From positions 35,175 to 99,174 of the forward strand of contig JACDGG010000001.1 in NCBI GenBank assembly GCA_013815355.1: a stretch of DNA of 64,000 bases, given 5' to 3'. How positions within the stretch are numbered: position 1 is the stretch's first letter; each line of letters opens with the position of its first letter. Below are positions 1-64,000 of the stretch, piece after piece. The stretch comes from Solirubrobacterales bacterium (GTDB lineage Bacteria; Actinomycetota; Thermoleophilia; Solirubrobacterales; Solirubrobacteraceae). Both the position numbers and the translations under genes were made by a program. A model generated the notes under the pieces. That model was not told the DNA's origin. It saw only the letters and a program-made list of their open reading frames with translations, and did not search any database.

Positions 1-1
1 C

Positions 2-3000
2 GTGGCGCTGTTCCTTGAGCCCTCGCTCGAGCTTGCGGTCGCGATCCTCGGCGTGCTCAAGGCCGGAGCGGGATACCTGCCGCTTGACCCCGAGCATCCA
101 CAGGAGCGCCTTGATTTCGTGATCGCCGACGCGGGCGCCGGGCTGGTCGTCACCGAAGCGCGGTTGCTCGAGCGTCTCGGTGACATCGAGGTCACGAGCA
201 TCTGTCTCGATCGTGACGCGGCCGAGCTGGAGGCGTTGAGCGGCGCGAACCCGGCCACCGCGGTGACGGAGGAGAACCTCGCCTACGTGATCTACACCTC
301 GGGATCGACCGGTCGGCCGAAGGGCGTGCAGGTCGAGCACCGCCAGATCGCGCGGCTGTTCAGCGCCACCGAGGAGTGGTTCGGCTTCGGCCCAAGCGAC
401 GTCTGGGTGCTGCTTCACTCCTACGCGTTTGACTTCAGCGTCTGGGAGTTCTGGGGCGCGCTCGCCCACGGAGGCCAGCTCGTGATCTCGCCGGTCTGGA
501 CGACCCGCTCGCCCCAGGCGCTCGCCGAGCTGCTTGCAGCGCGCGGCGTCACGGTGCTCAACGCCACGCCGAGCCTGTTCACCGCGGTGCAGGATGAGCT
601 GCTGCGACACACCGGCGAGCTGAAGCTGCGTTTCGTGGTGTTCGGTGGCGAGGCTCTGCGGCCGTCCGCGCTACGTCCCTGGTTTGGGCGCCACGGCGAG
701 AACGGGCCGATGCTCGTGAACATGTACGGGATCACCGAGACGACCGTGCACGTCACCTACCGCCCGCTGAGCGCAGCCGACTGCGAGCGCGAGGCGAGCC
801 CCGTCGGCGTGCCGATCCCGGATTTGAGCGTGTACGTGCTGGACGGAAAGGGCGCACCGCTGCCCGCCGGTGTCGCCGGCGAGCTCTACGTGGGGGGTGC
901 CGGGGTCGCGCGCGGCTACCTGAACCGGGCAGAGCTGACCCGCGAACGATTTGTCGAGAACCCGTTCGGGTCCGGGCGGCTGTATCGAACCGGTGACGTG
1001 GCGGCTCGGCGTGCCGATGGCGAGCTTGAGTTCCGGGGGCGGGCAGACGACCAGGTCAAGATCCGTGGCTTTCGGATCGAGCTCGGCGAGATCGAGGGTA
1101 CGGTCCGTGAGTACCCAGGCGTCAGCGACTGTGCGGCGGTTGCGCTCGAGGTCTCACTCGGCGACATGCGACTGGTGGCCTACGTGGTCGCAGACAGCGG
1201 CGGCGAGGATCTGCGGGACGGGCTGATGGCACACCTGGCGCAGCGGCTGCCGAGCTACATGGTGCCGAGCGCGCTGAGCATGCTCGAGCGTATACCCCTG
1301 ACTCGCAACGGCAAGATCGACCGGCGTGCGCTGCCCGCGCCGAGCTGGGTGCTGCAGGCGCCCACCGACTCGCTGCAGGCGCAGACAGAGACCGAGCAGA
1401 TCGTTGCCGAGGTGTGGCAGGACATCCTCGCGATCGATCTGGTGGGGGTCGAGGACAACTTCTTCAACCTGGGTGGGCACTCGCTGCTCGCTGCCCGCGT
1501 CGTCACCCAGGTGCGCAAGCGCTGTGAGATCGAGATCTCGGTCAGGGCGCTGTTTGAGCAGCCCACACTCAGGGAGTTCGCGGCGGTGCTTGACGCCGCG
1601 AAGGGCGCGCCTGCAGTCGCCAAGGAGTCCTCCCAGGAACCGACACCACCGCACGTGGACGCTGGTAGCTCTGTGGCGCCCACCGCAAGCGCAGCCGCCG
1701 GAGCCCATCCACTGTCCTTTCCCCAGCAGCAGCTGCTGTTCTTCGACCAGCTCACGCCGGGGAGCGTGACCTACAACGCGGCGCTCGCCTGGCGCGTCTC
1801 GGGCTCGCTTGAGCTGGGCGTGCTGCGCGAGGCGCTGGAGGAGGTGTTCAGGCGCCAGGAGGCGCTGCGCACCGTGCTCGTGTGGGGAGCAGAGGCGAGC
1901 CCCAGCCAGGTGGTGCTAGAGGAGTGGAGCATCGAGCTGGCGCTCATCGAGCTCGCGCAGCTAGGCGAGCGCGAGCGTGAGCACGAGCTCACGCGGCTGT
2001 TGCGCGAGCACGCGCTGATGCCGTTTGACCTCGCCGCGGAGCTGATGCTGCGCACGACGCTCTTTCGGCTCGCTGAGCAGGAGCACGTGATCCTATTCGC
2101 GGCTCACCACGTAGCCTTCGACGCCTGGGCGGTCGAGGTGCTCTACCGCGAGCTCGGCGAGCTCTATGCGGCGAAGCTCAAGCGACGCAAGGAGACGCTG
2201 CCGGCGCTGCCGCTGCAATATCGCGACTTCGCAGCGTGGCAGCGAGAGCACCTCAAGGGTGAGCTGCTGCGCGAGGAGCTCGACTTCTGGCGTACGCATC
2301 TGGCGGGTGCGCCGACCGTCACAGAGCTGCCCTCCGATCGTCCACGCCAGGCGGCGCAGAGCTTTGCAGGTGCGACGCATCACTTCGCGCTTGACTCGGC
2401 GATCACCGACGGTGTGCGCGAGCTGTGTGCTGCTACGGGCGTAACGCCCTACATGCTGTTGCTGGCGAGCTTTGCGACGCTCCTCTACCGGGCCGGTGGC
2501 CAGGACGACATCCTCTTCGGCGGCCCGATGGCCAATCGTGAGCAGCCCGGACTCGAGCACCTGATCGGGTTCTTTGCCAACACGATCGTGGTCCGGGTGC
2601 GCCTCGGCGCCAACCCGAGCTTCAACGAGCTGCTGGCGCGCGTGCGCGACTCCGTGCTCGCCTCCTACGAGCATCAACAGGTGCCGCTGGAGCTCGTCGT
2701 CGAGGCGGTGCGCCCGGAGCGCGATCCCGGCGTGAACCCGTTGTTTCAGGTCAACTTCCGCGTGCGGGTCGGCGATGGTCCGCGCCTGGATCTGGAGGGC
2801 ACCGAGACGCGTCAGGTCGCAGTCGATCTCGGGCTCGCGCGATTTGACCTGGCACTCGAACTTCACATGCTCGAGGACCGGATCGAGGCCGAGCTCAACT
2901 ACAACGTCGCGCTGTTTGACGGGCCGAGCGTGGAGCGTCTGGCGGGCGATCTGGAGGCGATGCTGCGCACGCTGACCGGCGCGCCGGAGACGCGTCTGCT

Positions 3001-3103
3001 CGGCGTGCAGATCGCATCACAGCACCTCTCCGCGAAGGCGAGCGCCCCCTCGGCGGGCGCCGGGATCCGCAGCTTTCGCCGGGGCTCGGGCTCACAGCTC
3101 TAG
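2..3103 (+). CDS. Nonribosomal peptide synthetase, C-terminal part: A (Thr-like)-PCP-C; 5' end outside the window
   Basis: This is the end of a multimodular NRPS; the frame is open to the window edge, so the listed start is not the real one. The adenylation domain (about residues 1-440) shows YVIYTSGSTG, NMYGITE, YRTGD and NGKIDR. Reading the specificity pocket by eye against GrsA gives D-F-W-N-V-G-M-V-H-K, one conservative change from the known threonine code DFWNIGMVHK. A carrier domain follows (DNFFNLGGHS, Ser near residue 494), then a full condensation domain with HHVAFDA (about residue 701; the last Gly of HHxxxDG is Ala). The protein ends after the C domain with no A or TE, so it probably hands its chain to the C-less module of the second NRPS. 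The stop lies 22 bases from the convergent SDR. Confidence 0.95.
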   Translation: MALFLEPSLELAVAILGVLKAGAGYLPLDPEHPQERLDFVIADAGAGLVVTEARLLERLGDIEVTSICLDRDAAELEALSGANPATAVTEENLAYVIYTSGSTGRPKGVQVEHRQIARLFSATEEWFGFGPSDVWVLLHSYAFDFSVWEFWGALAHGGQLVISPVWTTRSPQALAELLAARGVTVLNATPSLFTAVQDELLRHTGELKLRFVVFGGEALRPSALRPWFGRHGENGPMLVNMYGITETTVHVTYRPLSAADCEREASPVGVPIPDLSVYVLDGKGAPLPAGVAGELYVGGAGVARGYLNRAELTRERFVENPFGSGRLYRTGDVAARRADGELEFRGRADDQVKIRGFRIELGEIEGTVREYPGVSDCAAVALEVSLGDMRLVAYVVADSGGEDLRDGLMAHLAQRLPSYMVPSALSMLERIPLTRNGKIDRRALPAPSWVLQAPTDSLQAQTETEQIVAEVWQDILAIDLVGVEDNFFNLGGHSLLAARVVTQVRKRCEIEISVRALFEQPTLREFAAVLDAAKGAPAVAKESSQEPTPPHVDAGSSVAPTASAAAGAHPLSFPQQQLLFFDQLTPGSVTYNAALAWRVSGSLELGVLREALEEVFRRQEALRTVLVWGAEASPSQVVLEEWSIELALIELAQLGEREREHELTRLLREHALMPFDLAAELMLRTTLFRLAEQEHVILFAAHHVAFDAWAVEVLYRELGELYAAKLKRRKETLPALPLQYRDFAAWQREHLKGELLREELDFWRTHLAGAPTVTELPSDRPRQAAQSFAGATHHFALDSAITDGVRELCAATGVTPYMLLLASFATLLYRAGGQDDILFGGPMANREQPGLEHLIGFFANTIVVRVRLGANPSFNELLARVRDSVLASYEHQQVPLELVVEAVRPERDPGVNPLFQVNFRVRVGDGPRLDLEGTETRQVAVDLGLARFDLALELHMLEDRIEAELNYNVALFDGPSVERLAGDLEAMLRTLTGAPETRLLGVQIASQHLSAKASAPSAGAGIRSFRRGSGSQL

Positions 3104-3125
3104 GCCCGAGCGCCGACTCAGGATC

Positions 3126-3941
3126 TCAGCGTGCGGTGAAGCCGGTGTCGATCGGGATCACCGCACCGGTGACGTGCCCGGCACCATCTGAGCACAGCCA
3201 CACGATCGCCGATGCCACATCACCTGCGCTGATCAGCGAGCCGAGCGGATGGTGCGGAAGCGAGAGCGCTTCGTAGTCCTCCAGGTCGACGCCGAGCATC
3301 GAGGCGACCCCGGTGAGCATCCCCGAATCTAGCTGTGGCTCATCGCGGATCGAGGTGGGGCAGACGGCGTTCACGCGAATCGCGTGTGGTGCGTAGTCGA
3401 GCGCCAGCGCACGCGTCAGCCCGATCAGCCCGTGCTTGGCAGCGACGTAGTTGGCGAAGAACGGGAAGGCGACCATGCCGGCCGTCGAGGCGACGTTGAT
3501 GATCGTGCCGCCGCGCCGAGAGAGCATGTCGGGGAGCACCGCCTTGGCACAGCGCCACGGCCCGTTGAGGTCGACGTCGACCATCGTGGTCCAGTCGCTC
3601 TCGCGGAGCTGATGCGCGGGCATCCCTCCGGGTCCGACGAGGCCCGCGTTGTTGATCAGCACATCGATCTGGCCGAGCTCGCCGTGGCAGTGCTCCACGG
3701 CCGCGTCGATCTGTGCCTGGTCGCGGACGTCGAGCACCGCGGTGGCGACGCGGCTGCCCAGCTCACGGCAACGGCTTGCGCTCTCCTGTAGCTGCGCCGA
3801 GGTGCCGAGCGGATAGGGGCACTCCTCGATCGGAGCGCAGATGTCGCTCAGCAGCAGGTTCGCGCCCTCGCGTGCGAAGGCGAACGCCGTTGCGCGTCCG
3901 ACGCCACGTGCGGCTCCGGTAATGAAAACGATCCTCCTCAC
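3126..3941 (-). CDS. Short-chain dehydrogenase/reductase, mycofactocin-coupled type
   Basis: A 271-aa classical Rossmann SDR with the cofactor motif TGAARGVG, the NNAG motif, a catalytic Ser in NVASTAG and YxxxK in YVAAKHG. After the second strand it has the extra loop beginning SDICAPIEECPYPLGT, which I recognise from the mycofactocin-coupled SDR/carveol dehydrogenase group that holds NAD tightly. The start is GTG at 3941, with AGGATC eight bases upstream. It lies downstream of the coupled NRPS2-sulfotransferase pair on the same strand, so it may act on the peptide or its precursor; no mycofactocin maturation gene is visible here. Substrate unknown. Confidence 0.85.
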   Translation of the reverse strand: MRRIVFITGAARGVGRATAFAFAREGANLLLSDICAPIEECPYPLGTSAQLQESASRCRELGSRVATAVLDVRDQAQIDAAVEHCHGELGQIDVLINNAGLVGPGGMPAHQLRESDWTTMVDVDLNGPWRCAKAVLPDMLSRRGGTIINVASTAGMVAFPFFANYVAAKHGLIGLTRALALDYAPHAIRVNAVCPTSIRDEPQLDSGMLTGVASMLGVDLEDYEALSLPHHPLGSLISAGDVASAIVWLCSDGAGHVTGAVIPIDTGFTAR

Positions 3942-3995
3942 GCCGCAGATCCTACGTTGAGCGCCTGTCCTTCTCGCTGGGGGCCGCGCTGCAAT

Positions 3996-4928
3996 TCAGT
4001 GCTCCCAGCCGAAGTCGCTTCCAACGAGCTCATACAGCCGCTCGTTGTGAGGGCGGAAGTAGCTCGCCAGCTGCGCGCGTGCCGCGGGGTCGATCGAGCT
4101 GTACTGCGCACTGTGTAGGTGCGGCAGCTCAGCGTAGTCGTGGCGCGGGATCTCAAGAAAGTCGTGTACGCCGTCAAGCGCCTGCTGCGGCGCGCTTGCG
4201 AGCTGCTCGAGCGTGATGAAGTGGAACTGATCGCCCCCGAAAAAGCTCATCCAGTGTTCGAGCTGCTCGGCATAGCGACCGCGCATCAGATAGGACCAGC
4301 AGCCGATCGGCCAGCTGTTGTAGCTCTCGTCGGCGAGCATTCGTGCTCGCTCGGGCACGAGCCGCTCTTCCTCGGCGGCGATCGCGTCGCTGAAGGAGTC
4401 AAGCGGCTCCTCGTGCTCGCGATGCGACATCTGAAACTGCGAGTAGGCGCGGTCGATCGGGTTGCGCAGCGCGATCAGCAGCTTGACGTCGGGCTTGAGC
4501 CGCGCGAGACGTTCGGGCACCCAGTGATGGGAGAGGTAGGAGGGGCTTGCCTCACCCGTGATGAACGGGCGGCCGTGCTCGCGGGCGAAGCGCTCGCGCT
4601 CAGAGCTGAGCGGGAAGTGCTTGCGATACCAGTCCTCGCCGCGGAAGTGGTTGTAGTCGAAGTAGTGGACCTCCTTCTTGGAGGCGGGCTCGATGAACGG
4701 GTGCTCGCTCAGCCACCCGAACAGGCTCGTCGTCCCGGCCTTCGCGGCGCCGGCGATCACGAAGTCGGGTAGCAGCCGCCCGCGGCCGGGTCCACGGCCG
4801 CTCAGCGTGAGCAGGTCGTGGTAGCCGCCGACGAGCGTGCGATAGAGCGGCTTTGGCAGGCGCCGGCGGGCCTGGATGTCCAGGTCCCCGAGCCATCGCG
4901 TTCTCCGGCCTGCGCGGGAGGCACTCAC
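3996..4928 (-). CDS. PAPS-dependent sulfotransferase coupled to NRPS2
   Basis: A 310-aa soluble sulfotransferase that would transfer sulfate from PAPS to a hydroxyl or amine. The 5'-phosphosulfate loop is AGAAKAGTTSLFGWL near the N-terminus, and the 3'-phosphate site is LIALRNPIDRAYSQF. I chose the GTG at 4928 rather than the longer ORF start because its GTGA overlaps the TGA of the NRPS by four bases, a standard translational-coupling junction; the longer ORF runs inside the thioesterase. This coupling suggests sulfation of the NRPS product. Two other sulfotransferases in the window sit among polysaccharide genes, so a glycan acceptor cannot be excluded. Confidence 0.88.
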   Translation of the reverse strand: MSASRAGRRTRWLGDLDIQARRRLPKPLYRTLVGGYHDLLTLSGRGPGRGRLLPDFVIAGAAKAGTTSLFGWLSEHPFIEPASKKEVHYFDYNHFRGEDWYRKHFPLSSERERFAREHGRPFITGEASPSYLSHHWVPERLARLKPDVKLLIALRNPIDRAYSQFQMSHREHEEPLDSFSDAIAAEEERLVPERARMLADESYNSWPIGCWSYLMRGRYAEQLEHWMSFFGGDQFHFITLEQLASAPQQALDGVHDFLEIPRHDYAELPHLHSAQYSSIDPAARAQLASYFRPHNERLYELVGSDFGWEH

Positions 4929-7900
4929 GCTGCGCTCGCGGCCTCTGGCTGCGAGTCCGGCGTGCGGCCCTGCAGATACTCCTGGAGTTGCTCCGCGACG
5001 AACTGCACGGCCGGCTCTTTCATCACGTCGCGGTTGTTGTTCTGCTCGCCGGGGACCGCGAAGGTGTGAACCCCGCCCTCGGCGAAGGGGCCCCAACCCA
5101 GCTCGGGGTCTTCATAGAGACCGTCGCCGTAGAAGACCAGGAGGCCCTTGGCGTAGGGGATCGGCGCGTAGGCGCGCTCGGCACGTGCGTGCAGATCGAA
5201 GAAGAACTCCTCACGCAACTTCTCCGGTATTGGGCGAGCGCGCGCCAGCGCCAGCTTCACGCGAAGCTTGCCCAGCCGTTGTCCGGCGTGATAGGCGAAG
5301 GCGGTGAAAAAGCGCCACGGCTGGCGGATCGCTCTGCGCAGGCGCTGCTTGCGCGTGATCCGTGTCGGACGTGGCCTGAGCTTGCGCTGGGAGGGCTGAT
5401 TGCCGAACCATGCCCACTCGTGGATCCACGCTGGGCTCGGGCCGTTGAACAACGCCACCATCTGCACCTCCTCACCCTCTGCCAGCAGTCGCTGTGCGAT
5501 CTCAAACGCGACGATCGTCCCGAAGCAGTAGCCGGCGATCAGCCAGGGCCCACCAGGGTGTACCTGGCGCATCTCGGAGAGATAGTGCGAGGCCATCTCC
5601 TCAACGCTCTGGATGGGCGTGCTGCCGCCGTAGAGGCCGCTCGATTGCAGCCCGTAGAAGGGCTGCTCTTCCCCGAGCCGGCGAGCGAGCGGCTGTAGGT
5701 GCAGGATCGTCCCAGCGCCACCATGCACGCAGAAGATCGGCTGGCGCGAGCCCTGCGGCTGGATCGGGATCAGCGAGCTCCAGCGCGAGGCGCCATCGCC
5801 ATCTTCGATCAGGCGGGAGAGCGTCTCGATCGTCGGAGCCTTGAAGATCGCCCCGAGCGGCAGGCTGTCGCCGAGGTCGTGCTCGATCGCGGCGAACAGC
5901 GTCGCGGCGACGATCGAGGTGACGCCGAGGTCGAAGAAGTTGTCGGTTACACCGATCGGCTCGATCTCCAGCTCGCGTTCCCAGATCGCCGCCAGACGTC
6001 GCTCCAGCGGGGTGCGAGGTGCGACGAGCTCGTGGGCTCCGGAGCGTTCGCGCACCGGCTCGGGGAGCGCCTTGCGGTCGACCTTGCCGTTTGGTGTGAG
6101 CGGAAACGCCTCCAGCGTGTCGACGGTCGAGGGCACCATGTAGTCGGGAAGCGTTTGCCCGAGATACAGGCGCAGCTCGTGAGCCGCAACCGGCTTCTCG
6201 CGGGCGGTGACGAAGGCGGCGAGCTCGGCCTCGGCGCCGCTGCCGCGGGCGACGACGATCGCATCGACGACCTCTGGGTGACGCGCGAGCACCGTCTCGA
6301 TCTCGCCGAGCTCGATGCGAAAGCCGCGCACCTTGACCTGATGGTCGATCCGCCCGAGGAACTCGACGGTGCCGTCGCTGCGATAGCGCGCGAGGTCGCC
6401 GGTGCGGTAGATCCGCGCGCCGGGGGTCTGATCGAAGGGGTGTGCGACGAAGCGCTCGCCGGTCAGGTCTGCTCGTCCGCGGTAGCCGCGGGCCAGCCCA
6501 TCACCGCCGATCCAAAGCTCGCCGGCAACCCCCACAGGCACGGGCGACATCAGCGCGTCGAGGATGTAGAGGCTCGTGTTGGCGATCGGCCGGCCGATCG
6601 TCAGAAGCTCCCCCTGCGTAGTTATCTTCGCGCACGTGGACCAGATCGTCGTCTCGGTCGGGCCGTACATGTTCCACAGCTCAAGGCCGGCCGCAACGAG
6701 CCGATCGGCGAGCGCGACGGGGAGCGCCTCGCCGCCGCACAGCGCCTTCATCCCGGTCATGGGCCGCCAGCCTCCATCGATCAGCATCCGCCATGTGGTG
6801 GGCGTCGCCTGCATGATGCTCGCCTGCGTCTGCTCGAGCAGCGCTGAGAGCGCGCGCGGGTCCTCGCATGTCTCACTCGACGCGAGCACGATCCGCGCCC
6901 CGCTCGTCAACGGCAGATACAGCTCCAGCCCCGCGATGTCGAAGGACAGCGTTGTGACCGCGACGAGCACGTCCTCTGCCACCAGCCCGGGCTTCTCGCG
7001 CATCGTCGTCAGGAAGTTCACGAGCGCGCGGTGGGAGATCTGCACGCCCTTCGGATTGCCGGTCGAGCCCGAGGTGTAGATCACGTAGGCAAGCTGCTCG
7101 GCCTCTGCCGCGACATCAGGAGGCTCGCTCGGACGAAGCGCGATCGTCGGCCAGTCGGTGTCAAGGCAGACGATCTTGGCCGTGCCCGGCGGCAGCGAGT
7201 CCTGAAGGCTCGACTGCGTGACGATCACCGGTGCCTGCGCGTCGCCGAGCATGTAGGCCTGGCGATCGGCCGGATAGGCCGGATCGATCGGCACGTAGGC
7301 GCCGCCGGCTTTGAGGATGCCGAGCAGCCCGACGACCATTGCCAGCGAGCGTGTCGTACAGATGCCGACGAGCACCTCTGCTCCCACGCCGAGATCGACG
7401 AGGTGATGCGCGAGCTGGCTGGCGCGAGCCTCGAGCTCGGCGTAGGTGATCTGCTCCTCCGCGAACTGGACCGCAATGGCGTCGGGGGTGCTCCGCGCCT
7501 GCTGTGCGATCAGCTCGTGCACACACTCCCGCGGGTAGTCGGCGGCGGTGTCGTTGAAGTCGATCAGCAGGCGCCGGCGCTCAGGCTCGGTGAGCATCGC
7601 AAGCGCCGCGATCGGCGTGCTCGGATCGGCGCGAGCAGCGTCGAGCAGCGTGCGCAGATGCCCGACGATCGCGGCGGGCTCGCCGTCGCTCCCGAGCGCC
7701 GAGCCGTCTCCGTGGAGCTCCAGATCGACGCTGGCCTCGGTGCGCCGAGCAAGGATCCAAGCCTCATCACCAGAGTTTTGGGCGGGCTGCTGGTCGATCG
7801 CAAGCACGGCGTCGGCTGGGGGGTCCTGGTCGGCTGCCGGCGCGCCGGGAAGGGCGGCACGGGTCTGCTCGAGGAGCTCGGAGAAACTGCTCTGCGCGTC

Positions 7901-8080
7901 AACCTGCACCGTGATTCGCAGACGCTCCTCGGCGCCCGTCACGTGGTCGATAATGATTTGTGAACGGTCGCTGTAGCGGAGTATCAGTGCGCCCAGCGCA
8001 GCCGTGAGCTCGCAGCGCAGCTCACCGTCCCGTTGGGCCGGGTCTGGAAGTCGGTCGGTCGAAATAGCCTCTGGTTCCAC
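4925..8080 (-). CDS. Nonribosomal peptide synthetase termination module: vestigial C lobe-A (Gly-like)-PCP-TE
   Basis: A 1051-aa protein with GTG start at 8080. Residues 1 to about 165 resemble only the C-terminal lobe of a condensation domain and lack HHxxxDG. The adenylation domain has YVIYTSGSTG (near 337), NMYGPTETT, YRTGDLARY and NGKVDRKALP. The pocket read by eye is D-I-L-Q-L-G-M-I-W-K, close to the glycine code DILQLGLIWK. The carrier motif is DNFFDLGVTS (Ser present). The thioesterase begins FCVHGGAG, and its nucleophile motif is GYCFG, Cys instead of Ser (the TGC codon was checked). The usual Gly-x-His near the C-terminus reads PGEQNNNRDVM, with no His. It likely accepts the chain from the C domain of NRPS1, adds Gly and releases the product. 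Confidence 0.94.
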   Translation of the reverse strand: MEPEAISTDRLPDPAQRDGELRCELTAALGALILRYSDRSQIIIDHVTGAEERLRITVQVDAQSSFSELLEQTRAALPGAPAADQDPPADAVLAIDQQPAQNSGDEAWILARRTEASVDLELHGDGSALGSDGEPAAIVGHLRTLLDAARADPSTPIAALAMLTEPERRRLLIDFNDTAADYPRECVHELIAQQARSTPDAIAVQFAEEQITYAELEARASQLAHHLVDLGVGAEVLVGICTTRSLAMVVGLLGILKAGGAYVPIDPAYPADRQAYMLGDAQAPVIVTQSSLQDSLPPGTAKIVCLDTDWPTIALRPSEPPDVAAEAEQLAYVIYTSGSTGNPKGVQISHRALVNFLTTMREKPGLVAEDVLVAVTTLSFDIAGLELYLPLTSGARIVLASSETCEDPRALSALLEQTQASIMQATPTTWRMLIDGGWRPMTGMKALCGGEALPVALADRLVAAGLELWNMYGPTETTIWSTCAKITTQGELLTIGRPIANTSLYILDALMSPVPVGVAGELWIGGDGLARGYRGRADLTGERFVAHPFDQTPGARIYRTGDLARYRSDGTVEFLGRIDHQVKVRGFRIELGEIETVLARHPEVVDAIVVARGSGAEAELAAFVTAREKPVAAHELRLYLGQTLPDYMVPSTVDTLEAFPLTPNGKVDRKALPEPVRERSGAHELVAPRTPLERRLAAIWERELEIEPIGVTDNFFDLGVTSIVAATLFAAIEHDLGDSLPLGAIFKAPTIETLSRLIEDGDGASRWSSLIPIQPQGSRQPIFCVHGGAGTILHLQPLARRLGEEQPFYGLQSSGLYGGSTPIQSVEEMASHYLSEMRQVHPGGPWLIAGYCFGTIVAFEIAQRLLAEGEEVQMVALFNGPSPAWIHEWAWFGNQPSQRKLRPRPTRITRKQRLRRAIRQPWRFFTAFAYHAGQRLGKLRVKLALARARPIPEKLREEFFFDLHARAERAYAPIPYAKGLLVFYGDGLYEDPELGWGPFAEGGVHTFAVPGEQNNNRDVMKEPAVQFVAEQLQEYLQGRTPDSQPEAASAA

Positions 8081-8179
8081 AGCGCGAATGTGACGTAGAA
8101 ATACGCCTGAGTAACGTCTGGGCTGCGGGATTCCTGACGCGGCCGGCCCAAGTTCGGTGAGGATGGTAGCGGATGGCCC

Positions 8180-8185
8180 TACAAT
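8180..8185 (+). promoter_or_regulatory. -10-like TACAAT placing transcription start at the PPTase GTG
   Basis: TACAAT ends six bases before the GTG at 8192, so transcription would begin at or next to the start codon, giving a leaderless mRNA. No ribosome binding site precedes the GTG and no convincing -35 box was found. It lies in the 111-bp divergent gap between NRPS2 and the PPTase. Confidence 0.45.
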
Positions 8186-8191
8186 TAATGC

Positions 8192-8986
8192 GTGGTCCTA
8201 GCGACCGACAGGGGCGATATTGGTAGGCCGACGCAGGCGTTCGGGGGTGCAGACGTCCGCTTTTCCCTGCCCGCCGGCGACGTGCATGTCTGGCAGGCAT
8301 CGCTCGAGCGCAGCCCGCAGATCGTCGCGCAAATGCACCATGTGCTCGCTGCTGATGAGCAGGCTCGCGCGGCGCGGTTTCGCTTCGCGCGCGATCGCGC
8401 GCGCTACATCGTCGGCCGCGCACTACTACGCGAGCTGCTCGCTCGCTACCTGCAGAGCGAGCCCGAGGGCTTGGTGTTCCAGTACGGCGAATTTGATAAG
8501 CCCGTGCTGCGCTCGGGACCCTGGTTCAACCTCGCTCACTCGGGGTCATTGGCCCTCTATGCGTTCAGCGCTGCAGGCGAGATCGGCATCGACGTGGAGA
8601 TCGATGACGCGGATTTCGCCAGCGAGCGAATCGCTGAGCGGTTCTTCTCCCCAGCGGAGGTGAGCACCCTGCGTGCGATGCCTGCGGAGGAGCAGCCGCG
8701 CGCTTTTCTCACCTGCTGGACGCGCAAGGAGGCTTTCATCAAGGCCCGCGGGGACGGGCTGAATTTGCCTCTGGACAGCTTCGATGTCACACTCGCGTCT
8801 GACGCTCACGCTGAGCTGCTGCGTACCGCCTGGTGCGCAGAGGAGGCGGGGCAGTGGCACATGGAGGACCTGAGTGACCGTCAGGCCGGCTACATCGCGG
8901 CCGTGGCACAGCGCGGAAACGGATTTCGCGTGGTCAGGCGAAAGGTAGAAGACACGATCGAGGGCAGCATGCCCGGACAGGAGTAG
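8192..8986 (+). CDS. 4'-phosphopantetheinyl transferase, Sfp type
   Basis: A 264-aa enzyme that would move phosphopantetheine from CoA onto the carrier-domain serines of the two NRPSs. It shows the family motifs in order: FNLAHSGSLALYA, IGIDVE (metal-binding Asp and Glu), FSPAEVSTL and the FLTCWTRKEAFIKARGDGL signature; the length fits Sfp/EntD enzymes. It is divergent from NRPS2, and two bases separate its stop from the dioxygenase start, so those two form an operon. The start is GTG 8192, probably leaderless; a later GTG near 8282 would remove only poorly conserved sequence. Confidence 0.93.
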   Translation: MVLATDRGDIGRPTQAFGGADVRFSLPAGDVHVWQASLERSPQIVAQMHHVLAADEQARAARFRFARDRARYIVGRALLRELLARYLQSEPEGLVFQYGEFDKPVLRSGPWFNLAHSGSLALYAFSAAGEIGIDVEIDDADFASERIAERFFSPAEVSTLRAMPAEEQPRAFLTCWTRKEAFIKARGDGLNLPLDSFDVTLASDAHAELLRTAWCAEEAGQWHMEDLSDRQAGYIAAVAQRGNGFRVVRRKVEDTIEGSMPGQE

Positions 8987-8988
8987 CA

Positions 8989-10044
8989 ATGAGCGCACAA
9001 CAAGGAGCGTCTAGCGCCACGGGTGGCCTGCGAGGCATGCGACGCAAGGCGGTACAGGCAAGCGAGCTGGTCCAGACCGGCTTTCTGGCGGACGGCGAGG
9101 GACGCCTGCCGCTGGTGATCACGCCAGCTGTCGACAACGTCGATCTGGCAGCGTGGTGTGCAAGCCACCTCGAGGACGTCGAGGGTCATCTCGATCGTCA
9201 TGGGGCGATCCTCTTCCGTGGTTTCCCGATGACGGGAGCCCCCGAGTTTGAGGCTGTCGCATCCACGATCGCGGGGGAGCTGTTCGGCGAGTACGGTGAC
9301 CTGCCGCCGGAGGAGACCGGCCAGCGGATCTACCACTCAACGCCCTACCCGCCCGACAAGACGATCCTCTTCCACAACGAGAGCTCACACTTCTCGAGCT
9401 GGCCGCTGCGTCAGTTCTTCTTTTGTGTGGTTCCGTCGGCCGAGCAGGGCGAGACGCCGCTGTTGGACTGTCGCGAGGTATACGAGAAGCTCGACAGGGA
9501 GATCGTCGAAGAGTTCGAGAGCAAGGACCTGATGTATGTGCGGAACTTCTCCGAGGGTGTCGATGTGCCCTGGCAGGACTTCTTCCACACCGACGACAAG
9601 GCGGCGGTCGAAAAGACCTGCGCAAACGCCGGCATGACCTGTGAGTGGACCGATCTCGGTCTACGGGTTCGCCAGCTCGCCAAGGGTGTGCGCACGCATC
9701 CGCGCACGGGTGAGCGGATCTTCTTCAACCAGGTGCAGCTGCACCACGTGGCATGCCTGGATGAGGAGACGCGCACAGCCCTACGGCAGCTGTTCGCCGA
9801 CGAGGACCTGCCTCGCAACGTCTACTACGGCGACGGCACACCGATCCCGGATGCCGTCGTCGACAGGATCGGCGAGGTCTACGAGGAGCTTTGCGTCGAG
9901 GCTCCATGGGAGAAGGGCGATCTGATCGCGCTCGACAACATGCTTGTCGCGCACGCACGACGTCCCTTTTCGGGAGAGCGCAAGATCATCGTCGGCATGG
10001 GCAGGATGGTCCACGCCGACGACACGGCGCCGACGGCGGCCTAG
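8989..10044 (+). CDS. Fe(II)/2-oxoglutarate dioxygenase, TauD/SyrP-like
   Basis: A 351-aa TauD/TfdA-family oxygenase. The iron ligands appear as HNE (in ILFHNESSH) and the distal His in DNMLVAHARRPF, with the 2-oxoglutarate-binding Arg following. HNE in place of HxD and the overall length resemble SyrP-type enzymes that beta-hydroxylate amino acids bound to NRPS carrier domains. The ATG at 8989 has AGGAG just upstream, overlapping the PPTase stop codon. Cotranscription with the PPTase next to NRPS genes supports tailoring of a carrier-bound residue such as Asp; which residue is unknown. Confidence 0.88.
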   Translation: MSAQQGASSATGGLRGMRRKAVQASELVQTGFLADGEGRLPLVITPAVDNVDLAAWCASHLEDVEGHLDRHGAILFRGFPMTGAPEFEAVASTIAGELFGEYGDLPPEETGQRIYHSTPYPPDKTILFHNESSHFSSWPLRQFFFCVVPSAEQGETPLLDCREVYEKLDREIVEEFESKDLMYVRNFSEGVDVPWQDFFHTDDKAAVEKTCANAGMTCEWTDLGLRVRQLAKGVRTHPRTGERIFFNQVQLHHVACLDEETRTALRQLFADEDLPRNVYYGDGTPIPDAVVDRIGEVYEELCVEAPWEKGDLIALDNMLVAHARRPFSGERKIIVGMGRMVHADDTAPTAA

Positions 10045-10061
10045 CGCACTGAACCTAGCCC

Positions 10062-10095
10062 CACCGGTCGCGGGCGCTCAGCCGCGTGACCGGTG
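10062..10095. terminator. Hairpin between convergent dioxygenase and lipoprotein genes
   Basis: CACCGGTC and GACCGGTG form perfect 8-bp arms, with an inner GCGG/CCGC pairing. It covers the end of the lipoprotein gene and has no T-run on either side, so it is a weak or protein-assisted terminator at best. Confidence 0.4.
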
Positions 10096-10983
10096 AGCGG
10101 CGAAGAATGCCCACACATCCTCGCTGGCGTTGTACTGCGCATCAGCGCTTGAGGGCGCCAGGCCCGAGGCCCCCGGATAGGTGTGGGTGCCCCCGTTGAT
10201 CACGTAGAAGCCGACGGCCGCGCCGCCCGCACACGAGGTCCAGATCCGCTTGGTCACGGGGCCCGCCCGCGAGACTTTGGGCGCGGCGCTTGAGCAGTGA
10301 TCGAGCCCTCGCCATCGGGCCGTGACCGACGCGGGAGCGGGAAACCTGGCGTTCCCGGTGAGCGGGATGATGTCGTGCGTGCCGATGATCGTGAGCTCTG
10401 AGACCGGCTGTGTGGGCCGACAGCGCTGGCTTGCCATCGCGCCTGAGACGGGTGCTATCGCAGCGACCGTCGCGCTGAGACGGCAGCCGACGAAGTAGGT
10501 GATGTAGGCGCCGGCCGAGAAGCCCGTGACGTAGACGCGTCGTGGATCGATGTTGTAGCGGGCCTTGATCCGCTTGATCTCCGCGCTGACGTATGCGACG
10601 TTCGATGGGTCCTTCCAGGCCGGGCTCCCGGAGCCGAGATAGGCGAGCACGAAGTCATGCTCATCAGCGACCGTGTCCCAGCCTGACTTTCCCTCAAAGC
10701 CCGCGGGCGTGCCACCGCTGGCGTGCAATGCGATCACGAGCGCCCGTTGTCTGTGCGCGCTCCAATGTGGTGGGAGATGGATGACCGGCGCGGGTCTGCG
10801 CCCTGAGCTGGCTTCGGCCGTGTCCGGGCGTTCCTGGACGGGCCCGCCCAGATCCGCGGCTCGGGCTGGTTGCAGGGCCGATGCGCCACCACAGCCCGCG
10901 ATCGTGAGCGCGCCGAGCAGCGCCACGGGGATCAGCCGGTTTTGCGCCCTTCTGCGCGTCGGTGTTCGGCTGCTTGAGCTCAT
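10078..10983 (-). CDS. Secreted lipoprotein esterase, PHB-depolymerase/LpqC-like
   Basis: A 301-aa protein starting MSSSSRTPTRRR, then a hydrophobic stretch ending in the lipobox LTIAGC, so it is probably a lipid-anchored extracellular protein. The alpha/beta-hydrolase nucleophile elbow is TGFSAGAY, and the His-containing motif NGGTHTYPG lies near the end, the usual order in poly(3-hydroxybutyrate) depolymerase/feruloyl-esterase-like proteins. I chose ATG 10983 over the longer ORF because the lipobox signal sequence begins there and GGAG lies upstream. It shares its fold with the N-terminal domain of the protein at 12565. It splits the peptide genes from the aminotransferase and may be unrelated to peptide synthesis. 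Confidence 0.8.
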   Translation of the reverse strand: MSSSSRTPTRRRAQNRLIPVALLGALTIAGCGGASALQPARAADLGGPVQERPDTAEASSGRRPAPVIHLPPHWSAHRQRALVIALHASGGTPAGFEGKSGWDTVADEHDFVLAYLGSGSPAWKDPSNVAYVSAEIKRIKARYNIDPRRVYVTGFSAGAYITYFVGCRLSATVAAIAPVSGAMASQRCRPTQPVSELTIIGTHDIIPLTGNARFPAPASVTARWRGLDHCSSAAPKVSRAGPVTKRIWTSCAGGAAVGFYVINGGTHTYPGASGLAPSSADAQYNASEDVWAFFAAHRSRG

Positions 10984-11073
10984 CAATTTGCCGCTCCGCT
11001 GGATGATGCGGCGCCACCTGCCTCTCTCAAGGACATCTTGACAGAGCCACGCCGCTCGATTTCTCGCAAAATA

Positions 11074-11090
11074 CGACAAATGCATTGTCG
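11074..11090. promoter_or_regulatory. Inverted repeat CGACAA-ATGCA-TTGTCG between divergent genes
   Basis: Perfect 6-bp arms with a 5-bp spacer lie in the 135-bp gap between the lipoprotein esterase and the aminotransferase, about 30 bases upstream of the latter's ATG. It resembles the palindrome CCGACATTGTCGG upstream of the LuxR-type gene at 36255. It is a candidate operator; the binder is unknown. Confidence 0.4.
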
Positions 11091-11118
11091 GCGGGTTGTG
11101 CGTAGACTTTCTCATCAG

Positions 11119-12546
11119 ATGGCAGGGACGCAGTCACGGATGGAGGCGTCTTCAAACGGGCTAGAGAAGGCCCCGGGAGTACTCCAACAGGCATCGGTTC
11201 GCACACCGGTTCCTGGTCCCCTGTCCGCTCGGCTGCTAGAGCGTCAGGTGCTGAACGAGTCAAACGTGCGCACCTACCCGCGCGGCCTGCCGATCGCGAT
11301 CGGACGCGGAGCAGGCTCCTACCTCGAGGATCTTGACGGGAACGTGTTCATCGACTTCCTCACCGGGGCCGGCGCGCTGCCGCTCGGTCACACCCACCCC
11401 GAGCTCGTCGAGGCGATCACACGCCAGCTGAGCCGGCTCACGCACGGGCTCGACTTCCCGACGGAGATCCGCGACGAGTTCATCTCCGCGCAGATCTCAA
11501 TGCTTCCCGAGCGAATGCGCTCGAGCATGCGGATCGAGTTCTGCGGTCCCAGCGGTGCCGACGCCGTCGATGCTGCGCTGAAGCTCTGTAAGACGGCGAC
11601 GGGGCGCTCGGAGATCGTCACCTTCCAAGGTGCATTCCATGGCTGCTCACACGCGGCGATGACGATCACAGGGCTCGTGGCGGCCAAGGAGCGCGTTGCC
11701 GGACGAGTGCCTGGTGTTCACTTCTTCCCTTACCCCTACCCGCTCAGGTGTGCGCTTGGGGGCGGCGAGGAGAGCGGACAGCGATGCCTTGAGTACCTCG
11801 AGCGATCGCTTCGCGATCCGCTCGGCGGCATCCCGCGGCCGGCCGCGGTGATCGTCGAGATGGTTCAGGGCGAGGGAGGTGTGATTCCCGCGCCAGGCGA
11901 CTTCGTCCGCGGGCTGCGCAGGGTCACACGCGAGCTTGAGATACCGCTGATCGTGGATGAGGTGCAGACCGGCGGTGGGCGTACCGGCACGTGGTTTGCC
12001 TTTGAGCAGCACGGCATCGAGCCAGATGTGATCGTGGCCTCGAAGGCGATCGGCGGGATGGGAATGCCGGTCGCGGTCGTGCTGCACGACGAACGCCTCG
12101 ATGCGTTTGCGCCGGGCGCACATACCGGAACGTTCCGCGGCAATCAGCTGGCGTTCGCCGCCGGCGTGGCCTCTGCCCGCATCATCAGGCGAGACGGCAT
12201 TCTCGAGCACGCACGTGAGCAAGGCGCCTATGCGCTGGGCGTGCTCGAGGGCTTCGCTCGCGATCACGAGATCGTCCGGGAAGCACGCGGGAGCGGCTTG
12301 ATGCTCGGCTTTGAGCTGGTCGACCCGGTCACCGGTGAGCCGAACACGCAAGCCGCCAGTGCAGTGCAGCGCGGCGCGATCGAACGTGGGCTGATCGTCG
12401 AGCTCGGCGGACGCGGCGACTGCGTCGTCAGGCTCCTGCCGCCGCTGAACGTCTCGCGCGAGACGCTCGATGAAGGATTTGAGATCCTCGACTCGGTGCT
12501 CGCCGAGATTCCGCTCGCCGTCGCGCACGAAGCCCAGCTTCGCTGA
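11119..12546 (+). CDS. Class III aminotransferase, diaminobutyrate-2-oxoglutarate type
   Basis: A 475-aa PLP enzyme, probably converting aspartate semialdehyde to 2,4-diaminobutyrate with glutamate as amino donor. Seen are the N-terminal YPRGLPIAIGRGAGSYLED region, GPSGADAVDAALKL, the PLP-contact DEVQTGGGRTG and the Schiff-base Lys in VIVASKAIGGMG. The overall pattern matches the Dat/PvdH/EctB group. ATG 11119 is preferred; ATG 11140 is also possible and the upstream TTG at 11038 is unlikely. No ectoine synthase or acetyltransferase follows, so ectoine synthesis is not supported; supply of diaminobutyrate to the nearby NRPS is the simplest reading. Confidence 0.85.
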   Translation: MAGTQSRMEASSNGLEKAPGVLQQASVRTPVPGPLSARLLERQVLNESNVRTYPRGLPIAIGRGAGSYLEDLDGNVFIDFLTGAGALPLGHTHPELVEAITRQLSRLTHGLDFPTEIRDEFISAQISMLPERMRSSMRIEFCGPSGADAVDAALKLCKTATGRSEIVTFQGAFHGCSHAAMTITGLVAAKERVAGRVPGVHFFPYPYPLRCALGGGEESGQRCLEYLERSLRDPLGGIPRPAAVIVEMVQGEGGVIPAPGDFVRGLRRVTRELEIPLIVDEVQTGGGRTGTWFAFEQHGIEPDVIVASKAIGGMGMPVAVVLHDERLDAFAPGAHTGTFRGNQLAFAAGVASARIIRRDGILEHAREQGAYALGVLEGFARDHEIVREARGSGLMLGFELVDPVTGEPNTQAASAVQRGAIERGLIVELGGRGDCVVRLLPPLNVSRETLDEGFEILDSVLAEIPLAVAHEAQLR

Positions 12547-12564
12547 GCGACCCGGTAGCTCGCC

Positions 12565-14871
12565 TCAAGGCTGTTTCGAGACGCTTCGCGCGAGCAGCGT
12601 TGCAAGCGCTGACTGCCCGAGCCGGTTGGGCGTCAAGCTGGCGTTGAGATATGGACGGGATGTGCACAGCCCGTGTCCGGCGAACGCGTCATAGGAGCCG
12701 CCGAGATAGGTGATGTGGGAGGCGGCCGCTGCGGAGGCGATCGTATGGTCAAGGCGCGCGATCGCAGCATCGATCCAGCGCATCGCCGGGCGTGTGAACT
12801 CGAGCCCGCCCGAGCTGAGGGGGCACAGCCGTGCACGCGCGGCGAACAGCCGCGGGTATCCGGTCACGATCACCCGTGCGTTTGGTGCCGCCGAGCTCAG
12901 ATCATGGAAAAGGTGTCGCAGCGAGCGCGAGCTTGAGCTTGAGCTTGAGGAGGACAGCGCGGCGATCGCCGCGGCGAACCTCTGCTCCGAGCTGGCGCGG
13001 CAGCGATTGGGCGCACGGCCACAGCGGATGATCGCGGAGGGCATCGCGGAGTCCTTCCAGCCAACTGTGAGCGCAAGCACGCCGACCGTGTCGTTGGCCC
13101 AGCTGAGCTGAGGCGGCTCGTGATCGTTGATGTCAGCGCCGTAGAAAGCCGCGAGGCCTGCACCTCGACAGGCGTGGAGCGTCACCAGCGAGGGGGAGAC
13201 GTGCAGGATGGCGGCGGCGAGCGGCGCATAGGCCTTCGTGGAGCGATGACAGCGATCGGCGTGCGTGTCGCTGCCCGCAAGGTAGGGAGGGCTACCCTCG
13301 CCTGCTGCGTAGTCGTCTCCGAGCACCAGCCACGCCAAAGACACGGCGCCCGGGTTCGGCGGGACGCTCGGGTCTATGGGGTCTATGGGGGCTATGGGGG
13401 CTATCGGGGCTATCGGGGCTATCGGGGCTATCGGGGCTATCGGGGGATCTTCGATCTTGACGGGAGGGGTCGACGTGTTCTTGACGGTTACCGCCACGGA
13501 GGAGACCGCCAGGTTGCCCGCCGCGTCGGTTGCGAGCGCGCGTAGCTGGTGGCTTCCGTCTGCCACGGTGTTCGTATCCCAGGAGCGGGAGTAGCCCCCT
13601 TCGGGGCTCGTGAGGCCCGCCGCGCCGAGCGGGGTGCCGTCCACTTCCAGCCCCACGGCGGCGACACCGATGTCATCGCTTGCGTGAACCCCGATCGCCA
13701 CCGTGCCCGATACGGTCGAGCCCTGGGCGGGCGAGATCACGCCGACAAGCGGCGGGGTGTTGTCTTCCAGGGGTGGGGCGGGCACCGAGGAGGAGATGCC
13801 CTGGGCCACGAAGTTCCAGAACGCTGCCTCGACGAAGAGGCCGTTGGTCATCGGCAGCCCTTGTGAATCAAGCCCGGGTGGGTTCGGCATCACCATGCAC
13901 TGGTTCGGCCTCGCGAGCGCGTCGGAGTCTTGGCAGGGCCATCCGTGGGACCCGTTTCCGATACCGAGCGAGACGACCGCCGGTGAGCCGGCGCTCGCAT
14001 AGGCGCATGGGCCTGAGTAGGTGTCGGTGAGCGTCGAGGCGAGCGGGAGGCCGATGGCTCCAAGCGCGGGACCGCTCCTACAGCCGAGGCGCCCGGCAGC
14101 CCAGTCCGCGAACGTGAGCGGGTCCAGGTGTGGGTTGGGCGCCGTATCGTAGTAGAGGCCCGCATCGGCGCCGAAGTTGCTGAGCGCGAGCATCACGAAG
14201 TAGTTGCGGTTCGAACTCGGACAGTGCGGCGCCCCGTTGAACAGCTGCAGGCTCGAGCTGTCGATCATGTAGCCACGAAACAGCGGCGAATTGCTCGGGT
14301 CGCACATGATGTCGGCCACCATGCTGCCGCCACTGCTCATCCCGGCGGCATAGATGCGCTGCGGGTCCACGCACTGTCCCGGGCATTGCGTGATGTCATT
14401 TACGACAGCGCTCACGTATGGCTCGTCGTTCGGAGTGCTTATCGCGGCCGAGTCGACGTTTCGCTTGCCCCACCCAAGGCTCTGACCGCAGGGACGAGTC
14501 ATGTAGACGACGATGAGCCTGTTCGCGACAGCCAGCTGGGAGAATCTGCTGGAAGTGATCAGGCCGCAGTTGCCCCCGCCGTAGAACACGAGCACGGCAG
14601 GGGCAGGGCCGCTCAGGTTCTTCGGGCGGTCAATCGCATACGCGCGCGTCGAGGTGGTGCCGTCGTCGTTGCTGACGTTCGCCAGCCCGACGGTGAGCAG
14701 GCTCGTAGCGGGCTGGCAAGGGGCCGGTTCGCAGCTGGCAAGGCTGGCGCCGCTCATCGTGGCGCCGCTTGAGGTCGTCGTGCCAACCAGGATCAGCAAG
14801 ACGCTGATGAGAGCCAGCGAAACTACCCGCCCTCGCCAGAGTGGCGTCAATCGCCTGCTCAGCTGCATCAT
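12565..14871 (-). CDS. Secreted multidomain protein: esterase, Ig-like domain, IAP repeats, inactivated SGNH domain
   Basis: A 768-aa exported protein. The signal peptide is a hydrophobic run, VVSLALISVLLILVG. Residues about 50-370 are a PHB-depolymerase-like esterase with GMSSGG as nucleophile elbow. A bacterial Ig-like domain follows (NTPPLVGVISPAQGSTVSG), then eight I-(A/D)-P tripeptides as linker, then a SGNH/GDSL-like domain. In that last domain the catalytic GDS is GDDYAAGEG, GxND is replaced by GWKDS, and the final block lacks the expected His, so it is probably not an active hydrolase. I chose ATG 14871 because the TTG at 14904 would overlap the next gene. Cys pairs suggest disulfides outside the cell. 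Confidence 0.8.
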   Translation of the reverse strand: MMQLSRRLTPLWRGRVVSLALISVLLILVGTTTSSGATMSGASLASCEPAPCQPATSLLTVGLANVSNDDGTTSTRAYAIDRPKNLSGPAPAVLVFYGGGNCGLITSSRFSQLAVANRLIVVYMTRPCGQSLGWGKRNVDSAAISTPNDEPYVSAVVNDITQCPGQCVDPQRIYAAGMSSGGSMVADIMCDPSNSPLFRGYMIDSSSLQLFNGAPHCPSSNRNYFVMLALSNFGADAGLYYDTAPNPHLDPLTFADWAAGRLGCRSGPALGAIGLPLASTLTDTYSGPCAYASAGSPAVVSLGIGNGSHGWPCQDSDALARPNQCMVMPNPPGLDSQGLPMTNGLFVEAAFWNFVAQGISSSVPAPPLEDNTPPLVGVISPAQGSTVSGTVAIGVHASDDIGVAAVGLEVDGTPLGAAGLTSPEGGYSRSWDTNTVADGSHQLRALATDAAGNLAVSSVAVTVKNTSTPPVKIEDPPIAPIAPIAPIAPIAPIAPIDPIDPSVPPNPGAVSLAWLVLGDDYAAGEGSPPYLAGSDTHADRCHRSTKAYAPLAAAILHVSPSLVTLHACRGAGLAAFYGADINDHEPPQLSWANDTVGVLALTVGWKDSAMPSAIIRCGRAPNRCRASSEQRFAAAIAALSSSSSSSSSRSLRHLFHDLSSAAPNARVIVTGYPRLFAARARLCPLSSGGLEFTRPAMRWIDAAIARLDHTIASAAAASHITYLGGSYDAFAGHGLCTSRPYLNASLTPNRLGQSALATLLARSVSKQP
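13371..13442. repeat. Eight tandem 9-bp repeats coding the IAP/IDP linker
   Basis: Unit gggctatcg, five exact copies preceded by three variants (ggtctatgg twice, gggctatgg once). In frame it codes six IAP and two IDP tripeptides on the minus strand, so copy-number change alters linker length without a frameshift. Confidence 0.95.
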
Positions 14872-14881
14872 TCGCGAAAGA

Positions 14882-17875
14882 CTACGGGAGCGTTCCACCC
14901 CCAAAGCTTGTCAGCCTGACGGCACCGTTGCGCTGAGTGAGATTCAGATACCCGGCACTCGGGAAGGTGCTGTCGGTCGCGAGCAGGAGCCGCGTCCATG
15001 TGCCGGTGCTGGACCGCCATAGCTCGAGCGTCGTTCCGATCGCTCGGAACAGGAGCTGATCGCCGGCTTTGAGCGTCGGCCCGTTGACGCTCGCGAGCGT
15101 CGTGCTCGTCGTCCCGTTCGTGCGCGCGATGATCTTGTACTGATCGGCCTGGCTTGAGCGGAAGATGTAGTAAGCCTGGTATCCGCTCGCGTTGGCGGCG
15201 CCGGGGTTCTGGAAGCGAAGCCCGAGCACGACGGGATCCAAATCGACGTTCGGCTTAACGGCCACGGTCAGCCACACCTCGCTGTTGGGGCCATAGGCCT
15301 GTGGGTTCCAGTAGTCGGCGTTGCTGCCCGAGCGGCCCGTGATCTGCTGGTTGATGATGAACAGGTCGTTTGTGGGGCCGGTGCTCGAGACCTGCATGTG
15401 TGTCCAATTCGGACCCGGTGGTCCGGAGTTGTTCGGGCGCGCGAAGTCGTCGAGCAGCGGCGTCAAAGGCCCGGCGGCAGCGATGACAACCGCACTCGCG
15501 CTTGAGTTGGCTTGTGTGTTGCCTGCGCTGTTCGAGGCGGTGATGGTGACCATGAGCTTGGCGCCAACATCGGCTGAGAGCAGCGTGTAGGTAGGGGTGG
15601 TCGCGCCGGAGATCGCGTTGCAGTTCAGCCCGCTCTGGTCGCAGCGCTGCCATTGGTAGGTGAACGTTGGTGTGGGGTAGCCGCTCCAGGAGCCGGTTGT
15701 GGCGGTGAGCGTCTGGCCCTGTGTAGCGGTGCCGGAGATTGTGGGCGGGGTGGTGTTTGCGGGCGGGCCGGTGATGATGCTGCTCGTGGCGGAGTTGGCC
15801 TGGGCGTTGCCAGCGCTGTTTGAAGCGGTGACCGTGACGACCAGGGTGCTGGCAACATCGGCGGCTCCGAGCGTGTAGGTAGGGGTGGTCGCGCCGGAGA
15901 TCGCGTTGCAGTTCAGCCCGTTTTGGTCGCAGCGTTGCCATTGGTAGGTGAAGGTTGGTGTGGGGTAGCCGCTCCAGGAGCCGGTTGTGGCGGTGAGCGT
16001 CTGGCCCTGTGTAGCGGTGCCCGTGATCGCAGGTGCGGCGATGTTCGCCGGGGGCGCCGAGACGACGCTGCTCGCGGCAGAGCTTGCCGGTGTGGATCCG
16101 GCGCTACTGCTCGCCGTCACGACAGCGACCAGGGTGCTGGCAACATCGGCGGCTCCGAGCGTGTAGGTCGATGTGGTCGCGCCGGAGATCGCGTTGCAGT
16201 TCAGCCCGCTCTGGTCGCAGCGCTGCCACTGATAGGCAAACGACGGAGACCCCGTCCACGAACCCGTCGAAACCGACAACGTCTGCCCCTGCGTCGCTGC
16301 ACCCGAAATCACCGGCGGCGCCGTATTCACAGGAGCCGTGACCGTCCAGCTGTAGCTGGGGATGCTTGTGTTGCCGGCCGCGTCGGTCGCCTGCACCGAA
16401 AACGTGTGCGAGGCCGCCCCAAGCAGATCGTAGGACTGGCTCGTCTGGGTGGCGCACGGCAGCCATGGCCCGCTGTCGAGCCGGCAGCGCAGCGAGGCGA
16501 CGGCGTCGTTGACCGAGAAGCTGAAGTTTGCGGAGGTTTGTGCGGTGGGGTTGGCCGGCTCAGAGGCGGGCGAGATGCTCACCGCGATCGGCGAGGGATC
16601 GAGCGTGATGACCGACGTTGTGCCGGTCAGGGTCGGTCCGCCGGGTTGCAATGCGTAGGGGGGGTAGTTGGGCTGGGCCTGAGTGGAGAGGAACGGCGAG
16701 CTTGCCACCAGATAGCTCCCCGACGGATCTAGGTCCAAGCCGGTCGTCTTGTTGAGATGGGCGGTGTCGGTGACGGTTGCCGCGAGGCGTGGGATCAGCG
16801 GGTTGGAGATGTCGAGGACCGCAACATCGGCCGCAGAGGAAGCGGAGACGTAGGCGAAGTCACCGCGGATGCGGATGCGGTAGGCCCCGTTCAGCGATGC
16901 GCTTGCCAGCGAGGTCACGATCTGCGGGCTGGTGGGATTGCTCACGTCGAGTACCGTCAAGCGACCGGGTGAGATCTGATCGACGACGTAGGCGTACTGT
17001 CCGCTTACGGCTACGTCCACAGGGAACTGCAGGTTCGTGGTGTCCTTCGGCGAGGAGATAATTTTCGGGCTGAGTGGATTGGCGATGTTCACCACCGTCA
17101 CGCGGGTTTGGTAGGCGGCGGTCACATACGCGTAGTTCCCCGAGATCGCGACCGAGGTTGCGTGGCCCAGCGCGCCGCTACCGCCCCACGGCGGAGGTAG
17201 CGGCGTGCTGTGGATCGCGGCTACGATCCACGGCGCAGAGGGATTGCTCACGTCGATCACCGCAAACGCGCACCCGACCGAGTGGTCTGCACACGGCTGA
17301 CCGCTCAGGCATCCCTGCGAAGCGACGTACACGTAATGGCCGGACATCGCTACCCCGTAGGAGCCAAACAGCGTGTTGGGGTCCCTGATCGAGCCGACGA
17401 TCGTGGGTGAGGCCGGGTTGGTGGCGATGTCCAGGATCGTGAGGCTGTTGCCGCTGCCGTCGTCGTTGTTGTTCGATCCGTTGGTGGCGTTGCGGTTCTT
17501 GGAGACCACATAGGCATAGCCGCCGGAGATGTTGACAGTCGAGCCGTTGAGCAGCGAGTTGCTCGCGGCGCTCGACCCGGCGATCACCGGCGCCGCCGGG
17601 TTTGAGATGTCGACCGCGGTCAGCTTGCCCGCGTAGTAGTCGGTCACGTAGGCGTAATGGCCTGCCACGGCGACCGCCGTCGCGCCCGGGAGGGTCACCG
17701 AGTCGCTCGCGAAGCCGTTCAACACCGGGTTGACGAGCGCCTGCGCACCGGCGGGGGCGAGAGCCATGATCGCGCCGAGAAGCGCACAGGTCCAACGCGC
17801 GGCACTCACCGAGCGCGACCACTCACGCTGCGGATTGATGTCCCGGCGCAACGTCCTCTCCGTGGTCAGGCGCAT
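14882..17875 (-). CDS. Secreted LVIVD beta-propeller protein with three near-identical Ig-like repeats
   Basis: A 997-aa exported protein. The signal peptide ends near APAGAQALVNP. Residues about 50-440 hold repeated strands of the type YAYVTDYYAGKLTAVDISNP, the LVIVD repeat that folds as a beta-propeller. An Ig-like segment with TDAAGNTS follows, then three 96-aa modules containing YQWQRCDQSGLNCNAISGA that are almost identical, then a C-terminal concanavalin-like region starting DDFARPN. I chose ATG 17875 because the longer ORF only adds residues before the signal peptide. It is likely a surface-adhesive or scaffold protein; ligand unknown. The stop is ten bases from the start of the esterase gene, so they may be cotranscribed. 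Confidence 0.82.
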   Translation of the reverse strand: MRLTTERTLRRDINPQREWSRSVSAARWTCALLGAIMALAPAGAQALVNPVLNGFASDSVTLPGATAVAVAGHYAYVTDYYAGKLTAVDISNPAAPVIAGSSAASNSLLNGSTVNISGGYAYVVSKNRNATNGSNNNDDGSGNSLTILDIATNPASPTIVGSIRDPNTLFGSYGVAMSGHYVYVASQGCLSGQPCADHSVGCAFAVIDVSNPSAPWIVAAIHSTPLPPPWGGSGALGHATSVAISGNYAYVTAAYQTRVTVVNIANPLSPKIISSPKDTTNLQFPVDVAVSGQYAYVVDQISPGRLTVLDVSNPTSPQIVTSLASASLNGAYRIRIRGDFAYVSASSAADVAVLDISNPLIPRLAATVTDTAHLNKTTGLDLDPSGSYLVASSPFLSTQAQPNYPPYALQPGGPTLTGTTSVITLDPSPIAVSISPASEPANPTAQTSANFSFSVNDAVASLRCRLDSGPWLPCATQTSQSYDLLGAASHTFSVQATDAAGNTSIPSYSWTVTAPVNTAPPVISGAATQGQTLSVSTGSWTGSPSFAYQWQRCDQSGLNCNAISGATTSTYTLGAADVASTLVAVVTASSSAGSTPASSAASSVVSAPPANIAAPAITGTATQGQTLTATTGSWSGYPTPTFTYQWQRCDQNGLNCNAISGATTPTYTLGAADVASTLVVTVTASNSAGNAQANSATSSIITGPPANTTPPTISGTATQGQTLTATTGSWSGYPTPTFTYQWQRCDQSGLNCNAISGATTPTYTLLSADVGAKLMVTITASNSAGNTQANSSASAVVIAAAGPLTPLLDDFARPNNSGPPGPNWTHMQVSSTGPTNDLFIINQQITGRSGSNADYWNPQAYGPNSEVWLTVAVKPNVDLDPVVLGLRFQNPGAANASGYQAYYIFRSSQADQYKIIARTNGTTSTTLASVNGPTLKAGDQLLFRAIGTTLELWRSSTGTWTRLLLATDSTFPSAGYLNLTQRNGAVRLTSFGGGTLP
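15475..16338. repeat. Three tandem 288-bp modules
   Basis: The marker gcgtgtaggt followed by ggtcgcgccggagatcgcg recurs at about 15583, 15871 and 16159, an exact 288-base (96-codon) period. Long stretches are base-identical between copies, indicating recent duplication or gene conversion. Outer limits are approximate. Confidence 0.9.
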
Positions 17876-18128
17876 CCTTGTCGTCCGTGCTCCATCGCTG
17901 CCTCCGTGCCGCCGCTGACCTATGTGCATCCACTGAACATAAAGCACCGTGGAGCCGCTTGCGCGACCGTTGCAGCTAGGCCCAACCAGTATGCCGGACG
18001 GGGGTCGGGGAATCAAGAGTCCAAAGTTCAAGCCCCTTGCTCACGAAGCTTGAGTGCTGGTCCGATACGTGCAGCGATCGTATCCCGCGGGCGAGTGCCG
18101 CAGCCTGCCAAGAGACAAGGACGTCACT
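17876..18128. other. Divergent intergenic region with a short dyad
   Basis: 253 bases between the propeller gene and the VPPVE-repeat gene. It holds GATACG-tgcagcgat-CGTATC (about 18062-18082), a 6-bp dyad that could be an operator. No gene was recognised and no clear -35/-10 pair. Confidence 0.3.
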
Positions 18129-19598
18129 ATGTCGCGTGCCTACCGCGTACCGAGGCTCCAGATCTGCCTGCTGGTTATCAGCGTGATGCTGTGGAGCGCA
18201 ACCGTCGCATTTGCCGCCGGATCAGCTTCGGGCAGAGCTCACGTCTCCGCTCGCTCGCACGCGAAGTGCGTGGCGCCAGCGCACCGACGTGGTCACGGCG
18301 CGAACGCCAAGGCGTGCGCCAACAGAAGCGCTAGGCACAACGCGATCAAGCGGGCGGCGCTGCGGCGCCGGACGGCCACGAGCCCATCCGGCGCGCCGAG
18401 CTCCTCGCCAGGTGTGCAGACATCGGTGACGTCAGGCTCCCCTCTCGCCCTGTCCGGCCCCGGCTCAGAAGTCGGTTCTCGCGGCGCACGAGGCCTGGAC
18501 GGACCGCCCGTGGTGGTGCCGCCGGTCGAAAAACCGCCCATCGAAAAACCAGTGCCCCCGGTTGAAGAAGTTGTTCCGCCCGTCGAAAAACCGATTCCCC
18601 CGGTCGAAGAAGTGATTCCCCCGGTTGAAGAAGTGGTGCCGCCGATCGAAATCGCCGCGCCGTTTCATTTCTTCGCCGCGGCGAGCTTCTGGAATCAGCC
18701 GCTGCCGGCGAGCGCGCCGCTCGATCCGATGTCGGCCGCGGTGATGGGTGCTTTCAACAGGCTGATCGCCAACGAGTCACCCAAAAACGAATTGAACATC
18801 AACACGACGGCGTGGTCTGTTCCGATCTACACTGTCCCCGCTGGCCAGCCGACCGTCAAGGTTCTCGTCAATAAACCGAACTCATCGGGATATGCCATTC
18901 AGGCGGCGTGGGCCTCGGTGCCGCTGCCGCCGGGCGCCCAGCCCGCGAAAGGCACCGACAAAACCCTTACGGTGTGGCAGCCGAGCACCGACAAGCTCTG
19001 GGAATTCTGGAACTTCGAAACCACGGCCAACGGACCGGTCGCGAAGTGGGGCGGGGCGATGGAAAAGGTCTCCGCGTCCCCCGGCTACTACAGCTCGTTG
19101 TCGTGGCCCGGCTCAAAGCCTCAGTGGGGCTCAAGCGCCTCCTCGCTGGCGATTGTCGGCGGGCTGATCACGCTCGAAGACCTCGAACGAGGCTCGATCG
19201 ACCATGCGCTGGCAATCGCCATCCCCAATCCGCGCGCTGGGGTCTTCGCATCGCCGGCGCAGCGCACCGACGGGTCCTCTCTGGAACCCACCTCGCTGCC
19301 CGAGGGGGCGCACATGCGTCTTGACCCCAACCTCGACCTCTCAACGCTGCACCTCCCGCACCTGGTCCAGATGATGGCCGAAGCGGCACAGCGCTACGGG
19401 ATCGTCGTGAGGGATCGTTCGGCGAACGTGACCTTCTACGCCCAGGACCCGACGCCGACCGGAACCAATCCCTACCTCGGTGCGCACGGGTACTACGAAG
19501 GGCATTGCCAGTGCAAACTGCTCACGTCCTTCCCCTGGAGCCATCTCCAGCTGCTGAAAATGGAACTGCACAGCATGGAAGCGCACGTGGGAGGCTGA
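18129..19598 (+). CDS. Secreted protein with (I/V)PPVE(E/K) repeat stalk, unknown function
   Basis: A 489-aa protein. It has a signal peptide (LLVISVMLWSATVAFA), a basic, Ser-rich region, then about eight repeats of the VPPVEK/IPPVEE kind (about residues 128-178) and a C-terminal globular region starting FHFFAAASFWNQPLP. The architecture suggests a wall-spanning stalk carrying an outer domain with conserved Trp and late HCQC cysteines. I do not recognise the globular family. ATG 18129 has AAGGACG upstream, and the signal peptide begins here, so the longer ORF start is rejected. It is divergent from the propeller gene and sits with other surface proteins. Confidence 0.75.
   Translation: MSRAYRVPRLQICLLVISVMLWSATVAFAAGSASGRAHVSARSHAKCVAPAHRRGHGANAKACANRSARHNAIKRAALRRRTATSPSGAPSSSPGVQTSVTSGSPLALSGPGSEVGSRGARGLDGPPVVVPPVEKPPIEKPVPPVEEVVPPVEKPIPPVEEVIPPVEEVVPPIEIAAPFHFFAAASFWNQPLPASAPLDPMSAAVMGAFNRLIANESPKNELNINTTAWSVPIYTVPAGQPTVKVLVNKPNSSGYAIQAAWASVPLPPGAQPAKGTDKTLTVWQPSTDKLWEFWNFETTANGPVAKWGGAMEKVSASPGYYSSLSWPGSKPQWGSSASSLAIVGGLITLEDLERGSIDHALAIAIPNPRAGVFASPAQRTDGSSLEPTSLPEGAHMRLDPNLDLSTLHLPHLVQMMAEAAQRYGIVVRDRSANVTFYAQDPTPTGTNPYLGAHGYYEGHCQCKLLTSFPWSHLQLLKMELHSMEAHVGG
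18513..18655. repeat. PPVE-coding short tandem repeats
   Basis: Imperfect 18-24-base units around ccggt(c/t)gaagaagtg and ccggtcgaaaaaccg code alternating PPVEE and PPVEK/PIEK. Third-position changes between units show the repeat is older than the 9-bp array at 13371. Confidence 0.8.
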
Positions 19599-19636
19599 CA
19601 GACCATGACACGGTCGTGCAGCGGGGTCGAAGCCTG

Positions 19637-19642
19637 TAGATT
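19637..19642 (+). promoter_or_regulatory. -10-like TAGATT close to a GTG start
   Basis: TAGATT ends nine bases before GTG 19652 and no Shine-Dalgarno sequence lies between, consistent with a leaderless or nearly leaderless transcript. The -35 is not clear. Confidence 0.35.
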
Positions 19643-19651
19643 CAGTACAAG

Positions 19652-20836
19652 GTGTCGACTCTGAAGTCCAGCTCGCAGGCCGAACGACAGCTCATTCTGC
19701 TCAGCGCCGGGACTGAGGCTCGCCGCGAATTGATGCGCGAGCACGCCCGGCGCTTGATGCTGGACGTGGAATGGTCGCGGCTGACCGAGACGCTGCGCTG
19801 GCGCAAGCTGCTGCCGGTCCTCGGGCCGCGTATCCAGGAGCTGGCGCAGGGGTCCGCGAGCAGCGAGTTCCTCGCCGCGGTTGAGCAGGCGCTTGAAGCG
19901 GGACGTCGGCAGGGATCGTTCCTGCAGCTGGTCTGTCAGCGTGTGATGGCGATGCTGGACGGTGCCGGGATACGCTCGGCGCCGCTCAAGGGCCCGCAGC
20001 TGGGTGAGGCGATCTACGGCGATCCCGGGCGGCGGCTATCCGGCGATATCGATCTGCTCGTGGCACCCGAGCAGCTGACGGCGGCTGTTGAGGTCGTGCG
20101 TGCGCTCGGCTATCAGGCCCCCAGGGACTATGTGCACGACCACGGTCTGCCGCTGCTGCACTTCGTGCTCGTCCATACGCGGGAGGAGCTTCCGCCCGTG
20201 GAGCTCCACTGGCGGGTTCACTGGTATGAGCGCAGCTTTGCGCGCGAGCGACTGCTGCCGCCCGTCGGGCATCCCTCCGGGGACTGGCGTCCCGCTCCCG
20301 CCGATGAGCTCGTCGCGCTGCTGCTGTTCTACGCTCGCGACGGCTTTATCGACCTGCGCCTTGCCGCCGACCTGAGCGCATGGTGGGATGCATGCGGAGC
20401 TGGGGTGCGTGCCGGCGCGGTCGACGAGCTGCTCGATGTCTACCCCGAGCTTGCACGCGTGATCGTTGTCGCGCTCAACGTTGCCGAGAAGCTCGTCGGC
20501 CTGCCGGCGGCACAGATCATCAACGGCGCCCGCGCGCACGGCGCGCACGGCATGCGCGAGCACATCGCCGTGCGCCTGGCGAACCCCAACCCGCATACCA
20601 GCCCGTCCCAGCTCTATGCGGACATGGGCTTGATCGACGGGCTGCTGGCGCCGAGGGGGGGCTTTGGCGAATTCGTACGGCGCCAGCTGCTTCCGCCTTC
20701 GGCGGTGTTGGATGAGCAGGCCCGCAACGGGGCAAAACAAAGGGCTCGCTCGCCGCTTGCGCGCTGCGCCGGGATGCTCACGCGCTACGGCTTGACGCTC
20801 GCTCGCCTGGCGCGCTCTCCCGAAGCGCTCTCCTAG
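19652..20836 (+). CDS. Nucleotidyltransferase-fold protein (PF14907-like)
   Basis: A 394-aa protein with the pattern of the uncharacterised nucleotidyltransferase family: APLKGPQLGEAIYGDPGRRLSGDIDLLV, where the two Asp of DIDLLV would bind metal, followed by VELHWRVHW. The family occurs in exopolysaccharide and HprK-kinase/PqqD-containing clusters, and this window has both kinds of locus, so either link is possible; the acceptor is unknown. The stop is two bases from the stop of the convergent polymerase gene. Start GTG 19652 chosen from the ORF limit and the adjacent -10. Confidence 0.75.
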   Translation: MSTLKSSSQAERQLILLSAGTEARRELMREHARRLMLDVEWSRLTETLRWRKLLPVLGPRIQELAQGSASSEFLAAVEQALEAGRRQGSFLQLVCQRVMAMLDGAGIRSAPLKGPQLGEAIYGDPGRRLSGDIDLLVAPEQLTAAVEVVRALGYQAPRDYVHDHGLPLLHFVLVHTREELPPVELHWRVHWYERSFARERLLPPVGHPSGDWRPAPADELVALLLFYARDGFIDLRLAADLSAWWDACGAGVRAGAVDELLDVYPELARVIVVALNVAEKLVGLPAAQIINGARAHGAHGMREHIAVRLANPNPHTSPSQLYADMGLIDGLLAPRGGFGEFVRRQLLPPSAVLDEQARNGAKQRARSPLARCAGMLTRYGLTLARLARSPEALS

Positions 20837-20838
20837 TA

Positions 20839-22221
20839 CTACTGGTAGGTAGCGGCAGCTCGCCGGCCCGCGCGGCTGAGCGCGCTCGAGCGCGCTCCTG
20901 GCTTGATGCTCGGAACGCTGAGCAGGGCGGCGATTATCAGCGCAGCTGCGTAGCAGGTGGGGCTGTCCAGCAGCGTGTTATCCGCGAGTGAGTTGACAAG
21001 GCACCCGACGATCACCAGGAGTGCAAGCGCCGTCGTGTTGGGTGCACGCCCATCCCACTGCCTTCTTCTGAGCAGGACGCGGCGGATCAGGATCGTGACT
21101 GCCCACAGCAGGATCGCCAAGCCAACCACACCGCTCTCCACGAGGTAGCGAACGTATTCATTGTGGGGTGGCTCACCTGCATATTGATCGCCGGGGCTAC
21201 CCGCTTCGGTCGTGGTCGTGCCGAGACCCCGGCCGATGATTGGTGAGCCTTCCCAATCGGGCATCAGCAGTTTCCACTTGTGCACGCGCCAGGCCAGCGA
21301 GCTGCCGTTGGCGCCCGCGTTGATAGGGCTGTTCACACGGGCGATCCGCCGTGCCCCGAGCGGCGTCGCAAGGAAGATCGCGACGATCAGCCCCGCCATC
21401 AGCCAAGGCCCGCCTTTGCTGCGCAACGGGCCGGGGCGCAGCGCTCCGAGCGCGATCAGCATCGCAATCAGCGCCGCGAGGCCATCGACGCTGTAGGTGG
21501 AGAGCAAGGCGGTGGTGAAAAGTGCAAAGAGCAGCACATCGATCGGGCGTCTGTCGCATTCGAAGTACAGCCACAGCGATACGCCGGCGCCGATCGCGAA
21601 GAACATCGCGGCGCTGTTGGGATGTGCGAACGTGCCGTTTGAGCGGATGTTGCCGGCGATGTCCATGCCCGTGTCGGTGGCGAGCTGATAGACGGCGATG
21701 ACGGCCGCGACGAAGCCCACGAACTGCAGCATGCGTGCGGCGTTTGTAGGTGTGAGGGCCCCGCGCAGGTTGTAGACGATTACCGCCAGCGCGATCACAG
21801 ATCCCTCGCGTACGCCCTCGCGAAGCGTCTCTGTTGAGGCGCCGCTCGTGCCGAGGGCGATTGCGGTCCATATGCACAGCCACAGCGAGGCGAGAATCGC
21901 CGGCAGCACGCCCCTGCCTCTACGCGCCAGCATCGCGACCGCGAGGAGTATGAACACGATCGCGATCACGCCCGAGAGGTTGAGCCTGCCGGAGTGGTGA
22001 CTGCCGGGTGAAGAGCGGTTGTCGGTCAGGACACGGACGAGCAGGGCGATGGCGAGCAGCGCCACCCACGGGAGATCGCGACGATCAGCTGCACCGGCCC
22101 GTTCGCGCCAATGCGACCGCGCACGCGGGGATGAAGCGCTCATCGTGCACCCGGGGCGTTGATCGCCGAGCGTGCGGTCTGCGACACGAGCGGCCCAGAA
22201 CGAACGAACGCCGCGCCGCAT
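20839..22221 (-). CDS. O-antigen ligase/polymerase-like membrane protein (Wzy/WaaL superfamily), first copy
   Basis: A 460-aa integral membrane protein with about ten hydrophobic segments (for example VIAIVFILLAVAMLA, LWLCIWTAIAL) and a long loop before EPPHNEYVRYLVESGVVGL, the conserved motif of the Wzy_C/O-antigen ligase family. It probably polymerises or ligates the repeat unit made by the nearby glycosyltransferases on the outer side of the membrane. ATG 22221 or ATG 22143 (MSASSPRA) could be the start; neither has a clear ribosome site. It is divergent from the Wzz/BY-kinase gene, with a perfect inverted repeat between them. Confidence 0.83.
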   Translation of the reverse strand: MRRGVRSFWAARVADRTLGDQRPGCTMSASSPRARSHWRERAGAADRRDLPWVALLAIALLVRVLTDNRSSPGSHHSGRLNLSGVIAIVFILLAVAMLARRGRGVLPAILASLWLCIWTAIALGTSGASTETLREGVREGSVIALAVIVYNLRGALTPTNAARMLQFVGFVAAVIAVYQLATDTGMDIAGNIRSNGTFAHPNSAAMFFAIGAGVSLWLYFECDRRPIDVLLFALFTTALLSTYSVDGLAALIAMLIALGALRPGPLRSKGGPWLMAGLIVAIFLATPLGARRIARVNSPINAGANGSSLAWRVHKWKLLMPDWEGSPIIGRGLGTTTTEAGSPGDQYAGEPPHNEYVRYLVESGVVGLAILLWAVTILIRRVLLRRRQWDGRAPNTTALALLVIVGCLVNSLADNTLLDSPTCYAAALIIAALLSVPSIKPGARSSALSRAGRRAAATYQ

Positions 22222-22234
22222 ACCCTGGAACGTC

Positions 22235-22260
22235 GCAGCATAAGGATTGTTTTATGCTGC
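22235..22260. promoter_or_regulatory. Perfect inverted repeat GCAGCATAA-N8-TTATGCTGC
   Basis: 9-bp perfect arms with an 8-bp centre (ggattgtt) in the gap between the divergent polymerase-like and Wzz/BY-kinase genes. Each arm contains TATGCT reading outward, a possible -10. It is well placed as a shared operator for both genes; the regulator is unknown. Confidence 0.55.
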
Positions 22261-22336
22261 ATTCTCAAAAGTTCTTGTGCATCGAGGCGGTTCTTATACG
22301 CCTGGAGAACTGCAGCGACCTGAGAGGATATACGAC

Positions 22337-23941
22337 GTGCAGCAGGATTCCGAAGCGCCCAGCCTCGAGAGGATCCTCGGCGTCATTCGCCGGCGCTTGC
22401 CCTGGATCGTGCTCAGTGTCGTGATCGTCGCGGGTGCCGCGTATGCCGTCTCCAAGCATCAGACCAAGAAGTACACGACGGGCTCCTCGCTGATTTTCAG
22501 CGAAAACTCGCTCAACCAACAGATCGCCGGGCTCTCTGGGGGTGCCAGCACCAACAGCGCGGGGCTGCTTGCCCAGCAGGCCAACAACCTCGCGCTCGTG
22601 CGAGGCGGCGATATCGCTGAAAAGACCGCGCTTGCGATCGGCCGTGGGGTGACGCCGGGCAGGGTCTTCGGCAGCTTGAGCATCGGCTCACAGGGCGAAA
22701 CCGGCATCGTCAGCATCTCCGCGACCACGACCTCGCCGACGCTCTCGGCCGCGATCGCGAATACCTACGCCGATCAGTTCGTCAAAGAGCGCCAGCAGGC
22801 CGACCGTCTCTACTTCAAATCTGCGCTCGCGCTCGTGCACAAACAGCTCGCGGCGCTCTCGCCGCAGCAGCGGATTGGCCCGGACGGTCTCCAGCTCCAG
22901 AATCGTGCCCAAGCGCTGACGCTGCTGACGGGGCTGAGCCACGGTGACGTGCAGGTCGCCCAGCAGGCGTACGTGCCTTCGAGTCCCTCCTCGCCAAGGA
23001 CCACGAGGAACACGGGGCTCGGCTTGTTCTTGGGTCTGTTGATCGGCGTCGCGCTCGCCTTCATCTTCGACCGGCTCGACCGCCGTGTGAAGGGGCCCGA
23101 GGACCTGGAGACGATCTATGGTCTGCCACTGCTCGGTGTGGTCCCCGAGAACGCCGCCCTGGCGCGCTCGGTGCGTGACAAGAAGGGCCGGCGGTCCGTG
23201 CTGCCGCCTGCCGAGGCCGAGGCGTTCAGCCTGATCGCCGCGCATCTGCGGTTCCTCGACGGCGGGCGCGAGCTGCGTACGATCGCGATCGGATCAGCTG
23301 ATCCCGGCGATGGCAAGACCACGGTAGCCCGTCACCTCGCCGAGGCTATCGCGCGGCTCGGCTCGCGAGTGCTGCTGCTCGAGGTCGATCTGCGCAACCC
23401 GACGGTCGCGCGCCATCTGGACCTGCAGCCCGGCCCGGGTCTCAGCGATGTGCTCAGCAGCGGCGTTGCGATGAGCCCGGCGGTCCAGCACGTCCTGCTG
23501 GGTGACGCATCCGCCGACGGCGCACATGCCCGGATGCTCGACGTGCTCGCCGCCGGGAGCTTTTTGCCACCCAACCCGGCCGAGCTGCTCGCGAGCCAGA
23601 CGATGGAAGCGGTGCTTGAGCAGGCGAGGTCTGAGTACGACCTCGTCGTGATCGACACGCCCCCGCTGACCACCGTCTCCGATGCCTTCCCGCTGCTGAC
23701 CAAGATCGACGGCGTCGTGATCGTTGGCTGGGTCGCGCGCAGCCGGCGTGACGCTGCCGAGCGACTGCACCAGGTGCTTGCCGGTAGCGCCGTGCCGCTA
23801 CTGGGCGTGGTGGCCAACGGCGCGAAGTTGGGGCGCTCAAGCTCCTACACATACGCGAGCGAGGGCAAGCCCTCGCCCGCCGTCGGATCGGTCAACGGCG
23901 CTGCCCCGTCAGGGGATCTCGTGCCAACCGCCAAAGCCTAG
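22337..23941 (+). CDS. Wzz-type chain-length regulator fused to BY-kinase (polysaccharide co-polymerase)
   Basis: A 534-aa protein. The N-terminal Wzz part has two membrane segments (IVLSVVIVAGAAYAV and GLGLFLGLLIGVALAFIF) flanking an extracytoplasmic coiled region, followed by a cytoplasmic kinase domain with Walker A GSADPGDGKTTVA, Walker A' VLLLEVDLRNP and Walker B DLVVIDTPPLT. The C-terminus has only two close tyrosines (SYTYAS), a sparse version of the usual Tyr cluster. I chose GTG 22337 because GAGAGGA lies eight bases upstream; the longer ORF has no such site. It should control chain length of the polymer built by this region. Confidence 0.9.
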   Translation: MQQDSEAPSLERILGVIRRRLPWIVLSVVIVAGAAYAVSKHQTKKYTTGSSLIFSENSLNQQIAGLSGGASTNSAGLLAQQANNLALVRGGDIAEKTALAIGRGVTPGRVFGSLSIGSQGETGIVSISATTTSPTLSAAIANTYADQFVKERQQADRLYFKSALALVHKQLAALSPQQRIGPDGLQLQNRAQALTLLTGLSHGDVQVAQQAYVPSSPSSPRTTRNTGLGLFLGLLIGVALAFIFDRLDRRVKGPEDLETIYGLPLLGVVPENAALARSVRDKKGRRSVLPPAEAEAFSLIAAHLRFLDGGRELRTIAIGSADPGDGKTTVARHLAEAIARLGSRVLLLEVDLRNPTVARHLDLQPGPGLSDVLSSGVAMSPAVQHVLLGDASADGAHARMLDVLAAGSFLPPNPAELLASQTMEAVLEQARSEYDLVVIDTPPLTTVSDAFPLLTKIDGVVIVGWVARSRRDAAERLHQVLAGSAVPLLGVVANGAKLGRSSSYTYASEGKPSPAVGSVNGAAPSGDLVPTAKA

Positions 23942-23951
23942 AGTCCTCCTC

Positions 23952-25442
23952 ATGGCCGGGTTCACAGGCGGCCGTCCCACGGTGGCCGCGTTGACCGTGA
24001 TCTTGGCCGTGTCCTGTACGTGGGTGTGGGCGCGATCGACCTCGAGCGGAGGATCGCCAGCTGCACAGCTCCTCACGACGCCCACGTTGACGCTCGATAC
24101 CCAGCGGCCCGGAAGCGTCTTCAGTCGTGGCGCCGTCGGCTTTTCGACAGAGGCGGGAGAACTCGCTCGCCGCCGGCTGAGCGGTGAGCGCCCGAGCCTC
24201 GTGCGACTGATGCGAATGCTGGGGCCATCGGTGCTGCGCATCGGCGGCAACAGCGTGGATCGCTCATGGTGGACGAGCAAGGGCGAACCGGCTCCTGCGT
24301 GGGCCACGGCCACGATCACGCCGCGCGACCTGGCGATCCTTCACGGCCTCATTCGTGCCACGGGCTGGCGCGTTCTGCTCGGCGTAAACCTCGGCCACTT
24401 CGAACCGGCCCGCGCGGCCGATGAGGCTCGGGTTGCCCAGCAGCGGCTCGGCAGCGGCCTACTGGGGGTGGAGCTCGGCAACGAGCCTGACTACTACGCC
24501 CCGCAATACCGCCCGGCAGGCTACAACGTTGCTGCCTATCTTCGCGACGCCGAAGCCTACGCCGGCGCCCTGAAAGCCCAGGCCCCGGACATCGCGATCC
24601 TCGGGCCGGCGAGCACCCAGACCTCCTCGCTGCTCAGCCAGCTCGGTGGTGCTGGACAGATGTTCTCCGAGCTCACGCAGCACTTCTACGCGAGCAGCAC
24701 CTGTCCGGGCAAGCCGCCGGTCGTTGCGCCGAGCGTGAGCGGGCTGTTCTCAGCGGCCGAGCGCCAGCTGGAGGAACGTGTGCTCGCGATGCTCGCCGTC
24801 GCGGCCGCCGCAGCGGGCCGCCCGACACGAATCGGTGAGACCAACGACACCGCCTGCATGGCGAGCGCCGCGATCAGCCCGGTGTTCGCGAGCGCCCTGT
24901 GGGCCCTGGACTGGACGCTACGGGCTTCCAGCAGCGGCGTCAGCGGGGTGAGCTTCCACGGTAACCTCGGCGGCGTCTGCGGCGCGAACCCCGAGAGCCC
25001 GATCTGTGCCGCCGGTCCCGACGCCGCACTTCGCGGCGAGCTCAGCCCGCAGCCGGAGTACTCAGGTCTGCTCGCGGCGAGCCGACTGGAGGGCGGGCGC
25101 TTCGTGCCTACGAGCATCACCGCCTCCACGCCGCCGGCGAACCTCACGAGCTGGGCCACGCTTGCACATGACGGCACGCTCCGGGTCGCGCTTGAGAACC
25201 TCGCGACCGTGGGTGCGCCTCAGGCCGTGTTGATCCCGATGTTCGGATACACAGCAACCGAGGAACCGCTCGAGGCTCCTTCACCGACAGCGAGACAGGA
25301 TGTTCTGCTGGCGGGAGCGCGTGTCACGGGCAGAGGCTGGCGGTCAAAGCCCAAGCGCATCCGCCACCGGCGCACGCTCCGCGTCGAGATCCCCGCCGCG
25401 AGCGCGCTGATCCTCACCCTAAGACCGCTACACCGCTCCTGA
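23952..25442 (+). CDS. Secreted glycoside hydrolase, GH79-like (clan GH-A)
   Basis: A 496-aa protein with an N-terminal hydrophobic export signal (TVAALTVILAVSCTWVWA) and a TIM-barrel hydrolase domain. VLRIGGNSVD, VELGNEPDYY (acid/base Glu in NEP) and RIGETND (candidate nucleophile Glu) fit clan GH-A and resemble the heparanase/beta-glucuronidase family GH79, including the C-terminal beta-domain. It starts 11 bases after the Wzz-kinase stop, so the two are one operon. It probably trims or recycles an acidic polysaccharide; the substrate is not proven. Confidence 0.75.
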   Translation: MAGFTGGRPTVAALTVILAVSCTWVWARSTSSGGSPAAQLLTTPTLTLDTQRPGSVFSRGAVGFSTEAGELARRRLSGERPSLVRLMRMLGPSVLRIGGNSVDRSWWTSKGEPAPAWATATITPRDLAILHGLIRATGWRVLLGVNLGHFEPARAADEARVAQQRLGSGLLGVELGNEPDYYAPQYRPAGYNVAAYLRDAEAYAGALKAQAPDIAILGPASTQTSSLLSQLGGAGQMFSELTQHFYASSTCPGKPPVVAPSVSGLFSAAERQLEERVLAMLAVAAAAAGRPTRIGETNDTACMASAAISPVFASALWALDWTLRASSSGVSGVSFHGNLGGVCGANPESPICAAGPDAALRGELSPQPEYSGLLAASRLEGGRFVPTSITASTPPANLTSWATLAHDGTLRVALENLATVGAPQAVLIPMFGYTATEEPLEAPSPTARQDVLLAGARVTGRGWRSKPKRIRHRRTLRVEIPAASALILTLRPLHRS

Positions 25443-25459
25443 GAGCCGCGGCTCCGAGC

Positions 25460-26002
25460 TCAGTGGTGGGCTCTACGCCGGGGCGCGAGGCCCGGGAGCC
25501 TGCGCCGCGTCGAGGGCTGGGCCGCCACGGCGTCGGCAATCGCGCTGCGTAGCTCTACGCTGCCGCGACCGAGTTGGCGTCCGTTGCTCGTTCGGCGCGG
25601 CGTGAGCAGGATTGCGAGGTTCGTCTCGGTCGTGACGCAGCGAACGAGGCCCCGCTCGGCGAACCGGGTCGCGATGTCCTGTTGGTGGTTATCGACGTGC
25701 TCTCCGTGCTGAGCCTGACGCGGGATCACAACGGGGGTGTGGCCCGCCTTCAGCGCGGTCATGATGCTCCCGACGCCGGCGTGGCAGACGACGCTGTCGG
25801 CCTGCGCCATCGCCGCGACCACATCCTCATAGGGCATGAACTCGATCCAGACCGTGTTCGGCATCTGCGGCCTGGCGGGGGTGCTCCCGTGTTGGATAAG
25901 GAACTCCCTGCCCCCACACGCCAACGGCTCGACGAGGTCGAGCGCTCTTGGGAATGCCTGCTGGTGGGTGCCGAGGCTAAGAAGGATCAAAGACGGTTCC
26001 AA
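25460..26002 (-). CDS. Alg13/PssE-like glycosyltransferase catalytic subunit
   Basis: A protein of about 180 aa with the C-terminal half of a GT28 fold: LILLSLGTHQQAFPRALD at the start, then CHAGVGSIMTALKAGHTPVVIPR, the UDP-sugar binding signature, and HVDNHQQDIA. The ORF extends much further upstream, but that part lies inside the Alg14-like gene, so a TTG start at 26002 (or 25990) is inferred. It pairs with the overlapping Alg14-like membrane partner to form one split glycosyltransferase acting on a lipid-linked sugar. The last 40 residues are basic and low complexity. Confidence 0.75.
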   Translation of the reverse strand: MEPSLILLSLGTHQQAFPRALDLVEPLACGGREFLIQHGSTPARPQMPNTVWIEFMPYEDVVAAMAQADSVVCHAGVGSIMTALKAGHTPVVIPRQAQHGEHVDNHQQDIATRFAERGLVRCVTTETNLAILLTPRRTSNGRQLGRGSVELRSAIADAVAAQPSTRRRLPGLAPRRRAHH

Positions 26003-26465
26003 ATGCCTGCGCGCGCTTGAAGTAGCGGCGAAGGCCAGGCCACTGGACGATGAACGTGTTTGCAAAGGGGTAGACGAGCCGTCCCGTGAGCGACGGAGAG
26101 GTGATCCTGGCCATCGATTCGATGTAGACGACGTTGACGCCACGCAGGCGCGCCACGATCGCAAACGGCACCGACACCCCGGCTCCCGTGGTCACGATCG
26201 CCTGGATCTCACGGCGACGGACAATCCGCAGTGCCAGGCCGAAGTTGCGGATCAGGTTCCGCGGATTGCGATTGGTGGGGTGGTGTGCCCAGGTCGTCTT
26301 TTCTCCGGCCAGGCGCGGCATCACGTCGGTCGTGCAAAATGTCACCCAGTGGCGGCGCTCTTGCGGCCACAGATCGGCGAGCTGCAGCAGCTCGAGCAGG
26401 TGGCCGCCGTTGGAGGCCACGAGGAGGACCTCGCGAGGTTTAGCCTGCTGGACAGCGGATAGCAT
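25977..26465 (-). CDS. Alg14/PssD-like glycosyltransferase subunit
   Basis: A 162-aa protein with VLLVASNGGHLLELLQL, the Rossmann-type glycine loop, and VVTTGAGVSVPFAIVARLRG, VVYIESMARI: all typical of Alg14 proteins, which anchor the Alg13-type catalytic subunit at the membrane. It starts at ATG 26465 and overlaps the partner gene by about 26 bases, a coupled arrangement seen for such pairs. Role: adding a sugar to the lipid-linked repeat unit. Confidence 0.82.
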   Translation of the reverse strand: MLSAVQQAKPREVLLVASNGGHLLELLQLADLWPQERRHWVTFCTTDVMPRLAGEKTTWAHHPTNRNPRNLIRNFGLALRIVRRREIQAIVTTGAGVSVPFAIVARLRGVNVVYIESMARITSPSLTGRLVYPFANTFIVQWPGLRRYFKRAQAFGTVFDPS

Positions 26466-26605
26466 GATTAAACAACGCAGGAACAGGCCCTAAGCTGTCA
26501 CGGACATTCTGGAGAATGCTGCGGGCGTGCGAACACCTAAAGTCGCGCGGCTGCGGTCGCAGATCCGGATTCTGGCTGGGGAACGTGGCTGAAGGCCCTG
26601 GAATC

Positions 26606-27625
26606 ATGGTCAATCGCCGCACTATCCACCACTTCGGACCGGATCCGGAATACGTCGGCGGCATGGGGAGTGTGATTCGCGTGTTCACCGAGCACCAGAT
26701 GGGTGGCGGGTCGGTTCGCTCCCATCCCACCTGGAGGCCCGTCGCGTGGCTGGGGAGCATCCCTCTGGCGCTCAGGGCAGCGCGGCACGTGCTCGTTGCG
26801 CGCAGACACGACGTCATCCATGTGCACCTGGCCGAGGATGGCTCGTTCGTGCGTGAGGGCGCGATCGTGCTCCTTGCCCGGCTGCTCGGCCACGCCACCG
26901 TCGCGACGATTCACGGCGCCAACTTTCTTGAGTTCACAGAGCGCCACGCCCGTCTGGCGGGGTTCGTGTTGCGGCGCGCCGATGTCATCACATGCCTCGA
27001 TCCGCAGGTGTGCAGCCTCGTGAAAGCGCTCGCGCCAGGAGTCCAGGTCGAGCTTCTGGCGAATCCCGTCTTGATGGACATGGACTCACCAAGCGCAGAG
27101 GAGACGGAGGAGGTCGTTCTGTTCGCGGGAGAGGTCGGCTTCAGGAAGGGGGCTGACATCCTCTGTCAGGCGTGGAATCTCGTGGCAGCAGCCCGCCCCG
27201 ATGCGCGCTGCATCATCGTGGGTCCAGACGGCGACTTTGACGTCCCGCAGCTGGATCGGCTCGAGCGTCTGCCCGCGACGGATACAGCTGGGATGAGGAC
27301 GCTGATGCGGGCGGCCCGCGTGGTGGTTCTGCCCTCCCGCGCCGAGGGCATGCCGATGGTGCTCACCGAGGCGATGGGCGCCGGGCGGCCCTTCGTGAGC
27401 ACCCCTGTAGGTGGTATCCCCGATCTGGCACGAGAGGGCGGCGTGCTCGTCGCCGCAGGCGATGCAGCGGGACTGGCTCGCGCCCTGACCGACTTCCTCG
27501 CAGTTCCTGGGCTGGCGGGAGCGGTTGGCGAGCGCGCTCGGCGTTTCTGTCAGGAGACTCGCAGCATCGATGTGATCGACGAGCGGCTCGGGGTGCTCTA
27601 TCAGGCCGCGATCGGCAGCTCCTAG
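26606..27625 (+). CDS. Glycosyltransferase family 4
   Basis: A 339-aa GT-B enzyme: GGMGSVIRVF for the acceptor side, VHLAEDGSF, and the donor-side GT4 signature RVVVLPSRAEGMPMVLTEAMGAGRPFVST with the Glu of E-x7-E. It retains the anomeric configuration in known members; donor and acceptor are unknown. The start is ATG 26606 (MVNRRT); GTG 26585 is possible, and the ORF upstream of that has no conserved sequence. It is divergent from the Alg14-like gene. Confidence 0.85.
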   Translation: MVNRRTIHHFGPDPEYVGGMGSVIRVFTEHQMGGGSVRSHPTWRPVAWLGSIPLALRAARHVLVARRHDVIHVHLAEDGSFVREGAIVLLARLLGHATVATIHGANFLEFTERHARLAGFVLRRADVITCLDPQVCSLVKALAPGVQVELLANPVLMDMDSPSAEETEEVVLFAGEVGFRKGADILCQAWNLVAAARPDARCIIVGPDGDFDVPQLDRLERLPATDTAGMRTLMRAARVVVLPSRAEGMPMVLTEAMGAGRPFVSTPVGGIPDLAREGGVLVAAGDAAGLARALTDFLAVPGLAGAVGERARRFCQETRSIDVIDERLGVLYQAAIGSS

Positions 27626-27679
27626 CCGGGCCCGGCGCTGCGCAGCAAAGGGGCCATGAGCCTGTCCACGGGGGCGGCG

Positions 27680-28567
27680 CTAAACGCTCCAGGTGGGAAA
27701 TGCCTTGCCGGTGAGCACGCGCAGCCGGCGGACCTCCTCGGCAAAGTATTCCTGCAGGCGCGCGCGCGTATCTGGGTCGAGCTCCGGCGCGGCCAAAGGC
27801 TTCGAGAAGAGGCGCTGAATCGCCTGGCGGATCGAGCGGCGCAGGCCGGGCGACATTCTTTGCAGCAGCAGCCGCTGCAGCAGCAGCGAGCCCTGCACAC
27901 GACGATGGAGGACCACGAAGTAGGAGTAGGTGTTCAGCTCATCTCCGGTGTTCACTTCCTCCTCAAAGCGAGGCGAGACGAAGGTACGGTCGACGGAGAG
28001 AAAGGCGAAGATCTCGCTGAGCGCCTCCTGGCGATTGGCGAGGAGGTCAGCCTGGTCAATGACAAGAATTTGCTCGTCGCGAAAGTGCTTTCGATACAGC
28101 TCCAGCTGCGTGACGTAGAGGCCTGGGGAGGTGTAGAGCGAGTATGGGTCGCTGAAATCCGTCAGCGCCTCGCTGAGCGGGCGGCGCTCATCTTCCACGG
28201 CGACGCTGAAGTGGTAGTGCGATACCGCGCGGTCAATCGGATCACGGACGAGGTAGATCAGCTTGGCATCGGGGATCAGCTGGCTGATTCTCTCCGGTAC
28301 CCCCTGACGTCTGGGGTGAATCGCGTAACAAGGCGATATCTCACCTCGCACCTCATACGCAGAGTCGAACAGCTTTTCGTAGTCCTCGAGCCGCTCGATC
28401 CGCTTCGAGCCTGGCGGGTAGGGGATGCCGTTAGGTGGGCCCGAGAAGAAGTTTGTCTCCTTCATCGCGGGAAGCTTCTGGATTTCCGGATGCTCCCCCA
28501 GATAGTGGTGGAGACTGCTGGTACCGCTCTTCATGGCGCCGATGATGAGGAATGTCGGGAGAGTCAT
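27680..28567 (-). CDS. PAPS-dependent sulfotransferase, second copy
   Basis: A 295-aa sulfotransferase: LIIGAMKSGTSSLHHYLGEHP is the 5'-phosphosulfate loop, KLIYLVRDPIDRAVSHY the 3'-phosphate site. No signal peptide or membrane segment, so it acts in the cytoplasm, probably on the lipid-linked glycan or a precursor because glycosyltransferases surround it. ATG 28567 gives the motif at the usual distance. Independent of the NRPS-coupled sulfotransferase. Confidence 0.88.
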   Translation of the reverse strand: MTLPTFLIIGAMKSGTSSLHHYLGEHPEIQKLPAMKETNFFSGPPNGIPYPPGSKRIERLEDYEKLFDSAYEVRGEISPCYAIHPRRQGVPERISQLIPDAKLIYLVRDPIDRAVSHYHFSVAVEDERRPLSEALTDFSDPYSLYTSPGLYVTQLELYRKHFRDEQILVIDQADLLANRQEALSEIFAFLSVDRTFVSPRFEEEVNTGDELNTYSYFVVLHRRVQGSLLLQRLLLQRMSPGLRRSIRQAIQRLFSKPLAAPELDPDTRARLQEYFAEEVRRLRVLTGKAFPTWSV

Positions 28568-28686
28568 GTCTAAGTGCTTGCGGTCATCCGTGAGCAGGCG
28601 AGTCTATCAGCGGCTGGAGTGCTGAAGAGCGGGCTGAGCGACCCTGGGCGGCTCTTCTGCGGCCCATCAAATGCGCGTGGGATGCT

Positions 28687-29772
28687 CTAGCGGATCGCTT
28701 CAAGCGCGGCCAGAAGGGTGGCTGTGCTCTGTGCGCTTGAGAAGCGATCGAGCCAGGCGCCGAGGTTGATCTCTGAGCGCAGCTCAAGAGCGGAAGCGTC
28801 CAGCACCGCATCGGCATAGGCTTGCGGGGTATCGCTTGGCGCGAGCTGGCCGGTGATCCCCGGAACGATCGCGTCGGCAACGCCCAGGGCCCGCGAGCTG
28901 GCCACGGACGGTATGCCCGCCGCCGCGGCCTCGACCAGCACGTTGGCCAGGCCCTCGGCGTTGGCGGTGAGCAGCAGGCAATCGACGTCGGATGCCGCCT
29001 CCCACCACGGCTCTCGCCAGCCGAGAAACGAGACGTTGAGGCCCAAGCGCGCGGCCTCCTGCTCGGTTGACTGGCGCAGAGGGCCGTCACCGATCACGCT
29101 GGCGCGCACGCTCACGCCGCGCTTTGCAAGCTCGCTGAGAACCTCGAGGAAGAGGTGCGGGCGCTTCTGCTTTGCGAGGCGACCGACGAGAGCGAGATGA
29201 AGCTCGGCAGGCAGCTCGAAGCTGAGGTCGCCGGCTGTTCTCGAGGCGACGACGGGGTTCGGGACCACGAACACACGATCCGCGGGAACGCGGAATGCTG
29301 AGACCAGCTCGGCAGCGACAGGGTGTGAGACGGCGAGCGCGCCGCTGGCGTACCGATACAGGCGCCGGGCGATCCACACGGTCAGCCTGTCGCGTCGCCG
29401 GACGTTGACGCGCTGCAGGGCCTGGACATTGTGCTCTGAGACCATCAGCGGCACGGGGTTGGCCCGACCCCGTTTCAGCGCAAACAAGGTGATCACGTTG
29501 CTGAAGGTCATCAGCGAGAGAACGACATCGGGTTTGTCCTCGCGGATGCGGGCCCGCAGCCAGCCCGGCATCAATGCTGGTCGCAGCGGGCCTCCACGGC
29601 TGGCGAGCCTGTGGCTGACCACTTCGCCTGGCAGCTCGACGCTCGGCTGTCGGCGGCCGTAGGCGTAGACGGTGATCGTGTGCCCCTGGGCCTGCAGTTC
29701 GGCGATCCACTGCCGGGCGATCGCCTCGGCGCCGCCGCCGTGCAGGTTGGGAGTGACGATCGCGGCGTGCAT
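28687..29772 (-). CDS. Glycosyltransferase family 4
   Basis: A 361-aa GT-B enzyme. TPNLHGGGAEAIARQWIAEL is the N-terminal glycine loop, LALVGRLAKQKRPHLFLEV begins the donor domain, and DCLLLTANAEGLANVLVEAAAAGIPSVA carries the conserved Glu pair. It fits a sugar transferase building the polysaccharide repeat. It is on the same strand as the sulfotransferase downstream, with a gap of about 120 bases. Confidence 0.87.
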   Translation of the reverse strand: MHAAIVTPNLHGGGAEAIARQWIAELQAQGHTITVYAYGRRQPSVELPGEVVSHRLASRGGPLRPALMPGWLRARIREDKPDVVLSLMTFSNVITLFALKRGRANPVPLMVSEHNVQALQRVNVRRRDRLTVWIARRLYRYASGALAVSHPVAAELVSAFRVPADRVFVVPNPVVASRTAGDLSFELPAELHLALVGRLAKQKRPHLFLEVLSELAKRGVSVRASVIGDGPLRQSTEQEAARLGLNVSFLGWREPWWEAASDVDCLLLTANAEGLANVLVEAAAAGIPSVASSRALGVADAIVPGITGQLAPSDTPQAYADAVLDASALELRSEINLGAWLDRFSSAQSTATLLAALEAIR

Positions 29773-29957
29773 CAGGCGCCCGGAAGAGCTAGCGCAGAAC
29801 GCAAGATGGCCTGGGGAAGGAGTTTGACGATGCGGCTTTCATCTCACAGGCTCGCGGCGGGATGATACTAAGCGTCGATCGCGGTGCTGTGGCTCCTCCC
29901 GGAGCAGGCGCTTTGGCTCAGCTGCGGCGGCGGTAGCGACGGCCCGCCGTGAAATCC
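29773..29957. other. Intergenic, no gene recognised
   Basis: 185 bases between two minus-strand glycosyltransferase genes. No convincing ORF, terminator or promoter was recognised. Confidence 0.3.
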
Positions 29958-30965
29958 TCACGCGGAGTCCACGTTGGTAGAGGGCGATCGCCGCAGTAGC
30001 GAGCTGAGGGTGGCGCGAGCGCGCGGATACGCGCCGCTCACCGGCGGTGCGTCGAGACAGTCCAGAAGCGATGAGCGCAGTAGGGCTGCGCTTTGCGCCT
30101 TGGCAGCCGCGCGGCCGCCAACGAGCGGCAGCAGGCTCGCCAGATGTACGATCAGCGATAGGGCCTGCAGCGTGCGCAGCACCGTGCGTGCGCTGCGCCT
30201 TCCTGCTGCGCTGCCATCCCACTTCTCGATGTTCTCGAGAAAGCTGAGCAGCGCAAAACCCTGGATCCTCTCGTGCCCACCATGCTCGGATCCCTGGCCG
30301 TCGTGTGTCACGACGATCGCATCGGTCGTGCCGACGCCGGCGCCATCTGCTCTGTATCGCCGCGAGAGATCGACATCCTCGCAGTAGAGAAAGAGGCTCT
30401 CATCAAAGCCACCCAGCTCCAGAAACTCGCTGCGATCAACAACGAACGCGGCGCCCGAGATCCATTGCCGAGATCTTCTCAGGCGCGAGCTTGGCCGGCG
30501 CACATGCATCTCCCGCGGGACGAGAAACCACAGCACCATCAGCCAATAGAGCTCACGCCGCCAGCCCCATTCGGAGTACTTGAGATAACGAGAGCGGCGT
30601 CCGTCGTGCAGCACGCATCCGAGCATGCCGACGGGCCGATGGGCAGACAGCTCTGAGAGCCGTGCCGGGTTCGCGTGCAAGATCGCGGCATCGGGGTTCA
30701 GGACGAGGAGCAGATCACCACAGGCGGCGCGCGCGCCGACGTTCACACCTGCACCGAAGCCGACGTTGCCATGCCCCTCGAGGACCTCGACCGAGCCCTG
30801 CTCTCGCGCGATTTGACACGTCTGATCGGTCGAGCCGTTATCGACCAGGACGATCTGTGCGTCCGGCAGATGGCTTGCGATCGAATCGATCGCCGCTGCG
30901 ATCGTCTGCTCTGAGTTGTATGACACAAGGACGACCGACACGGCGTTGGCGTGCGGCGTGCTCAT
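29958..30965 (-). CDS. Glycosyltransferase family 2 (rhamnosyltransferase-like)
   Basis: A 335-aa GT-A enzyme: VSVVLVSYNSEQTIAAAIDSI, VLVDNGSTDQT, LVLNPDA in the metal-binding position, and GGFDESLFLYCEDVDLSRR, the ED motif containing the catalytic base. The pattern resembles WbbL-type rhamnosyltransferases. It is divergent from the third sulfotransferase, with a short intergenic gap. Sugar donor unproven. Confidence 0.87.
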   Translation of the reverse strand: MSTPHANAVSVVLVSYNSEQTIAAAIDSIASHLPDAQIVLVDNGSTDQTCQIAREQGSVEVLEGHGNVGFGAGVNVGARAACGDLLLVLNPDAAILHANPARLSELSAHRPVGMLGCVLHDGRRSRYLKYSEWGWRRELYWLMVLWFLVPREMHVRRPSSRLRRSRQWISGAAFVVDRSEFLELGGFDESLFLYCEDVDLSRRYRADGAGVGTTDAIVVTHDGQGSEHGGHERIQGFALLSFLENIEKWDGSAAGRRSARTVLRTLQALSLIVHLASLLPLVGGRAAAKAQSAALLRSSLLDCLDAPPVSGAYPRARATLSSLLRRSPSTNVDSA

Positions 30966-31021
30966 CGTGGTCGGACAGGATACTCAGGCGGGCCGCACCG
31001 TAAACGCATCTCGGGCCGTGG

Positions 31022-32113
31022 ATGGCGCCGCTCGCGAGCACTTATGATGCGAGCCTCGTGAAGGACACGCTCGATTTCATCATCATCGGTGCGCAAAAGG
31101 CGGGAACCACATCTCTCTTTGAGTATCTGAGAAACCATCCGGACCTCCAGCTTCCCGACGGCAAGGAGGCGCCGTTCTTCAGTCATGCAAGCGCATACGA
31201 GCGTGGCTGGGAGGACTACATCCTCAAAACGTTCGCGCTCACCGAAAGCGATGCTAGGTGGGGCACCGCGACGCCCCAATACATGGTCGGTGGCCTGTGG
31301 GAGCAGCCAAACCCAGCAGGCGAGAATGGCTATGACGAGCGCACCGTGCCGCGGCGGATCTATGAACAGCTTCCGCAGGTGCGCCTGATCGCGATCCTGC
31401 GCGATCCAGCTGAGCGTGCTCGCTCACACCACCGTATGTCTGTCATGAACGACATCGAGCAGCGCCCGTTTGCCCAGGCGATCGACGATCTGCTGAGACC
31501 CGAGGCTCTCGCTGAGGCACGTAGGGAACCGCGCGAGATCACGGGCTATGTGACGTGGGGAGAGTACGGGCGGATCCTCACTGGGTACTTGGATGTCTTC
31601 CCACGTGATCAGATCCTCGTGCTGTTCACCGATGAGCTCGAGCGCGAGCCCGAGCGGCTCCTGCGTCGCATCTATGAGTTTCTCGGGGTGAGGGCCGACT
31701 TCATGCCAGCGAACGTCGGCGAGCGCTACCGCGTAGGTGGTAGCGATCGGCGCTTCTCCTGGCTGGGGACCAACTCGCCGCTGAACCCCTGGGCAATGCA
31801 GCGCGCGCTCACCTCAAGCAAGGGCGCAACGCGCCTCTGGCACGCTTTGCCGCAGACCAGGCGCCGGCAGATCGACGGCCTCGTGCGGCGCGTCGGGTAC
31901 AGGATGGATCTATGGAACCGCCGTAGCGCGGCGGCACCGGTCGATGACGACGAGGCGACGATCAATCGGCTGCGAGAGCACTACGCGCCGGACGCCCTGC
32001 GGCTCGCGGAGCAGATGGGCGGCGAGCCTCCCTGGGCGCAGTCCAGCGGCGCTGGTGGCGAGCTCACCGCCGCTCGTTCGTCATCGCCAGAGGCCAGAAC
32101 GCCGTCGCATTAA
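31022..32113 (+). CDS. PAPS-dependent sulfotransferase, third copy
   Basis: A 363-aa sulfotransferase with FIIIGAQKAGTTSLFEYLRNHP and VRLIAILRDPAERARSHH as the two PAPS-binding segments, plus a longer C-terminus than the second copy. The start may be ATG 31022 or GTG 31058 just before the conserved domain. The last 50 bases overlap the convergent flippase gene in an opposite frame, so its final residues (rich in S, A and E) are not conserved-looking. It probably sulfates the polysaccharide. Confidence 0.86.
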   Translation: MAPLASTYDASLVKDTLDFIIIGAQKAGTTSLFEYLRNHPDLQLPDGKEAPFFSHASAYERGWEDYILKTFALTESDARWGTATPQYMVGGLWEQPNPAGENGYDERTVPRRIYEQLPQVRLIAILRDPAERARSHHRMSVMNDIEQRPFAQAIDDLLRPEALAEARREPREITGYVTWGEYGRILTGYLDVFPRDQILVLFTDELEREPERLLRRIYEFLGVRADFMPANVGERYRVGGSDRRFSWLGTNSPLNPWAMQRALTSSKGATRLWHALPQTRRRQIDGLVRRVGYRMDLWNRRSAAAPVDDDEATINRLREHYAPDALRLAEQMGGEPPWAQSSGAGGELTAARSSSPEARTPSH

Positions 32114-33476
32114 TTTTCAGGCGCCTACGGCAGAGGATGGTCAGGGCGACGTTCCACACGACAAAGCTCGCCGCGTCGGCGATCGCGGCTCCCGTCACGC
32201 CCAGAAACGGCACGAGCACGATCGTCAGAACCACGGTTGTCAGCAGGCCGAGCCCGACACCCCAGCAGGCCGCACGCTCGTGGCCGGTCATGATCAGCAC
32301 GGCGCCAACGGGACCGGCTGTGGCGTTGAACAGCTCGCCAAGCACGAGGATCCTGAGAGCTGTCCCGCCTGACGTGAACGCTGAGCCGAACAGGCCGAGA
32401 TAGACGCCGGGAAGCGCCACGAAGAAGATCACGATCGGCAGTGAAGCGATCACGCTCGCCTGCGCGATGCGTTCGGCGCCGTGCTCCATTCCCGCTAGAT
32501 CCCCCTTGGCGCGCATGCGCGCCACGAGCGGGGCAAACGGCATGTTGGCGGCGATCAGCAGCAGCACGATCAGCACGCCGCCTTTTTCTACCGCGCTGTA
32601 GATACCGGCGTCGCGTGTGCCCCCGATCGTGCCCACTGCGATCGTCGAGACATAGCCGTTGAGCTGCCAGATGCCTCCGATCAGCATCATCGGTAGCGCC
32701 GCAGAAACCCATTCTCGCATCTGGTATTTGGGAGCGGCAGAGCGCACCTGCTCAGGCACGGCTTTCCTCAAAGCGATCACGCCGGCGATAAAGGCCGTGC
32801 TCACCGCCGCCACGTTTACGAGCATCGCGGCGACGGGCGTGAGCACTTTCCCCCCCACGAGTGCCAGCGCGCCTACGCCGGCGATCAGGATCAGGGGGCG
32901 GATCACGAACTCAGGTATCTGCCCGACCACGACGCGCCCGAGCGCCTGCATCGTGCTCTGGCGCAGGATCGTCAGCGCGTTGATTGGGATCAGGGCCATC
33001 GCGAGCACGAACACGAGGCGCAAAGGTTCTGCAAGCGTCAGTAGGGCGATCGCCGAGCCGGCCGCCGCGATCGCGATCGAGGCGGCCGCGACGAGCGTGT
33101 TGGCGCGAATCAAAAGGCCGCGCAGGTGCTCCCACTTCTGCTTGACCTCATAGCCCGCGACGCCACGCACGACGAACAGGTTCAGGCCAAGCCCCGCGGG
33201 GATCGTCAGCGCCGAGGCCCACGCGAGCGCGAACACGTAGGCGCCATAGCCATGGCCGCCGAGCAGCCGCGCCAGCGCGACCGCCACGAGAAACCCGATC
33301 GCGCTCGAGGACGCCTGCAGCAAAGCTGTCGCCGAGGCACCAAACAGCATCCTGCGAACAAGCGAACGTGGCTGGGGAGCCTCCTGCGCGGTCGAGTCCT
33401 CCGAGGAGGTGAGGTCGGGCTGGCCTTCGGTGGGCGACGGCTCCAGCCGGCGTGTCACGCTTGGCATCTCACGCAT
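32064..33476 (-). CDS. Wzx-type flippase (polysaccharide transport, MATE/MOP superfamily)
   Basis: A 470-aa protein with about 12-14 hydrophobic segments, starting LLQASSSAIGFLVAVALARLLG and including LIGGIWQLNGYVSTIAVG and FFVALPGVYLGLFG. This is the pattern of Wzx-like oligosaccharide flippases that move the lipid-linked repeat across the membrane. The N-terminal 40 residues are soluble and S/E/P-rich. The 3' end overlaps the sulfotransferase gene by 50 bases, tail to tail. Confidence 0.88.
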   Translation of the reverse strand: MREMPSVTRRLEPSPTEGQPDLTSSEDSTAQEAPQPRSLVRRMLFGASATALLQASSSAIGFLVAVALARLLGGHGYGAYVFALAWASALTIPAGLGLNLFVVRGVAGYEVKQKWEHLRGLLIRANTLVAAASIAIAAAGSAIALLTLAEPLRLVFVLAMALIPINALTILRQSTMQALGRVVVGQIPEFVIRPLILIAGVGALALVGGKVLTPVAAMLVNVAAVSTAFIAGVIALRKAVPEQVRSAAPKYQMREWVSAALPMMLIGGIWQLNGYVSTIAVGTIGGTRDAGIYSAVEKGGVLIVLLLIAANMPFAPLVARMRAKGDLAGMEHGAERIAQASVIASLPIVIFFVALPGVYLGLFGSAFTSGGTALRILVLGELFNATAGPVGAVLIMTGHERAACWGVGLGLLTTVVLTIVLVPFLGVTGAAIADAASFVVWNVALTILCRRRLKINATAFWPLAMTNERR

Positions 33477-33648
33477 GCGCGAGCGTCATCCCGGAATCGG
33501 CGCGAGCGTGCAGCCGTGCTACGGCAAAGGGGTGCACGGCGGGCGCGTTGAGCCTCGCCACGCACATCACCACGATGCGATCCGTGCTCAAGCGCGCCAC
33601 GCTAATACGTTGGATGCGAGGTGGCTATCGTCGTTTTGTCCATTGCCG

Positions 33649-35406
33649 CTAGCGCTGGAATCTCCGTCGAGCGCGCCTGCGCCAGCGCATGAACGCCTGC
33701 CACCCGCCGGCCGAGAGATCCTGCCGCTGGACCGGGATTGCGTCGCCAATGCCAGAGGCTGGTGTGAGGATCGCCGCGCCGCTCGCCGCGGCAGACACGA
33801 ACGTGGGCTCGGTCCGGTAGGGCGAGGAGCGGGTCGCGAGCATGCGCTGCCATTCACCGACCCGCGGGACGGGACGGGCGGGCACTCGCGCTCTCGCCTG
33901 CGGGTTGCCCGCGACATCCGGATCGACGAGCACGGTCAAAAGGACGGCCGCGAGAGCGAGCCCGCTGGTGCTGAAAAGCGTCACGAGCGTCACCGAGGAG
34001 GTGAGGCTCGCCACGATCCAGATCGCCCCGCCGTAGCGCAGCCACGCATAGCGGCTTGGGCCCGCGGAGCGCCGCAGGCACATGATCAGCGTCAGCACGA
34101 CAGGCAGATAGATCAGCGCCGCTCCGATGGCTCCCATTGGCATGATGGCGTTTAGCACCCCGAGGTCTGGGTCCTCTATCGATCCGTGCGGCAGGCCATC
34201 GAAGTAGTGCACCGAGGGCGAGAGGAAGCCGAGCCCGCCGATCCACTGTTCACCCAAGTAAAATTTCATCGTCTTCGTCACAGCCTCTCGCACCGCGAGG
34301 GTTCCGCCGCTGCTTTCGATGTCGGAGAAGATCGATGTGATGCGTTCGATAAACGGGCCGCCGGAGAACAGGCCCGGCGCGATCAGAAGCACGGCGGCGA
34401 TGATCAGCACGATCCCACCGACGACGACGACCATCCGTTTGCGAAGTACCTTCGCGATCGCGACGCTGTTGGCGCTGTAGAGGACGAGCCACAGCGTGAC
34501 GAGCACAAAAGCCAGGATCAGGCCGATCCAGCGGGCCCGCGTGAGCTGCACGACAACGCTGACGAACAGCAGCAAAGCCACCGGGCGCGCGGCGATGCGC
34601 AGCGAGCGTTGCGGGGCCAGCAGACTCGCCGCGAGACTCAGCGCGAGCCCCGCGGTGACGAGGTCGGTCATCTCCGCATAGACGCGGGTCAGGCCGTCCT
34701 GGTGCAGGGTGTGCCCGACATGGATCAGCGAGCCGGGATTGCCCAGGCCCACGGCGGTCGCGGTCTGGACGAGCGCGAACAGGCAGACCCCGGCGGTGAG
34801 CGTTGCCAGCAGGGCGTGGAGGTCGCGGGTCGCTAGTCGCACGCGGGGAAGCAGGAGCAGCAGCACCGCAAAGTAGAGGTAGTTGCGGGCAAACGCGATC
34901 GTGGCCGTGATCCCCACGTGGTTTGAGACCATCGTCCGCGCTGCGGTGAACACGCACCACGTAAAAAGCAGCGTCGCGGCACCTATCACGAACCGTCCCG
35001 CGAAGCTCGGCCGATAGGGATTTGCATCCATCGCGATCCAGCCCAGCACGGTAAGCAGCAGCGTGCACAGGACGAGATCCTGCGTCGTGAAGTGACCGAT
35101 CAGATAGCGCGAGGTGTTCAGCACCGGGATGCCGTTCATCGCGGCGAGCACGAAAAGGCCTATGAACACGCCGCGATGGGCGAGCGCGAGCCTGCCCAGG
35201 AGGAGCACCGCGACCGCGATCGCGAAGGTCTTCATGCGTCCCTCTGCGATTGCCCACCCGCTCGCTGCCAAAAGGGCGACAGCTACGCCCGCAATTACGG
35301 CCGTCGTCGAGCTCCGGTTTGAGATCCCCCCGCGCCGCACGGCAGCGGCGCTGCCAAGCGCCAGCGCGCGTCCGATCGAGCCGATGTTTCGCTCTTGCGG
35401 GGGCAT
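33649..35406 (-). CDS. O-antigen ligase/polymerase-like membrane protein, second copy
   Basis: A 585-aa membrane protein with about 12 hydrophobic segments and the family loop (GLGFLSPSVHYFDGLPHGSIED). It has a long soluble C-terminus after LLTVLVDPDVAG, which is basic at the end (WRRRARRRFQR). It differs strongly from the first copy at 20839, so the locus has two polymerase/ligase candidates: perhaps one polymerises and the other attaches the chain. It sits upstream of the LuxR-type gene in transcription order. Confidence 0.82.
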   Translation of the reverse strand: MPPQERNIGSIGRALALGSAAAVRRGGISNRSSTTAVIAGVAVALLAASGWAIAEGRMKTFAIAVAVLLLGRLALAHRGVFIGLFVLAAMNGIPVLNTSRYLIGHFTTQDLVLCTLLLTVLGWIAMDANPYRPSFAGRFVIGAATLLFTWCVFTAARTMVSNHVGITATIAFARNYLYFAVLLLLLPRVRLATRDLHALLATLTAGVCLFALVQTATAVGLGNPGSLIHVGHTLHQDGLTRVYAEMTDLVTAGLALSLAASLLAPQRSLRIAARPVALLLFVSVVVQLTRARWIGLILAFVLVTLWLVLYSANSVAIAKVLRKRMVVVVGGIVLIIAAVLLIAPGLFSGGPFIERITSIFSDIESSGGTLAVREAVTKTMKFYLGEQWIGGLGFLSPSVHYFDGLPHGSIEDPDLGVLNAIMPMGAIGAALIYLPVVLTLIMCLRRSAGPSRYAWLRYGGAIWIVASLTSSVTLVTLFSTSGLALAAVLLTVLVDPDVAGNPQARARVPARPVPRVGEWQRMLATRSSPYRTEPTFVSAAASGAAILTPASGIGDAIPVQRQDLSAGGWQAFMRWRRRARRRFQR

Positions 35407-35481
35407 GCGCAGTTCAGCGGCGAGCGATCGAGGGTTGTGAGGCCCTGGTGCTCTGCGCCGTGAGAGCTGTCTCGCCTCTCA

Positions 35482-36180
35482 TCAAACCGCGGCCAGCGTC
35501 GGCGCCACGGGCTCTCCTCCGAGTGCCAGGATCCCCATCCCGAGGCCGCGTTCTGGATCGAGGATCAGGTTCACAGCCTCGTTGCGCGAGCGCACACCGA
35601 GCTTGCGAAACGCCGAGGAGAGATGGCTCTTGACGGTGCTCTCGGCGAGGAACAGCTGCTGGGCGATCAAGCCGTTTGTGTAGCCCATCACGACCAGGCC
35701 GAGGATCTGCTTCTCGCGCGAGGAGAGCGCGGGCGGCTCGAGCTGGCGCCATTGGGTGCGAGGCACGCATGCCTGGCCTGCCTGCACCGCTTGCGCGCAC
35801 GGCCCCAGCGTCGTTGCGAGGTCCTTCCAAAGCACGATCCCGGCAGCGCCGGCAGTCAGCGCGGCGCGGATGCCCCATCGCTCGATGCTGCGGCAGGCGA
35901 CGATCAGGGGCGTCTCAAGGAAGGCCCGCGTCAGCGGCTCGACGCAACGCGTGAGGCCGGAGGATGCGTTCTCGACCCAGAGCACGATCAGGGCCGGCCG
36001 CGACTCAGCTTGCTTCAGCAGCGCCTCGACGTCGTCGAAGGCGAGGAAGCTGTGCCCTTCCTTTGCGAGTATCTCGGCAAGCTTCTCGCTCGGAGCACCG
36101 ACAGCGACCACCGCCACCTGTCCGCCAGCCAACGTTCCCGCTGTGCCTGAGGCTCGAGCCTTAATGACAGCGCTTGGCAT
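35482..36180 (-). CDS. LuxR-family regulator with a receiver-like domain lacking the phospho-acceptor
   Basis: A 232-aa regulator with a strong AAGGAG site before ATG 36180. The C-terminal HTH is clear: LSSREKQILGLVVMGYTNGLIAQQL and ESTVKSHLSSAFRKLGV. The N-terminal part has a receiver-like layout, but the place of the phosphorylated Asp reads LIVLWVENASSG with no Asp, so phosphorylation control is unlikely. No histidine kinase lies nearby. The palindrome CCGACATTGTCGG is 75 bases upstream. It may regulate the lasso or polysaccharide genes on either side; the target is unproven. Confidence 0.82.
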   Translation of the reverse strand: MPSAVIKARASGTAGTLAGGQVAVVAVGAPSEKLAEILAKEGHSFLAFDDVEALLKQAESRPALIVLWVENASSGLTRCVEPLTRAFLETPLIVACRSIERWGIRAALTAGAAGIVLWKDLATTLGPCAQAVQAGQACVPRTQWRQLEPPALSSREKQILGLVVMGYTNGLIAQQLFLAESTVKSHLSSAFRKLGVRSRNEAVNLILDPERGLGMGILALGGEPVAPTLAAV

Positions 36181-36254
36181 ATCTCCTTAACGACCAGCTC
36201 TCTGGCGAACTTTTGCCGACTGTTCCCAGGCTTCCGAGCACGCAAGCATAGCTA

Positions 36255-36267
36255 CCGACATTGTCGG
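36255..36267. promoter_or_regulatory. Palindrome CCGACA-T-TGTCGG upstream of the LuxR-type gene
   Basis: A perfect 6-bp dyad with a one-base centre, 75 bases before the regulator's ATG. LuxR-type HTH proteins usually bind such dyads, so autoregulation is plausible. A related site, CGACAA-N5-TTGTCG, lies at 11074. Confidence 0.45.
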
Positions 36268-36328
36268 CGCAATACGCAGCGACACCAGGAGCTGGCGGCG
36301 TTTCGAGCAATCAGGCGAGCCTGAACAC

Positions 36329-36358
36329 AAAACAGCCACCCCTGGGGATGGCTGTTTT
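36329..36358 (-). terminator. Rho-independent terminator after the lasso precursor
   Basis: Perfect 10-bp arms AAAACAGCCA/TGGCTGTTTT close a loop containing CCCC/GGGG, with TTTTG following on the minus strand. It lies 38 bases beyond the precursor stop and insulates the lasso cluster from the LuxR-type gene. The A-run on the other side would also allow action on the plus strand. Confidence 0.85.
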
Positions 36359-36396
36359 GCTGCTGCTACGTCAACAAGCGCCAGTGGCGCCGACGG

Positions 36397-36579
36397 CTAC
36401 GGCGTGGATTTGCAGCCGGCTGCCGGGTTGCTCGCGCCGACGCTGTATCCGCCCGCCACACCCGACGGGTCGAACGCGTCTCCGCCGGTTCCGCCCAGAC
36501 AAGCGGCCGTCAGCTCCTGCAGGTCGCCGTAGTCGACGACCTGAGGCGTCTGGTAGGCCAATACTCTCGTCTCATCCAT
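36397..36579 (-). CDS. Lasso-type RiPP precursor peptide
   Basis: A 60-aa peptide, MDETRVLAYQTPQVVD at the start. The leader matches the RRE recognition pattern Y-x2-P-x-(L/V)-x3-G-x5-T (YQTPQVVDYGDLQELT). If the usual rule of Thr at -2 holds, the leader ends LTA and the core begins ACLGGTGGD, placing Asp exactly at position 9 for a nine-residue macrolactam ring; C1 (D8) and G1 (D8 or D9) registers are alternatives. The core would be 35 aa, long for a lasso peptide, with Cys2 and Cys31 and C-terminus CKSTP. AGGATC lies about ten bases before ATG 36579. It is last in the cluster, 107 bases after the cyclase, and ends in a strong terminator. The upstream ORF extension is rejected. Confidence 0.82.
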   Translation of the reverse strand: MDETRVLAYQTPQVVDYGDLQELTAACLGGTGGDAFDPSGVAGGYSVGASNPAAGCKSTP

Positions 36580-36686
36580 GGATGTGATCCTATCTGTCGA
36601 TATTCGCCCCGCAGGATACGAAGCGGCCCCAACCACTGCTAACCAGCGGAACATCTGCCATCAGAGTAGAGGACCCCACGATTCAG
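36580..36686 (-). promoter_or_regulatory. Gap before the precursor with a possible dedicated promoter
   Basis: 107 bases separate the cyclase stop from the precursor start, the largest gap in the cluster. Reading on the minus strand, TTAGCA and TATCCT are spaced 18 bases apart, a weak -35/-10 pair. Separate high-level transcription of the precursor would make sense. Confidence 0.3.
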
Positions 36687-38591
36687 TCAAGGTGGAAAAA
36701 CGTACTGGCCGCCCACAGCGGCCCCGCTGGGGACCCTACGAGTCACGATTCGTGCTCCGCTCGCGCGCTCGGTGATCCTCATCGTATCCTCGCCTTCCTG
36801 GGCCCGCAGCCAGCACTCGGCGGTGAGCAGCCTCCACACCTGCCACATCCAGCGGAACGACCGTTGACCGCTGGCCGCGGGTCCGAACAGTGCGTGCTGC
36901 ATCTCCGCTAGATCGACATAGCTGCCCAGACGGGCGTGCGGATCGCCGATCAGCTCCCGCGCGGGCGCTCCGTCAGAGCCGGCGAGGCAGTCCAAGAGCA
37001 GCGAGTCAAATAGGGCCTTCTCTGGACGCAGGCGCACCGAGTCTGGCAGAAGGCCCGCCATCGCGAGCCGAAGCCCGGTGCGGCTGCGATGGCGGTCGAA
37101 GGTGCTCAGCGGCGCCATGCTCAGGCAGAGCTCCAGGAGCTCAAGGTCAAACAGCGGATGGCGTGCCTGCATTCCGGCCGAGGCCGCCCGACGGCGCTGG
37201 TGCTCAAAGACGCCGGTCTCCTCGACGCCACGCGTGAGCCCGTGCGCGGCAGCCGCCCACCAGCGCGGCCCGTCCAGGCGCTTCCACGCGTGCGGATCCT
37301 CGCTATCGATCAGGTCGCGGGCGAGCGGCGACTGCAGCCAGCTGGGTAGGGCGCGCCGTGCGCCCGATCGCTGCAGAGCAACCTGAAGTCGACGGGGCAG
37401 GGCACCGGACAGGGCGGTGTTGGCGAAGATCCTTGCCATGTCGCGTCGCGCTGGGTGATCACCCGCGCCGGGTAGCTCCCGCGTTAGGGCCAGTGCCTCA
37501 AACGGATGCCCTGCACGCAACCGATCGGCCATCAGGTAGGAGCGCGCGCCAAAGAGCTCATCGCCGCCGTCACCGCCAAGCGTCACCCGCACCCCGGCCG
37601 TGGCCGCAGCGCGCAGCAGCGGAAGCGCCCAGAAGTCCCCCCAGCTACGAAGCGGCAGCTGCCACTCATCGATCGACTCCACGGCGCTCGCCAGCAAGCC
37701 CCCGGCGCGGACCTCGGCCGTTATCCCAGGGAGCTCGAGCGCCGCGCGCAGCTCCTCGATCAGATCGGACTCATCGACCGCCGGATGCTCGGGGAACACG
37801 GCTGCCTGCGCGCGCACCCGGCCGGGTGCGCATGCGCAGGCCACGGCGGCGATCGAGGAGGAGTCAAGGCCGCCGCTCATCAACACGCCCGTGAGGCCGT
37901 CGTTGCTGATCCGGCGCGTGACCGCGCGCTCGAGCGTCGTGCGGATCTCCCCGGCGAGCTGCGCTTCGGTTCTGAGCGGAGGCTCGCGGAAGCGAGGCTC
38001 CCAGTAGGACACCTCGCGCGCACCGTCACGATCGAGCAGCAACGCCGCGCCCGGGTTCAGGCGACGAATGCCCACATAGAGGGTTGCCGAGCCGGGCCTG
38101 TTGCTCATCGTGATCCAGTGCGCGACGCTTACCCGATCAGGCTCCGGGCGGCGGGGCAGCAGCGCGAGCAGGCTGCGGATCTCGCTGGCGAAGTGCAGGC
38201 GCCCGGAGCTCTCGTGCAAGAACATCGAGCGCACGCCGAGCTGATCGCGTGCGAGCAGTCCCTCGCCGCGATCCTGATCCCAGATCAGCACGGCGAAGTC
38301 ACCGCGTATGCGCGGCAGGAGATCCGCTCCCCAGCTCCGCCAGGCGGCCGCGAGCAGCTCCTCCTCTGGGGCGTCGAAATGCGAGCCGAGCGCGGAGCTG
38401 AGCTCTGCCGCGTTGTCGAGAAAGCCATCGAGCAGACACAGCGTGGAGCCCTGGAGAGGCTGCACGCCGCTATAGGCCACGTGCAGCGCTCCGCGCTCGA
38501 TGACCGACGCATCACCGGGCAGCGCTCCTGCCAGGCGCAAGGAGTCCATCCGAGCGCTCGGATCAAAGACCCCGGCGAGCCAGCGGGTCAT
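36687..38591 (-). CDS. Lasso cyclase, asparagine synthetase-like (C protein)
   Basis: A 634-aa enzyme that would adenylate the side-chain carboxylate of the core acidic residue and close the macrolactam. The N-terminal glutaminase-like domain lacks the nucleophilic Cys2 (starts MTRWLAG). The synthetase domain has the PP-loop VLMSGGLDSSS and GGDGGDELFG. After WRLLTAECWLRAQ, where related proteins end, there is an extra 36-residue tail ending GGQYVFPP, with an in-frame ATG preceded by GGAAGGCGAGGA. The start overlaps the kinase-1 stop by four bases (ATGA). The next gene downstream is the precursor. Confidence 0.9.
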   Translation of the reverse strand: MTRWLAGVFDPSARMDSLRLAGALPGDASVIERGALHVAYSGVQPLQGSTLCLLDGFLDNAAELSSALGSHFDAPEEELLAAAWRSWGADLLPRIRGDFAVLIWDQDRGEGLLARDQLGVRSMFLHESSGRLHFASEIRSLLALLPRRPEPDRVSVAHWITMSNRPGSATLYVGIRRLNPGAALLLDRDGAREVSYWEPRFREPPLRTEAQLAGEIRTTLERAVTRRISNDGLTGVLMSGGLDSSSIAAVACACAPGRVRAQAAVFPEHPAVDESDLIEELRAALELPGITAEVRAGGLLASAVESIDEWQLPLRSWGDFWALPLLRAAATAGVRVTLGGDGGDELFGARSYLMADRLRAGHPFEALALTRELPGAGDHPARRDMARIFANTALSGALPRRLQVALQRSGARRALPSWLQSPLARDLIDSEDPHAWKRLDGPRWWAAAAHGLTRGVEETGVFEHQRRRAASAGMQARHPLFDLELLELCLSMAPLSTFDRHRSRTGLRLAMAGLLPDSVRLRPEKALFDSLLLDCLAGSDGAPARELIGDPHARLGSYVDLAEMQHALFGPAASGQRSFRWMWQVWRLLTAECWLRAQEGEDTMRITERASGARIVTRRVPSGAAVGGQYVFPP

Positions 38592-39523
38592 GCCGAGGAG
38601 CTCAGCCGTTGCAAGAGCGCCCCGGCCAGCTCCGGGGCGCTCGTGGCAGAGCCACAGCTGATCAGCTCAACCCGTGCTCGGGCCGCGAGCGAGCACACCT
38701 CGAGCAGGCCGCTGAGGCGCTCGGGGGTGGCCAACACGAAGTTGAAGGTTGCCGAGAGCAGAATCTGCGCGTCCGTGCCCGACGCGAACTGTGGGCTTTC
38801 GGGCCCGTCAGGGCGGCGGTCGATGAAGAACAGCGTGTTGAGCGGCGCAGGCTCGGCAGCCCCCGCGACCCTCACCATCCGCTCCCTGTCGTTTACCGCG
38901 ACGACATCCTGCGCTGTATCGCGCTCGTCGCGATGATCGCGGGTGACGCCCGCGATCGGCGTCCCTGGCAGGGCGTAGAGGCTGCCGCCACGGGCTTCGA
39001 GGGTGAGAACGTCGTCGGCGAGGAAGCTAGCGCCAGCCCTACAGAGCTCGAGGGCCAGCGTGGTCTTGCCCGCGCGCGAGGGGCCAAGCAGGGCGATCGC
39101 CTGCCCCGCGTGCACGACGGCGCTGGCGTGGAAGACCTCCAGGCCGTGCAGCAAAGCGGCAAACGGCAGGACCTGGGCGATGAGCAATCGCTGCCATACC
39201 CCGTCGGGCCGGCCTTCGGGGAAGCACCTCAGCGTCTCCCCGTCGGCCGCGAGGAGATGGGCTCCATACGCCGGTCCGTAGATCAGATAGCCCGCCTCGG
39301 GGCGTGTCTCGATACGGAAGTTGACGCTCCCATCCGGTCCTCGTTCGTCACAGATCAGCTCCGCGCCTGGCGGCCAATGCGACGCGGCCTGATCGAAGTG
39401 CGTGGAAATCGCAAGCGTGCGACCACTCGGCGTCGGTGAGGGGCCAGCGAGAAACCACAGCGGTATCTCAGAGCTGATGTCTAGGCCAAAGGCCGTGGCT
39501 GTCGTTGACAGCAGCTGTCCCAT
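38588..39523 (-). CDS. HprK-like serine kinase 1 of the lasso cluster
   Basis: A 311-aa protein with Walker A ALLGPSRAGKTTLALEL and FLADDVLTL, the HPr kinase C-terminal fold; the N-terminal half is a lasso/PqqD-cluster-specific extension (LLHGLEVFHASAVVHAG precedes the P-loop). In paeninodin-type clusters a kinase of this kind phosphorylates the C-terminal Ser of the lasso precursor. Here the precursor ends CKSTP, so Ser or Thr near the end is a possible target. It joins the B2 gene by TGATG and the cyclase by ATGA. Confidence 0.82.
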   Translation of the reverse strand: MGQLLSTTATAFGLDISSEIPLWFLAGPSPTPSGRTLAISTHFDQAASHWPPGAELICDERGPDGSVNFRIETRPEAGYLIYGPAYGAHLLAADGETLRCFPEGRPDGVWQRLLIAQVLPFAALLHGLEVFHASAVVHAGQAIALLGPSRAGKTTLALELCRAGASFLADDVLTLEARGGSLYALPGTPIAGVTRDHRDERDTAQDVVAVNDRERMVRVAGAAEPAPLNTLFFIDRRPDGPESPQFASGTDAQILLSATFNFVLATPERLSGLLEVCSLAARARVELISCGSATSAPELAGALLQRLSSSA

Positions 39524-39981
39524 CAGAGCTCGACCAGCCGGCCAAACGAACCATCGCCTGGGTCCAGTACGGGGTCTCCTGCGTGCTCGACCCAGGCGTG
39601 GGCCAGAAACTCGGGTGTCGTGCGTGCGCCGATCACCAGCTTTGCCTCGATACCACGACTGGCCAGCAGCCGGGTGAGTACAAGCGAGCGTGCCAGACAG
39701 CGGGTGTCGCCCGGCACATATCTCAGCAGCCGGGCAACCGCGTGGCTCAGTCGCCGCGCCTCTTCGAGTGAGCCCGGCGAGGGCGGCATGGCCGGGGAGG
39801 ACCGCGATCGCAGCCTCGCTATGACCGGCGCTATCGGCGTGTTGCGAAGCGCTCTGCGTGCCTGGCCGTAGGCCGCGAGGATCTCTACGGCGAGCCGCAG
39901 ACGCTCGAGTTGACCCAAACGCTCGGGTGCTCTCCTCGGCGGAGCTGAAACCTGCCGAGGCTCAGGGCCCGGAGCTGCCAT
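39523..39981 (-). CDS. Lasso leader peptidase, transglutaminase-like (B2)
   Basis: A 152-aa cysteine protease of the McjB C-terminal family. The triad is visible: Cys in GDTRCLARSLVLTRLLASRG, His in FLAHAWVEHAG and Asp in PVLDPGDGSF. It would cut the leader from the core. The N-terminal RRE is absent and is supplied by the separate B1 gene. Its ATG lies inside the last 20 bases of B1, so translation is coupled; a later start is possible as the first 25 residues are not conserved-looking. Confidence 0.88.
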   Translation of the reverse strand: MAAPGPEPRQVSAPPRRAPERLGQLERLRLAVEILAAYGQARRALRNTPIAPVIARLRSRSSPAMPPSPGSLEEARRLSHAVARLLRYVPGDTRCLARSLVLTRLLASRGIEAKLVIGARTTPEFLAHAWVEHAGDPVLDPGDGSFGRLVEL

Positions 39982-40279
39982 CGGTCTCGATCAACCCACG
40001 CTCCAGCAGCGAGGAGCACAGGGTGCAGAGGTCGGCCTCGATCGCGCTCTGGGCCTGCTCGTAGCTCACAGCCAGCTCGGCTGCGGCGTCGCGCACGCAG
40101 TCCGCCCGCTCGAGCACCTCGAGCATGCGCCCGGCCGTCGCGTTGAGCCCGTGGTACTTACCGGTCTGCAGGTTGAGCACCACCGTCTCCGACGGGAAGC
40201 TGCGATAGACGACATGCTGCGGCATCCTGACCTTGGCGGCCAAGAGCAATGAGGCATCTGGCACGGTTCGCGGGATCAT
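39962..40279 (-). CDS. RiPP recognition element, PqqD-like (B1)
   Basis: A 105-aa PqqD-family protein: VVYRSFPSETVVLNLQTGKYHGLNATAGRMLEVLE is the typical winged-helix beta-strands plus helix, followed by the helical C-terminus. It would hold the precursor leader (YxxPxLxxxG) and present it to B2. The ORF track shows a longer frame, but ATG 40279 with AGGACC upstream fits the family length. A gap of 19 bases separates it from the permease stop. Confidence 0.85.
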   Translation of the reverse strand: MIPRTVPDASLLLAAKVRMPQHVVYRSFPSETVVLNLQTGKYHGLNATAGRMLEVLERADCVRDAAAELAVSYEQAQSAIEADLCTLCSSLLERGLIETDGSSGP

Positions 40280-40298
40280 TGGCAATAGGTCCTGACTG

Positions 40299-41159
40299 TC
40301 AGTACTCGATGATCGTCCCGCGCCGCTGACCAAAGCGGATCGCGCGACCGAGGACGAAGATGGATAGGGGTAGCAGCACCGCCGCAAAGCCGACGAGCTT
40401 GAGTAGCGCCGTCTCAGAGGACTCGCCCAGCGAGCTGTCGACGAGCAGATGCCGCAGCAGATCCGTCGCGGCCGTAAACGGCTGCAGCCTTGAGATCGTC
40501 TGTAGCCAGCCCGGCAGCAGCGAGACAGGGAAGTAGAGCCCGCCGACGATCGACAGCATCGCCACCACCCAGCTGGTTCCGACGTTTCCCTGCTTGATGA
40601 CGACCGTGAGGGCGGCAAAGAGCACGCCAAAGGGCAGGAAGGCAAATAGCACGAGCAGCATCACCGGAAGCGCGACCGGCACCGTGGACCAGTGCAGATG
40701 CAGGTCGAAGATCACACAGCCGAGGCCGAGCGTGATCGCCGCAAGCACAAACGAGTACATCATCGGAAAGAACGTCATCGCGAGCACGCTGCGGATCGCG
40801 CCAAACGGCGAGAGCAGCAGCCGGTCGAAGGTGCCCGCGATGAGCTCCTGGCGCACCAGTTCGGGGATCGAGAAGCACGAGTAGAGGACGCTGATCAGCG
40901 AGATGCCAACGACGACAAAGCCGAAGTAGGAGTTGGATGAGGCAAAGCCGTGCACGTGGACGAGCCGCGAGACGTAGTAGAAGAGGGTGAGGCTGAACAG
41001 CGCGGTGAGCACCTGGCTGACCAGGCGGGTGCGGTAGGACCGGTACACGTACAGGTCCCTGCGCATCACCGCGAGAAACGCGTATGCGGCTGTGGTCGCA
41101 TCGCTCATTGAGCCACCAACCGTCCCTGCTCGAGCATCCAGTGGGGTCGCATCGCTCAT
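40299..41159 (-). CDS. ABC-2 type permease of the lasso cluster
   Basis: A 286-aa membrane protein with six hydrophobic segments (YFGFVVVGISLISVLYSCF, MYSFVLAAITLGLGCVIF, VALPVMLLVLFAFLPFGVLF and others), the ABC-2 exporter fold, with FDRLLLSPF before the third segment. With the adjacent ATPase it probably exports the mature peptide and gives self-immunity, in place of the single McjD-type transporter. The ATG at 41159 overlaps the ATPase stop (ATGA). A 51-bp tandem duplication repeats PLDARAGTVGGSMSDAT, so a second start, ATG 41108, with the same upstream bases exists and would give 269 aa. Confidence 0.85.
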   Translation of the reverse strand: MSDATPLDARAGTVGGSMSDATTAAYAFLAVMRRDLYVYRSYRTRLVSQVLTALFSLTLFYYVSRLVHVHGFASSNSYFGFVVVGISLISVLYSCFSIPELVRQELIAGTFDRLLLSPFGAIRSVLAMTFFPMMYSFVLAAITLGLGCVIFDLHLHWSTVPVALPVMLLVLFAFLPFGVLFAALTVVIKQGNVGTSWVVAMLSIVGGLYFPVSLLPGWLQTISRLQPFTAATDLLRHLLVDSSLGESSETALLKLVGFAAVLLPLSIFVLGRAIRFGQRRGTIIEY

Positions 41160-41195
41160 TGAGCCACCAACCGTCCCTGCTCGAGCATCCAGTGG
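41094..41195. repeat. Perfect 51-bp tandem duplication at the ATPase/permease junction
   Basis: Two identical 51-base copies (41094-41144 and 41145-41195) start ggtcgcatcgctcattgag. The unit contains the last codons of the ATPase, its TGA and the permease ATG. Being 17 codons long, it keeps the permease frame, duplicating its start and ribosome-site region. No base difference between copies points to a very recent event. Confidence 0.97.
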
Positions 41196-41902
41196 AAGTC
41201 GAAGTTGATGTCCAGGCTTTCGCCGCTCGGTGAGCACCAGAGGACCGCGCCGTCACGCTCGAGCAGTCCGCTCACAGCGCCTTGCAGGAGATCTCCGCCC
41301 TCCGTGTCGAGGCTCGTCAGCGGCTCGTCCAGCAGCACTACCTCCGGATGGGGAAGGAAGGTCATCGCGATGCGCAGGCGTTGACGCTGGCCCATCGACA
41401 TGCGGTCCACCCGGCGATTGGCGAGATCGGCGAGATCGAATCTGACGATCGCCTCCTCGATCCACTCGCGGAAGCGCTCGCGTGGGACCATCGCGATACG
41501 TGCCCAGAACTCGAGCTGGCGGCGCACGGTGAGCCGCGCGTACAGCCCGCGATCACCCGCGGGCAGGAACGAGACGAGCTGCTGGTAGCGCACACGGTGC
41601 TTGTTCGGGTGCAGACCCCAAACTTCGGCGCGTCCGCCGTCAGGCTCGATCAGCCCCGCCGCTATCCGCAGCATCGTCGTCTTGCCGATCCCGTTGCGCC
41701 CGCCCACCCATGTAACCGTTCCAGGCGCGAGCGTCAGCTCGAGCTCATCGAGCACAAGTGGCAGGTCCTTGCGCCAGCGCTTACTGACCCGATCAAGCCT
41801 CAGCGGCGCCGCATTCAAGGACGGCTCCTGGGCATGCTCAGGCGCGGTCAGCATCGGGCGATCGCTCGTGGGAGCGGTTAGGGGCGCCGGTCTCGCCGTC
41901 AC
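41156..41902 (-). CDS. ABC transporter ATP-binding protein of the lasso cluster
   Basis: A 248-aa ATPase: Walker A WVGGRNGIGKTTMLRI, signature MSMGQRQRLRIAM, Walker B VVLLDEPLTSLD; the Q-loop region is LVSFLPAGDRGLYARLTVRRQ. It pairs with the ABC-2 permease to form an exporter. The GTG start at 41902 overlaps the kinase-2 stop by four bases; the ATG giving MLTAPEHAQ is a possible alternative. Confidence 0.9.
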   Translation of the reverse strand: MTARPAPLTAPTSDRPMLTAPEHAQEPSLNAAPLRLDRVSKRWRKDLPLVLDELELTLAPGTVTWVGGRNGIGKTTMLRIAAGLIEPDGGRAEVWGLHPNKHRVRYQQLVSFLPAGDRGLYARLTVRRQLEFWARIAMVPRERFREWIEEAIVRFDLADLANRRVDRMSMGQRQRLRIAMTFLPHPEVVLLDEPLTSLDTEGGDLLQGAVSGLLERDGAVLWCSPSGESLDINFDFHWMLEQGRLVAQ

Positions 41903-42858
41903 AGCAGCGCTCCGTTGTCAATCGGCGTTTGGCGGGCGAGCGCGCCTTCGATCAGCTCGGCGAGCACGGCCGGCTCCTGCTCGAGGCTTGCCGTGAGCCG
42001 CACAAGCGCTGTCTGCTCCATCAGGTCTGCATACAGCGAGAAGCGATCGCGCTGGCGCTCCTGCTCGCCGGGCTGGCCCAGCATGTAGGGAGCAAGCGGC
42101 AAGGGGCTCGGCGCCAGCGGGCTGACAGCGGTCGGTAGCTCAGCACCGCGCTCGAGCATGCACAGCATCCGCACCGGGCGTGGCTGGGTCGTCGTGTTGC
42201 CCACCGCCAGCCAGTGCTCGCCGGCGAGGGTCGCAAGCGATTCGCCGAGCGTATGCGGATCGATCCCCCGGAGTGTGCCCGTGGCGAGGTTCATGTGCGG
42301 AGAGCCGGGGTGCGCGAGGACCCCGTCGGCTGTGCGCTGCAGGACCAGCACGTCATCGGCGAACAGCGCCCAGCCGCGGTTGAGCATCTCGATTGCGAGC
42401 GTGGACTTGCCCATCCCGCTGGGTGCCATGATCGCCACCACGCCCTCGCTTGAATCCACGGCCGCTGCGTGTAGGGCCTCATAGCCGCGCATCACGCTAA
42501 TCGCCGGGATCACCTTGCTGATGAGCACTCGCTGCCAATCGAGGGATTCGCGCTCGGGTACGCAATCAAGCTGGCGCATGTCAGCGTGTAGAAGGAAACG
42601 CGCACGATTTCCATAGACAAAGAGTGCCTCGCCGTCGGCTCCTTGTTCGATCAGGAAGTCTTGGCCGTCGCCGAGGCGTCCACGCCACTCAGGTGAACCG
42701 GCCACGGCCCCCCACTCGCGCTCGAGCTCCTCCGGCGTGATCCGCGCGAGCGCTAGTACCGGAAGATCGGGATGTTCGACGGGCGAGATGGGCTCACTTC
42801 CCAGGAGCGGAAACGCGCAGGTCAGGTGCAGACCATAGGCGGCGTAGTGGCTCTCCAT
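41899..42858 (-). CDS. HprK-like kinase 2, first gene of the lasso operon
   Basis: A 319-aa protein with the same layout as kinase 1: an N-terminal domain, then VVAIMAPSGMGKSTLAIEML (Walker A) and ALFADDVLVLQ. Sequence outside the P-loop and ADDVL motifs differs clearly from kinase 1, so this is an old paralog or a separately acquired gene. It starts at ATG 42858, the first gene of a chain of overlapping genes ending at the cyclase. It may modify the precursor at a second site or act with kinase 1; no known lasso cluster with two such kinases comes to my mind. Confidence 0.8.
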   Translation of the reverse strand: MESHYAAYGLHLTCAFPLLGSEPISPVEHPDLPVLALARITPEELEREWGAVAGSPEWRGRLGDGQDFLIEQGADGEALFVYGNRARFLLHADMRQLDCVPERESLDWQRVLISKVIPAISVMRGYEALHAAAVDSSEGVVAIMAPSGMGKSTLAIEMLNRGWALFADDVLVLQRTADGVLAHPGSPHMNLATGTLRGIDPHTLGESLATLAGEHWLAVGNTTTQPRPVRMLCMLERGAELPTAVSPLAPSPLPLAPYMLGQPGEQERQRDRFSLYADLMEQTALVRLTASLEQEPAVLAELIEGALARQTPIDNGALL

Positions 42859-42916
42859 TACCAGAGATCAACTCGATGCTGGTGGGCGTTCTTGCGTTCC
42901 TGGGGATACGGCCGAC

Positions 42917-42943
42917 CGCCGGCTTCGGCGATCGTGGCCGGCG
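42917..42943 (-). terminator. Weak hairpin after the secreted protein gene
   Basis: CGCCGG/CCGGCG arms with a 15-base loop directly after the stop at 42947, without a T-run. It may reduce read-through into the lasso operon. Confidence 0.25.
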
Positions 42944-42946
42944 TTA

Positions 42947-43786
42947 TCAGTGCCGTTTCTTGGGCTTGGTCGTTTTGCGTTTCGTGCAGGTGTGGTAGGT
43001 CCGGCTACCCGAGATCTGATGCCCGCGAACCGTGATCGCTTTGATCTTTACGGTGAAAGCGCCGTGCGGGAGACCCTTCAGGTTGACGGTGGAGATGTAG
43101 ATGTTGCCACGATGCACGACTGGGATCTTGCGTCCCTTGAGCGTCACCAGCACACTCTTGAATGGGTCGTATTGCGTGTTGCGAATGTGGATGCGAAATT
43201 TTCTGCCGCTCAGGCATTTCTTTGTGTTCGGCAGTGAGACGACGCGCTTAAAGCTCGACACCGCAGAGCCGGACAGCGGCGCGGTCAACGCCGAGCTCTC
43301 GCAGCCGTAGCTTGCCCCGACGCCTTCGCTGTTCGGGGGAAGCTTCGGTTGCGTAGTGCCGGGGGCGCTCAGGCATACGCGCAGGTAGCGTGCGCCGTTG
43401 ACTTCTTCGACAACCCGCCACGCTGTGGAACCGAGCGTCGGGTTCAGCCCGCATGCCGCGGTTTCGAAGTACCACTGGTGGAAGCCCTGGTAGGAGCCGT
43501 CGGTCTGGAGTGTGATGCCGGTCCAGATTTCCTGTCCAATCGGGTGGGTGCAGGTCGCAAATTTCGTCGGCGAGACCACGATGCCCACAAATTTGCCGTT
43601 GGGTGCCGGCTGGACGACGATCTGGCCACCGTTGTACGACCAGACCCCTTCGATGCCTGGTGCCGCTGGTGCCGCTGCGGCCGCTGCGGTGGGGAGAGTA
43701 AACAGGAGCAGGGCTGCGGCGAGCACTCCCAGCAGCGGGGAGCGACGTCTTGGGCAAGTGGGGGCATAAGTCTCGGTTATTGACAT
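42947..43786 (-). CDS. Secreted protein of unknown function
   Basis: A 279-aa protein with a signal peptide (LLGVLAAALLLFTLPTAAAAAAP) followed by a domain starting GIEGVWSYNGGQIVVQP with several Cys (TCTHP, ACGLNP, YGCES), likely disulfide-bonded, and a lysine-rich C-terminus (TKRKTTKPKKRH). I do not recognise the family; the WSYNGG start recalls small extracellular beta-barrels. ATG 43786 is preferred because the signal peptide starts there and AAGAGA precedes it. Confidence 0.7.
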   Translation of the reverse strand: MSITETYAPTCPRRRSPLLGVLAAALLLFTLPTAAAAAAPAAPGIEGVWSYNGGQIVVQPAPNGKFVGIVVSPTKFATCTHPIGQEIWTGITLQTDGSYQGFHQWYFETAACGLNPTLGSTAWRVVEEVNGARYLRVCLSAPGTTQPKLPPNSEGVGASYGCESSALTAPLSGSAVSSFKRVVSLPNTKKCLSGRKFRIHIRNTQYDPFKSVLVTLKGRKIPVVHRGNIYISTVNLKGLPHGAFTVKIKAITVRGHQISGSRTYHTCTKRKTTKPKKRH

Positions 43787-43857
43787 TCTCTTATCAACGT
43801 CGGATCGGGCGGATTCTTCCATGCGCGTGGTGCTTGACCCGCGCCTCATCGGGAGGC

Positions 43858-44853
43858 TCAACCGTCGAGCGCGTGTTGGAGGCTCTCGAGCACCCGCACG
43901 ACGCGCAGCCCGCTGTTGCCGTCCGAGCGCGGGCTCGCGCCGCTGCGGATGCATTCGACGAAGTGCTCGCACTCGATGCGCAGCGGCTCGCGGTTGGGGA
44001 TGCGCGGGGAGAACGTGTCCCCTGAGCGCGCGATGTACTCCCCCCAGGAGCGCGTGTCCTCGTCAAAGCCCTTGTCGTAGATCGTCAGCTTGCCCTCGAT
44101 CAGCATGTCGTCGAACGTCGCCATCTTCTGCGCGCCGACGACGGTGATGCGCCGCTCCTTGTGGGGATCGAGCCAGGAGAGGTGAAGGTGCGCGACCACG
44201 CCCGAGGGGAAGCGCAGGTAGCAGAACACCACGTCCTGGACGCCCCCGCGCACGTAGGAGGCGCCGTGCGCCTCACACTCCACGGGCTCCTCGCCGATCA
44301 GGTGCAGCGCCACCGAGACGTCGTGGGCGCCGAGGCTCCAGAGTGCGTTCTCATCGGCGCGCAGCTTGCCCAGGTTCAGGCGGTTGCCATAGATGTAGTA
44401 GAGGCCGCCCAGCTCCTCGCCGTCGATCAGCTCCTTCAGCTTGGTGACGGCCGGGTGGTACTCGAGCAGGTGCCCGACCATCAGGATGCGATTCGCCTGC
44501 GCGGCAGCCGCGACCGCGCGTTCGGCGTCAGGCGCGTTCGTCGCCAGCGGCTTCTCCACGAAGCAGTGCTTGCCGGCCTGCGCCACGGCGATCGCAAGCT
44601 CGGCGTGGGTCGGCACGGGCGTCGCGAGCACGACCGCATCGAGCGTCTCGTCGGCCAGCAGCTCGCCGATCTCAGCCGTGGTGTGTGCGCCCGGAAAGGA
44701 GGCCTTCAGGCGCTCGCGCGCCTCGGCCGATGCGTCGCAGAGCCAGGCAAGCTCGCAGCCGGGGATCGCGGCGAAGTTGCGCGCGAGGTTCGGGCCCCAG
44801 TAGCCGAGGCCGACCACTCCCACACGCACCGGGCTCGGCGCCGGCTCGCTCAC
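43858..44853 (-). CDS. Gfo/Idh/MocA-family sugar dehydrogenase
   Basis: A 331-aa NAD-dependent oxidoreductase: VGVVGLGYWGPNLARNF (Rossmann loop), CFVEKPLA (the EKP motif) and LWSLGAHDVSVALHLIG in the substrate domain. Members next to UDP-GlcNAc 2-epimerases (WlbA/WbpB-like) oxidise nucleotide amino sugars at C3. GTG 44853 overlaps the epimerase stop by four bases, so the two act together, giving an activated amino sugar for the surface glycan. The longer upstream ORF is a shadow of the epimerase. Confidence 0.85.
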   Translation of the reverse strand: MSEPAPSPVRVGVVGLGYWGPNLARNFAAIPGCELAWLCDASAEARERLKASFPGAHTTAEIGELLADETLDAVVLATPVPTHAELAIAVAQAGKHCFVEKPLATNAPDAERAVAAAAQANRILMVGHLLEYHPAVTKLKELIDGEELGGLYYIYGNRLNLGKLRADENALWSLGAHDVSVALHLIGEEPVECEAHGASYVRGGVQDVVFCYLRFPSGVVAHLHLSWLDPHKERRITVVGAQKMATFDDMLIEGKLTIYDKGFDEDTRSWGEYIARSGDTFSPRIPNREPLRIECEHFVECIRSGASPRSDGNSGLRVVRVLESLQHALDG

Positions 44854-45917
44854 CGAAGCGTTCCGATCGCCTTCACGCAGCGCTCGGCCGCGTGGCCATC
44901 GCCGTAGAGCTCGGGGCGCTCCTCGGGTGGCGTGCGCTCGAGCGCGGCGAGCGCGGCGGCGCTGTCGAGATCCACGAGCGTGTTCCAGCCCGCCCGCACG
45001 GTCTCGACCCACTCGGTGTTGGCTCTGAGCGTCACGCAGGGCACCCCGGCAAGGTACGCCTCCTTCTGGACGCCCCCGGAATCGGTCAGCACCGCCCGCG
45101 CCTGGCAGACCAGCGCGCTGAACTCGAGATATCCGAGCGGCGCGCACAGCTCCAGACCCTCGCCCGCGGCGAGTCCCTCCAGCAGCCCGGCTTCGTTCAT
45201 GCGCGCGCGGGTGCGCGGGTGCAGCGGGAACAGAACCGGCGCGGGCAGTGCTTCGATCAGCGCAACGAGCGCGCCCAGGCGCTCGGGATCATCGACGTTG
45301 CCGGCGCGATGTGCCGTCAGCAGCAGATAGGCGCCTGGCGCCAGACCGTGCGCGGCCGGCACCGAGACCTCCTCGCGTGCGGCGGGCTGCCAACGCATCG
45401 CGACGTCGACCATCACATCGCCCACCACCTCGATGTGACCCGCGATTGACTCCGCGCGCAGGTTCTCGGCGGCCGTCTCGGAGGAGCACAGCAGAAGCTC
45501 ACTCAGATGATCGCTGAGCACGCGATTGCGCTCCTCGGGCATCGCGCGGTCGAAGGAGCGCATCCCGGCCTCGACGTGGATCACGGGCACGCCTGCCTGG
45601 GCTGATGCCAGAGCACCCGCGAGCGTGGAGTTGGTATCGCCGTAGACGAGCGTCGCGTCGGGTTCGCTCGCTGCCAGCAGCGGCTCGAGCGCGGCGAGCA
45701 TGCGTGCCGTCTGCGACGTATTCGAGCCGCCGCCGATCCCCAGCTCGTGCTCGGGGCGCGCCAGCCCCAGCTCGGTGAAGAACACCCGCGAGAGCGAGTC
45801 GTCGTGATGCTGGCCGGTGTGCACGAGGATCTCCTCGTGCTGGGCGCGCAACGGCCCCGAGACGTCCGCTGCCTTGATGAACTGCGGCCTGTTTCCCACG
45901 ACGGTGAGGATGCGCAC
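44850..45917 (-). CDS. wecB: UDP-N-acetylglucosamine 2-epimerase (non-hydrolysing)
   Basis: A 355-aa GT-B-fold enzyme interconverting UDP-GlcNAc and UDP-ManNAc. Seen are VVGNRPQFIKAADV, VHTGQHHDDSLS, VYGDTNSTLAGAL, HVEAGMRSFDRAMPEERNR and the UDP site LTDSGGVQKEAYL. Length and motif order fit WecB. GTG start 45917; coupled to the dehydrogenase downstream. It supplies an amino-sugar donor, possibly for the glycan locus at 20-35 kb. Confidence 0.93.
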   Translation of the reverse strand: MRILTVVGNRPQFIKAADVSGPLRAQHEEILVHTGQHHDDSLSRVFFTELGLARPEHELGIGGGSNTSQTARMLAALEPLLAASEPDATLVYGDTNSTLAGALASAQAGVPVIHVEAGMRSFDRAMPEERNRVLSDHLSELLLCSSETAAENLRAESIAGHIEVVGDVMVDVAMRWQPAAREEVSVPAAHGLAPGAYLLLTAHRAGNVDDPERLGALVALIEALPAPVLFPLHPRTRARMNEAGLLEGLAAGEGLELCAPLGYLEFSALVCQARAVLTDSGGVQKEAYLAGVPCVTLRANTEWVETVRAGWNTLVDLDSAAALAALERTPPEERPELYGDGHAAERCVKAIGTLR

Positions 45918-45939
45918 CGGGGGAGCCTAGAGCTTGGCG

Positions 45940-47190
45940 ATGGCTAGGCTCCAGACCGTGAGCACAAGGCGCGAGATCCCCGGGCTGATCGTGACCGAGC
46001 ACGAGCACCTCGTGCCACTCGATCACGCCGTCCCCGATGGCCCGCGTCTGAGCGTGTTCACGCGTGAGCTGGCCGCTCCCGAGGGCCAGGAGCGGCCACT
46101 GCTCCTGTTCATGGAGGGAGGCCCGGGCTCGGAGGCGCCGCGGCCCTCGCTCACCCACTCCTCACCGCCCTGGCTCGGGCGCGCCCTTGAGGACTTCCGC
46201 GTGCTGATGCTCGACCAGCGCGGCACCGGGCGCTCGAGCCCGATCGGTCCGGCGCTCCCGGGCAGCCCCTCCGAGCAGGCCGACTACCTGGCGCACTTCC
46301 GCGCCGATGCGATCGTCGCGGACGCCGAGGCGATCCGGCGGGAGCTGGGCGTCGAGCGCTGGAGCGTGCTCGGGCAGAGCTTCGGCGGCTTCTGTGCCTT
46401 GCGCTATCTCTCCGCTGCGCCCGAGGGTCTGCGCGAGGTGATGTTCACCGGTGGGGTGCCGCCGCTGCGCGCGCATCCCGACGAGGTCTACCGCGCCACC
46501 TTCGCGCGCATGCGCGAGCGCAACCAGTGCTTCTACGAGCGCTACCCCGAGGATCGCGCCCGCGTGCTCGACCTACTCGAGCGCCTGCAGCGCGAGCCGA
46601 TCGTCCTGCCCAGCGGTGAGCTGCTGCACCCCGCCCGCCTGCGCCAGCTCGGCGGGCACCTCGGGATGAGCGACGGTCTCGAGCATCTGCACTATCTGCT
46701 CGAGCTGGACCCCGCCTCGCCGGCCTTCCTGCACGACGCCGAACAGAACACCTCCTTCGCGCGCAATCCCCTCTACGCGGTCCTCAACGAAGCGTGCTGG
46801 GCACAGGGCTGCGCGACGGCCTGGTCGGCCCAGCGGGTGCTCGAGGCGCAGCCCGACTGGCCCGAGGAGTACTTCACCGGCGAGCACTTCTTCCCCTGGA
46901 TGTTCCAGGGCACCGCGCTTGAGCCGCTGCGGGAGGCCACGGAGATTCTTGCGCAGAGGCAGTGGCCGGTGCTGTATGACCTCGAGCGCCTGAGGGCCAG
47001 CGAGATCCCTGCGGCTGCGGTCGTCTATGCCGAGGACCCCTACGTCGAGCGCGCCTTCTCCGAGCAGACGGCTCGCGCGATCCCCGGCATGCGCATGTGG
47101 CTGACCAACGAGTACGACCACGACGGGCTGCGCAAGGACGGCGAGCGCGTCCTCAGGCGCCTGCTCGACCTCGTGCGCGGGCAGGTGTAA
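45940..47190 (+). CDS. Alpha/beta-hydrolase, prolyl aminopeptidase-like (S33)
   Basis: A 416-aa cytoplasmic enzyme. MEGGPGSEAP is the oxyanion loop typical of proline iminopeptidases, VLMLDQRGTGRSSPIG follows, the nucleophile Ser is in VLGQSFGGFCAL, and the His is in the late NEYDHDGLRKDGE. The longer cap domain fits the TAP-like/Xaa-Pro iminopeptidase group. It may release N-terminal proline; substrate not proven. ATG 45940 or GTG 45958 are the possible starts. Confidence 0.85.
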   Translation: MARLQTVSTRREIPGLIVTEHEHLVPLDHAVPDGPRLSVFTRELAAPEGQERPLLLFMEGGPGSEAPRPSLTHSSPPWLGRALEDFRVLMLDQRGTGRSSPIGPALPGSPSEQADYLAHFRADAIVADAEAIRRELGVERWSVLGQSFGGFCALRYLSAAPEGLREVMFTGGVPPLRAHPDEVYRATFARMRERNQCFYERYPEDRARVLDLLERLQREPIVLPSGELLHPARLRQLGGHLGMSDGLEHLHYLLELDPASPAFLHDAEQNTSFARNPLYAVLNEACWAQGCATAWSAQRVLEAQPDWPEEYFTGEHFFPWMFQGTALEPLREATEILAQRQWPVLYDLERLRASEIPAAAVVYAEDPYVERAFSEQTARAIPGMRMWLTNEYDHDGLRKDGERVLRRLLDLVRGQV

Positions 47191-47219
47191 CGCTTCCACA
47201 TTGCGAAGGTACATGCGTG

Positions 47220-47462
47220 ATGGAACACCGACCGCAGATCCAGCTGGATGACGAGCGTTACTCGCGAATCGAGGCCGTCGCACGTGAGCGTGGCGTCTCA
47301 GTTGCCACGGTGGTGAGGGAGGCGATAGACCGAGGGGTCATCGATCCTTCAGACCAACGTCGAGCGGCTGGACATCGCTTGCTCGCTGCCCCTGATATGG
47401 CAGTGGAGGGTCCGGGCGAGCTGACGGAAGAGCTCGATGCGATTCGGTCGCGCCGCGCCTGA
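47220..47462 (+). CDS. Ribbon-helix-helix (antitoxin-like) DNA-binding protein
   Basis: An 80-aa protein: RPQIQLDDERYSRIEAVARERGVSVATVVREAIDRG is a clear RHH/CopG fold (strand then two helices). The acidic C-terminus (ELTEELDAIR) is the type that wraps a toxin. No PIN or MazF-like toxin follows, so it is an orphan or acts as a stand-alone repressor. AAGG lies upstream of ATG 47220. Confidence 0.75.
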   Translation: MEHRPQIQLDDERYSRIEAVARERGVSVATVVREAIDRGVIDPSDQRRAAGHRLLAAPDMAVEGPGELTEELDAIRSRRA

Positions 47463-47568
47463 TCAGCGGGCCGCTGGCACCAGCGTTCCATCCCAAGCAC
47501 GCGATTGCATGACATGCGTGCTTTCCATCATCGGTCCGAGCGGTTCCCCCGCCGGTTAGCATGAACTC

Positions 47569-48126
47569 ATGGCCATCGTCGCGCATCCGCATATCGAGCC
47601 GGCCGAGTACATCGCGCTGCAAACGCGAGCGGGGTGGCGCATGGATATTGAGCTCATCGACGGTGAGGCCGTCGTGATCCCACCCACGGGAGACCAAGCG
47701 TCCTCTGTGCAGGGCGAGCTGTTCTTCGCGCTCCGTTCCTGGCAGGAGCAGGCCGCCGACGAAGGGCTCATCCTGCAGGACGTTTTCGTGGCCTTTCCCG
47801 GTGGCCGCTATCTTGCCCCCGATATCGCCTGGTGGAGTGCCGGACGACGTCCCGCCCTTTCAGGAGGCGCGGTGGGCGCCATCCCCGACCTTGTGGTTGA
47901 GGTGCTCTCGCCGGCCACACGCAGAAACGACCTCGGCATCAAGCGAGAGCTGTACATGCGCTCGGGCGTGCGCGAGCTATGGCTCGTGGACCCTGACGCT
48001 CACACCGTCACCCGGCCGCGCTCAGACACCCGCGCCGAGGAACTGCTCGGACAGGGAGATGTGCTGCACAGCGACCTGCTGGGTGGATTCGCGCTGCCGC
48101 TCGCGACCGCGTTCAGCGTGCGCTAA
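47569..48126 (+). CDS. Uma2-family (DUF820) PD-(D/E)XK nuclease-like protein
   Basis: A 185-aa protein. MDIELIDGEAVV is the N-terminal part, APDIAWW and PDLVVEVLSPATRRND carry the nuclease-fold Asp and Glu-x-Leu motif, and KRELYMRSGVRELWLVDP follows. This is the Uma2 family, abundant in cyanobacteria and some actinomycetes; cellular role unknown. It follows the RHH gene after about 106 bases on the same strand, so joint transcription is possible. Confidence 0.85.
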   Translation: MAIVAHPHIEPAEYIALQTRAGWRMDIELIDGEAVVIPPTGDQASSVQGELFFALRSWQEQAADEGLILQDVFVAFPGGRYLAPDIAWWSAGRRPALSGGAVGAIPDLVVEVLSPATRRNDLGIKRELYMRSGVRELWLVDPDAHTVTRPRSDTRAEELLGQGDVLHSDLLGGFALPLATAFSVR

Positions 48127-48135
48127 CCGTCGCGT

Positions 48136-49059
48136 CTACGCCGCGGCGCCCACGACGGACGTCGACCAGTCAATAACCGACGTCGGTCGTACGACGTGGC
48201 GGTTCAGTCCGAGCTCCTTGGGGTCCAGTCCCAGGGCGAGCCCCACGAGCTGCGGTAGATGCAGGACAGGCATGTCGAGCTCGCGGCCCACGACTTTCTC
48301 GGCCAGCGGCTGCTGCAGGTCGAGGTTCAGGTGGCACAGCGGGCACGGCGTGACCAGGCAGTCGGCGTTGGCGTCGGCGGCGTCGCCGAGGTGGCGTCCG
48401 GCCTGCTTGAGCGAAGCATCCTTGTTCATCGTGATGATCGGGAAGCCGCAGCACTTGCGCATGCCGGCGTACTCGATCACGGTGCCGCCGAGCGCCTCGA
48501 TCACCTGATCGAGATAGTGGTCGCGGGGGTGCTCGGCGTTGATGCCGAGGCGATCGCGCGGGCGCACGATGTAGCAGCCGTAGAAGGGCCCCACGCGGAG
48601 GTTCGTGAGCGGGCGCTTGACGCGCGCGTGCAGGTTCTCAAGGCCGATCTCCTCGACCAGCAGCCACAGGAAGTTCTTGTTCGTGAGAGGGTGGGCGGGA
48701 TCCTTTTCATAGCTGAGGCCCTCGCCGGCGAGCGTCGTGTTGACGTGCTCGCGATACTCGGCGTTGGCGTCGAGGCGCTCCTGGCACTCGCTCTGCGCGC
48801 CCTGGCAGGTGGAGCAGATGTTCATCATCATCGCCGCTCCCTCGACCTGCTGGGCGAGGGCGAAGGTGCGCGCGTTGAGCGTGTCGGCGAGCTCCTGGTT
48901 GTGCTCGGCGATCACGCCCGCGCCCGTGCAGCAGGCGCGGTCGAGCTCGACCAGCTCGATGTCCAAGAGCGGCGCCACGCGCGCCATCGAGCCGTGCAGC
49001 TCGGGGGTGAAGCCGCGGCTGACGCAGCCGGGCCAATAGGCGACCTTCATCTGGCTCAT
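48136..49059 (-). CDS. HdrB/SdhE-like subunit of succinate dehydrogenase (CCG domains)
   Basis: A 307-aa protein with two cysteine-rich CCG domains: [22 protein letters not shown] in the first and [22 protein letters not shown] in the second. Each set binds a [4Fe-4S] or a non-cubane cluster as in heterodisulfide reductase HdrB and the E subunit of non-classical succinate dehydrogenases. It replaces the usual membrane anchors and probably passes electrons to quinone. It overlaps sdhB by ATGA. Confidence 0.88.
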
Positions 49060-50261
49060 CCTTCCGTTTGCTCTCTCGTCTCGACAGGCGTGTCCTGCGG
49101 CTCAGAGCCGGAGGGCGAGCCCTCGTGTCCGCCGGGTTCGTGGGTCACGCCGGCCGCGACCGGATCGCCGGGCGATGCGGGGGCCTCATCCTCGCCGGCG
49201 ATGTAGAGGTTCAGCTCATAGCGTTCCTCGCGACTCTCGATCTTGTCGTAGATCGCCTGCACGCTCTTCAGGTCCGCCTTCGGGATCTTGTGCGGTTTCA
49301 GCGCGCCCATCGGCGTGACCTTGCCGCGCACGAGCGCCTTGAGGATCGCGGGCAGCGAGCTGAGCAGCTCTTTGCCGGCGGGGGGCGCGAATTTGCCGAA
49401 CCAGGAGTTGCCGCCGTAGGAGCGGGGCAGGAGCTCGGCCTCCCACAGCAGCCCGTTGTCCTTGATCAACGTCGTGAAGGCCGCCTCGTGGCGCTCGCCG
49501 TTGTTCTGATCGACGATGTGGTGGTCGTTCGTGGCGCTCCGCCGCAGGCGCATGATCTGGCCCATCGGGTTCACGCCCTTGGGGCAGGCATCGACGCACT
49601 TGAAGCAGTGCGTGCAGTCGAAGATCCCCTGCGGGTCCTGCGCGAGGTCGTTGAGCCGCTCGAACTGCTGATCGTCGCGGGGATCGCCGACGAAGCGGTA
49701 GGACTTGGCGAGCGCCGCCGGGCCGATGAAGCCCGGGTCGACCTCCATCGCCAAGCAGTCCGAGACGCAGGCGCCGCACTGGATGCAGGCCATCGACTGG
49801 GTGACGTCGACCATCGCGTCTTTATCGACGATGTACTCGCGCTCGGGCACGGGCTGCTTGGCGAGCAGCCACGGCGTCACACGCTGAATCTTCTTCCAGT
49901 GCACGGCGTCCATGTCGACGATCAGGTCCTTCAGCACGGGCATGTTGCCCATCGGCTCGATCTCGATCACTCCATCCTTCGCCCCCGCCTTGGCGGCGTC
50001 GAGGTGCGTGTGGCAGGCCAGCGATGGTTCGCCGTTGACACGGATGCCGCAGGAGCCGCAGATCGCCTGTCGGCAGGAGCAGCGGATGCCGATCGACCCG
50101 TCGAAGCGGTCGCGCGCCTGCAGGATCCCCTCGAGCACCGAGCGGTGCGGCTCGAGCTCGATCGTGTGCTCGTCCCAGTAAGGCGCCTCGCCGGACTCGG
50201 GGTCGTAGCGGCGCATGCGCAGCGTGAACTGCTCAGGCGGGCGGTCGTGCGCTTCGGCCAT
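49056..50261 (-). CDS. sdhB: Succinate dehydrogenase iron-sulfur subunit
   Basis: A 401-aa protein. The [2Fe-2S] domain reads [17 protein letters not shown] (Cys pattern complete), the C-terminal clusters [13 protein letters not shown] and [14 protein letters not shown]. It is longer than usual SdhB by a C-terminal tail rich in E, P and G. ATG 50261 shares one base with the sdhA stop (TGATG) and has GAGAGGA upstream. Carries electrons from FAD toward the HdrB-like subunit. Confidence 0.94.
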
Positions 50262-51955
50262 CAGTATTTCCTCTCCTCTGGCTGCCACTGGGTGATCGTG
50301 ACGGGGGAGTAGCTGACCTTCGGAGTCTCGCCATCGAGCGTGATGTCGATGTGCTTGAGCCACTCCTCGTCGTTTCGCTCCGGGAAGTCGGTGCGGAACT
50401 GCGCGCCGCGGGACTCCTTGCGCTCGAGCGCCGCGACCACGGTCGCCTCGGCGCAGTCGACCATGTAGCCGAGCTCGATCGCGCCGAGCACGTCCTGGTT
50501 GAAGACCGTGCCGCGATCGTCGATCCAGGCCTTGGCGGCTTCCTCCTTCAGGCGCGCGATCTCCCCGAGCGCGCTCTGCAGCCCCTGCTCCTCGCGGAAC
50601 ACCGCCGCGTGCTTGTTCATCAGCTCGCCGAGCTCGTTCTTGATCTCAGACACGCGGCGCCCGTCGTGGGGGCGGGCGATGATCGCGTCGATGTGCGCGG
50701 CGTCCTCGCGCAGCTGCGCCTTCGTGTCCACGGCGGGCATGCTCATCGAGGCCGCCCGCTCGGCGGCGTGTTCGCCCGCGCGGCGCCCGAAGATCAGCGT
50801 GTCCAGCAGCGAGTTGGCGCCGAGGCGGTTGCCGCCGTGGACGGACACGCAGGCGACCTCACCGGCCGCGTAGAGGCCCTCGATCGGGGTGCGCCCGTCG
50901 ACGTCGGTCTTCACGCCGCCCATGATGTAGTGCTGGCCGGGGCGGATCATGATCGGTTCTTTGGTGATGTCCACGCCCGCGAAGTCGCGCCCGAGGTTGA
51001 CGATCTCGCGCAGAGCCTCAAGCGTGCGCTTGCGCGGCACCACGGTCACGTCGAGCAGGATGCCCGAGCCGTTCGGGCCGACGCCGCGGCCCTCGTTGAT
51101 CTCGATTTGCTCGGCGCGCGAGACGACATCGCGCGAGGCCAGCTCCATCTTGTTGGGAGCCGATTTCTCCATGAAGCGCTCGCCGTTTGCGTTCAGCAGG
51201 TGCGCACCCTCGCCGCGCGCGCCCTCGGTGATGAGGATGCCCGTCTCGACGAGGCACGTTGGGTGGTACTGCACCATCTCCATGTCCATCAGCGGTGCTC
51301 CCGCCCGGTAGGCCATCGCGATCCCGTCGCCCGTCACGATTAGGCCATTGGTCGTGGGCTTGTAGGCCTGTCCGGCGCCGCCGCAGGCGAGGATCACGTT
51401 CTTGGCCGTGAAGGCCTCCATGCGTCCGCTGCGCACGTCGCGCGCGAGCACGCCGCAGCAGTTGCCGTGATCGTCCTTGAGCAGCGAGGTGGTGAACCAC
51501 TCCTCGTAGCGCTCGACCGTCTCGTGGTGCTTCATCAGCTGCTCGTAAAGCACATGTAGCAGCGCCTGGCCGGTGATGTCCGCGACGTAGGCGGTGCGCT
51601 TCATCGACGCGCCGCCGAAGGCGCGCAGGTCCATCTCGCCCTTGTCGTTGCGATGGAAGGTGACACCGATGTGCTCGAGGTGCATGACCTCGCCGGGCGC
51701 CTCGGAGCACATGATCTCGATCGCGTCCTGGTCGCCGAGGAAGTCCGAGCCCTTGACCGTGTCGTAGGCGTGGGAGTGCCAGTCGTCATCGACGCTGATC
51801 GCGGCGTTGATACCGCCGGCGGCGGCCACCGAGTGCGAGCGCACGGGGTGAACCTTGCTCATGATCGCGACGCTCGCGCCCGTCTGGGCGGCGGCCAGCG
51901 CCGCGCGTTGGCCCGCGAGGCCGGCGCCGATGATCAGGACGTCGTGTGCTGGCAT
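50261..51955 (-). CDS. sdhA: Succinate dehydrogenase/fumarate reductase flavoprotein
   Basis: A 564-aa subunit oxidising succinate to fumarate. The FAD fold starts DVLIIGAGLAGQRAAL; RSHSVAAAGGINAA has the His that binds FAD covalently in this family; EMVQYHPTCL and HGGNRLGANSLLD are conserved active-site and FAD segments. First gene of the sdhA-sdhB-sdhE-type operon; no classical SdhC/SdhD anchor genes are present nearby. Confidence 0.95.
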   Translation of the reverse strand: MPAHDVLIIGAGLAGQRAALAAAQTGASVAIMSKVHPVRSHSVAAAGGINAAISVDDDWHSHAYDTVKGSDFLGDQDAIEIMCSEAPGEVMHLEHIGVTFHRNDKGEMDLRAFGGASMKRTAYVADITGQALLHVLYEQLMKHHETVERYEEWFTTSLLKDDHGNCCGVLARDVRSGRMEAFTAKNVILACGGAGQAYKPTTNGLIVTGDGIAMAYRAGAPLMDMEMVQYHPTCLVETGILITEGARGEGAHLLNANGERFMEKSAPNKMELASRDVVSRAEQIEINEGRGVGPNGSGILLDVTVVPRKRTLEALREIVNLGRDFAGVDITKEPIMIRPGQHYIMGGVKTDVDGRTPIEGLYAAGEVACVSVHGGNRLGANSLLDTLIFGRRAGEHAAERAASMSMPAVDTKAQLREDAAHIDAIIARPHDGRRVSEIKNELGELMNKHAAVFREEQGLQSALGEIARLKEEAAKAWIDDRGTVFNQDVLGAIELGYMVDCAEATVVAALERKESRGAQFRTDFPERNDEEWLKHIDITLDGETPKVSYSPVTITQWQPEERKY

Positions 51956-52078
51956 GGCTCCCCGGGGTTGGATTCAGTGCGGAGACTCTTGTGCGCTCGG
52001 GACTCTATAACGCGGCGGCGAGCGAGCCCCGGGTGGTTCCCCGCAGAACGCGGCGCCCGGGGCGGCGGAGCCACGCGA

Positions 52079-53239
52079 TCAGGTCGCTCGCGCGGGCGCC
52101 AGCGCCTGGCGCACCTGCGCGAGCGTCACGACGCCTCGCAGCACGCCGTCGCTGTCGACCGCGACCATCGCGCCGAGGCGCCCGATGCCCTCGGCTCCGA
52201 GCAGGGTTTCAAGCGGCGCCTCCTCGCCGATGCGCACCGGCATGTCCAGCTCGAGCACGTCGACGACCGCGAGCGCCGGGCGCCCGGCGGCGATCTCATG
52301 CTCCACGCGCTGCTGGCGCACGACGCCGAGGAAGTGCTGTGCGGGGTCGACGACCGCGAACCACGGCCAGCGGTAGCGCAGGAAGAACTGCTCCTGCGCG
52401 TCGAGCAGCGTGAACGCGGCCGGGATCGTCACCGGCTCGCGGTCCATGATGTCCGCGACCGTGAGGTCCTTGATGCGCCTGCCGAGCGCGCCCTGCACGA
52501 CCGCGGCGCCGGCGGCCTGGTAGAGGAAGAAGCCGAGCAGCATCGTCAACAGCCCGAGCGAGGAGCCGCCGCTGGCGAAGCTCCACAGCCCCGCGGCACC
52601 GACGAGCATGCCGAAGGCCTGCCCCGAGCGCCCGGTCGCGACCGTGGCGCGGTTGCGGTCGCCCGTGCGCCACCAGATCAGCGCCCGGGCGATGCGCCCG
52701 CCGTCGAGCGGAAAGGCGGGGACGACGTTGAACACGAACAGCATCGCGTTGATGAAGCCGAGCCAGCCGAGGAGCGCGAGCGCTGGCGTCGTCTTGAAGC
52801 CCTGGCGCGGGAGCGCCACGTCGGTGAAGCTGCCGGTCGTGGTGAGGATCGCGGCGGCGCCGACGCACAGCCCGAAAAGCGCCAGTGTGACCGCGGGCCC
52901 CGCCGCGGCGACCTTCAGCTCCTCGCCGGCCGTCTGCGGCTCACGGCGCATCTGCGAGAGGCCGCCGAAGAACCACAGATCGATGCCGACGATGCCGATG
53001 CCGGCCCGCCGCGCCGCGAGCGCGTGTCCGAGCTCGTGCAGGATCAGCGAGGCGAAGTAGCCGAGCGCTCCGGCCACGGCGACGAAGTAGTCGGTCGTCT
53101 GCGATCCGGCGAGCAGTTCGGGGAAGTAGCTGTGCGAGAGCCAGTAGATCAGGAAGAACAGAACGAAGAACCAGCTCGCGCTGACGCCGATGCGGATGCC
53201 GAAGATCCGCGCGAGCTGCAGGTTCGTGCGTGTGGGCAT
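52079..53239 (-). CDS. Site-2 protease (M50) with CBS domains
   Basis: A 386-aa intramembrane metalloprotease. Zinc motif HExxH is in ILHELGHALAA, the third ligand in NVVPAFPLDGGRIARAL, with about six hydrophobic segments, and two CBS-type modules in the C-terminal third (DIMDREPVTIPAAFTLLDA and following). It would cut membrane-bound anti-sigma factors or similar proteins; the CBS pair may sense adenine nucleotides. Substrate unknown. Confidence 0.9.
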   Translation of the reverse strand: MPTRTNLQLARIFGIRIGVSASWFFVLFFLIYWLSHSYFPELLAGSQTTDYFVAVAGALGYFASLILHELGHALAARRAGIGIVGIDLWFFGGLSQMRREPQTAGEELKVAAAGPAVTLALFGLCVGAAAILTTTGSFTDVALPRQGFKTTPALALLGWLGFINAMLFVFNVVPAFPLDGGRIARALIWWRTGDRNRATVATGRSGQAFGMLVGAAGLWSFASGGSSLGLLTMLLGFFLYQAAGAAVVQGALGRRIKDLTVADIMDREPVTIPAAFTLLDAQEQFFLRYRWPWFAVVDPAQHFLGVVRQQRVEHEIAAGRPALAVVDVLELDMPVRIGEEAPLETLLGAEGIGRLGAMVAVDSDGVLRGVVTLAQVRQALAPARAT

Positions 53240-53277
53240 GCGTCAATGGTAGGCCGCGCGCCAGCGCGTCCCGGCGG

Positions 53278-55002
53278 CTAGGACGCCGGCTGCGAGCGGG
53301 CGATGATCGCCTCGAAGTCCACACCCGCGGGCAGCGTGCCGTACTCCAGGCCTCCCTTCCCACCGAGGCGGGCGGCGCAGAACGCGTCGGCGACGGCCGC
53401 GGGCGCGCCGCGCACGAGCAGCGAGCCCTGCAGGCACAGCGCCATGCTTTCAACGACGCGCCGCGCGCGCGACTCGAGCGTGGCGGGGTCGGCGAACTGA
53501 TCCTTGAGGCGGCGCACGCTCTCATCCAGGCGCGCGTCGGCGCCCTGGGCCTGCTCGAGCTCGGCCACGAACACCTCCAGCGAGCGCGGCGAGCGCGTCA
53601 GCGCGCGCAGCACGTCGAGGCTCATGACGTTGCCCGAGCCCTCCCAGATCGAGGCCAGCGGCGCCTCGCGGTAAAGGCGCGGCATGCCCGACTCCTCGAC
53701 GTAGCCCGCGCCGCCGTGGCACTCCAGCGCCTCGAAGGCGTGGTTGGGCGCGCGCTTGCAGCTCCAGTACTTGCCGACCGCCGTGGCCAGGCGCTTGAAC
53801 AGCTGCGCATCGCTTGAGTCCTCGCCGTCCTGAGCGTCGGTATGGGCCTCGTCGTAGGCGCGCGCGAGGCGCATCGCAAGCGCCGTGGTCGCCTCGGACT
53901 CCAGGCACAGATCGGCGAGCACGTTGCGCATCAGCGGCTGGTCGATCAGCTTCTTGCCGAAGGCGCTGCGGTGCGCGGTGTGGTGAAGCGCGCTGACGAC
54001 GCCCGCGCGCATCCCGGCGGCACTGCCGATCACGCAGTCAAGGCGCGTGTGGCCGACCATCTCGATGATCGTCGGCACGCCGCGGCCGGGGTCGCCGACC
54101 ATCTGCGCCCAGGCGCCGTGGAGCTCGATCTCCGAGGAGGCGTTCGAGCGGTTGCCGAGCTTGTCCTTCAGGCGCTGGATGTGAAACGCGTTACGGCTGG
54201 CGTCGGGAAGGATGCGCGGCAGCAGAAAGCAGGAGAGGCCCTCCTCGGTCTGGGCGAGCACGAGGAAGATGTCGGACATCGGCGCCGAGCAGAACCACTT
54301 GTGCCCGCTCAGCTCGTACTCCGCTCCCGCGCCGCCGCCGTTGATCGGCGTGGCGACGGTGGTGTTGGCCCGCACGTCTGAGCCGCCCTGCTTCTCGGTC
54401 ATCGCCATACCCGCGATCGCAGCGCCCTTCTCGGCGGCGGGGATCGAGCGCGGGTCGTAGTGCGTGGCCGTCACGAGCGGCTCCCACTCGGCGGCCAGCT
54501 CCGGCTGGGCGCGCAGCGCGGGCACTACGGCGAAGGTCATCGTGATCGGACAGGCGAAGCCCGCCTCGGCCTGCATCGCTGTCATGTACATGGCGGCGCG
54601 CGCCGTGTGCGCGGAGGGCTCCTCGCTCGTCCACGGCAGCGAGTGCAGCTCGTGCTCGACGCCGAGGCTCATCAGCTGATGCCAGGCGGGGTGGAACTCG
54701 ACCTCGTCGATGCGGTTGCCGTAGCGGTCGTGGGTGTGCAGGATCGGCTTGTTCTCGTTGGCGAGACGGCCCCATTCCTGCTGCGGCGCACCGCCCACCG
54801 TGCGCCCCAGCGCCGAGGCGCGCTCTGAGATCCACTCGCCGCCCTCTCGGCCGAGCGCCTCGACGAGCGGCAGGTTGCTGGAGAAGACGTCCACTCCGAC
54901 CAGCGGCGGCGCCTGGTTGAAGACCGTGTGGGTCTGCCACGGCGCGGTGCTCTCGCGCGCGCTCTGCGAGACGGTGGCCATACGTTGAAGTGAAGCAGAC
55001 AT
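53278..55002 (-). CDS. Acyl-CoA dehydrogenase, AidB-like
   Basis: A 574-aa flavoenzyme. AMTEKQGGSDVRANTT is the first FAD/substrate signature, LGNRSNASSEIELHGAWA the middle, and HRSAFGKKLIDQPLM and ALECHGGAGYVEESGMPRLYREAPLASIWEGSGNVMSLDVLR the C-terminal FAD contacts. The length and the N-terminal segment (NLPLVEAL) match the AidB/isovaleryl-CoA-like group, which in E. coli responds to alkylation damage. Start at ATG 55002; the ATPase gene ends just upstream. Confidence 0.88.
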   Translation of the reverse strand: MSASLQRMATVSQSARESTAPWQTHTVFNQAPPLVGVDVFSSNLPLVEALGREGGEWISERASALGRTVGGAPQQEWGRLANENKPILHTHDRYGNRIDEVEFHPAWHQLMSLGVEHELHSLPWTSEEPSAHTARAAMYMTAMQAEAGFACPITMTFAVVPALRAQPELAAEWEPLVTATHYDPRSIPAAEKGAAIAGMAMTEKQGGSDVRANTTVATPINGGGAGAEYELSGHKWFCSAPMSDIFLVLAQTEEGLSCFLLPRILPDASRNAFHIQRLKDKLGNRSNASSEIELHGAWAQMVGDPGRGVPTIIEMVGHTRLDCVIGSAAGMRAGVVSALHHTAHRSAFGKKLIDQPLMRNVLADLCLESEATTALAMRLARAYDEAHTDAQDGEDSSDAQLFKRLATAVGKYWSCKRAPNHAFEALECHGGAGYVEESGMPRLYREAPLASIWEGSGNVMSLDVLRALTRSPRSLEVFVAELEQAQGADARLDESVRRLKDQFADPATLESRARRVVESMALCLQGSLLVRGAPAAVADAFCAARLGGKGGLEYGTLPAGVDFEAIIARSQPAS

Positions 55003-55005
55003 TGC

Positions 55006-56256
55006 CTATTCCCACAGCGTCGATATCGGCAAGGCAAAGATTCGCTCGGCGAGGCGGAACGGCCGCGGCCCGGTGTGCAGCACGGCGCCAGCGAGGAAGC
55101 GGTCTCCGAGTTGCTCGCGCAGCCACTCGAGGTGTCGCGCGTCAGCAAGCCGGGGGGCCGCGTCAGCCTTTACCTCCACAGCAACGACATTGCCCGCCGG
55201 CAGCTCGGCGATGAGGTCGATCTCGTGTGCTCCGTCTCGCGCGCGTAGATGGTAGAGGCGGGGTCGTGCCAGGCTCAGCTCGACCTCGGGCCTGATCTGC
55301 GAAACGACGAACGTCTCGAGGATGCGTCCGAGTAGATCCCCGTCGCGGAGTACCGCGGTCTCGTCCAGGCGGAGTGACGCCGCTACGAGGGAAGCATCGG
55401 TGATGCATCGCTTCCCGGCTCTGGCGAGGCGCGAAAGCCTGTTGTTACTCCAGGCCGGCAACGTGTCGAGCACGAACAGGTTCTCGAACAGACGCTGATA
55501 TGCGACTGCCGTCTTGCGATTGATCCCGGCGGCGTCGTAGATTGTCTTGTCGTGTGCCACCCCGGCGGTGTTGAGCGCCAGGGCTTCGAAGTAACGCCGC
55601 AGCAGAAGCGGGTCACGAGCACCGTCGAGCTGTTCAACATCCCTAGTGAGCAGTTGGTCGAGATAGCCCTCGAGCCATGCATGTCGCGCTGCGCCTGTGA
55701 GATGCAGCGCGGCATCGGGGTAGCCGCCGCGTAGCGCGAGCTCCACGTAGCCGAGCAGATCGGGCGGGTCCCGCGGAGCTTGGAATGCCTCGATGTCGGC
55801 GCGGGCGAGCCTGTCCAGGAATAGCTCCTCCTGCGCCCGACCCAGCATCTCGCGCACGGCGAGCCCGTACATCTGAACACGCACGAGCCGCCCCGTCCCG
55901 GGCCAGGTCTGTGCGTCGAGGTCCGCGCGCACGCTGCCGGTGAGCAGGAAGCGCCCGGCGCCCGCCTCGTCATCGACGGCGCGCTTGACCGCGCCGAGTA
56001 CGCCGGGAACCGCCTGCCACTCGTCGAGTAGCGCGGGCGTTGGGAGCGCCCGCAGCGCGACATCGGGATCGGCTTGGAAGGCGCGGGCCTGTGCCTCGAC
56101 GTCGAGGCGAACGACAGTACGAGCGTGGCGGCGTGCAGTCGTCGTCTTGCCGGTGGCGCGGGGGCCGGTGATGAGCAGTGCAGGCAGCTCAGAGATGAGG
56201 TCCTGTAGGCGTGCGTCAGCCAGGCGGGGAACGTAATCACGCGATGCCACACACAT
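55006..56256 (-). CDS. AAA-type ATPase with DUF4143 domain
   Basis: A 416-aa protein: Walker A LLITGPRATGKTTTARRHA, Walker B ALLDEWQAVPG, the RFLLTGSVRADLDA sensor motif, then the DUF4143 region with EIDLIAELPAGNVVAVEVKA, which looks like a PD-(D/E)XK nuclease fold (EID...EVK). Function is not known for the family; such genes are mobile and scattered among genomes. I chose ATG 56256 (MCVASRDY); the longer ORF would translate through the three direct repeats in its promoter. Confidence 0.85.
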   Translation of the reverse strand: MCVASRDYVPRLADARLQDLISELPALLITGPRATGKTTTARRHARTVVRLDVEAQARAFQADPDVALRALPTPALLDEWQAVPGVLGAVKRAVDDEAGAGRFLLTGSVRADLDAQTWPGTGRLVRVQMYGLAVREMLGRAQEELFLDRLARADIEAFQAPRDPPDLLGYVELALRGGYPDAALHLTGAARHAWLEGYLDQLLTRDVEQLDGARDPLLLRRYFEALALNTAGVAHDKTIYDAAGINRKTAVAYQRLFENLFVLDTLPAWSNNRLSRLARAGKRCITDASLVAASLRLDETAVLRDGDLLGRILETFVVSQIRPEVELSLARPRLYHLRARDGAHEIDLIAELPAGNVVAVEVKADAAPRLADARHLEWLREQLGDRFLAGAVLHTGPRPFRLAERIFALPISTLWE

Positions 56257-56260
56257 ACAA

Positions 56261-56319
56261 TACCGCTTTTGCGTGGTCTTTAGTACCGCTTTTGCGTGCT
56301 TCCCGATACCGCTTTTGCG
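56261..56319. promoter_or_regulatory. Three direct 13-bp repeats TACCGCTTTTGCG, 23 bp apart
   Basis: Copies at 56261, 56284 and 56307, exact over 13 bases with a 23-base period (about two helical turns). Each has a CGC-TTTT-GCG core; the third extends to ACCGC-TTTT-GCGGT. They begin four bases upstream of the ATPase ATG and lie on the far side from icd, so they look like an operator for the ATPase gene. Confidence 0.75.
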
Positions 56320-56427
56320 GTCTTTCAACGCCTCCAGCCAACTTCCGCGGGGACTCGCCGCCCGTCCTCAAAGCGTCGGGCGATAGCATCGGCCGCCCCC
56401 CAACGCCGAGACCCCGAGGACCCATAC

Positions 56428-57642
56428 ATGGCGAAGATCAAGGTGAAGAACCCGGTTGTCGAGCTCGACGGCGATGAGATGACGAGGATCATCTGGTCGT
56501 TCATCAAGGAGCAGCTGATCGTCCCTTACCTGGACGTCGAGCTGAAGTACTACGACCTCGGCATCGAGCATCGCGACGAGACCGACGATCGTGTGACGGT
56601 CGAAGCGGCCGAGGCGATCAAGCGCCACGGCGTCGGTGTCAAGTGCGCGACGATCACCCCCGACGAGGCGCGCGTTGCGGAGTTCGGGTTGAAGGACATG
56701 TACCGCTCACCCAACGGCACCGTGCGCAACATCCTCGGCGGCGTGATCTTCCGCGAGCCGATCGTGATCGCGAACATTCCCCGCCTCGTGCCGGGTTGGA
56801 CGAAGCCGATCGTGATCGGCCGCCACGCCTTCGGCGACCAGTATCGATCGACCGACATGCTCGTTCCCGGCGAGGGCAAGCTGACATTGACCTTCACGCC
56901 GGCCGGCGAGGGCGAGCCGATCGAGCTCGACGTCTATGAATTCCCGAGCAGCGGCATCGCGCTTGCGATGTACAACCTCGACGACTCGATCCGTGACTTC
57001 GCGCGCGCCTCGCTGCGCTACGGCCTGGAGCGCAACTACCCGGTGTACCTGTCCACGAAGAACACGATCCTCAAGCGCTATGACGGACGCTTCAAAGACA
57101 TCTTCGAGGAGGTGTATGAGGCGGAGTTCAAGAGCGACTTCGAGAAGGCCGGCATCATCTATGAACACCGGCTGATCGACGACATGGTCGCGGCGGCGCT
57201 GAAGTGGGAAGGCGGCTATGTGTGGGCCTGCAAGAACTACGACGGCGACGTCCAATCCGACACCGTCGCGCAGGGCTTCGGCTCGCTGGGGCTGATGACG
57301 AGCGTGTTGATGACCGCAGACGGCAACACGGTCGAGGCGGAGGCAGCGCACGGCACCGTCACGCGGCATTACCGGATGCACCAGCAGGGCAAGCCGACCT
57401 CGACCAATCCGATCGCCTCGATCTTCGCCTGGACGCGCGGGCTCTCCGCGCGCGGGCGCATGGACGACACTCCGCAGGTGATCGATTTCGCAGAGACGCT
57501 CGAGCGCGTGTGCATCGAGACGGTCGAAAGCGGAAAGATGACCAAGGACCTCGCACTGCTGATCGGCCCCGATCAGCCGTGGCAGAGCACCCAGGAGTTC
57601 CTCGCCGCGATCGAGGAGAACCTGCAGCGCGCCGCCGCCTGA
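56428..57642 (+). CDS. icd: NADP-dependent isocitrate dehydrogenase
   Basis: A 404-aa enzyme converting isocitrate to 2-oxoglutarate. [20 protein letters not shown] at the N-terminus, [14 protein letters not shown] for substrate, and [10 protein letters not shown] near the cofactor site place it in the dimeric, eukaryotic-type NADP-IDH group. ATG 56428 has GAGGA nine bases upstream; the longer ORF runs through the repeats. Followed after about 60 bases by mdh, another TCA-cycle gene. Confidence 0.95.
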
Positions 57643-57705
57643 CGGGCCCGGCGCGCGCACGTCGACCGACCACTCATATGAACGCACCGACCAGGAGATG
57701 ATTTC

Positions 57706-58689
57706 GTGAGCAAACCCGTACGAGTTACCGTCACCGGCGCCGCCGGGCAGATCGGTTACAGCATCGTGTTTCGCATCGCCAGCGGCCAGCTGCTCGGCCC
57801 CGAGGTGCCCGTCGATCTGCGTCTGCTTGAGATACCCCAGGCGATGGGCGCCCTGGAGGGCGTCGCGATGGAGCTGATCGACTGCGCCTTTCCGCTGCTC
57901 GCCGGCCTCGACCTGCACGACCGCCCCGCCGACGCGTTCGACGCCACGAACATCGCGCTGCTCGTCGGCTCGCGTCCGCGCGGTCCGGGCATGGAGCGCG
58001 CGGAGCTCTTGAGCGCCAACGGCGAGATCTTCACCGTGCAGGGCAAGGCGCTGAACGCGGTTGCGGCAAGCGATGTGAAGGTGCTCGTGGTCGGAAACCC
58101 CGCCAACACGAACTGCCTGATCGCGATGAACAACGCACCTGACATCCCCAACGAGCGCTTCACCTCGATGATGCGCCTCGACCACAACCGCGCCGTGGCA
58201 CAGCTTGCCGCCAAGCTCTCCGTGCCCGTCACGGACATCACCGAAATGGGCGTGTGGGGCAACCACTCGCCGACGATGTATCCCGATCTCTTCCACGCCC
58301 ACGTCGGCGGGCGCCAGGCGGCGGGCGTGGTCGACGATGAGGCCTGGATCGAGAATGACTTCCTGCCCAACGTCGGCAAACGCGGCGCGGCGATCATCGA
58401 GGCGCGCGGCGCCTCCTCGGCCGCCTCGGCCGCCAACGCGGCGATCGACCACGTGTATGACTGGGTCAATGGCACCGACGGCGCATGGGTGTCGATGGGC
58501 GTCCCCTCCGACGGCTCCTACGACGTGCCCGAGGGACTGATCTCAGGCTTCCCCTGCACATGCGCAAACGGGGAGTACACGATCGTGCAGGGCCTCGACA
58601 TCGACGAGTTCTCCCGCTCGAAGATCGACGCCTCGCTGGCCGAGCTGACCGGCGAGCGCGACACGGTCAAAGAGCAGGGCATGATCTAG
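57706..58689 (+). CDS. mdh: Malate dehydrogenase
   Basis: A 327-aa enzyme converting malate to oxaloacetate with [23 protein letters not shown] is the NAD-binding loop, [12 protein letters not shown] and [10 protein letters not shown] the substrate side, and [14 protein letters not shown] carries the catalytic His. It fits the cytosolic/plant-like MDH group of 325-330 aa. Start GTG 57706 with AGGAGA upstream. Ends before a strong bidirectional terminator. Confidence 0.95.
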
Positions 58690-58765
58690 CTCCGCGCCGC
58701 GTCCGCGCCGCGGTTCTACCGCGCGCGACGCCATCCCACTGAGCGGCGCTCGTTCTATTAATTAG

Positions 58766-58798
58766 AAAAGGGCGCGGTCTCTCGACCGCGCCCTTTTT
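58766..58798. terminator. Strong bidirectional terminator
   Basis: A perfect 14-bp stem (AAAAGGGCGCGGTC/GACCGCGCCCTTTT) with loop TCTC and T-runs on both strands. It ends mdh transcripts and also those from the convergent AT-hook gene. Confidence 0.95.
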
Positions 58799-58815
58799 CT
58801 TTTCCAACAGAGACG

Positions 58816-59271
58816 CTAGGACTTGGGGTGCCAGCCGCGGCCTTTCTTCTCCACCTTGCTTTCCTGCTCGAGTCCGGGAAGCACTCGGTAGAGGTAGTTC
58901 TGCTTGATGCCCATCTTGGCGGCCAGCTCGGGGATCGAGATGCCGGGTTGTCCCTGCACGAAGGAGAGCGCCTCGGCCGCGCGCGTCCCGCTGCCTTTGC
59001 GGCGTCCGGCGCGTCCTTTGCCCGGGCGGCCCGCTTTGCGTGCGGCTTTCGCGGGAGTCGCCGTGGCGGTGTTCGCACGGCTGACCGACCCGCGCGGACG
59101 TCCTGGTCCACGGCGGCGGGCCGTCGCGGCGGGGGCGGAGGCGGCCGATCCACCTACGCCTGCGAGAGCCGAGGCGGCGGCCTCGAGGCGGTTGTACTCG
59201 TCGACCAGGGGCTTGAGCTCTGTCAGCCGGCCGGTGATCTCGCGGCGCTTCTCATCAAGAAAGTCAGTCAC
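58816..59271 (-). CDS. Small basic AT-hook DNA-binding protein with coiled coil
   Basis: A 151-aa protein from GTG 59271. The N-terminal 45 residues are charged and likely coiled-coil (DFLDEKRREITGRLTEL). The middle has an AT-hook-like RRRGPGRPRGS and basic AGRPGKGRAGRRKG, and the C-terminus a helix-turn-helix-like domain (GISIPELAAKMGIKQNYLYRVL). The domain order suggests a nucleoid-associated or regulatory protein. GTG 59271 has GAAGAGGA upstream; ATG 59316 has no ribosome site. Confidence 0.7.
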   Translation of the reverse strand: MTDFLDEKRREITGRLTELKPLVDEYNRLEAAASALAGVGGSAASAPAATARRRGPGRPRGSVSRANTATATPAKAARKAGRPGKGRAGRRKGSGTRAAEALSFVQGQPGISIPELAAKMGIKQNYLYRVLPGLEQESKVEKKGRGWHPKS

Positions 59272-59287
59272 GGTTTGAGTCCTCTTC

Positions 59288-59343
59288 ACTAGTGTGGATG
59301 CGGTTTCACCCAACATCGTCTGGTGAGTTGACCTTACACTAGT
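59288..59343. promoter_or_regulatory. Spaced inverted repeat ACTAGTGT ... ACACTAGT before the AT-hook gene
   Basis: Perfect 8-bp arms (59288-59295 and 59336-59343), each containing the palindrome ACTAGT, flank the promoter region of the AT-hook gene. The far arm overlaps the stop of the upstream SRPBCC gene. Candidate autoregulatory site. Confidence 0.4.
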
Positions 59344-59797
59344 TGCGTTCTGTAACCTGCTCCATGTGGGTGCGCAGGCGCTCGAGGGTGCGCTTCGCCT
59401 CGCGTTCGGGCATGCCGCCGACGAGCGCGCGGCTGACCAGTGCGCCCAGTGGCCCCAGGGGCGGGCGGAATTCGTTGCGGTAGTCAAAGCGGGTGCCACC
59501 GGCGTCCTCTTTGAGGGCATATTCGGTGCGTGCATGCGAACGTGCAGGTCCGCGTCCCTCCCACACGGCCAGCTCGCATGGGCGGCACTCCACGAGCTTC
59601 CAGTGAACCTCGAGGCCGACGCCGCGCATGTGTATCTGCTGGTCCATCGTGTACCCCACTCGCGGGGGACCGCTGTCGGCGTGTTGGAGCTTGCGGTGAA
59701 TCGTGACCCATTGCCCCAGGGCCGCGGGGTCGGTCACGAACGCCCACACCTCTGCTGGCGCCGCGTCAATGCGGATTGTGGCTGTGACGTGGCTCAT
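59339..59797 (-). CDS. SRPBCC-fold protein (polyketide cyclase/START-like)
   Basis: A 152-aa protein with the order TATIRIDAAPAEVWAFVTDPAALGQW at the start and a C-terminal long helix (EREAKRTLERLRTHMEQV), the helix-grip fold that binds hydrophobic ligands. Many such genes are stand-alone with unknown ligand. Start ATG 59797. Confidence 0.82.
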   Translation of the reverse strand: MSHVTATIRIDAAPAEVWAFVTDPAALGQWVTIHRKLQHADSGPPRVGYTMDQQIHMRGVGLEVHWKLVECRPCELAVWEGRGPARSHARTEYALKEDAGGTRFDYRNEFRPPLGPLGALVSRALVGGMPEREAKRTLERLRTHMEQVTERN

Positions 59798-59864
59798 CGG
59801 GTGGCGGGCGCGGGGAACGCCAGCGGCAACCGTAGCCGTTGGGCGCGCGTTGGGGTATCACCCA

Positions 59865-60854
59865 TCACCGCGCCGCCAGGCGCTCGGTCTGCTCCCATTC
59901 GCCCAGCGCGTGTTCCACGGCGGCGTCGAATGAGTGCAATCGCACGCCGAGCAGCTCTGCGGCGCGGTCCTCGGAGGGGAGCAGGTCACCCTGCAGTCCC
60001 TCCATTAGCGCCAGCACCAGCTCCGGGTCCTCGCCCGCGATCGCGGCCGCCACACGCGCTGTCACGGATGTCAGGTTCAGCCTCAGCCTCAGCCGCAGCG
60101 CTGGGCGGTTGACGATCATCAGCTCGGCGATGCGGCCGAGCATCTCGCCGTAGCTGAGGACGTCCGGGCCGCCGATCTCCAGGTGGCGCGCGCCCCGCTC
60201 AGGGGTGGCGCAGGCGGCGAGCATCGCGATCACATCGCGGGCGTCGATCGGCTGAGTGCGAAAGCGCTGCCAGGCCGGCAGCGCGAGCACGGGCATGCGC
60301 TCGATGAGGCGCACGAGCAGGCGGAAGGAGCGCGAGCGTGCGCCGATCACGATCGAGGCGCGCAGCGCGATCGAATCCTCGATCCCGTCGAGCAGGACCC
60401 GCTCGACGTGCTCGCGGCTCGCGAGGTGGCGCGAGCCGGGCTCGGGCGTTGCATGGCCGCCGTTCTTCCCCGTTGCGCCCCAGCGCGGGACGAGGCCGCC
60501 GAGGTACACGATCCGTCGAACGCCCGCGCGCTGCGCGGCTGCGCAGAAGTTCTCGGCGGCGATGCCCTCGCGCACGGAGAACGAGCCGGGCGCGGGCGAT
60601 GGCTCCATCGAGTGGATCAGGTAATAGGCGACCTCGACGCCCGCGAGCGCGCGGTCGAGTCCGCTACCGCTGAGCGCATCGCCGCGCACGACCTCGAGCT
60701 GGGCGGCTCGGCGTGTCGGCCAGCCGCGGCTGAGCGCCGCCTCGACGCGGGCGGGCTCACGCCCGAGGGCTCTCACCGTGTGCCCTTCGGAGCAGAGGCG
60801 GGGGGCCAGCAGCGAGCCGATGAAGCCACTGGCGCCGGTGACGAGAATTCGCAT
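59865..60854 (-). CDS. NAD(P)-binding extended/atypical SDR
   Basis: A 329-aa protein from ATG 60854: MRILVTGASGFIGSLLAPRL is the cofactor loop, YYLIHSMEPS and RRIVYLGGLVP follow. The usual YxxxK is not obvious (SRHLASREHVERVL), which fits atypical SDRs that bind rather than reduce. Probably an NmrA/complex I assembly-like protein; function uncertain. Longer ORF start rejected for lack of conserved sequence. Confidence 0.8.
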   Translation of the reverse strand: MRILVTGASGFIGSLLAPRLCSEGHTVRALGREPARVEAALSRGWPTRRAAQLEVVRGDALSGSGLDRALAGVEVAYYLIHSMEPSPAPGSFSVREGIAAENFCAAAQRAGVRRIVYLGGLVPRWGATGKNGGHATPEPGSRHLASREHVERVLLDGIEDSIALRASIVIGARSRSFRLLVRLIERMPVLALPAWQRFRTQPIDARDVIAMLAACATPERGARHLEIGGPDVLSYGEMLGRIAELMIVNRPALRLRLRLNLTSVTARVAAAIAGEDPELVLALMEGLQGDLLPSEDRAAELLGVRLHSFDAAVEHALGEWEQTERLAAR

Positions 60855-60925
60855 CGCCAGAGATGATGACGCCGGCGGCGCCGATTCCCGTGAGATGCCC
60901 GGAAAATGCGGCATATCCAGGAAGA

Positions 60926-60945
60926 TCGTCACACCCAAGTGACGA
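60926..60945. promoter_or_regulatory. Inverted repeat TCGTCAC-N6-GTGACGA
   Basis: Perfect 7-bp arms in the intergenic region upstream of the SDR gene, about 70 bases before its ATG. Candidate operator or promoter-associated hairpin. Confidence 0.35.
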
Positions 60946-61082
60946 CTCGCGAGCTATTTCCGGCTAGAAAAACTGTTTTCCTGCGATTTGCGGATTGGGG
61001 CACGAGCGTGCCTTGAGCGCTCCCGTCGATGGTGCTTTGATCGGGGTCAGGTCAAGTCCATTCCGACTCGCATGGGGGATAG

Positions 61083-61334
61083 GTGCAGGTGCAGAGAACG
61101 CAGAGCGGGCGCACGCCCAAACGGAGCGTGCCGAAGGTCAGCTGCGAGCAGTGCTTCTTCAGGGTCAACCTCCTGTGCGCGCTCGCGGTGGACGAGCCCT
61201 GCAGCACCTTTCGCCCGCACGAGGCGCAGCTGAAACCGCCCCCCCAGCTTCGCTTCGTGTTCCGAGCGGAGCGTCGCACGCGCGCCGCCTGGGCGTTCCC
61301 CTCCGCCCAGGAGCAGGCTGCCCTGCACGTATAG
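61083..61334 (+). CDS. Possible small Cys-containing protein
   Basis: An ORF of about 83 aa between the SDR and the gene at 61406. It contains SCEQCFFRVNLLCALAVDEPCSTFRP, a C-x2-C-x8-C-x7-C pattern suggesting metal binding. Start is uncertain: GTG 61083, 61089 or 61128 are possible and no strong ribosome site decides. I recognise no family; a real gene is more likely than not because of the cysteine spacing. Confidence 0.5.
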   Translation: MQVQRTQSGRTPKRSVPKVSCEQCFFRVNLLCALAVDEPCSTFRPHEAQLKPPPQLRFVFRAERRTRAAWAFPSAQEQAALHV

Positions 61335-61359
61335 ACGGCTTATTTATCGCTTCGCGGGG

Positions 61360-61365
61360 TATATT
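61360..61365 (+). promoter_or_regulatory. -10-like TATATT before the gene at 61406
   Basis: TATATT ends 40 bases before ATG 61406, giving a 33-base leader. The -35 is poor. Confidence 0.3.
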
Positions 61366-61405
61366 GCCTGCAGACCAGCAAGCTTTCGGCAGAGGCGGTG
61401 GCGAC

Positions 61406-61864
61406 ATGGCAGCGAAGGACAAATTGAGCAAGGCCGAACAGGCAGCGAAGGCGGCTCAGAACAATCAGTACCTGCAGCGCCTCGTGGAGGATGAGGATCT
61501 TCGCGCGAGCCTGCAGAGCGCCTACGGCGCGGCGCGCAACGCCTACGGGCGCATCAACAACGGCAAGGCGCCGCACAAGGCGCTGCTCGAAGACCGCAAG
61601 CTCCAGGGCGAGCTCAAGAGCGCGATCGAGTCGCTGCGCGACGCGGGGGGCTCGCTGCGCGAAGGCCCGAAGAAGTCTCGTCGCAAAGCCGGGCTCGGGC
61701 GCATGCTGATGCTGGCGATCATCGGTGGCGCGCTCGCGATGGCGCTCAGCGAGGATCTGCGCTCGAAGGTGCTTGACGCCCTGTTCGGCGCCGAGGAGGA
61801 GTTCGACTACAGCTCGAGCACCGCTCCTGCGACGCCGGCTCCCGAGCCTGTCGCCGGCAGCTAG
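61406..61864 (+). CDS. Small membrane-anchored protein of unknown function
   Basis: A 152-aa protein. The first 90 residues are charged and helical (KLSKAEQAAKAAQNNQYLQRLVEDEDLRASL), then basic KKSRRKAG, one membrane segment (MLMLAIIGGALAMAL), and an acidic, Pro/Ala-rich tail. A single-pass topology with the helical part inside is likely. No family recognised. Followed by the TetR gene after 22 bases. Confidence 0.65.
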   Translation: MAAKDKLSKAEQAAKAAQNNQYLQRLVEDEDLRASLQSAYGAARNAYGRINNGKAPHKALLEDRKLQGELKSAIESLRDAGGSLREGPKKSRRKAGLGRMLMLAIIGGALAMALSEDLRSKVLDALFGAEEEFDYSSSTAPATPAPEPVAGS

Positions 61865-61886
61865 TCGGCAGGGGTGGAGAGGACGC

Positions 61887-62525
61887 ATGGGGGCGGTTGA
61901 CGTGGTGCTCACCGACGCCGAGGTCGCGCCGGCGCCGGCACGCTCGCTGTCGGGCGAGAAGGCCAAGCGCATCGTCGATGCGATGCGCTCGAGCGTCGCG
62001 CAGCGCGGGACGGCGGGCTCGACCTTCGATCATGTCTCGCGCGAGGCGGGCGTCTCGCGTGGCCTGCTGCACTACTACTTCGGCACCAAGGAGCAGCTGC
62101 TCGTCGAGGCGGTGCGCCGCGACGGAGAGGTGCGCATGGAGCGCCTGGAGCGTCAGCTCTCGACCGCGACCACCGCGGATGACTTCATCGGGCTGATGGC
62201 GCAGAACCTGCAGGACACGGTGCGCGAGGACCCCGACTTCGTCACGCTCGTGTTCGAGCTCTTCACGCTCTCGCGCCGCAACAAGGACATCGCCGCCGAG
62301 TACGCGGGCCTGATGCGGCGCACGCGCGAACAGGTCGCCGGCATGCTGGCGGGCGCTCAGCGCGAGGGCATCCTGCGCCTGCACGCCGAGCCCGAAGCGG
62401 TCGCCGAGATCCTGTTCGCGCTCGGCGACGGCTTCGCGCTGAGGATGCTGAGCGAGCCCGAGCGCGACTTCGTGCCGACGATCAGCGCCGGCATCACGTG
62501 TGTGCGCGCTCTGCTGAGCGACTGA
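61887..62525 (+). CDS. TetR-family transcriptional regulator
   Basis: A 212-aa regulator. The N-terminal HTH reads GTAGSTFDHVSREAGVSRGLLHYYFGTKEQLLVEAV, a classic TetR domain; the remainder is an all-helical ligand domain. GGAGAGGA stands before ATG 61887. It may control its own operon or the neighbouring small genes; the ligand is unknown. Confidence 0.9.
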   Translation: MGAVDVVLTDAEVAPAPARSLSGEKAKRIVDAMRSSVAQRGTAGSTFDHVSREAGVSRGLLHYYFGTKEQLLVEAVRRDGEVRMERLERQLSTATTADDFIGLMAQNLQDTVREDPDFVTLVFELFTLSRRNKDIAAEYAGLMRRTREQVAGMLAGAQREGILRLHAEPEAVAEILFALGDGFALRMLSEPERDFVPTISAGITCVRALLSD

Positions 62526-62545
62526 CGCTCCTATAATCGGCCACC

Positions 62546-62974
62546 ATGCCGATCTATGAGTACCGACGCCCGGACGGCACCAAGTTCGAGCTGCAGCAGA
62601 GCTTTAGCGAAGAGGCACTGACTGTCGATCCCGACACGGGAGTTCCCGTCGAGCGCGTGCTGCACGCTCCGGCCGTGCACTTCAAGGGCAAAGGCTTCTA
62701 CAACACCGACTACGGAACGCGCAACCGCCAGCGCGAGACCGCGGCGGCCGCTGAGAAGTCCTCATCGGAGAAGTCCTCATCGGAGAAGAGCTCCTCGGAG
62801 AAGGGCTCCTCCGGTTCCTCTGAGACGTCCTCGTCCTCGGGCGAGAAGTCATCCTCCTCGGACTCCTCTTCGACCTCCTCCTCCTCCTCCTCCTCCTCGT
62901 CTTCGGCTGAGGGCAAGAGCGAGAAGGGCACTGCCAAGAAGAAGGACTCAAAGCCGCTCGCCGCCAAGGGCTGA
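62546..62974 (+). CDS. FmdB-like protein lacking zinc-ribbon cysteines, with Ser-rich tail
   Basis: A 142-aa protein. MPIYEYRRPDGTKFELQQSF and LHAPAVHFKGKGFYNTDYG match FmdB-type zinc-ribbon proteins, but the places of CxxC are RRPDGT and DPDTGV, so no zinc site remains. Residues 70-142 are nearly all Ser, Glu and Lys, with repeats of EKSSS. Function unknown; the fold may be kept by other contacts. Confidence 0.8.
   Translation: MPIYEYRRPDGTKFELQQSFSEEALTVDPDTGVPVERVLHAPAVHFKGKGFYNTDYGTRNRQRETAAAAEKSSSEKSSSEKSSSEKGSSGSSETSSSSGEKSSSSDSSSTSSSSSSSSSSAEGKSEKGTAKKKDSKPLAAKG
62753..62812. repeat. Four 15-bp repeats coding EKSSS
   Basis: Two exact copies of gagaagtcctcatcg followed by two variants; further downstream the same gene has a run of tcc/tcg Ser codons. 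Confidence 0.9.
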
Positions 62975-63006
62975 GCCCGGCCGCCGCTGAGATCCTCTGG
63001 GCTTGC

Positions 63007-64000
63007 TCAGCCGGAGAGGAACTGGGTCACGGCAGCGTGTCGTTCGGCTGCGGAGACATTCAGACCGTCGCCCACGCCGGGCACGACCTCGGCCTGAGGG
63101 TGCTTGAAGACCCGCGTCGGCGGCGTGCCGCCGGCGGCGAGCGCCGCGAACATGCCGATCAGGGTGGGGCCGCTCATGTCGGAGATGATCGTGGGCGGCG
63201 CGTCCCACGCGATCCAGGGCAGGCGCAGGAAGCTGGAGGGTGAGAGCAGGCGGCTCTTCATCGCGTTGAACAGCGCCTGCTGGTGTTCCTCGCGCTGCAG
63301 GTCGTTCTGGTTGGGCGCGCACAGGTTCTCCCGGGTGCGCGCGAGCGCGAGCGCCTGCTTGCCGTCGAGGTGGTGCGTGCCCGCCCGCAGGCGCAGCGTG
63401 TAGCCGCCCTGGCTGAAGCCGCCGTCGATGCGCGAGACGACGCAGCCGCCGCTGTAGTCGATGCCGCCCATCGCGTCGATCAGCTGCGGGAAGTTTTCGA
63501 AGTTGACTTCGACCACGTGGTTGATCGGGATTCCCAGCCAGCGCTTGATCACGCGCACCGACTCGGCCGGGCCGCCGAACGCGTGGGCGGCGTTGATCTT
63601 CTGCAGTCCGTGACCCGGGATCTCGACGATCGTGTCACGCGGGATCGACAGCCTTGCAGCATGCCCGGCGCCCGTGCGGATCAGCATGATCGAGTCCGAG
63701 CGCCCCGGGCCCGAGGTTTCAGCGCCCGGTTCCTTGCTGTTCTTCTGACGGCGGTCGGAGCCGAGCACGAGGATGTTGTTGGCCGAGGTCAGGGGGTAGC
63801 CCGCGGAGTCGAGCGACGCGGAGAGGTCGCCCGGCGGCGATGTACGGTTCAGCGCGGAGCTGAGCAGGAACAGCACGAGCGAGAGCAAGAGCCAGCCGAA
63901 GACGAGCGCGAGCAGTGCGAGCGCCGCGCGTTTCGGAGTCGCCCAGCGGCGCCAGCCGAGCGGCGCCCCGGGCTTCGGCGCGCGCCCGACTCGCCTGCGC
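63007..64000 (-). CDS. LytR-CpsA-Psr (LCP) family ligase, 5' end outside the window
   Basis: The visible 331 codons contain a membrane segment (AALALLALVFGWLLLSLVLFLL) and then the extracytoplasmic LCP domain: ILVLGSDRR, RSDSIMLIR, LSIPRDTIVEIPGHG with the conserved Arg and Asp, KINAAHAFGGP, and ALALARTRENL. LCP enzymes attach lipid-linked polymers to peptidoglycan. The listed ORF start at 63888 is an internal TTG; the frame stays open to the window edge. It may attach the polysaccharide of region 2 but is far from it. Confidence 0.92.
   Translation of the reverse strand, partial: RRRVGRAPKPGAPLGWRRWATPKRAALALLALVFGWLLLSLVLFLLSSALNRTSPPGDLSASLDSAGYPLTSANNILVLGSDRRQKNSKEPGAETSGPGRSDSIMLIRTGAGHAARLSIPRDTIVEIPGHGLQKINAAHAFGGPAESVRVIKRWLGIPINHVVEVNFENFPQLIDAMGGIDYSGGCVVSRIDGGFSQGGYTLRLRAGTHHLDGKQALALARTRENLCAPNQNDLQREEHQQALFNAMKSRLLSPSSFLRLPWIAWDAPPTIISDMSGPTLIGMFAALAAGGTPPTRVFKHPQAEVVPGVGDGLNVSAAERHAAVTQFLSG

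What the first reader, a model, noticed from the sequence alone, without database searches (positions are those of the whole stretch)
36329..42858. Lasso-type RiPP cluster with two HprK-like kinases
Seen: leader with YxxPxLxxxG-x5-T, PqqD-like B1, transglutaminase-like B2 with Cys-His-Asp, Asn-synthetase-like cyclase, a split ABC exporter, and two proteins with HPr-kinase P-loops and ADDVL motifs. Known: single HprK-like kinases in lasso clusters such as paeninodin phosphorylate the precursor C-terminal Ser. Inference: this cluster may carry out two phosphorylations or a two-step kinase relay. Gene order K2-ATPase-permease-B1-B2-K1-C-A with coupled junctions is unusual because the precursor is last.
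Basis: partly seen in the sequence, partly recalled or inferred. Interest (0 to 1): 0.9.

Follow-up and report, generated by a model that had tools for sequence, protein, structure and literature searches.

The report
Lasso peptide cluster with two kinases
A soil bacterium's gene cluster for a knotted (lasso) peptide carries two different HPr-kinase-like enzymes instead of the usual one; the pair recurs in five genomes of one bacterial order, so these peptides are probably phosphorylated in a way not described before, but the sites are not yet known.

Summary
The finding is real. On the minus strand, 36397-42858 is a tightly coupled lasso-peptide operon: K2, ABC ATPase, ABC-2 permease, B1 (PqqD/RRE), B2 (protease), K1, cyclase, precursor. 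A strong terminator and a LuxR-type regulator follow. The predicted core is ACLGGTGGDAFDPSGVAGGYSVGASNPAAGCKSTP (Ala1-Asp9 ring).

K1 and K2 both model as the HprK/PEPCK P-loop fold and keep the His, Lys and Asp-Asp residues that proved essential in tested lasso kinases. They form two separate, well-supported sister clades. The genome has no HPr.

K1+K2 clusters occur in five genomes from three families of one order (Solirubrobacterales by named relatives). A syntenic copy in a second family (G448) has a 70%-identical precursor. K1 occurs alone in about ten further clusters; K2 occurs alone only as one damaged orphan. I found no published two-kinase lasso cluster.

Precursor-last gene order is normal in this lineage. 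The C-terminal-Ser model does not transfer directly: the core ends in Pro.

Best reading: both kinases phosphorylate the linear precursor, K1 near the C-terminus (Ser33/Thr34) and K2 at a second hydroxyl. Activity is inferred from relatives; site assignment is weak. New variant of a known kind.

The parts
41899..42858 (-). K2: second HprK-fold kinase (319 aa), first gene of the operon
   Evidence: H130, G150-K151-S152, D168-D169; AlphaFold pLDDT 85.8; Foldseek to PEPCK and HprK, E about 1e-6; own clade, 100/97 support
41156..41902 (-). D1: ABC exporter ATPase
   Evidence: PF00005 84.6 bits; ATGA overlap with K2
40299..41159 (-). D2: ABC-2 type permease; a 51-bp tandem duplication gives an alternative start at 41108
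   Evidence: PF01061 58.6 bits; repeat
39962..40279 (-). B1: PqqD-like RiPP recognition element
   Evidence: PF05402 46 bits against 23.4; NF033530 lasso_PqqD 38 bits, below its cut-off of 70
39523..39981 (-). B2: leader peptidase, transglutaminase-like with Cys-His-Asp
   Evidence: NF033537 85.9 bits against 33; PF13471 79.6 bits
38588..39523 (-). K1: first HprK-fold kinase (311 aa)
   Evidence: H132, G152-K153-T154, D170-D171; AlphaFold pLDDT 74.9; Foldseek to PEPCK and HprK; K1 clade, 99/96 support
36687..38591 (-). C: lasso cyclase, asparagine-synthetase-like, with SGGLDSS motif and no glutaminase Cys at position 2
   Evidence: PF00733 128 bits; below the curated cut-offs of asn_synth_AEB and lass_lactam_cya; 58% identical to the cyclase of L105
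36397..36579 (-). A: precursor, 60 aa; leader MDETRVLAYQTPQVVDYGDLQELTA, predicted core ACLGGTGGDAFDPSGVAGGYSVGASNPAAGCKSTP
   Evidence: NF033521 23.7 bits against 19; Asp at core position 9 is nearly invariant among 17 aligned relatives
36327..36358 (-). Intrinsic terminator after A: hairpin followed by a U-rich run
   Evidence: 15 base pairs, -25.3 kcal/mol, z -5.9
35482..36180 (-). R: LuxR/NarL-type regulator with degenerate receiver domain, probably a separate transcript
   Evidence: PF00196 64.9 bits; homologues sit beside eight related clusters (L035, L039, L040, L041, L044, L045, L105, L107)

Best explanation
This is a lasso-peptide biosynthetic operon whose precursor is phosphorylated by two paralogous HprK-fold kinases before it is matured. 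B1 binds the leader and presents the linear precursor. K1 phosphorylates a hydroxyl near the C-terminus (Ser33 or Thr34 of the core). K2 phosphorylates a second hydroxyl; in the window the weak favourite is Ser14, just after the ring. B2 then removes the leader after ELTA, C closes Ala1 onto Asp9, Cys2 and Cys31 may pair as a ring-to-tail disulfide, and D1/D2 export the product. Shown by sequence: the genes, motifs, fold and conservation. Inferred: that both kinases act on the precursor (from PadeK, ThcoK, SyanK, PsmK and BsfK), and which residues they use.
For: Lasso identity of A, B1, B2 and C. Both kinases model as HprK/PEPCK folds and keep the His, Lys and Asp-Asp residues shown to be needed in tested lasso kinases (PMC9266682, PMC10368454). 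No HPr in the genome, with positive controls. K1 and K2 are two supported sister clades, 99/96 and 100/97. K1+K2 clusters are kept in five genomes of three families, including a syntenic copy with a 70%-identical precursor, so the second kinase is selected for. All eight single-K1 cores have [FYL][ST] within six residues of the C-terminus, against 1.85 expected from shuffles, which points K1 at the C-terminal region.
Against: No biochemistry. K1 and K2 share only about 32% identity and are distant from the tested kinases. PadeK needs a C-terminal Ser, and this core ends in Pro. Two-kinase cores lack the [FYL][ST] motif of single-K1 cores (0 of 10). No second hydroxyl is conserved in all ten two-kinase cores: S/T at core positions 12-15 is found in 9 of 10, against 3 of 8 in single-K1 cores (Fisher p 0.043, chosen after looking), and one core (L034c) has only one tail Ser/Thr.
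Confidence: 0.5

Rival explanations
1. Relay on one site: K1 adds the first phosphate and K2 extends it to a di- or polyphosphate on the same residue.
For: Single lasso kinases (ThcoK, SyanK, PsmK) already make polyphosphorylated Ser (PMC9266682). In the seven two-kinase cores of G214 and G017 only one hydroxyl, at position -6 from the C-terminus, is conserved in all.
Against: Known kinases polyphosphorylate without a partner, so a second enzyme is not required. The window and L105 cores have several hydroxyls conserved between them.
Confidence: 0.17
2. K1 and K2 form a hetero-oligomer and only one site is phosphorylated; the second subunit gives specificity or leader binding.
For: HprK is a hexamer (established knowledge). 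K2 is found with K1 in every intact cluster.
Against: Both copies keep the full catalytic set in all five clusters; a non-catalytic partner would be expected to lose it. K1 works alone in about ten clusters.
Confidence: 0.13
3. K2 modifies something other than the precursor (immunity factor, exporter or small molecule), or is dispensable and decaying.
For: K2 survives as an orphan in G246 with DD changed to DE and with no lasso genes found nearby. In the window and L105 it sits beside the exporter genes.
Against: In the five clusters K2 is intact and inside the biosynthetic block; in L035 and L036 it is next to B1. All tested kinases of this kind in lasso clusters act on the precursor.
Confidence: 0.15
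4. K1 and K2 are true HPr kinases of carbon-catabolite control.
For: Weak HPr-kinase domain hits.
Against: No HPr in the genome while the control genomes ring; both lie inside a lasso operon; scores are far below the hpr-ser cut-off of 240 bits.
Confidence: 0.01

Closest known systems
Paeninodin cluster with PadeK (and ThcoK)
   Same: Separate B1, B2, C and a precursor with an HprK-like kinase carrying His-Lys-Asp-Asp. Some single-K1 relatives of the window have cores resembling a Priestia paeninodin-family core..DAAFPPGTPKGDLTFSN against ..DAAFPTHTPKGDLTFES.
   Different: One kinase only and a C-terminal Ser target. The window core ends in Pro, has two Cys, and does not hit NF033524. A paeninodin-family kinase falls outside the K1+K2 clade.
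Bradymonas bsf cluster (BsfK)
   Same: An HprK-like kinase distant from PadeK that phosphorylates the precursor, at ring Ser3, helped by B1 (PMC10368454).
   Different: One kinase plus a nucleotidyltransferase; penultimate leader residue Ile, here Thr.
Pseudomycoidin cluster (PsmK and PsmN)
   Same: Two tailoring enzymes acting on one peptide in succession (PMC9266682).
   Different: The second enzyme is a nucleotidyltransferase that adds hexose, not a second kinase.
HPr-rel-A/B systems (TIGR04352, TIGR04355, TIGR04353)
   Same: HprK-related kinase with a PqqD-like protein.
   Different: Scores of 20-34 bits against cut-offs of 200; here there is a cyclase, a B2 and a lasso precursor.

Membership tests
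Lasso peptide biosynthetic cluster | Precursor with lasso leader and Thr at -2 | tested here: met
   NF033521 23.7 bits against 19; P, D, G and T of the leader invariant over 17 relatives
Lasso peptide biosynthetic cluster | Asp or Glu at core position 7-9 | tested here: met
   Asp9; column nearly invariant
Lasso peptide biosynthetic cluster | RRE (B1) and leader peptidase (B2) | tested here: met
   PF05402 and NF033537 above their cut-offs
Lasso peptide biosynthetic cluster | Asparagine-synthetase-like cyclase | tested here: met
   PF00733 128 bits; below the cut-off of the curated cyanobacterial lasso cyclase model, so assigned by domain and context
Lasso peptide biosynthetic cluster | Threaded product | not testable with these tools
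   Needs the isolated product
Lasso precursor kinase (PadeK/BsfK type) | HprK-type P-loop fold | tested here: met
   AlphaFold and Foldseek for K1 and K2
Lasso precursor kinase (PadeK/BsfK type) | Catalytic His, Lys and Asp-Asp | tested here: met
   All present in K1 and K2 and in all four other K1+K2 clusters (L105 rows)
Lasso precursor kinase (PadeK/BsfK type) | Transfers phosphate to the precursor | not testable with these tools
   No assay
PadeK group (C-terminal Ser kinases) | Ser at the precursor's C-terminus | tested here: not met
   Core ends CKSTP; nearest hydroxyls at -2 and -3
PadeK group (C-terminal Ser kinases) | Clusters with PadeK-type sequences | tested here: not met
   K1+K2 form their own clade (97/96), apart from the Priestia paeninodin-family kinase
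HPr kinase/phosphorylase | HPr substrate in the genome | tested here: not met
   No PTS-HPr match in the own genome; 7 of 14 controls ring
HPr kinase/phosphorylase | Score above the hpr-ser model cut-off (240) | tested here: not met
   19.6 and 28.9 bits
HPr-rel-A/B system | Kinase over the TIGR04352 or TIGR04355 cut-off (200) | tested here: not met
   20-34 bits

The most novel reading that the evidence does not exclude
An ancestral duplication in this order gave a two-kinase lasso pathway in which the paralogues have separate duties on one precursor (two phosphosites, or phosphate followed by diphosphate), kept for a long time and lost repeatedly in lines that reverted to a single C-terminal phosphate. 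This would be the first dual-kinase RiPP tailoring system.
Probability: 0.4. Interest if true: 0.7.

Novelty: new variant of a known kind. Interest (0 to 1): 0.52.

Why it matters
Lasso peptides are studied as stable scaffolds, and phosphorylation is one of their few known tailoring steps, always by one kinase in the papers I could search. Two kinases kept together in five genomes imply two jobs on one small peptide. That makes two open questions testable in E. coli: how these kinases choose their residue, and what phosphates on lasso peptides are for. The single-K1 relatives give a built-in comparison set.

Tried and rejected
Ordinary HPr kinases: rejected, no HPr in the genome. Ordinary asparagine synthetase: rejected. 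Precursor-last order as a novelty: rejected, common in relatives. Window-specific quirk or recent duplication: rejected, K1 and K2 are separate clades shared across families. A ring hydroxyl as the K2 mark: ring S/T is no more common in two-kinase than in single-K1 cores (9/10 and 6/8, shuffles 8.3 and 5.9), so no case. S/T at core positions 12-15 as the K2 site: only p 0.043 after looking, kept as a weak lead. Single-sequence search of K1 against PDB sequences gave only P-loop noise. The genome-contig scan gave two close relatives (L058, L059) and two remote ones (L060, L061). A tblastn of K2 in plasmids gave nine remote hits, two of them in annotated lasso clusters, used as references, and one in a locus with no lasso genes annotated. 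L106 (G564) has three HprK-like genes within 20 kb, but these look like neighbouring systems rather than one two-kinase cluster. Paper searches for two-kinase lasso clusters found none; only openly licensed PMC text is held.

Full report
What is there. The minus strand from 42858 down to 36397 holds eight genes in one direction: K2, ABC ATPase, ABC-2 permease, B1, B2, K1, cyclase, precursor. Overlaps are 4 nt at K2/ATPase, ATPase/permease and K1/C, 1 nt at B2/K1 and 20 nt at B1/B2; the precursor starts 107 nt after the cyclase. A hairpin with U-run at 36327-36358 folds at -25.3 kcal/mol, z -5.9, and a LuxR-type regulator follows at 35482-36180. The window is part of a 99-kb contig of a 3.2-Mb genome. 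Named close relatives are a Solirubrobacteraceae MAG and an Actinobacteria MAG.

Lasso identity. The precursor hits NCBIfam lasso_leader_L3 above its cut-off, B2 hits the curated lasso B2 model at 85.9 bits, and B1 hits PqqD. The cyclase has the Asn_synthase and GATase_7 domains but scores below the curated cut-offs of both true asparagine synthase and the curated cyanobacterial lasso cyclase, and it lacks the glutaminase Cys at position 2. Seventeen precursors from this and related loci align with invariant leader P, D, G and T and a nearly invariant Asp at core position 9. The leader Thr at -2 places the cut after ELTA, giving the core ACLGGTGGDAFDPSGVAGGYSVGASNPAAGCKSTP with a nine-residue ring. 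Cys2 and Cys31 are both kept in the syntenic L105 precursor, so a ring-to-tail disulfide is plausible (inference).

The kinases. Single-sequence HMM scores are weak, but AlphaFold models of K2 (pLDDT 85.8) and K1 (74.9) match HPr kinase and PEP carboxykinase structures, and a K2-clade profile finds HprK in the PDB at 1e-7. Both keep the His, the P-loop Lys and Ser/Thr, and the Asp pair, which are the residues shown to matter in PadeK/ThcoK and in BsfK (PMC9266682, PMC10368454). The genome has no HPr, so the name reflects fold, not substrate.

Distribution. Searches of 399 genomes of the class, 146 of the family, 232 of the order and 397 of the phylum (the sets overlap) found K1+K2 clusters in five genomes from three families of one order: the window, L105 (G448), L034 (G214), L035 (G178) and L036 (G017). 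L105 has the same order K2-D1-D2-B1-B2-K1-C-A-R and a precursor 70% identical over the matched stretch. In the tree, K2 sequences form one clade (100/97) and K1 sequences another (99/96), and the two are sisters (98/95). K1 occurs without K2 in about ten clusters (some cut off by contig ends), mostly ordered D1-D2-B1-K1-B2-C-A, so precursor-last is normal here. K2 without K1 was seen once, in G246 of the window's own genus, with DD changed to DE and no lasso genes found in the stretch; that copy is probably decaying. The L036 lineage branches first in both the K1 and the K2 clade, which fits an old duplication with later losses of K2, but the cyclase tree neither proves nor excludes this.

Substrate sites. 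Single-K1 cores all have an [FYL][ST] pair within six residues of the C-terminus (8/8, 1.85 expected from shuffles). Several resemble a Priestia core annotated as paeninodin family (L138), although they do not hit the paeninodin model NF033524. PadeK phosphorylates the C-terminal Ser of paeninodin (PMC9266682). This points K1 at the C-terminal region. Two-kinase cores never have that motif (0/10), and nine of ten end in Pro. In the seven cores of G214 and G017, of which four are encoded away from the operon, a Ser/Thr at -6 is always present. In the window the nearest C-terminal hydroxyls are Ser33 and Thr34. For K2 the best lead is a Ser/Thr at core positions 12-15 (9/10 against 3/8; p 0.043, post hoc), which is Ser14 here. 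I regard the site assignment as weak.

Mechanism and verdict. The likeliest course is leader binding by B1, phosphorylation of the linear precursor by K1 and K2, leader removal by B2, ring closure by C and export by D1/D2. Kinase action before folding is the rule in the tested systems (PMC9266682, PMC8498205). Two different sites is favoured over a one-site relay, a K1-K2 heteromer, or another target for K2; only experiments can decide. The kind of system is known and the two-kinase form appears new: no paper in the openly licensed library describes one, though subscription papers were not searched.

Noticed in passing
window 41094-41195: Perfect 51-bp tandem duplication across the ATPase stop / permease start; it repeats the start region and adds 17 residues (or an alternative start) to the permease.
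   Followed up: partly
L033:9023-10150 (G246; same DNA as L058, VAXW01000005.1): Orphan K2 homologue, 47% identical, in the window's own genus; DD changed to DE, no lasso genes found nearby, polysaccharide-type genes downstream as in the window.
   Followed up: partly
L135:3411-4127 (G017), L136:4593-4874 and L156:1425-1630 (G214): Lasso precursors encoded far from the biosynthetic operon, sharing a GxEDGxxK ring and a Ser/Thr at -6: two in G017 and two in G214.
   Followed up: partly
L036 and L121 (G017): In a one-contig genome the two-kinase cluster lacks B2; the only B2 match is about 0.56 Mb away and the precursors are elsewhere again, so the pathway is split.
   Followed up: partly
window 35482-36180: LuxR-type regulator whose receiver domain seems to lack the phosphoacceptor Asp (LIVLWVENA); homologues sit beside eight related clusters.
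   Followed up: partly
L106:3694-14406 (G564): Three HprK-like genes, three PqqD-like genes and two lasso-like precursors in a 20-kb stretch with glycosyltransferases; looks like neighbouring RiPP systems.
   Followed up: partly
L138:4983-5918 (NZ_CP064100.1): HprK-like kinase in a plasmid paeninodin-family cluster is annotated as 'aldolase' (WP_243495797.1).
   Followed up: no
L140:4676-9129 (Azospirillum plasmid NZ_CP054615.1): Lasso-type cluster with a single HprK-like kinase, a 2OG-Fe(II) oxygenase and a nucleotidyltransferase.
   Followed up: no
window 32064-35406: A polysaccharide-type flippase and an O-antigen-ligase-like protein lie just downstream of the cluster; similar genes flank the orphan K2 in G246.
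   Followed up: no
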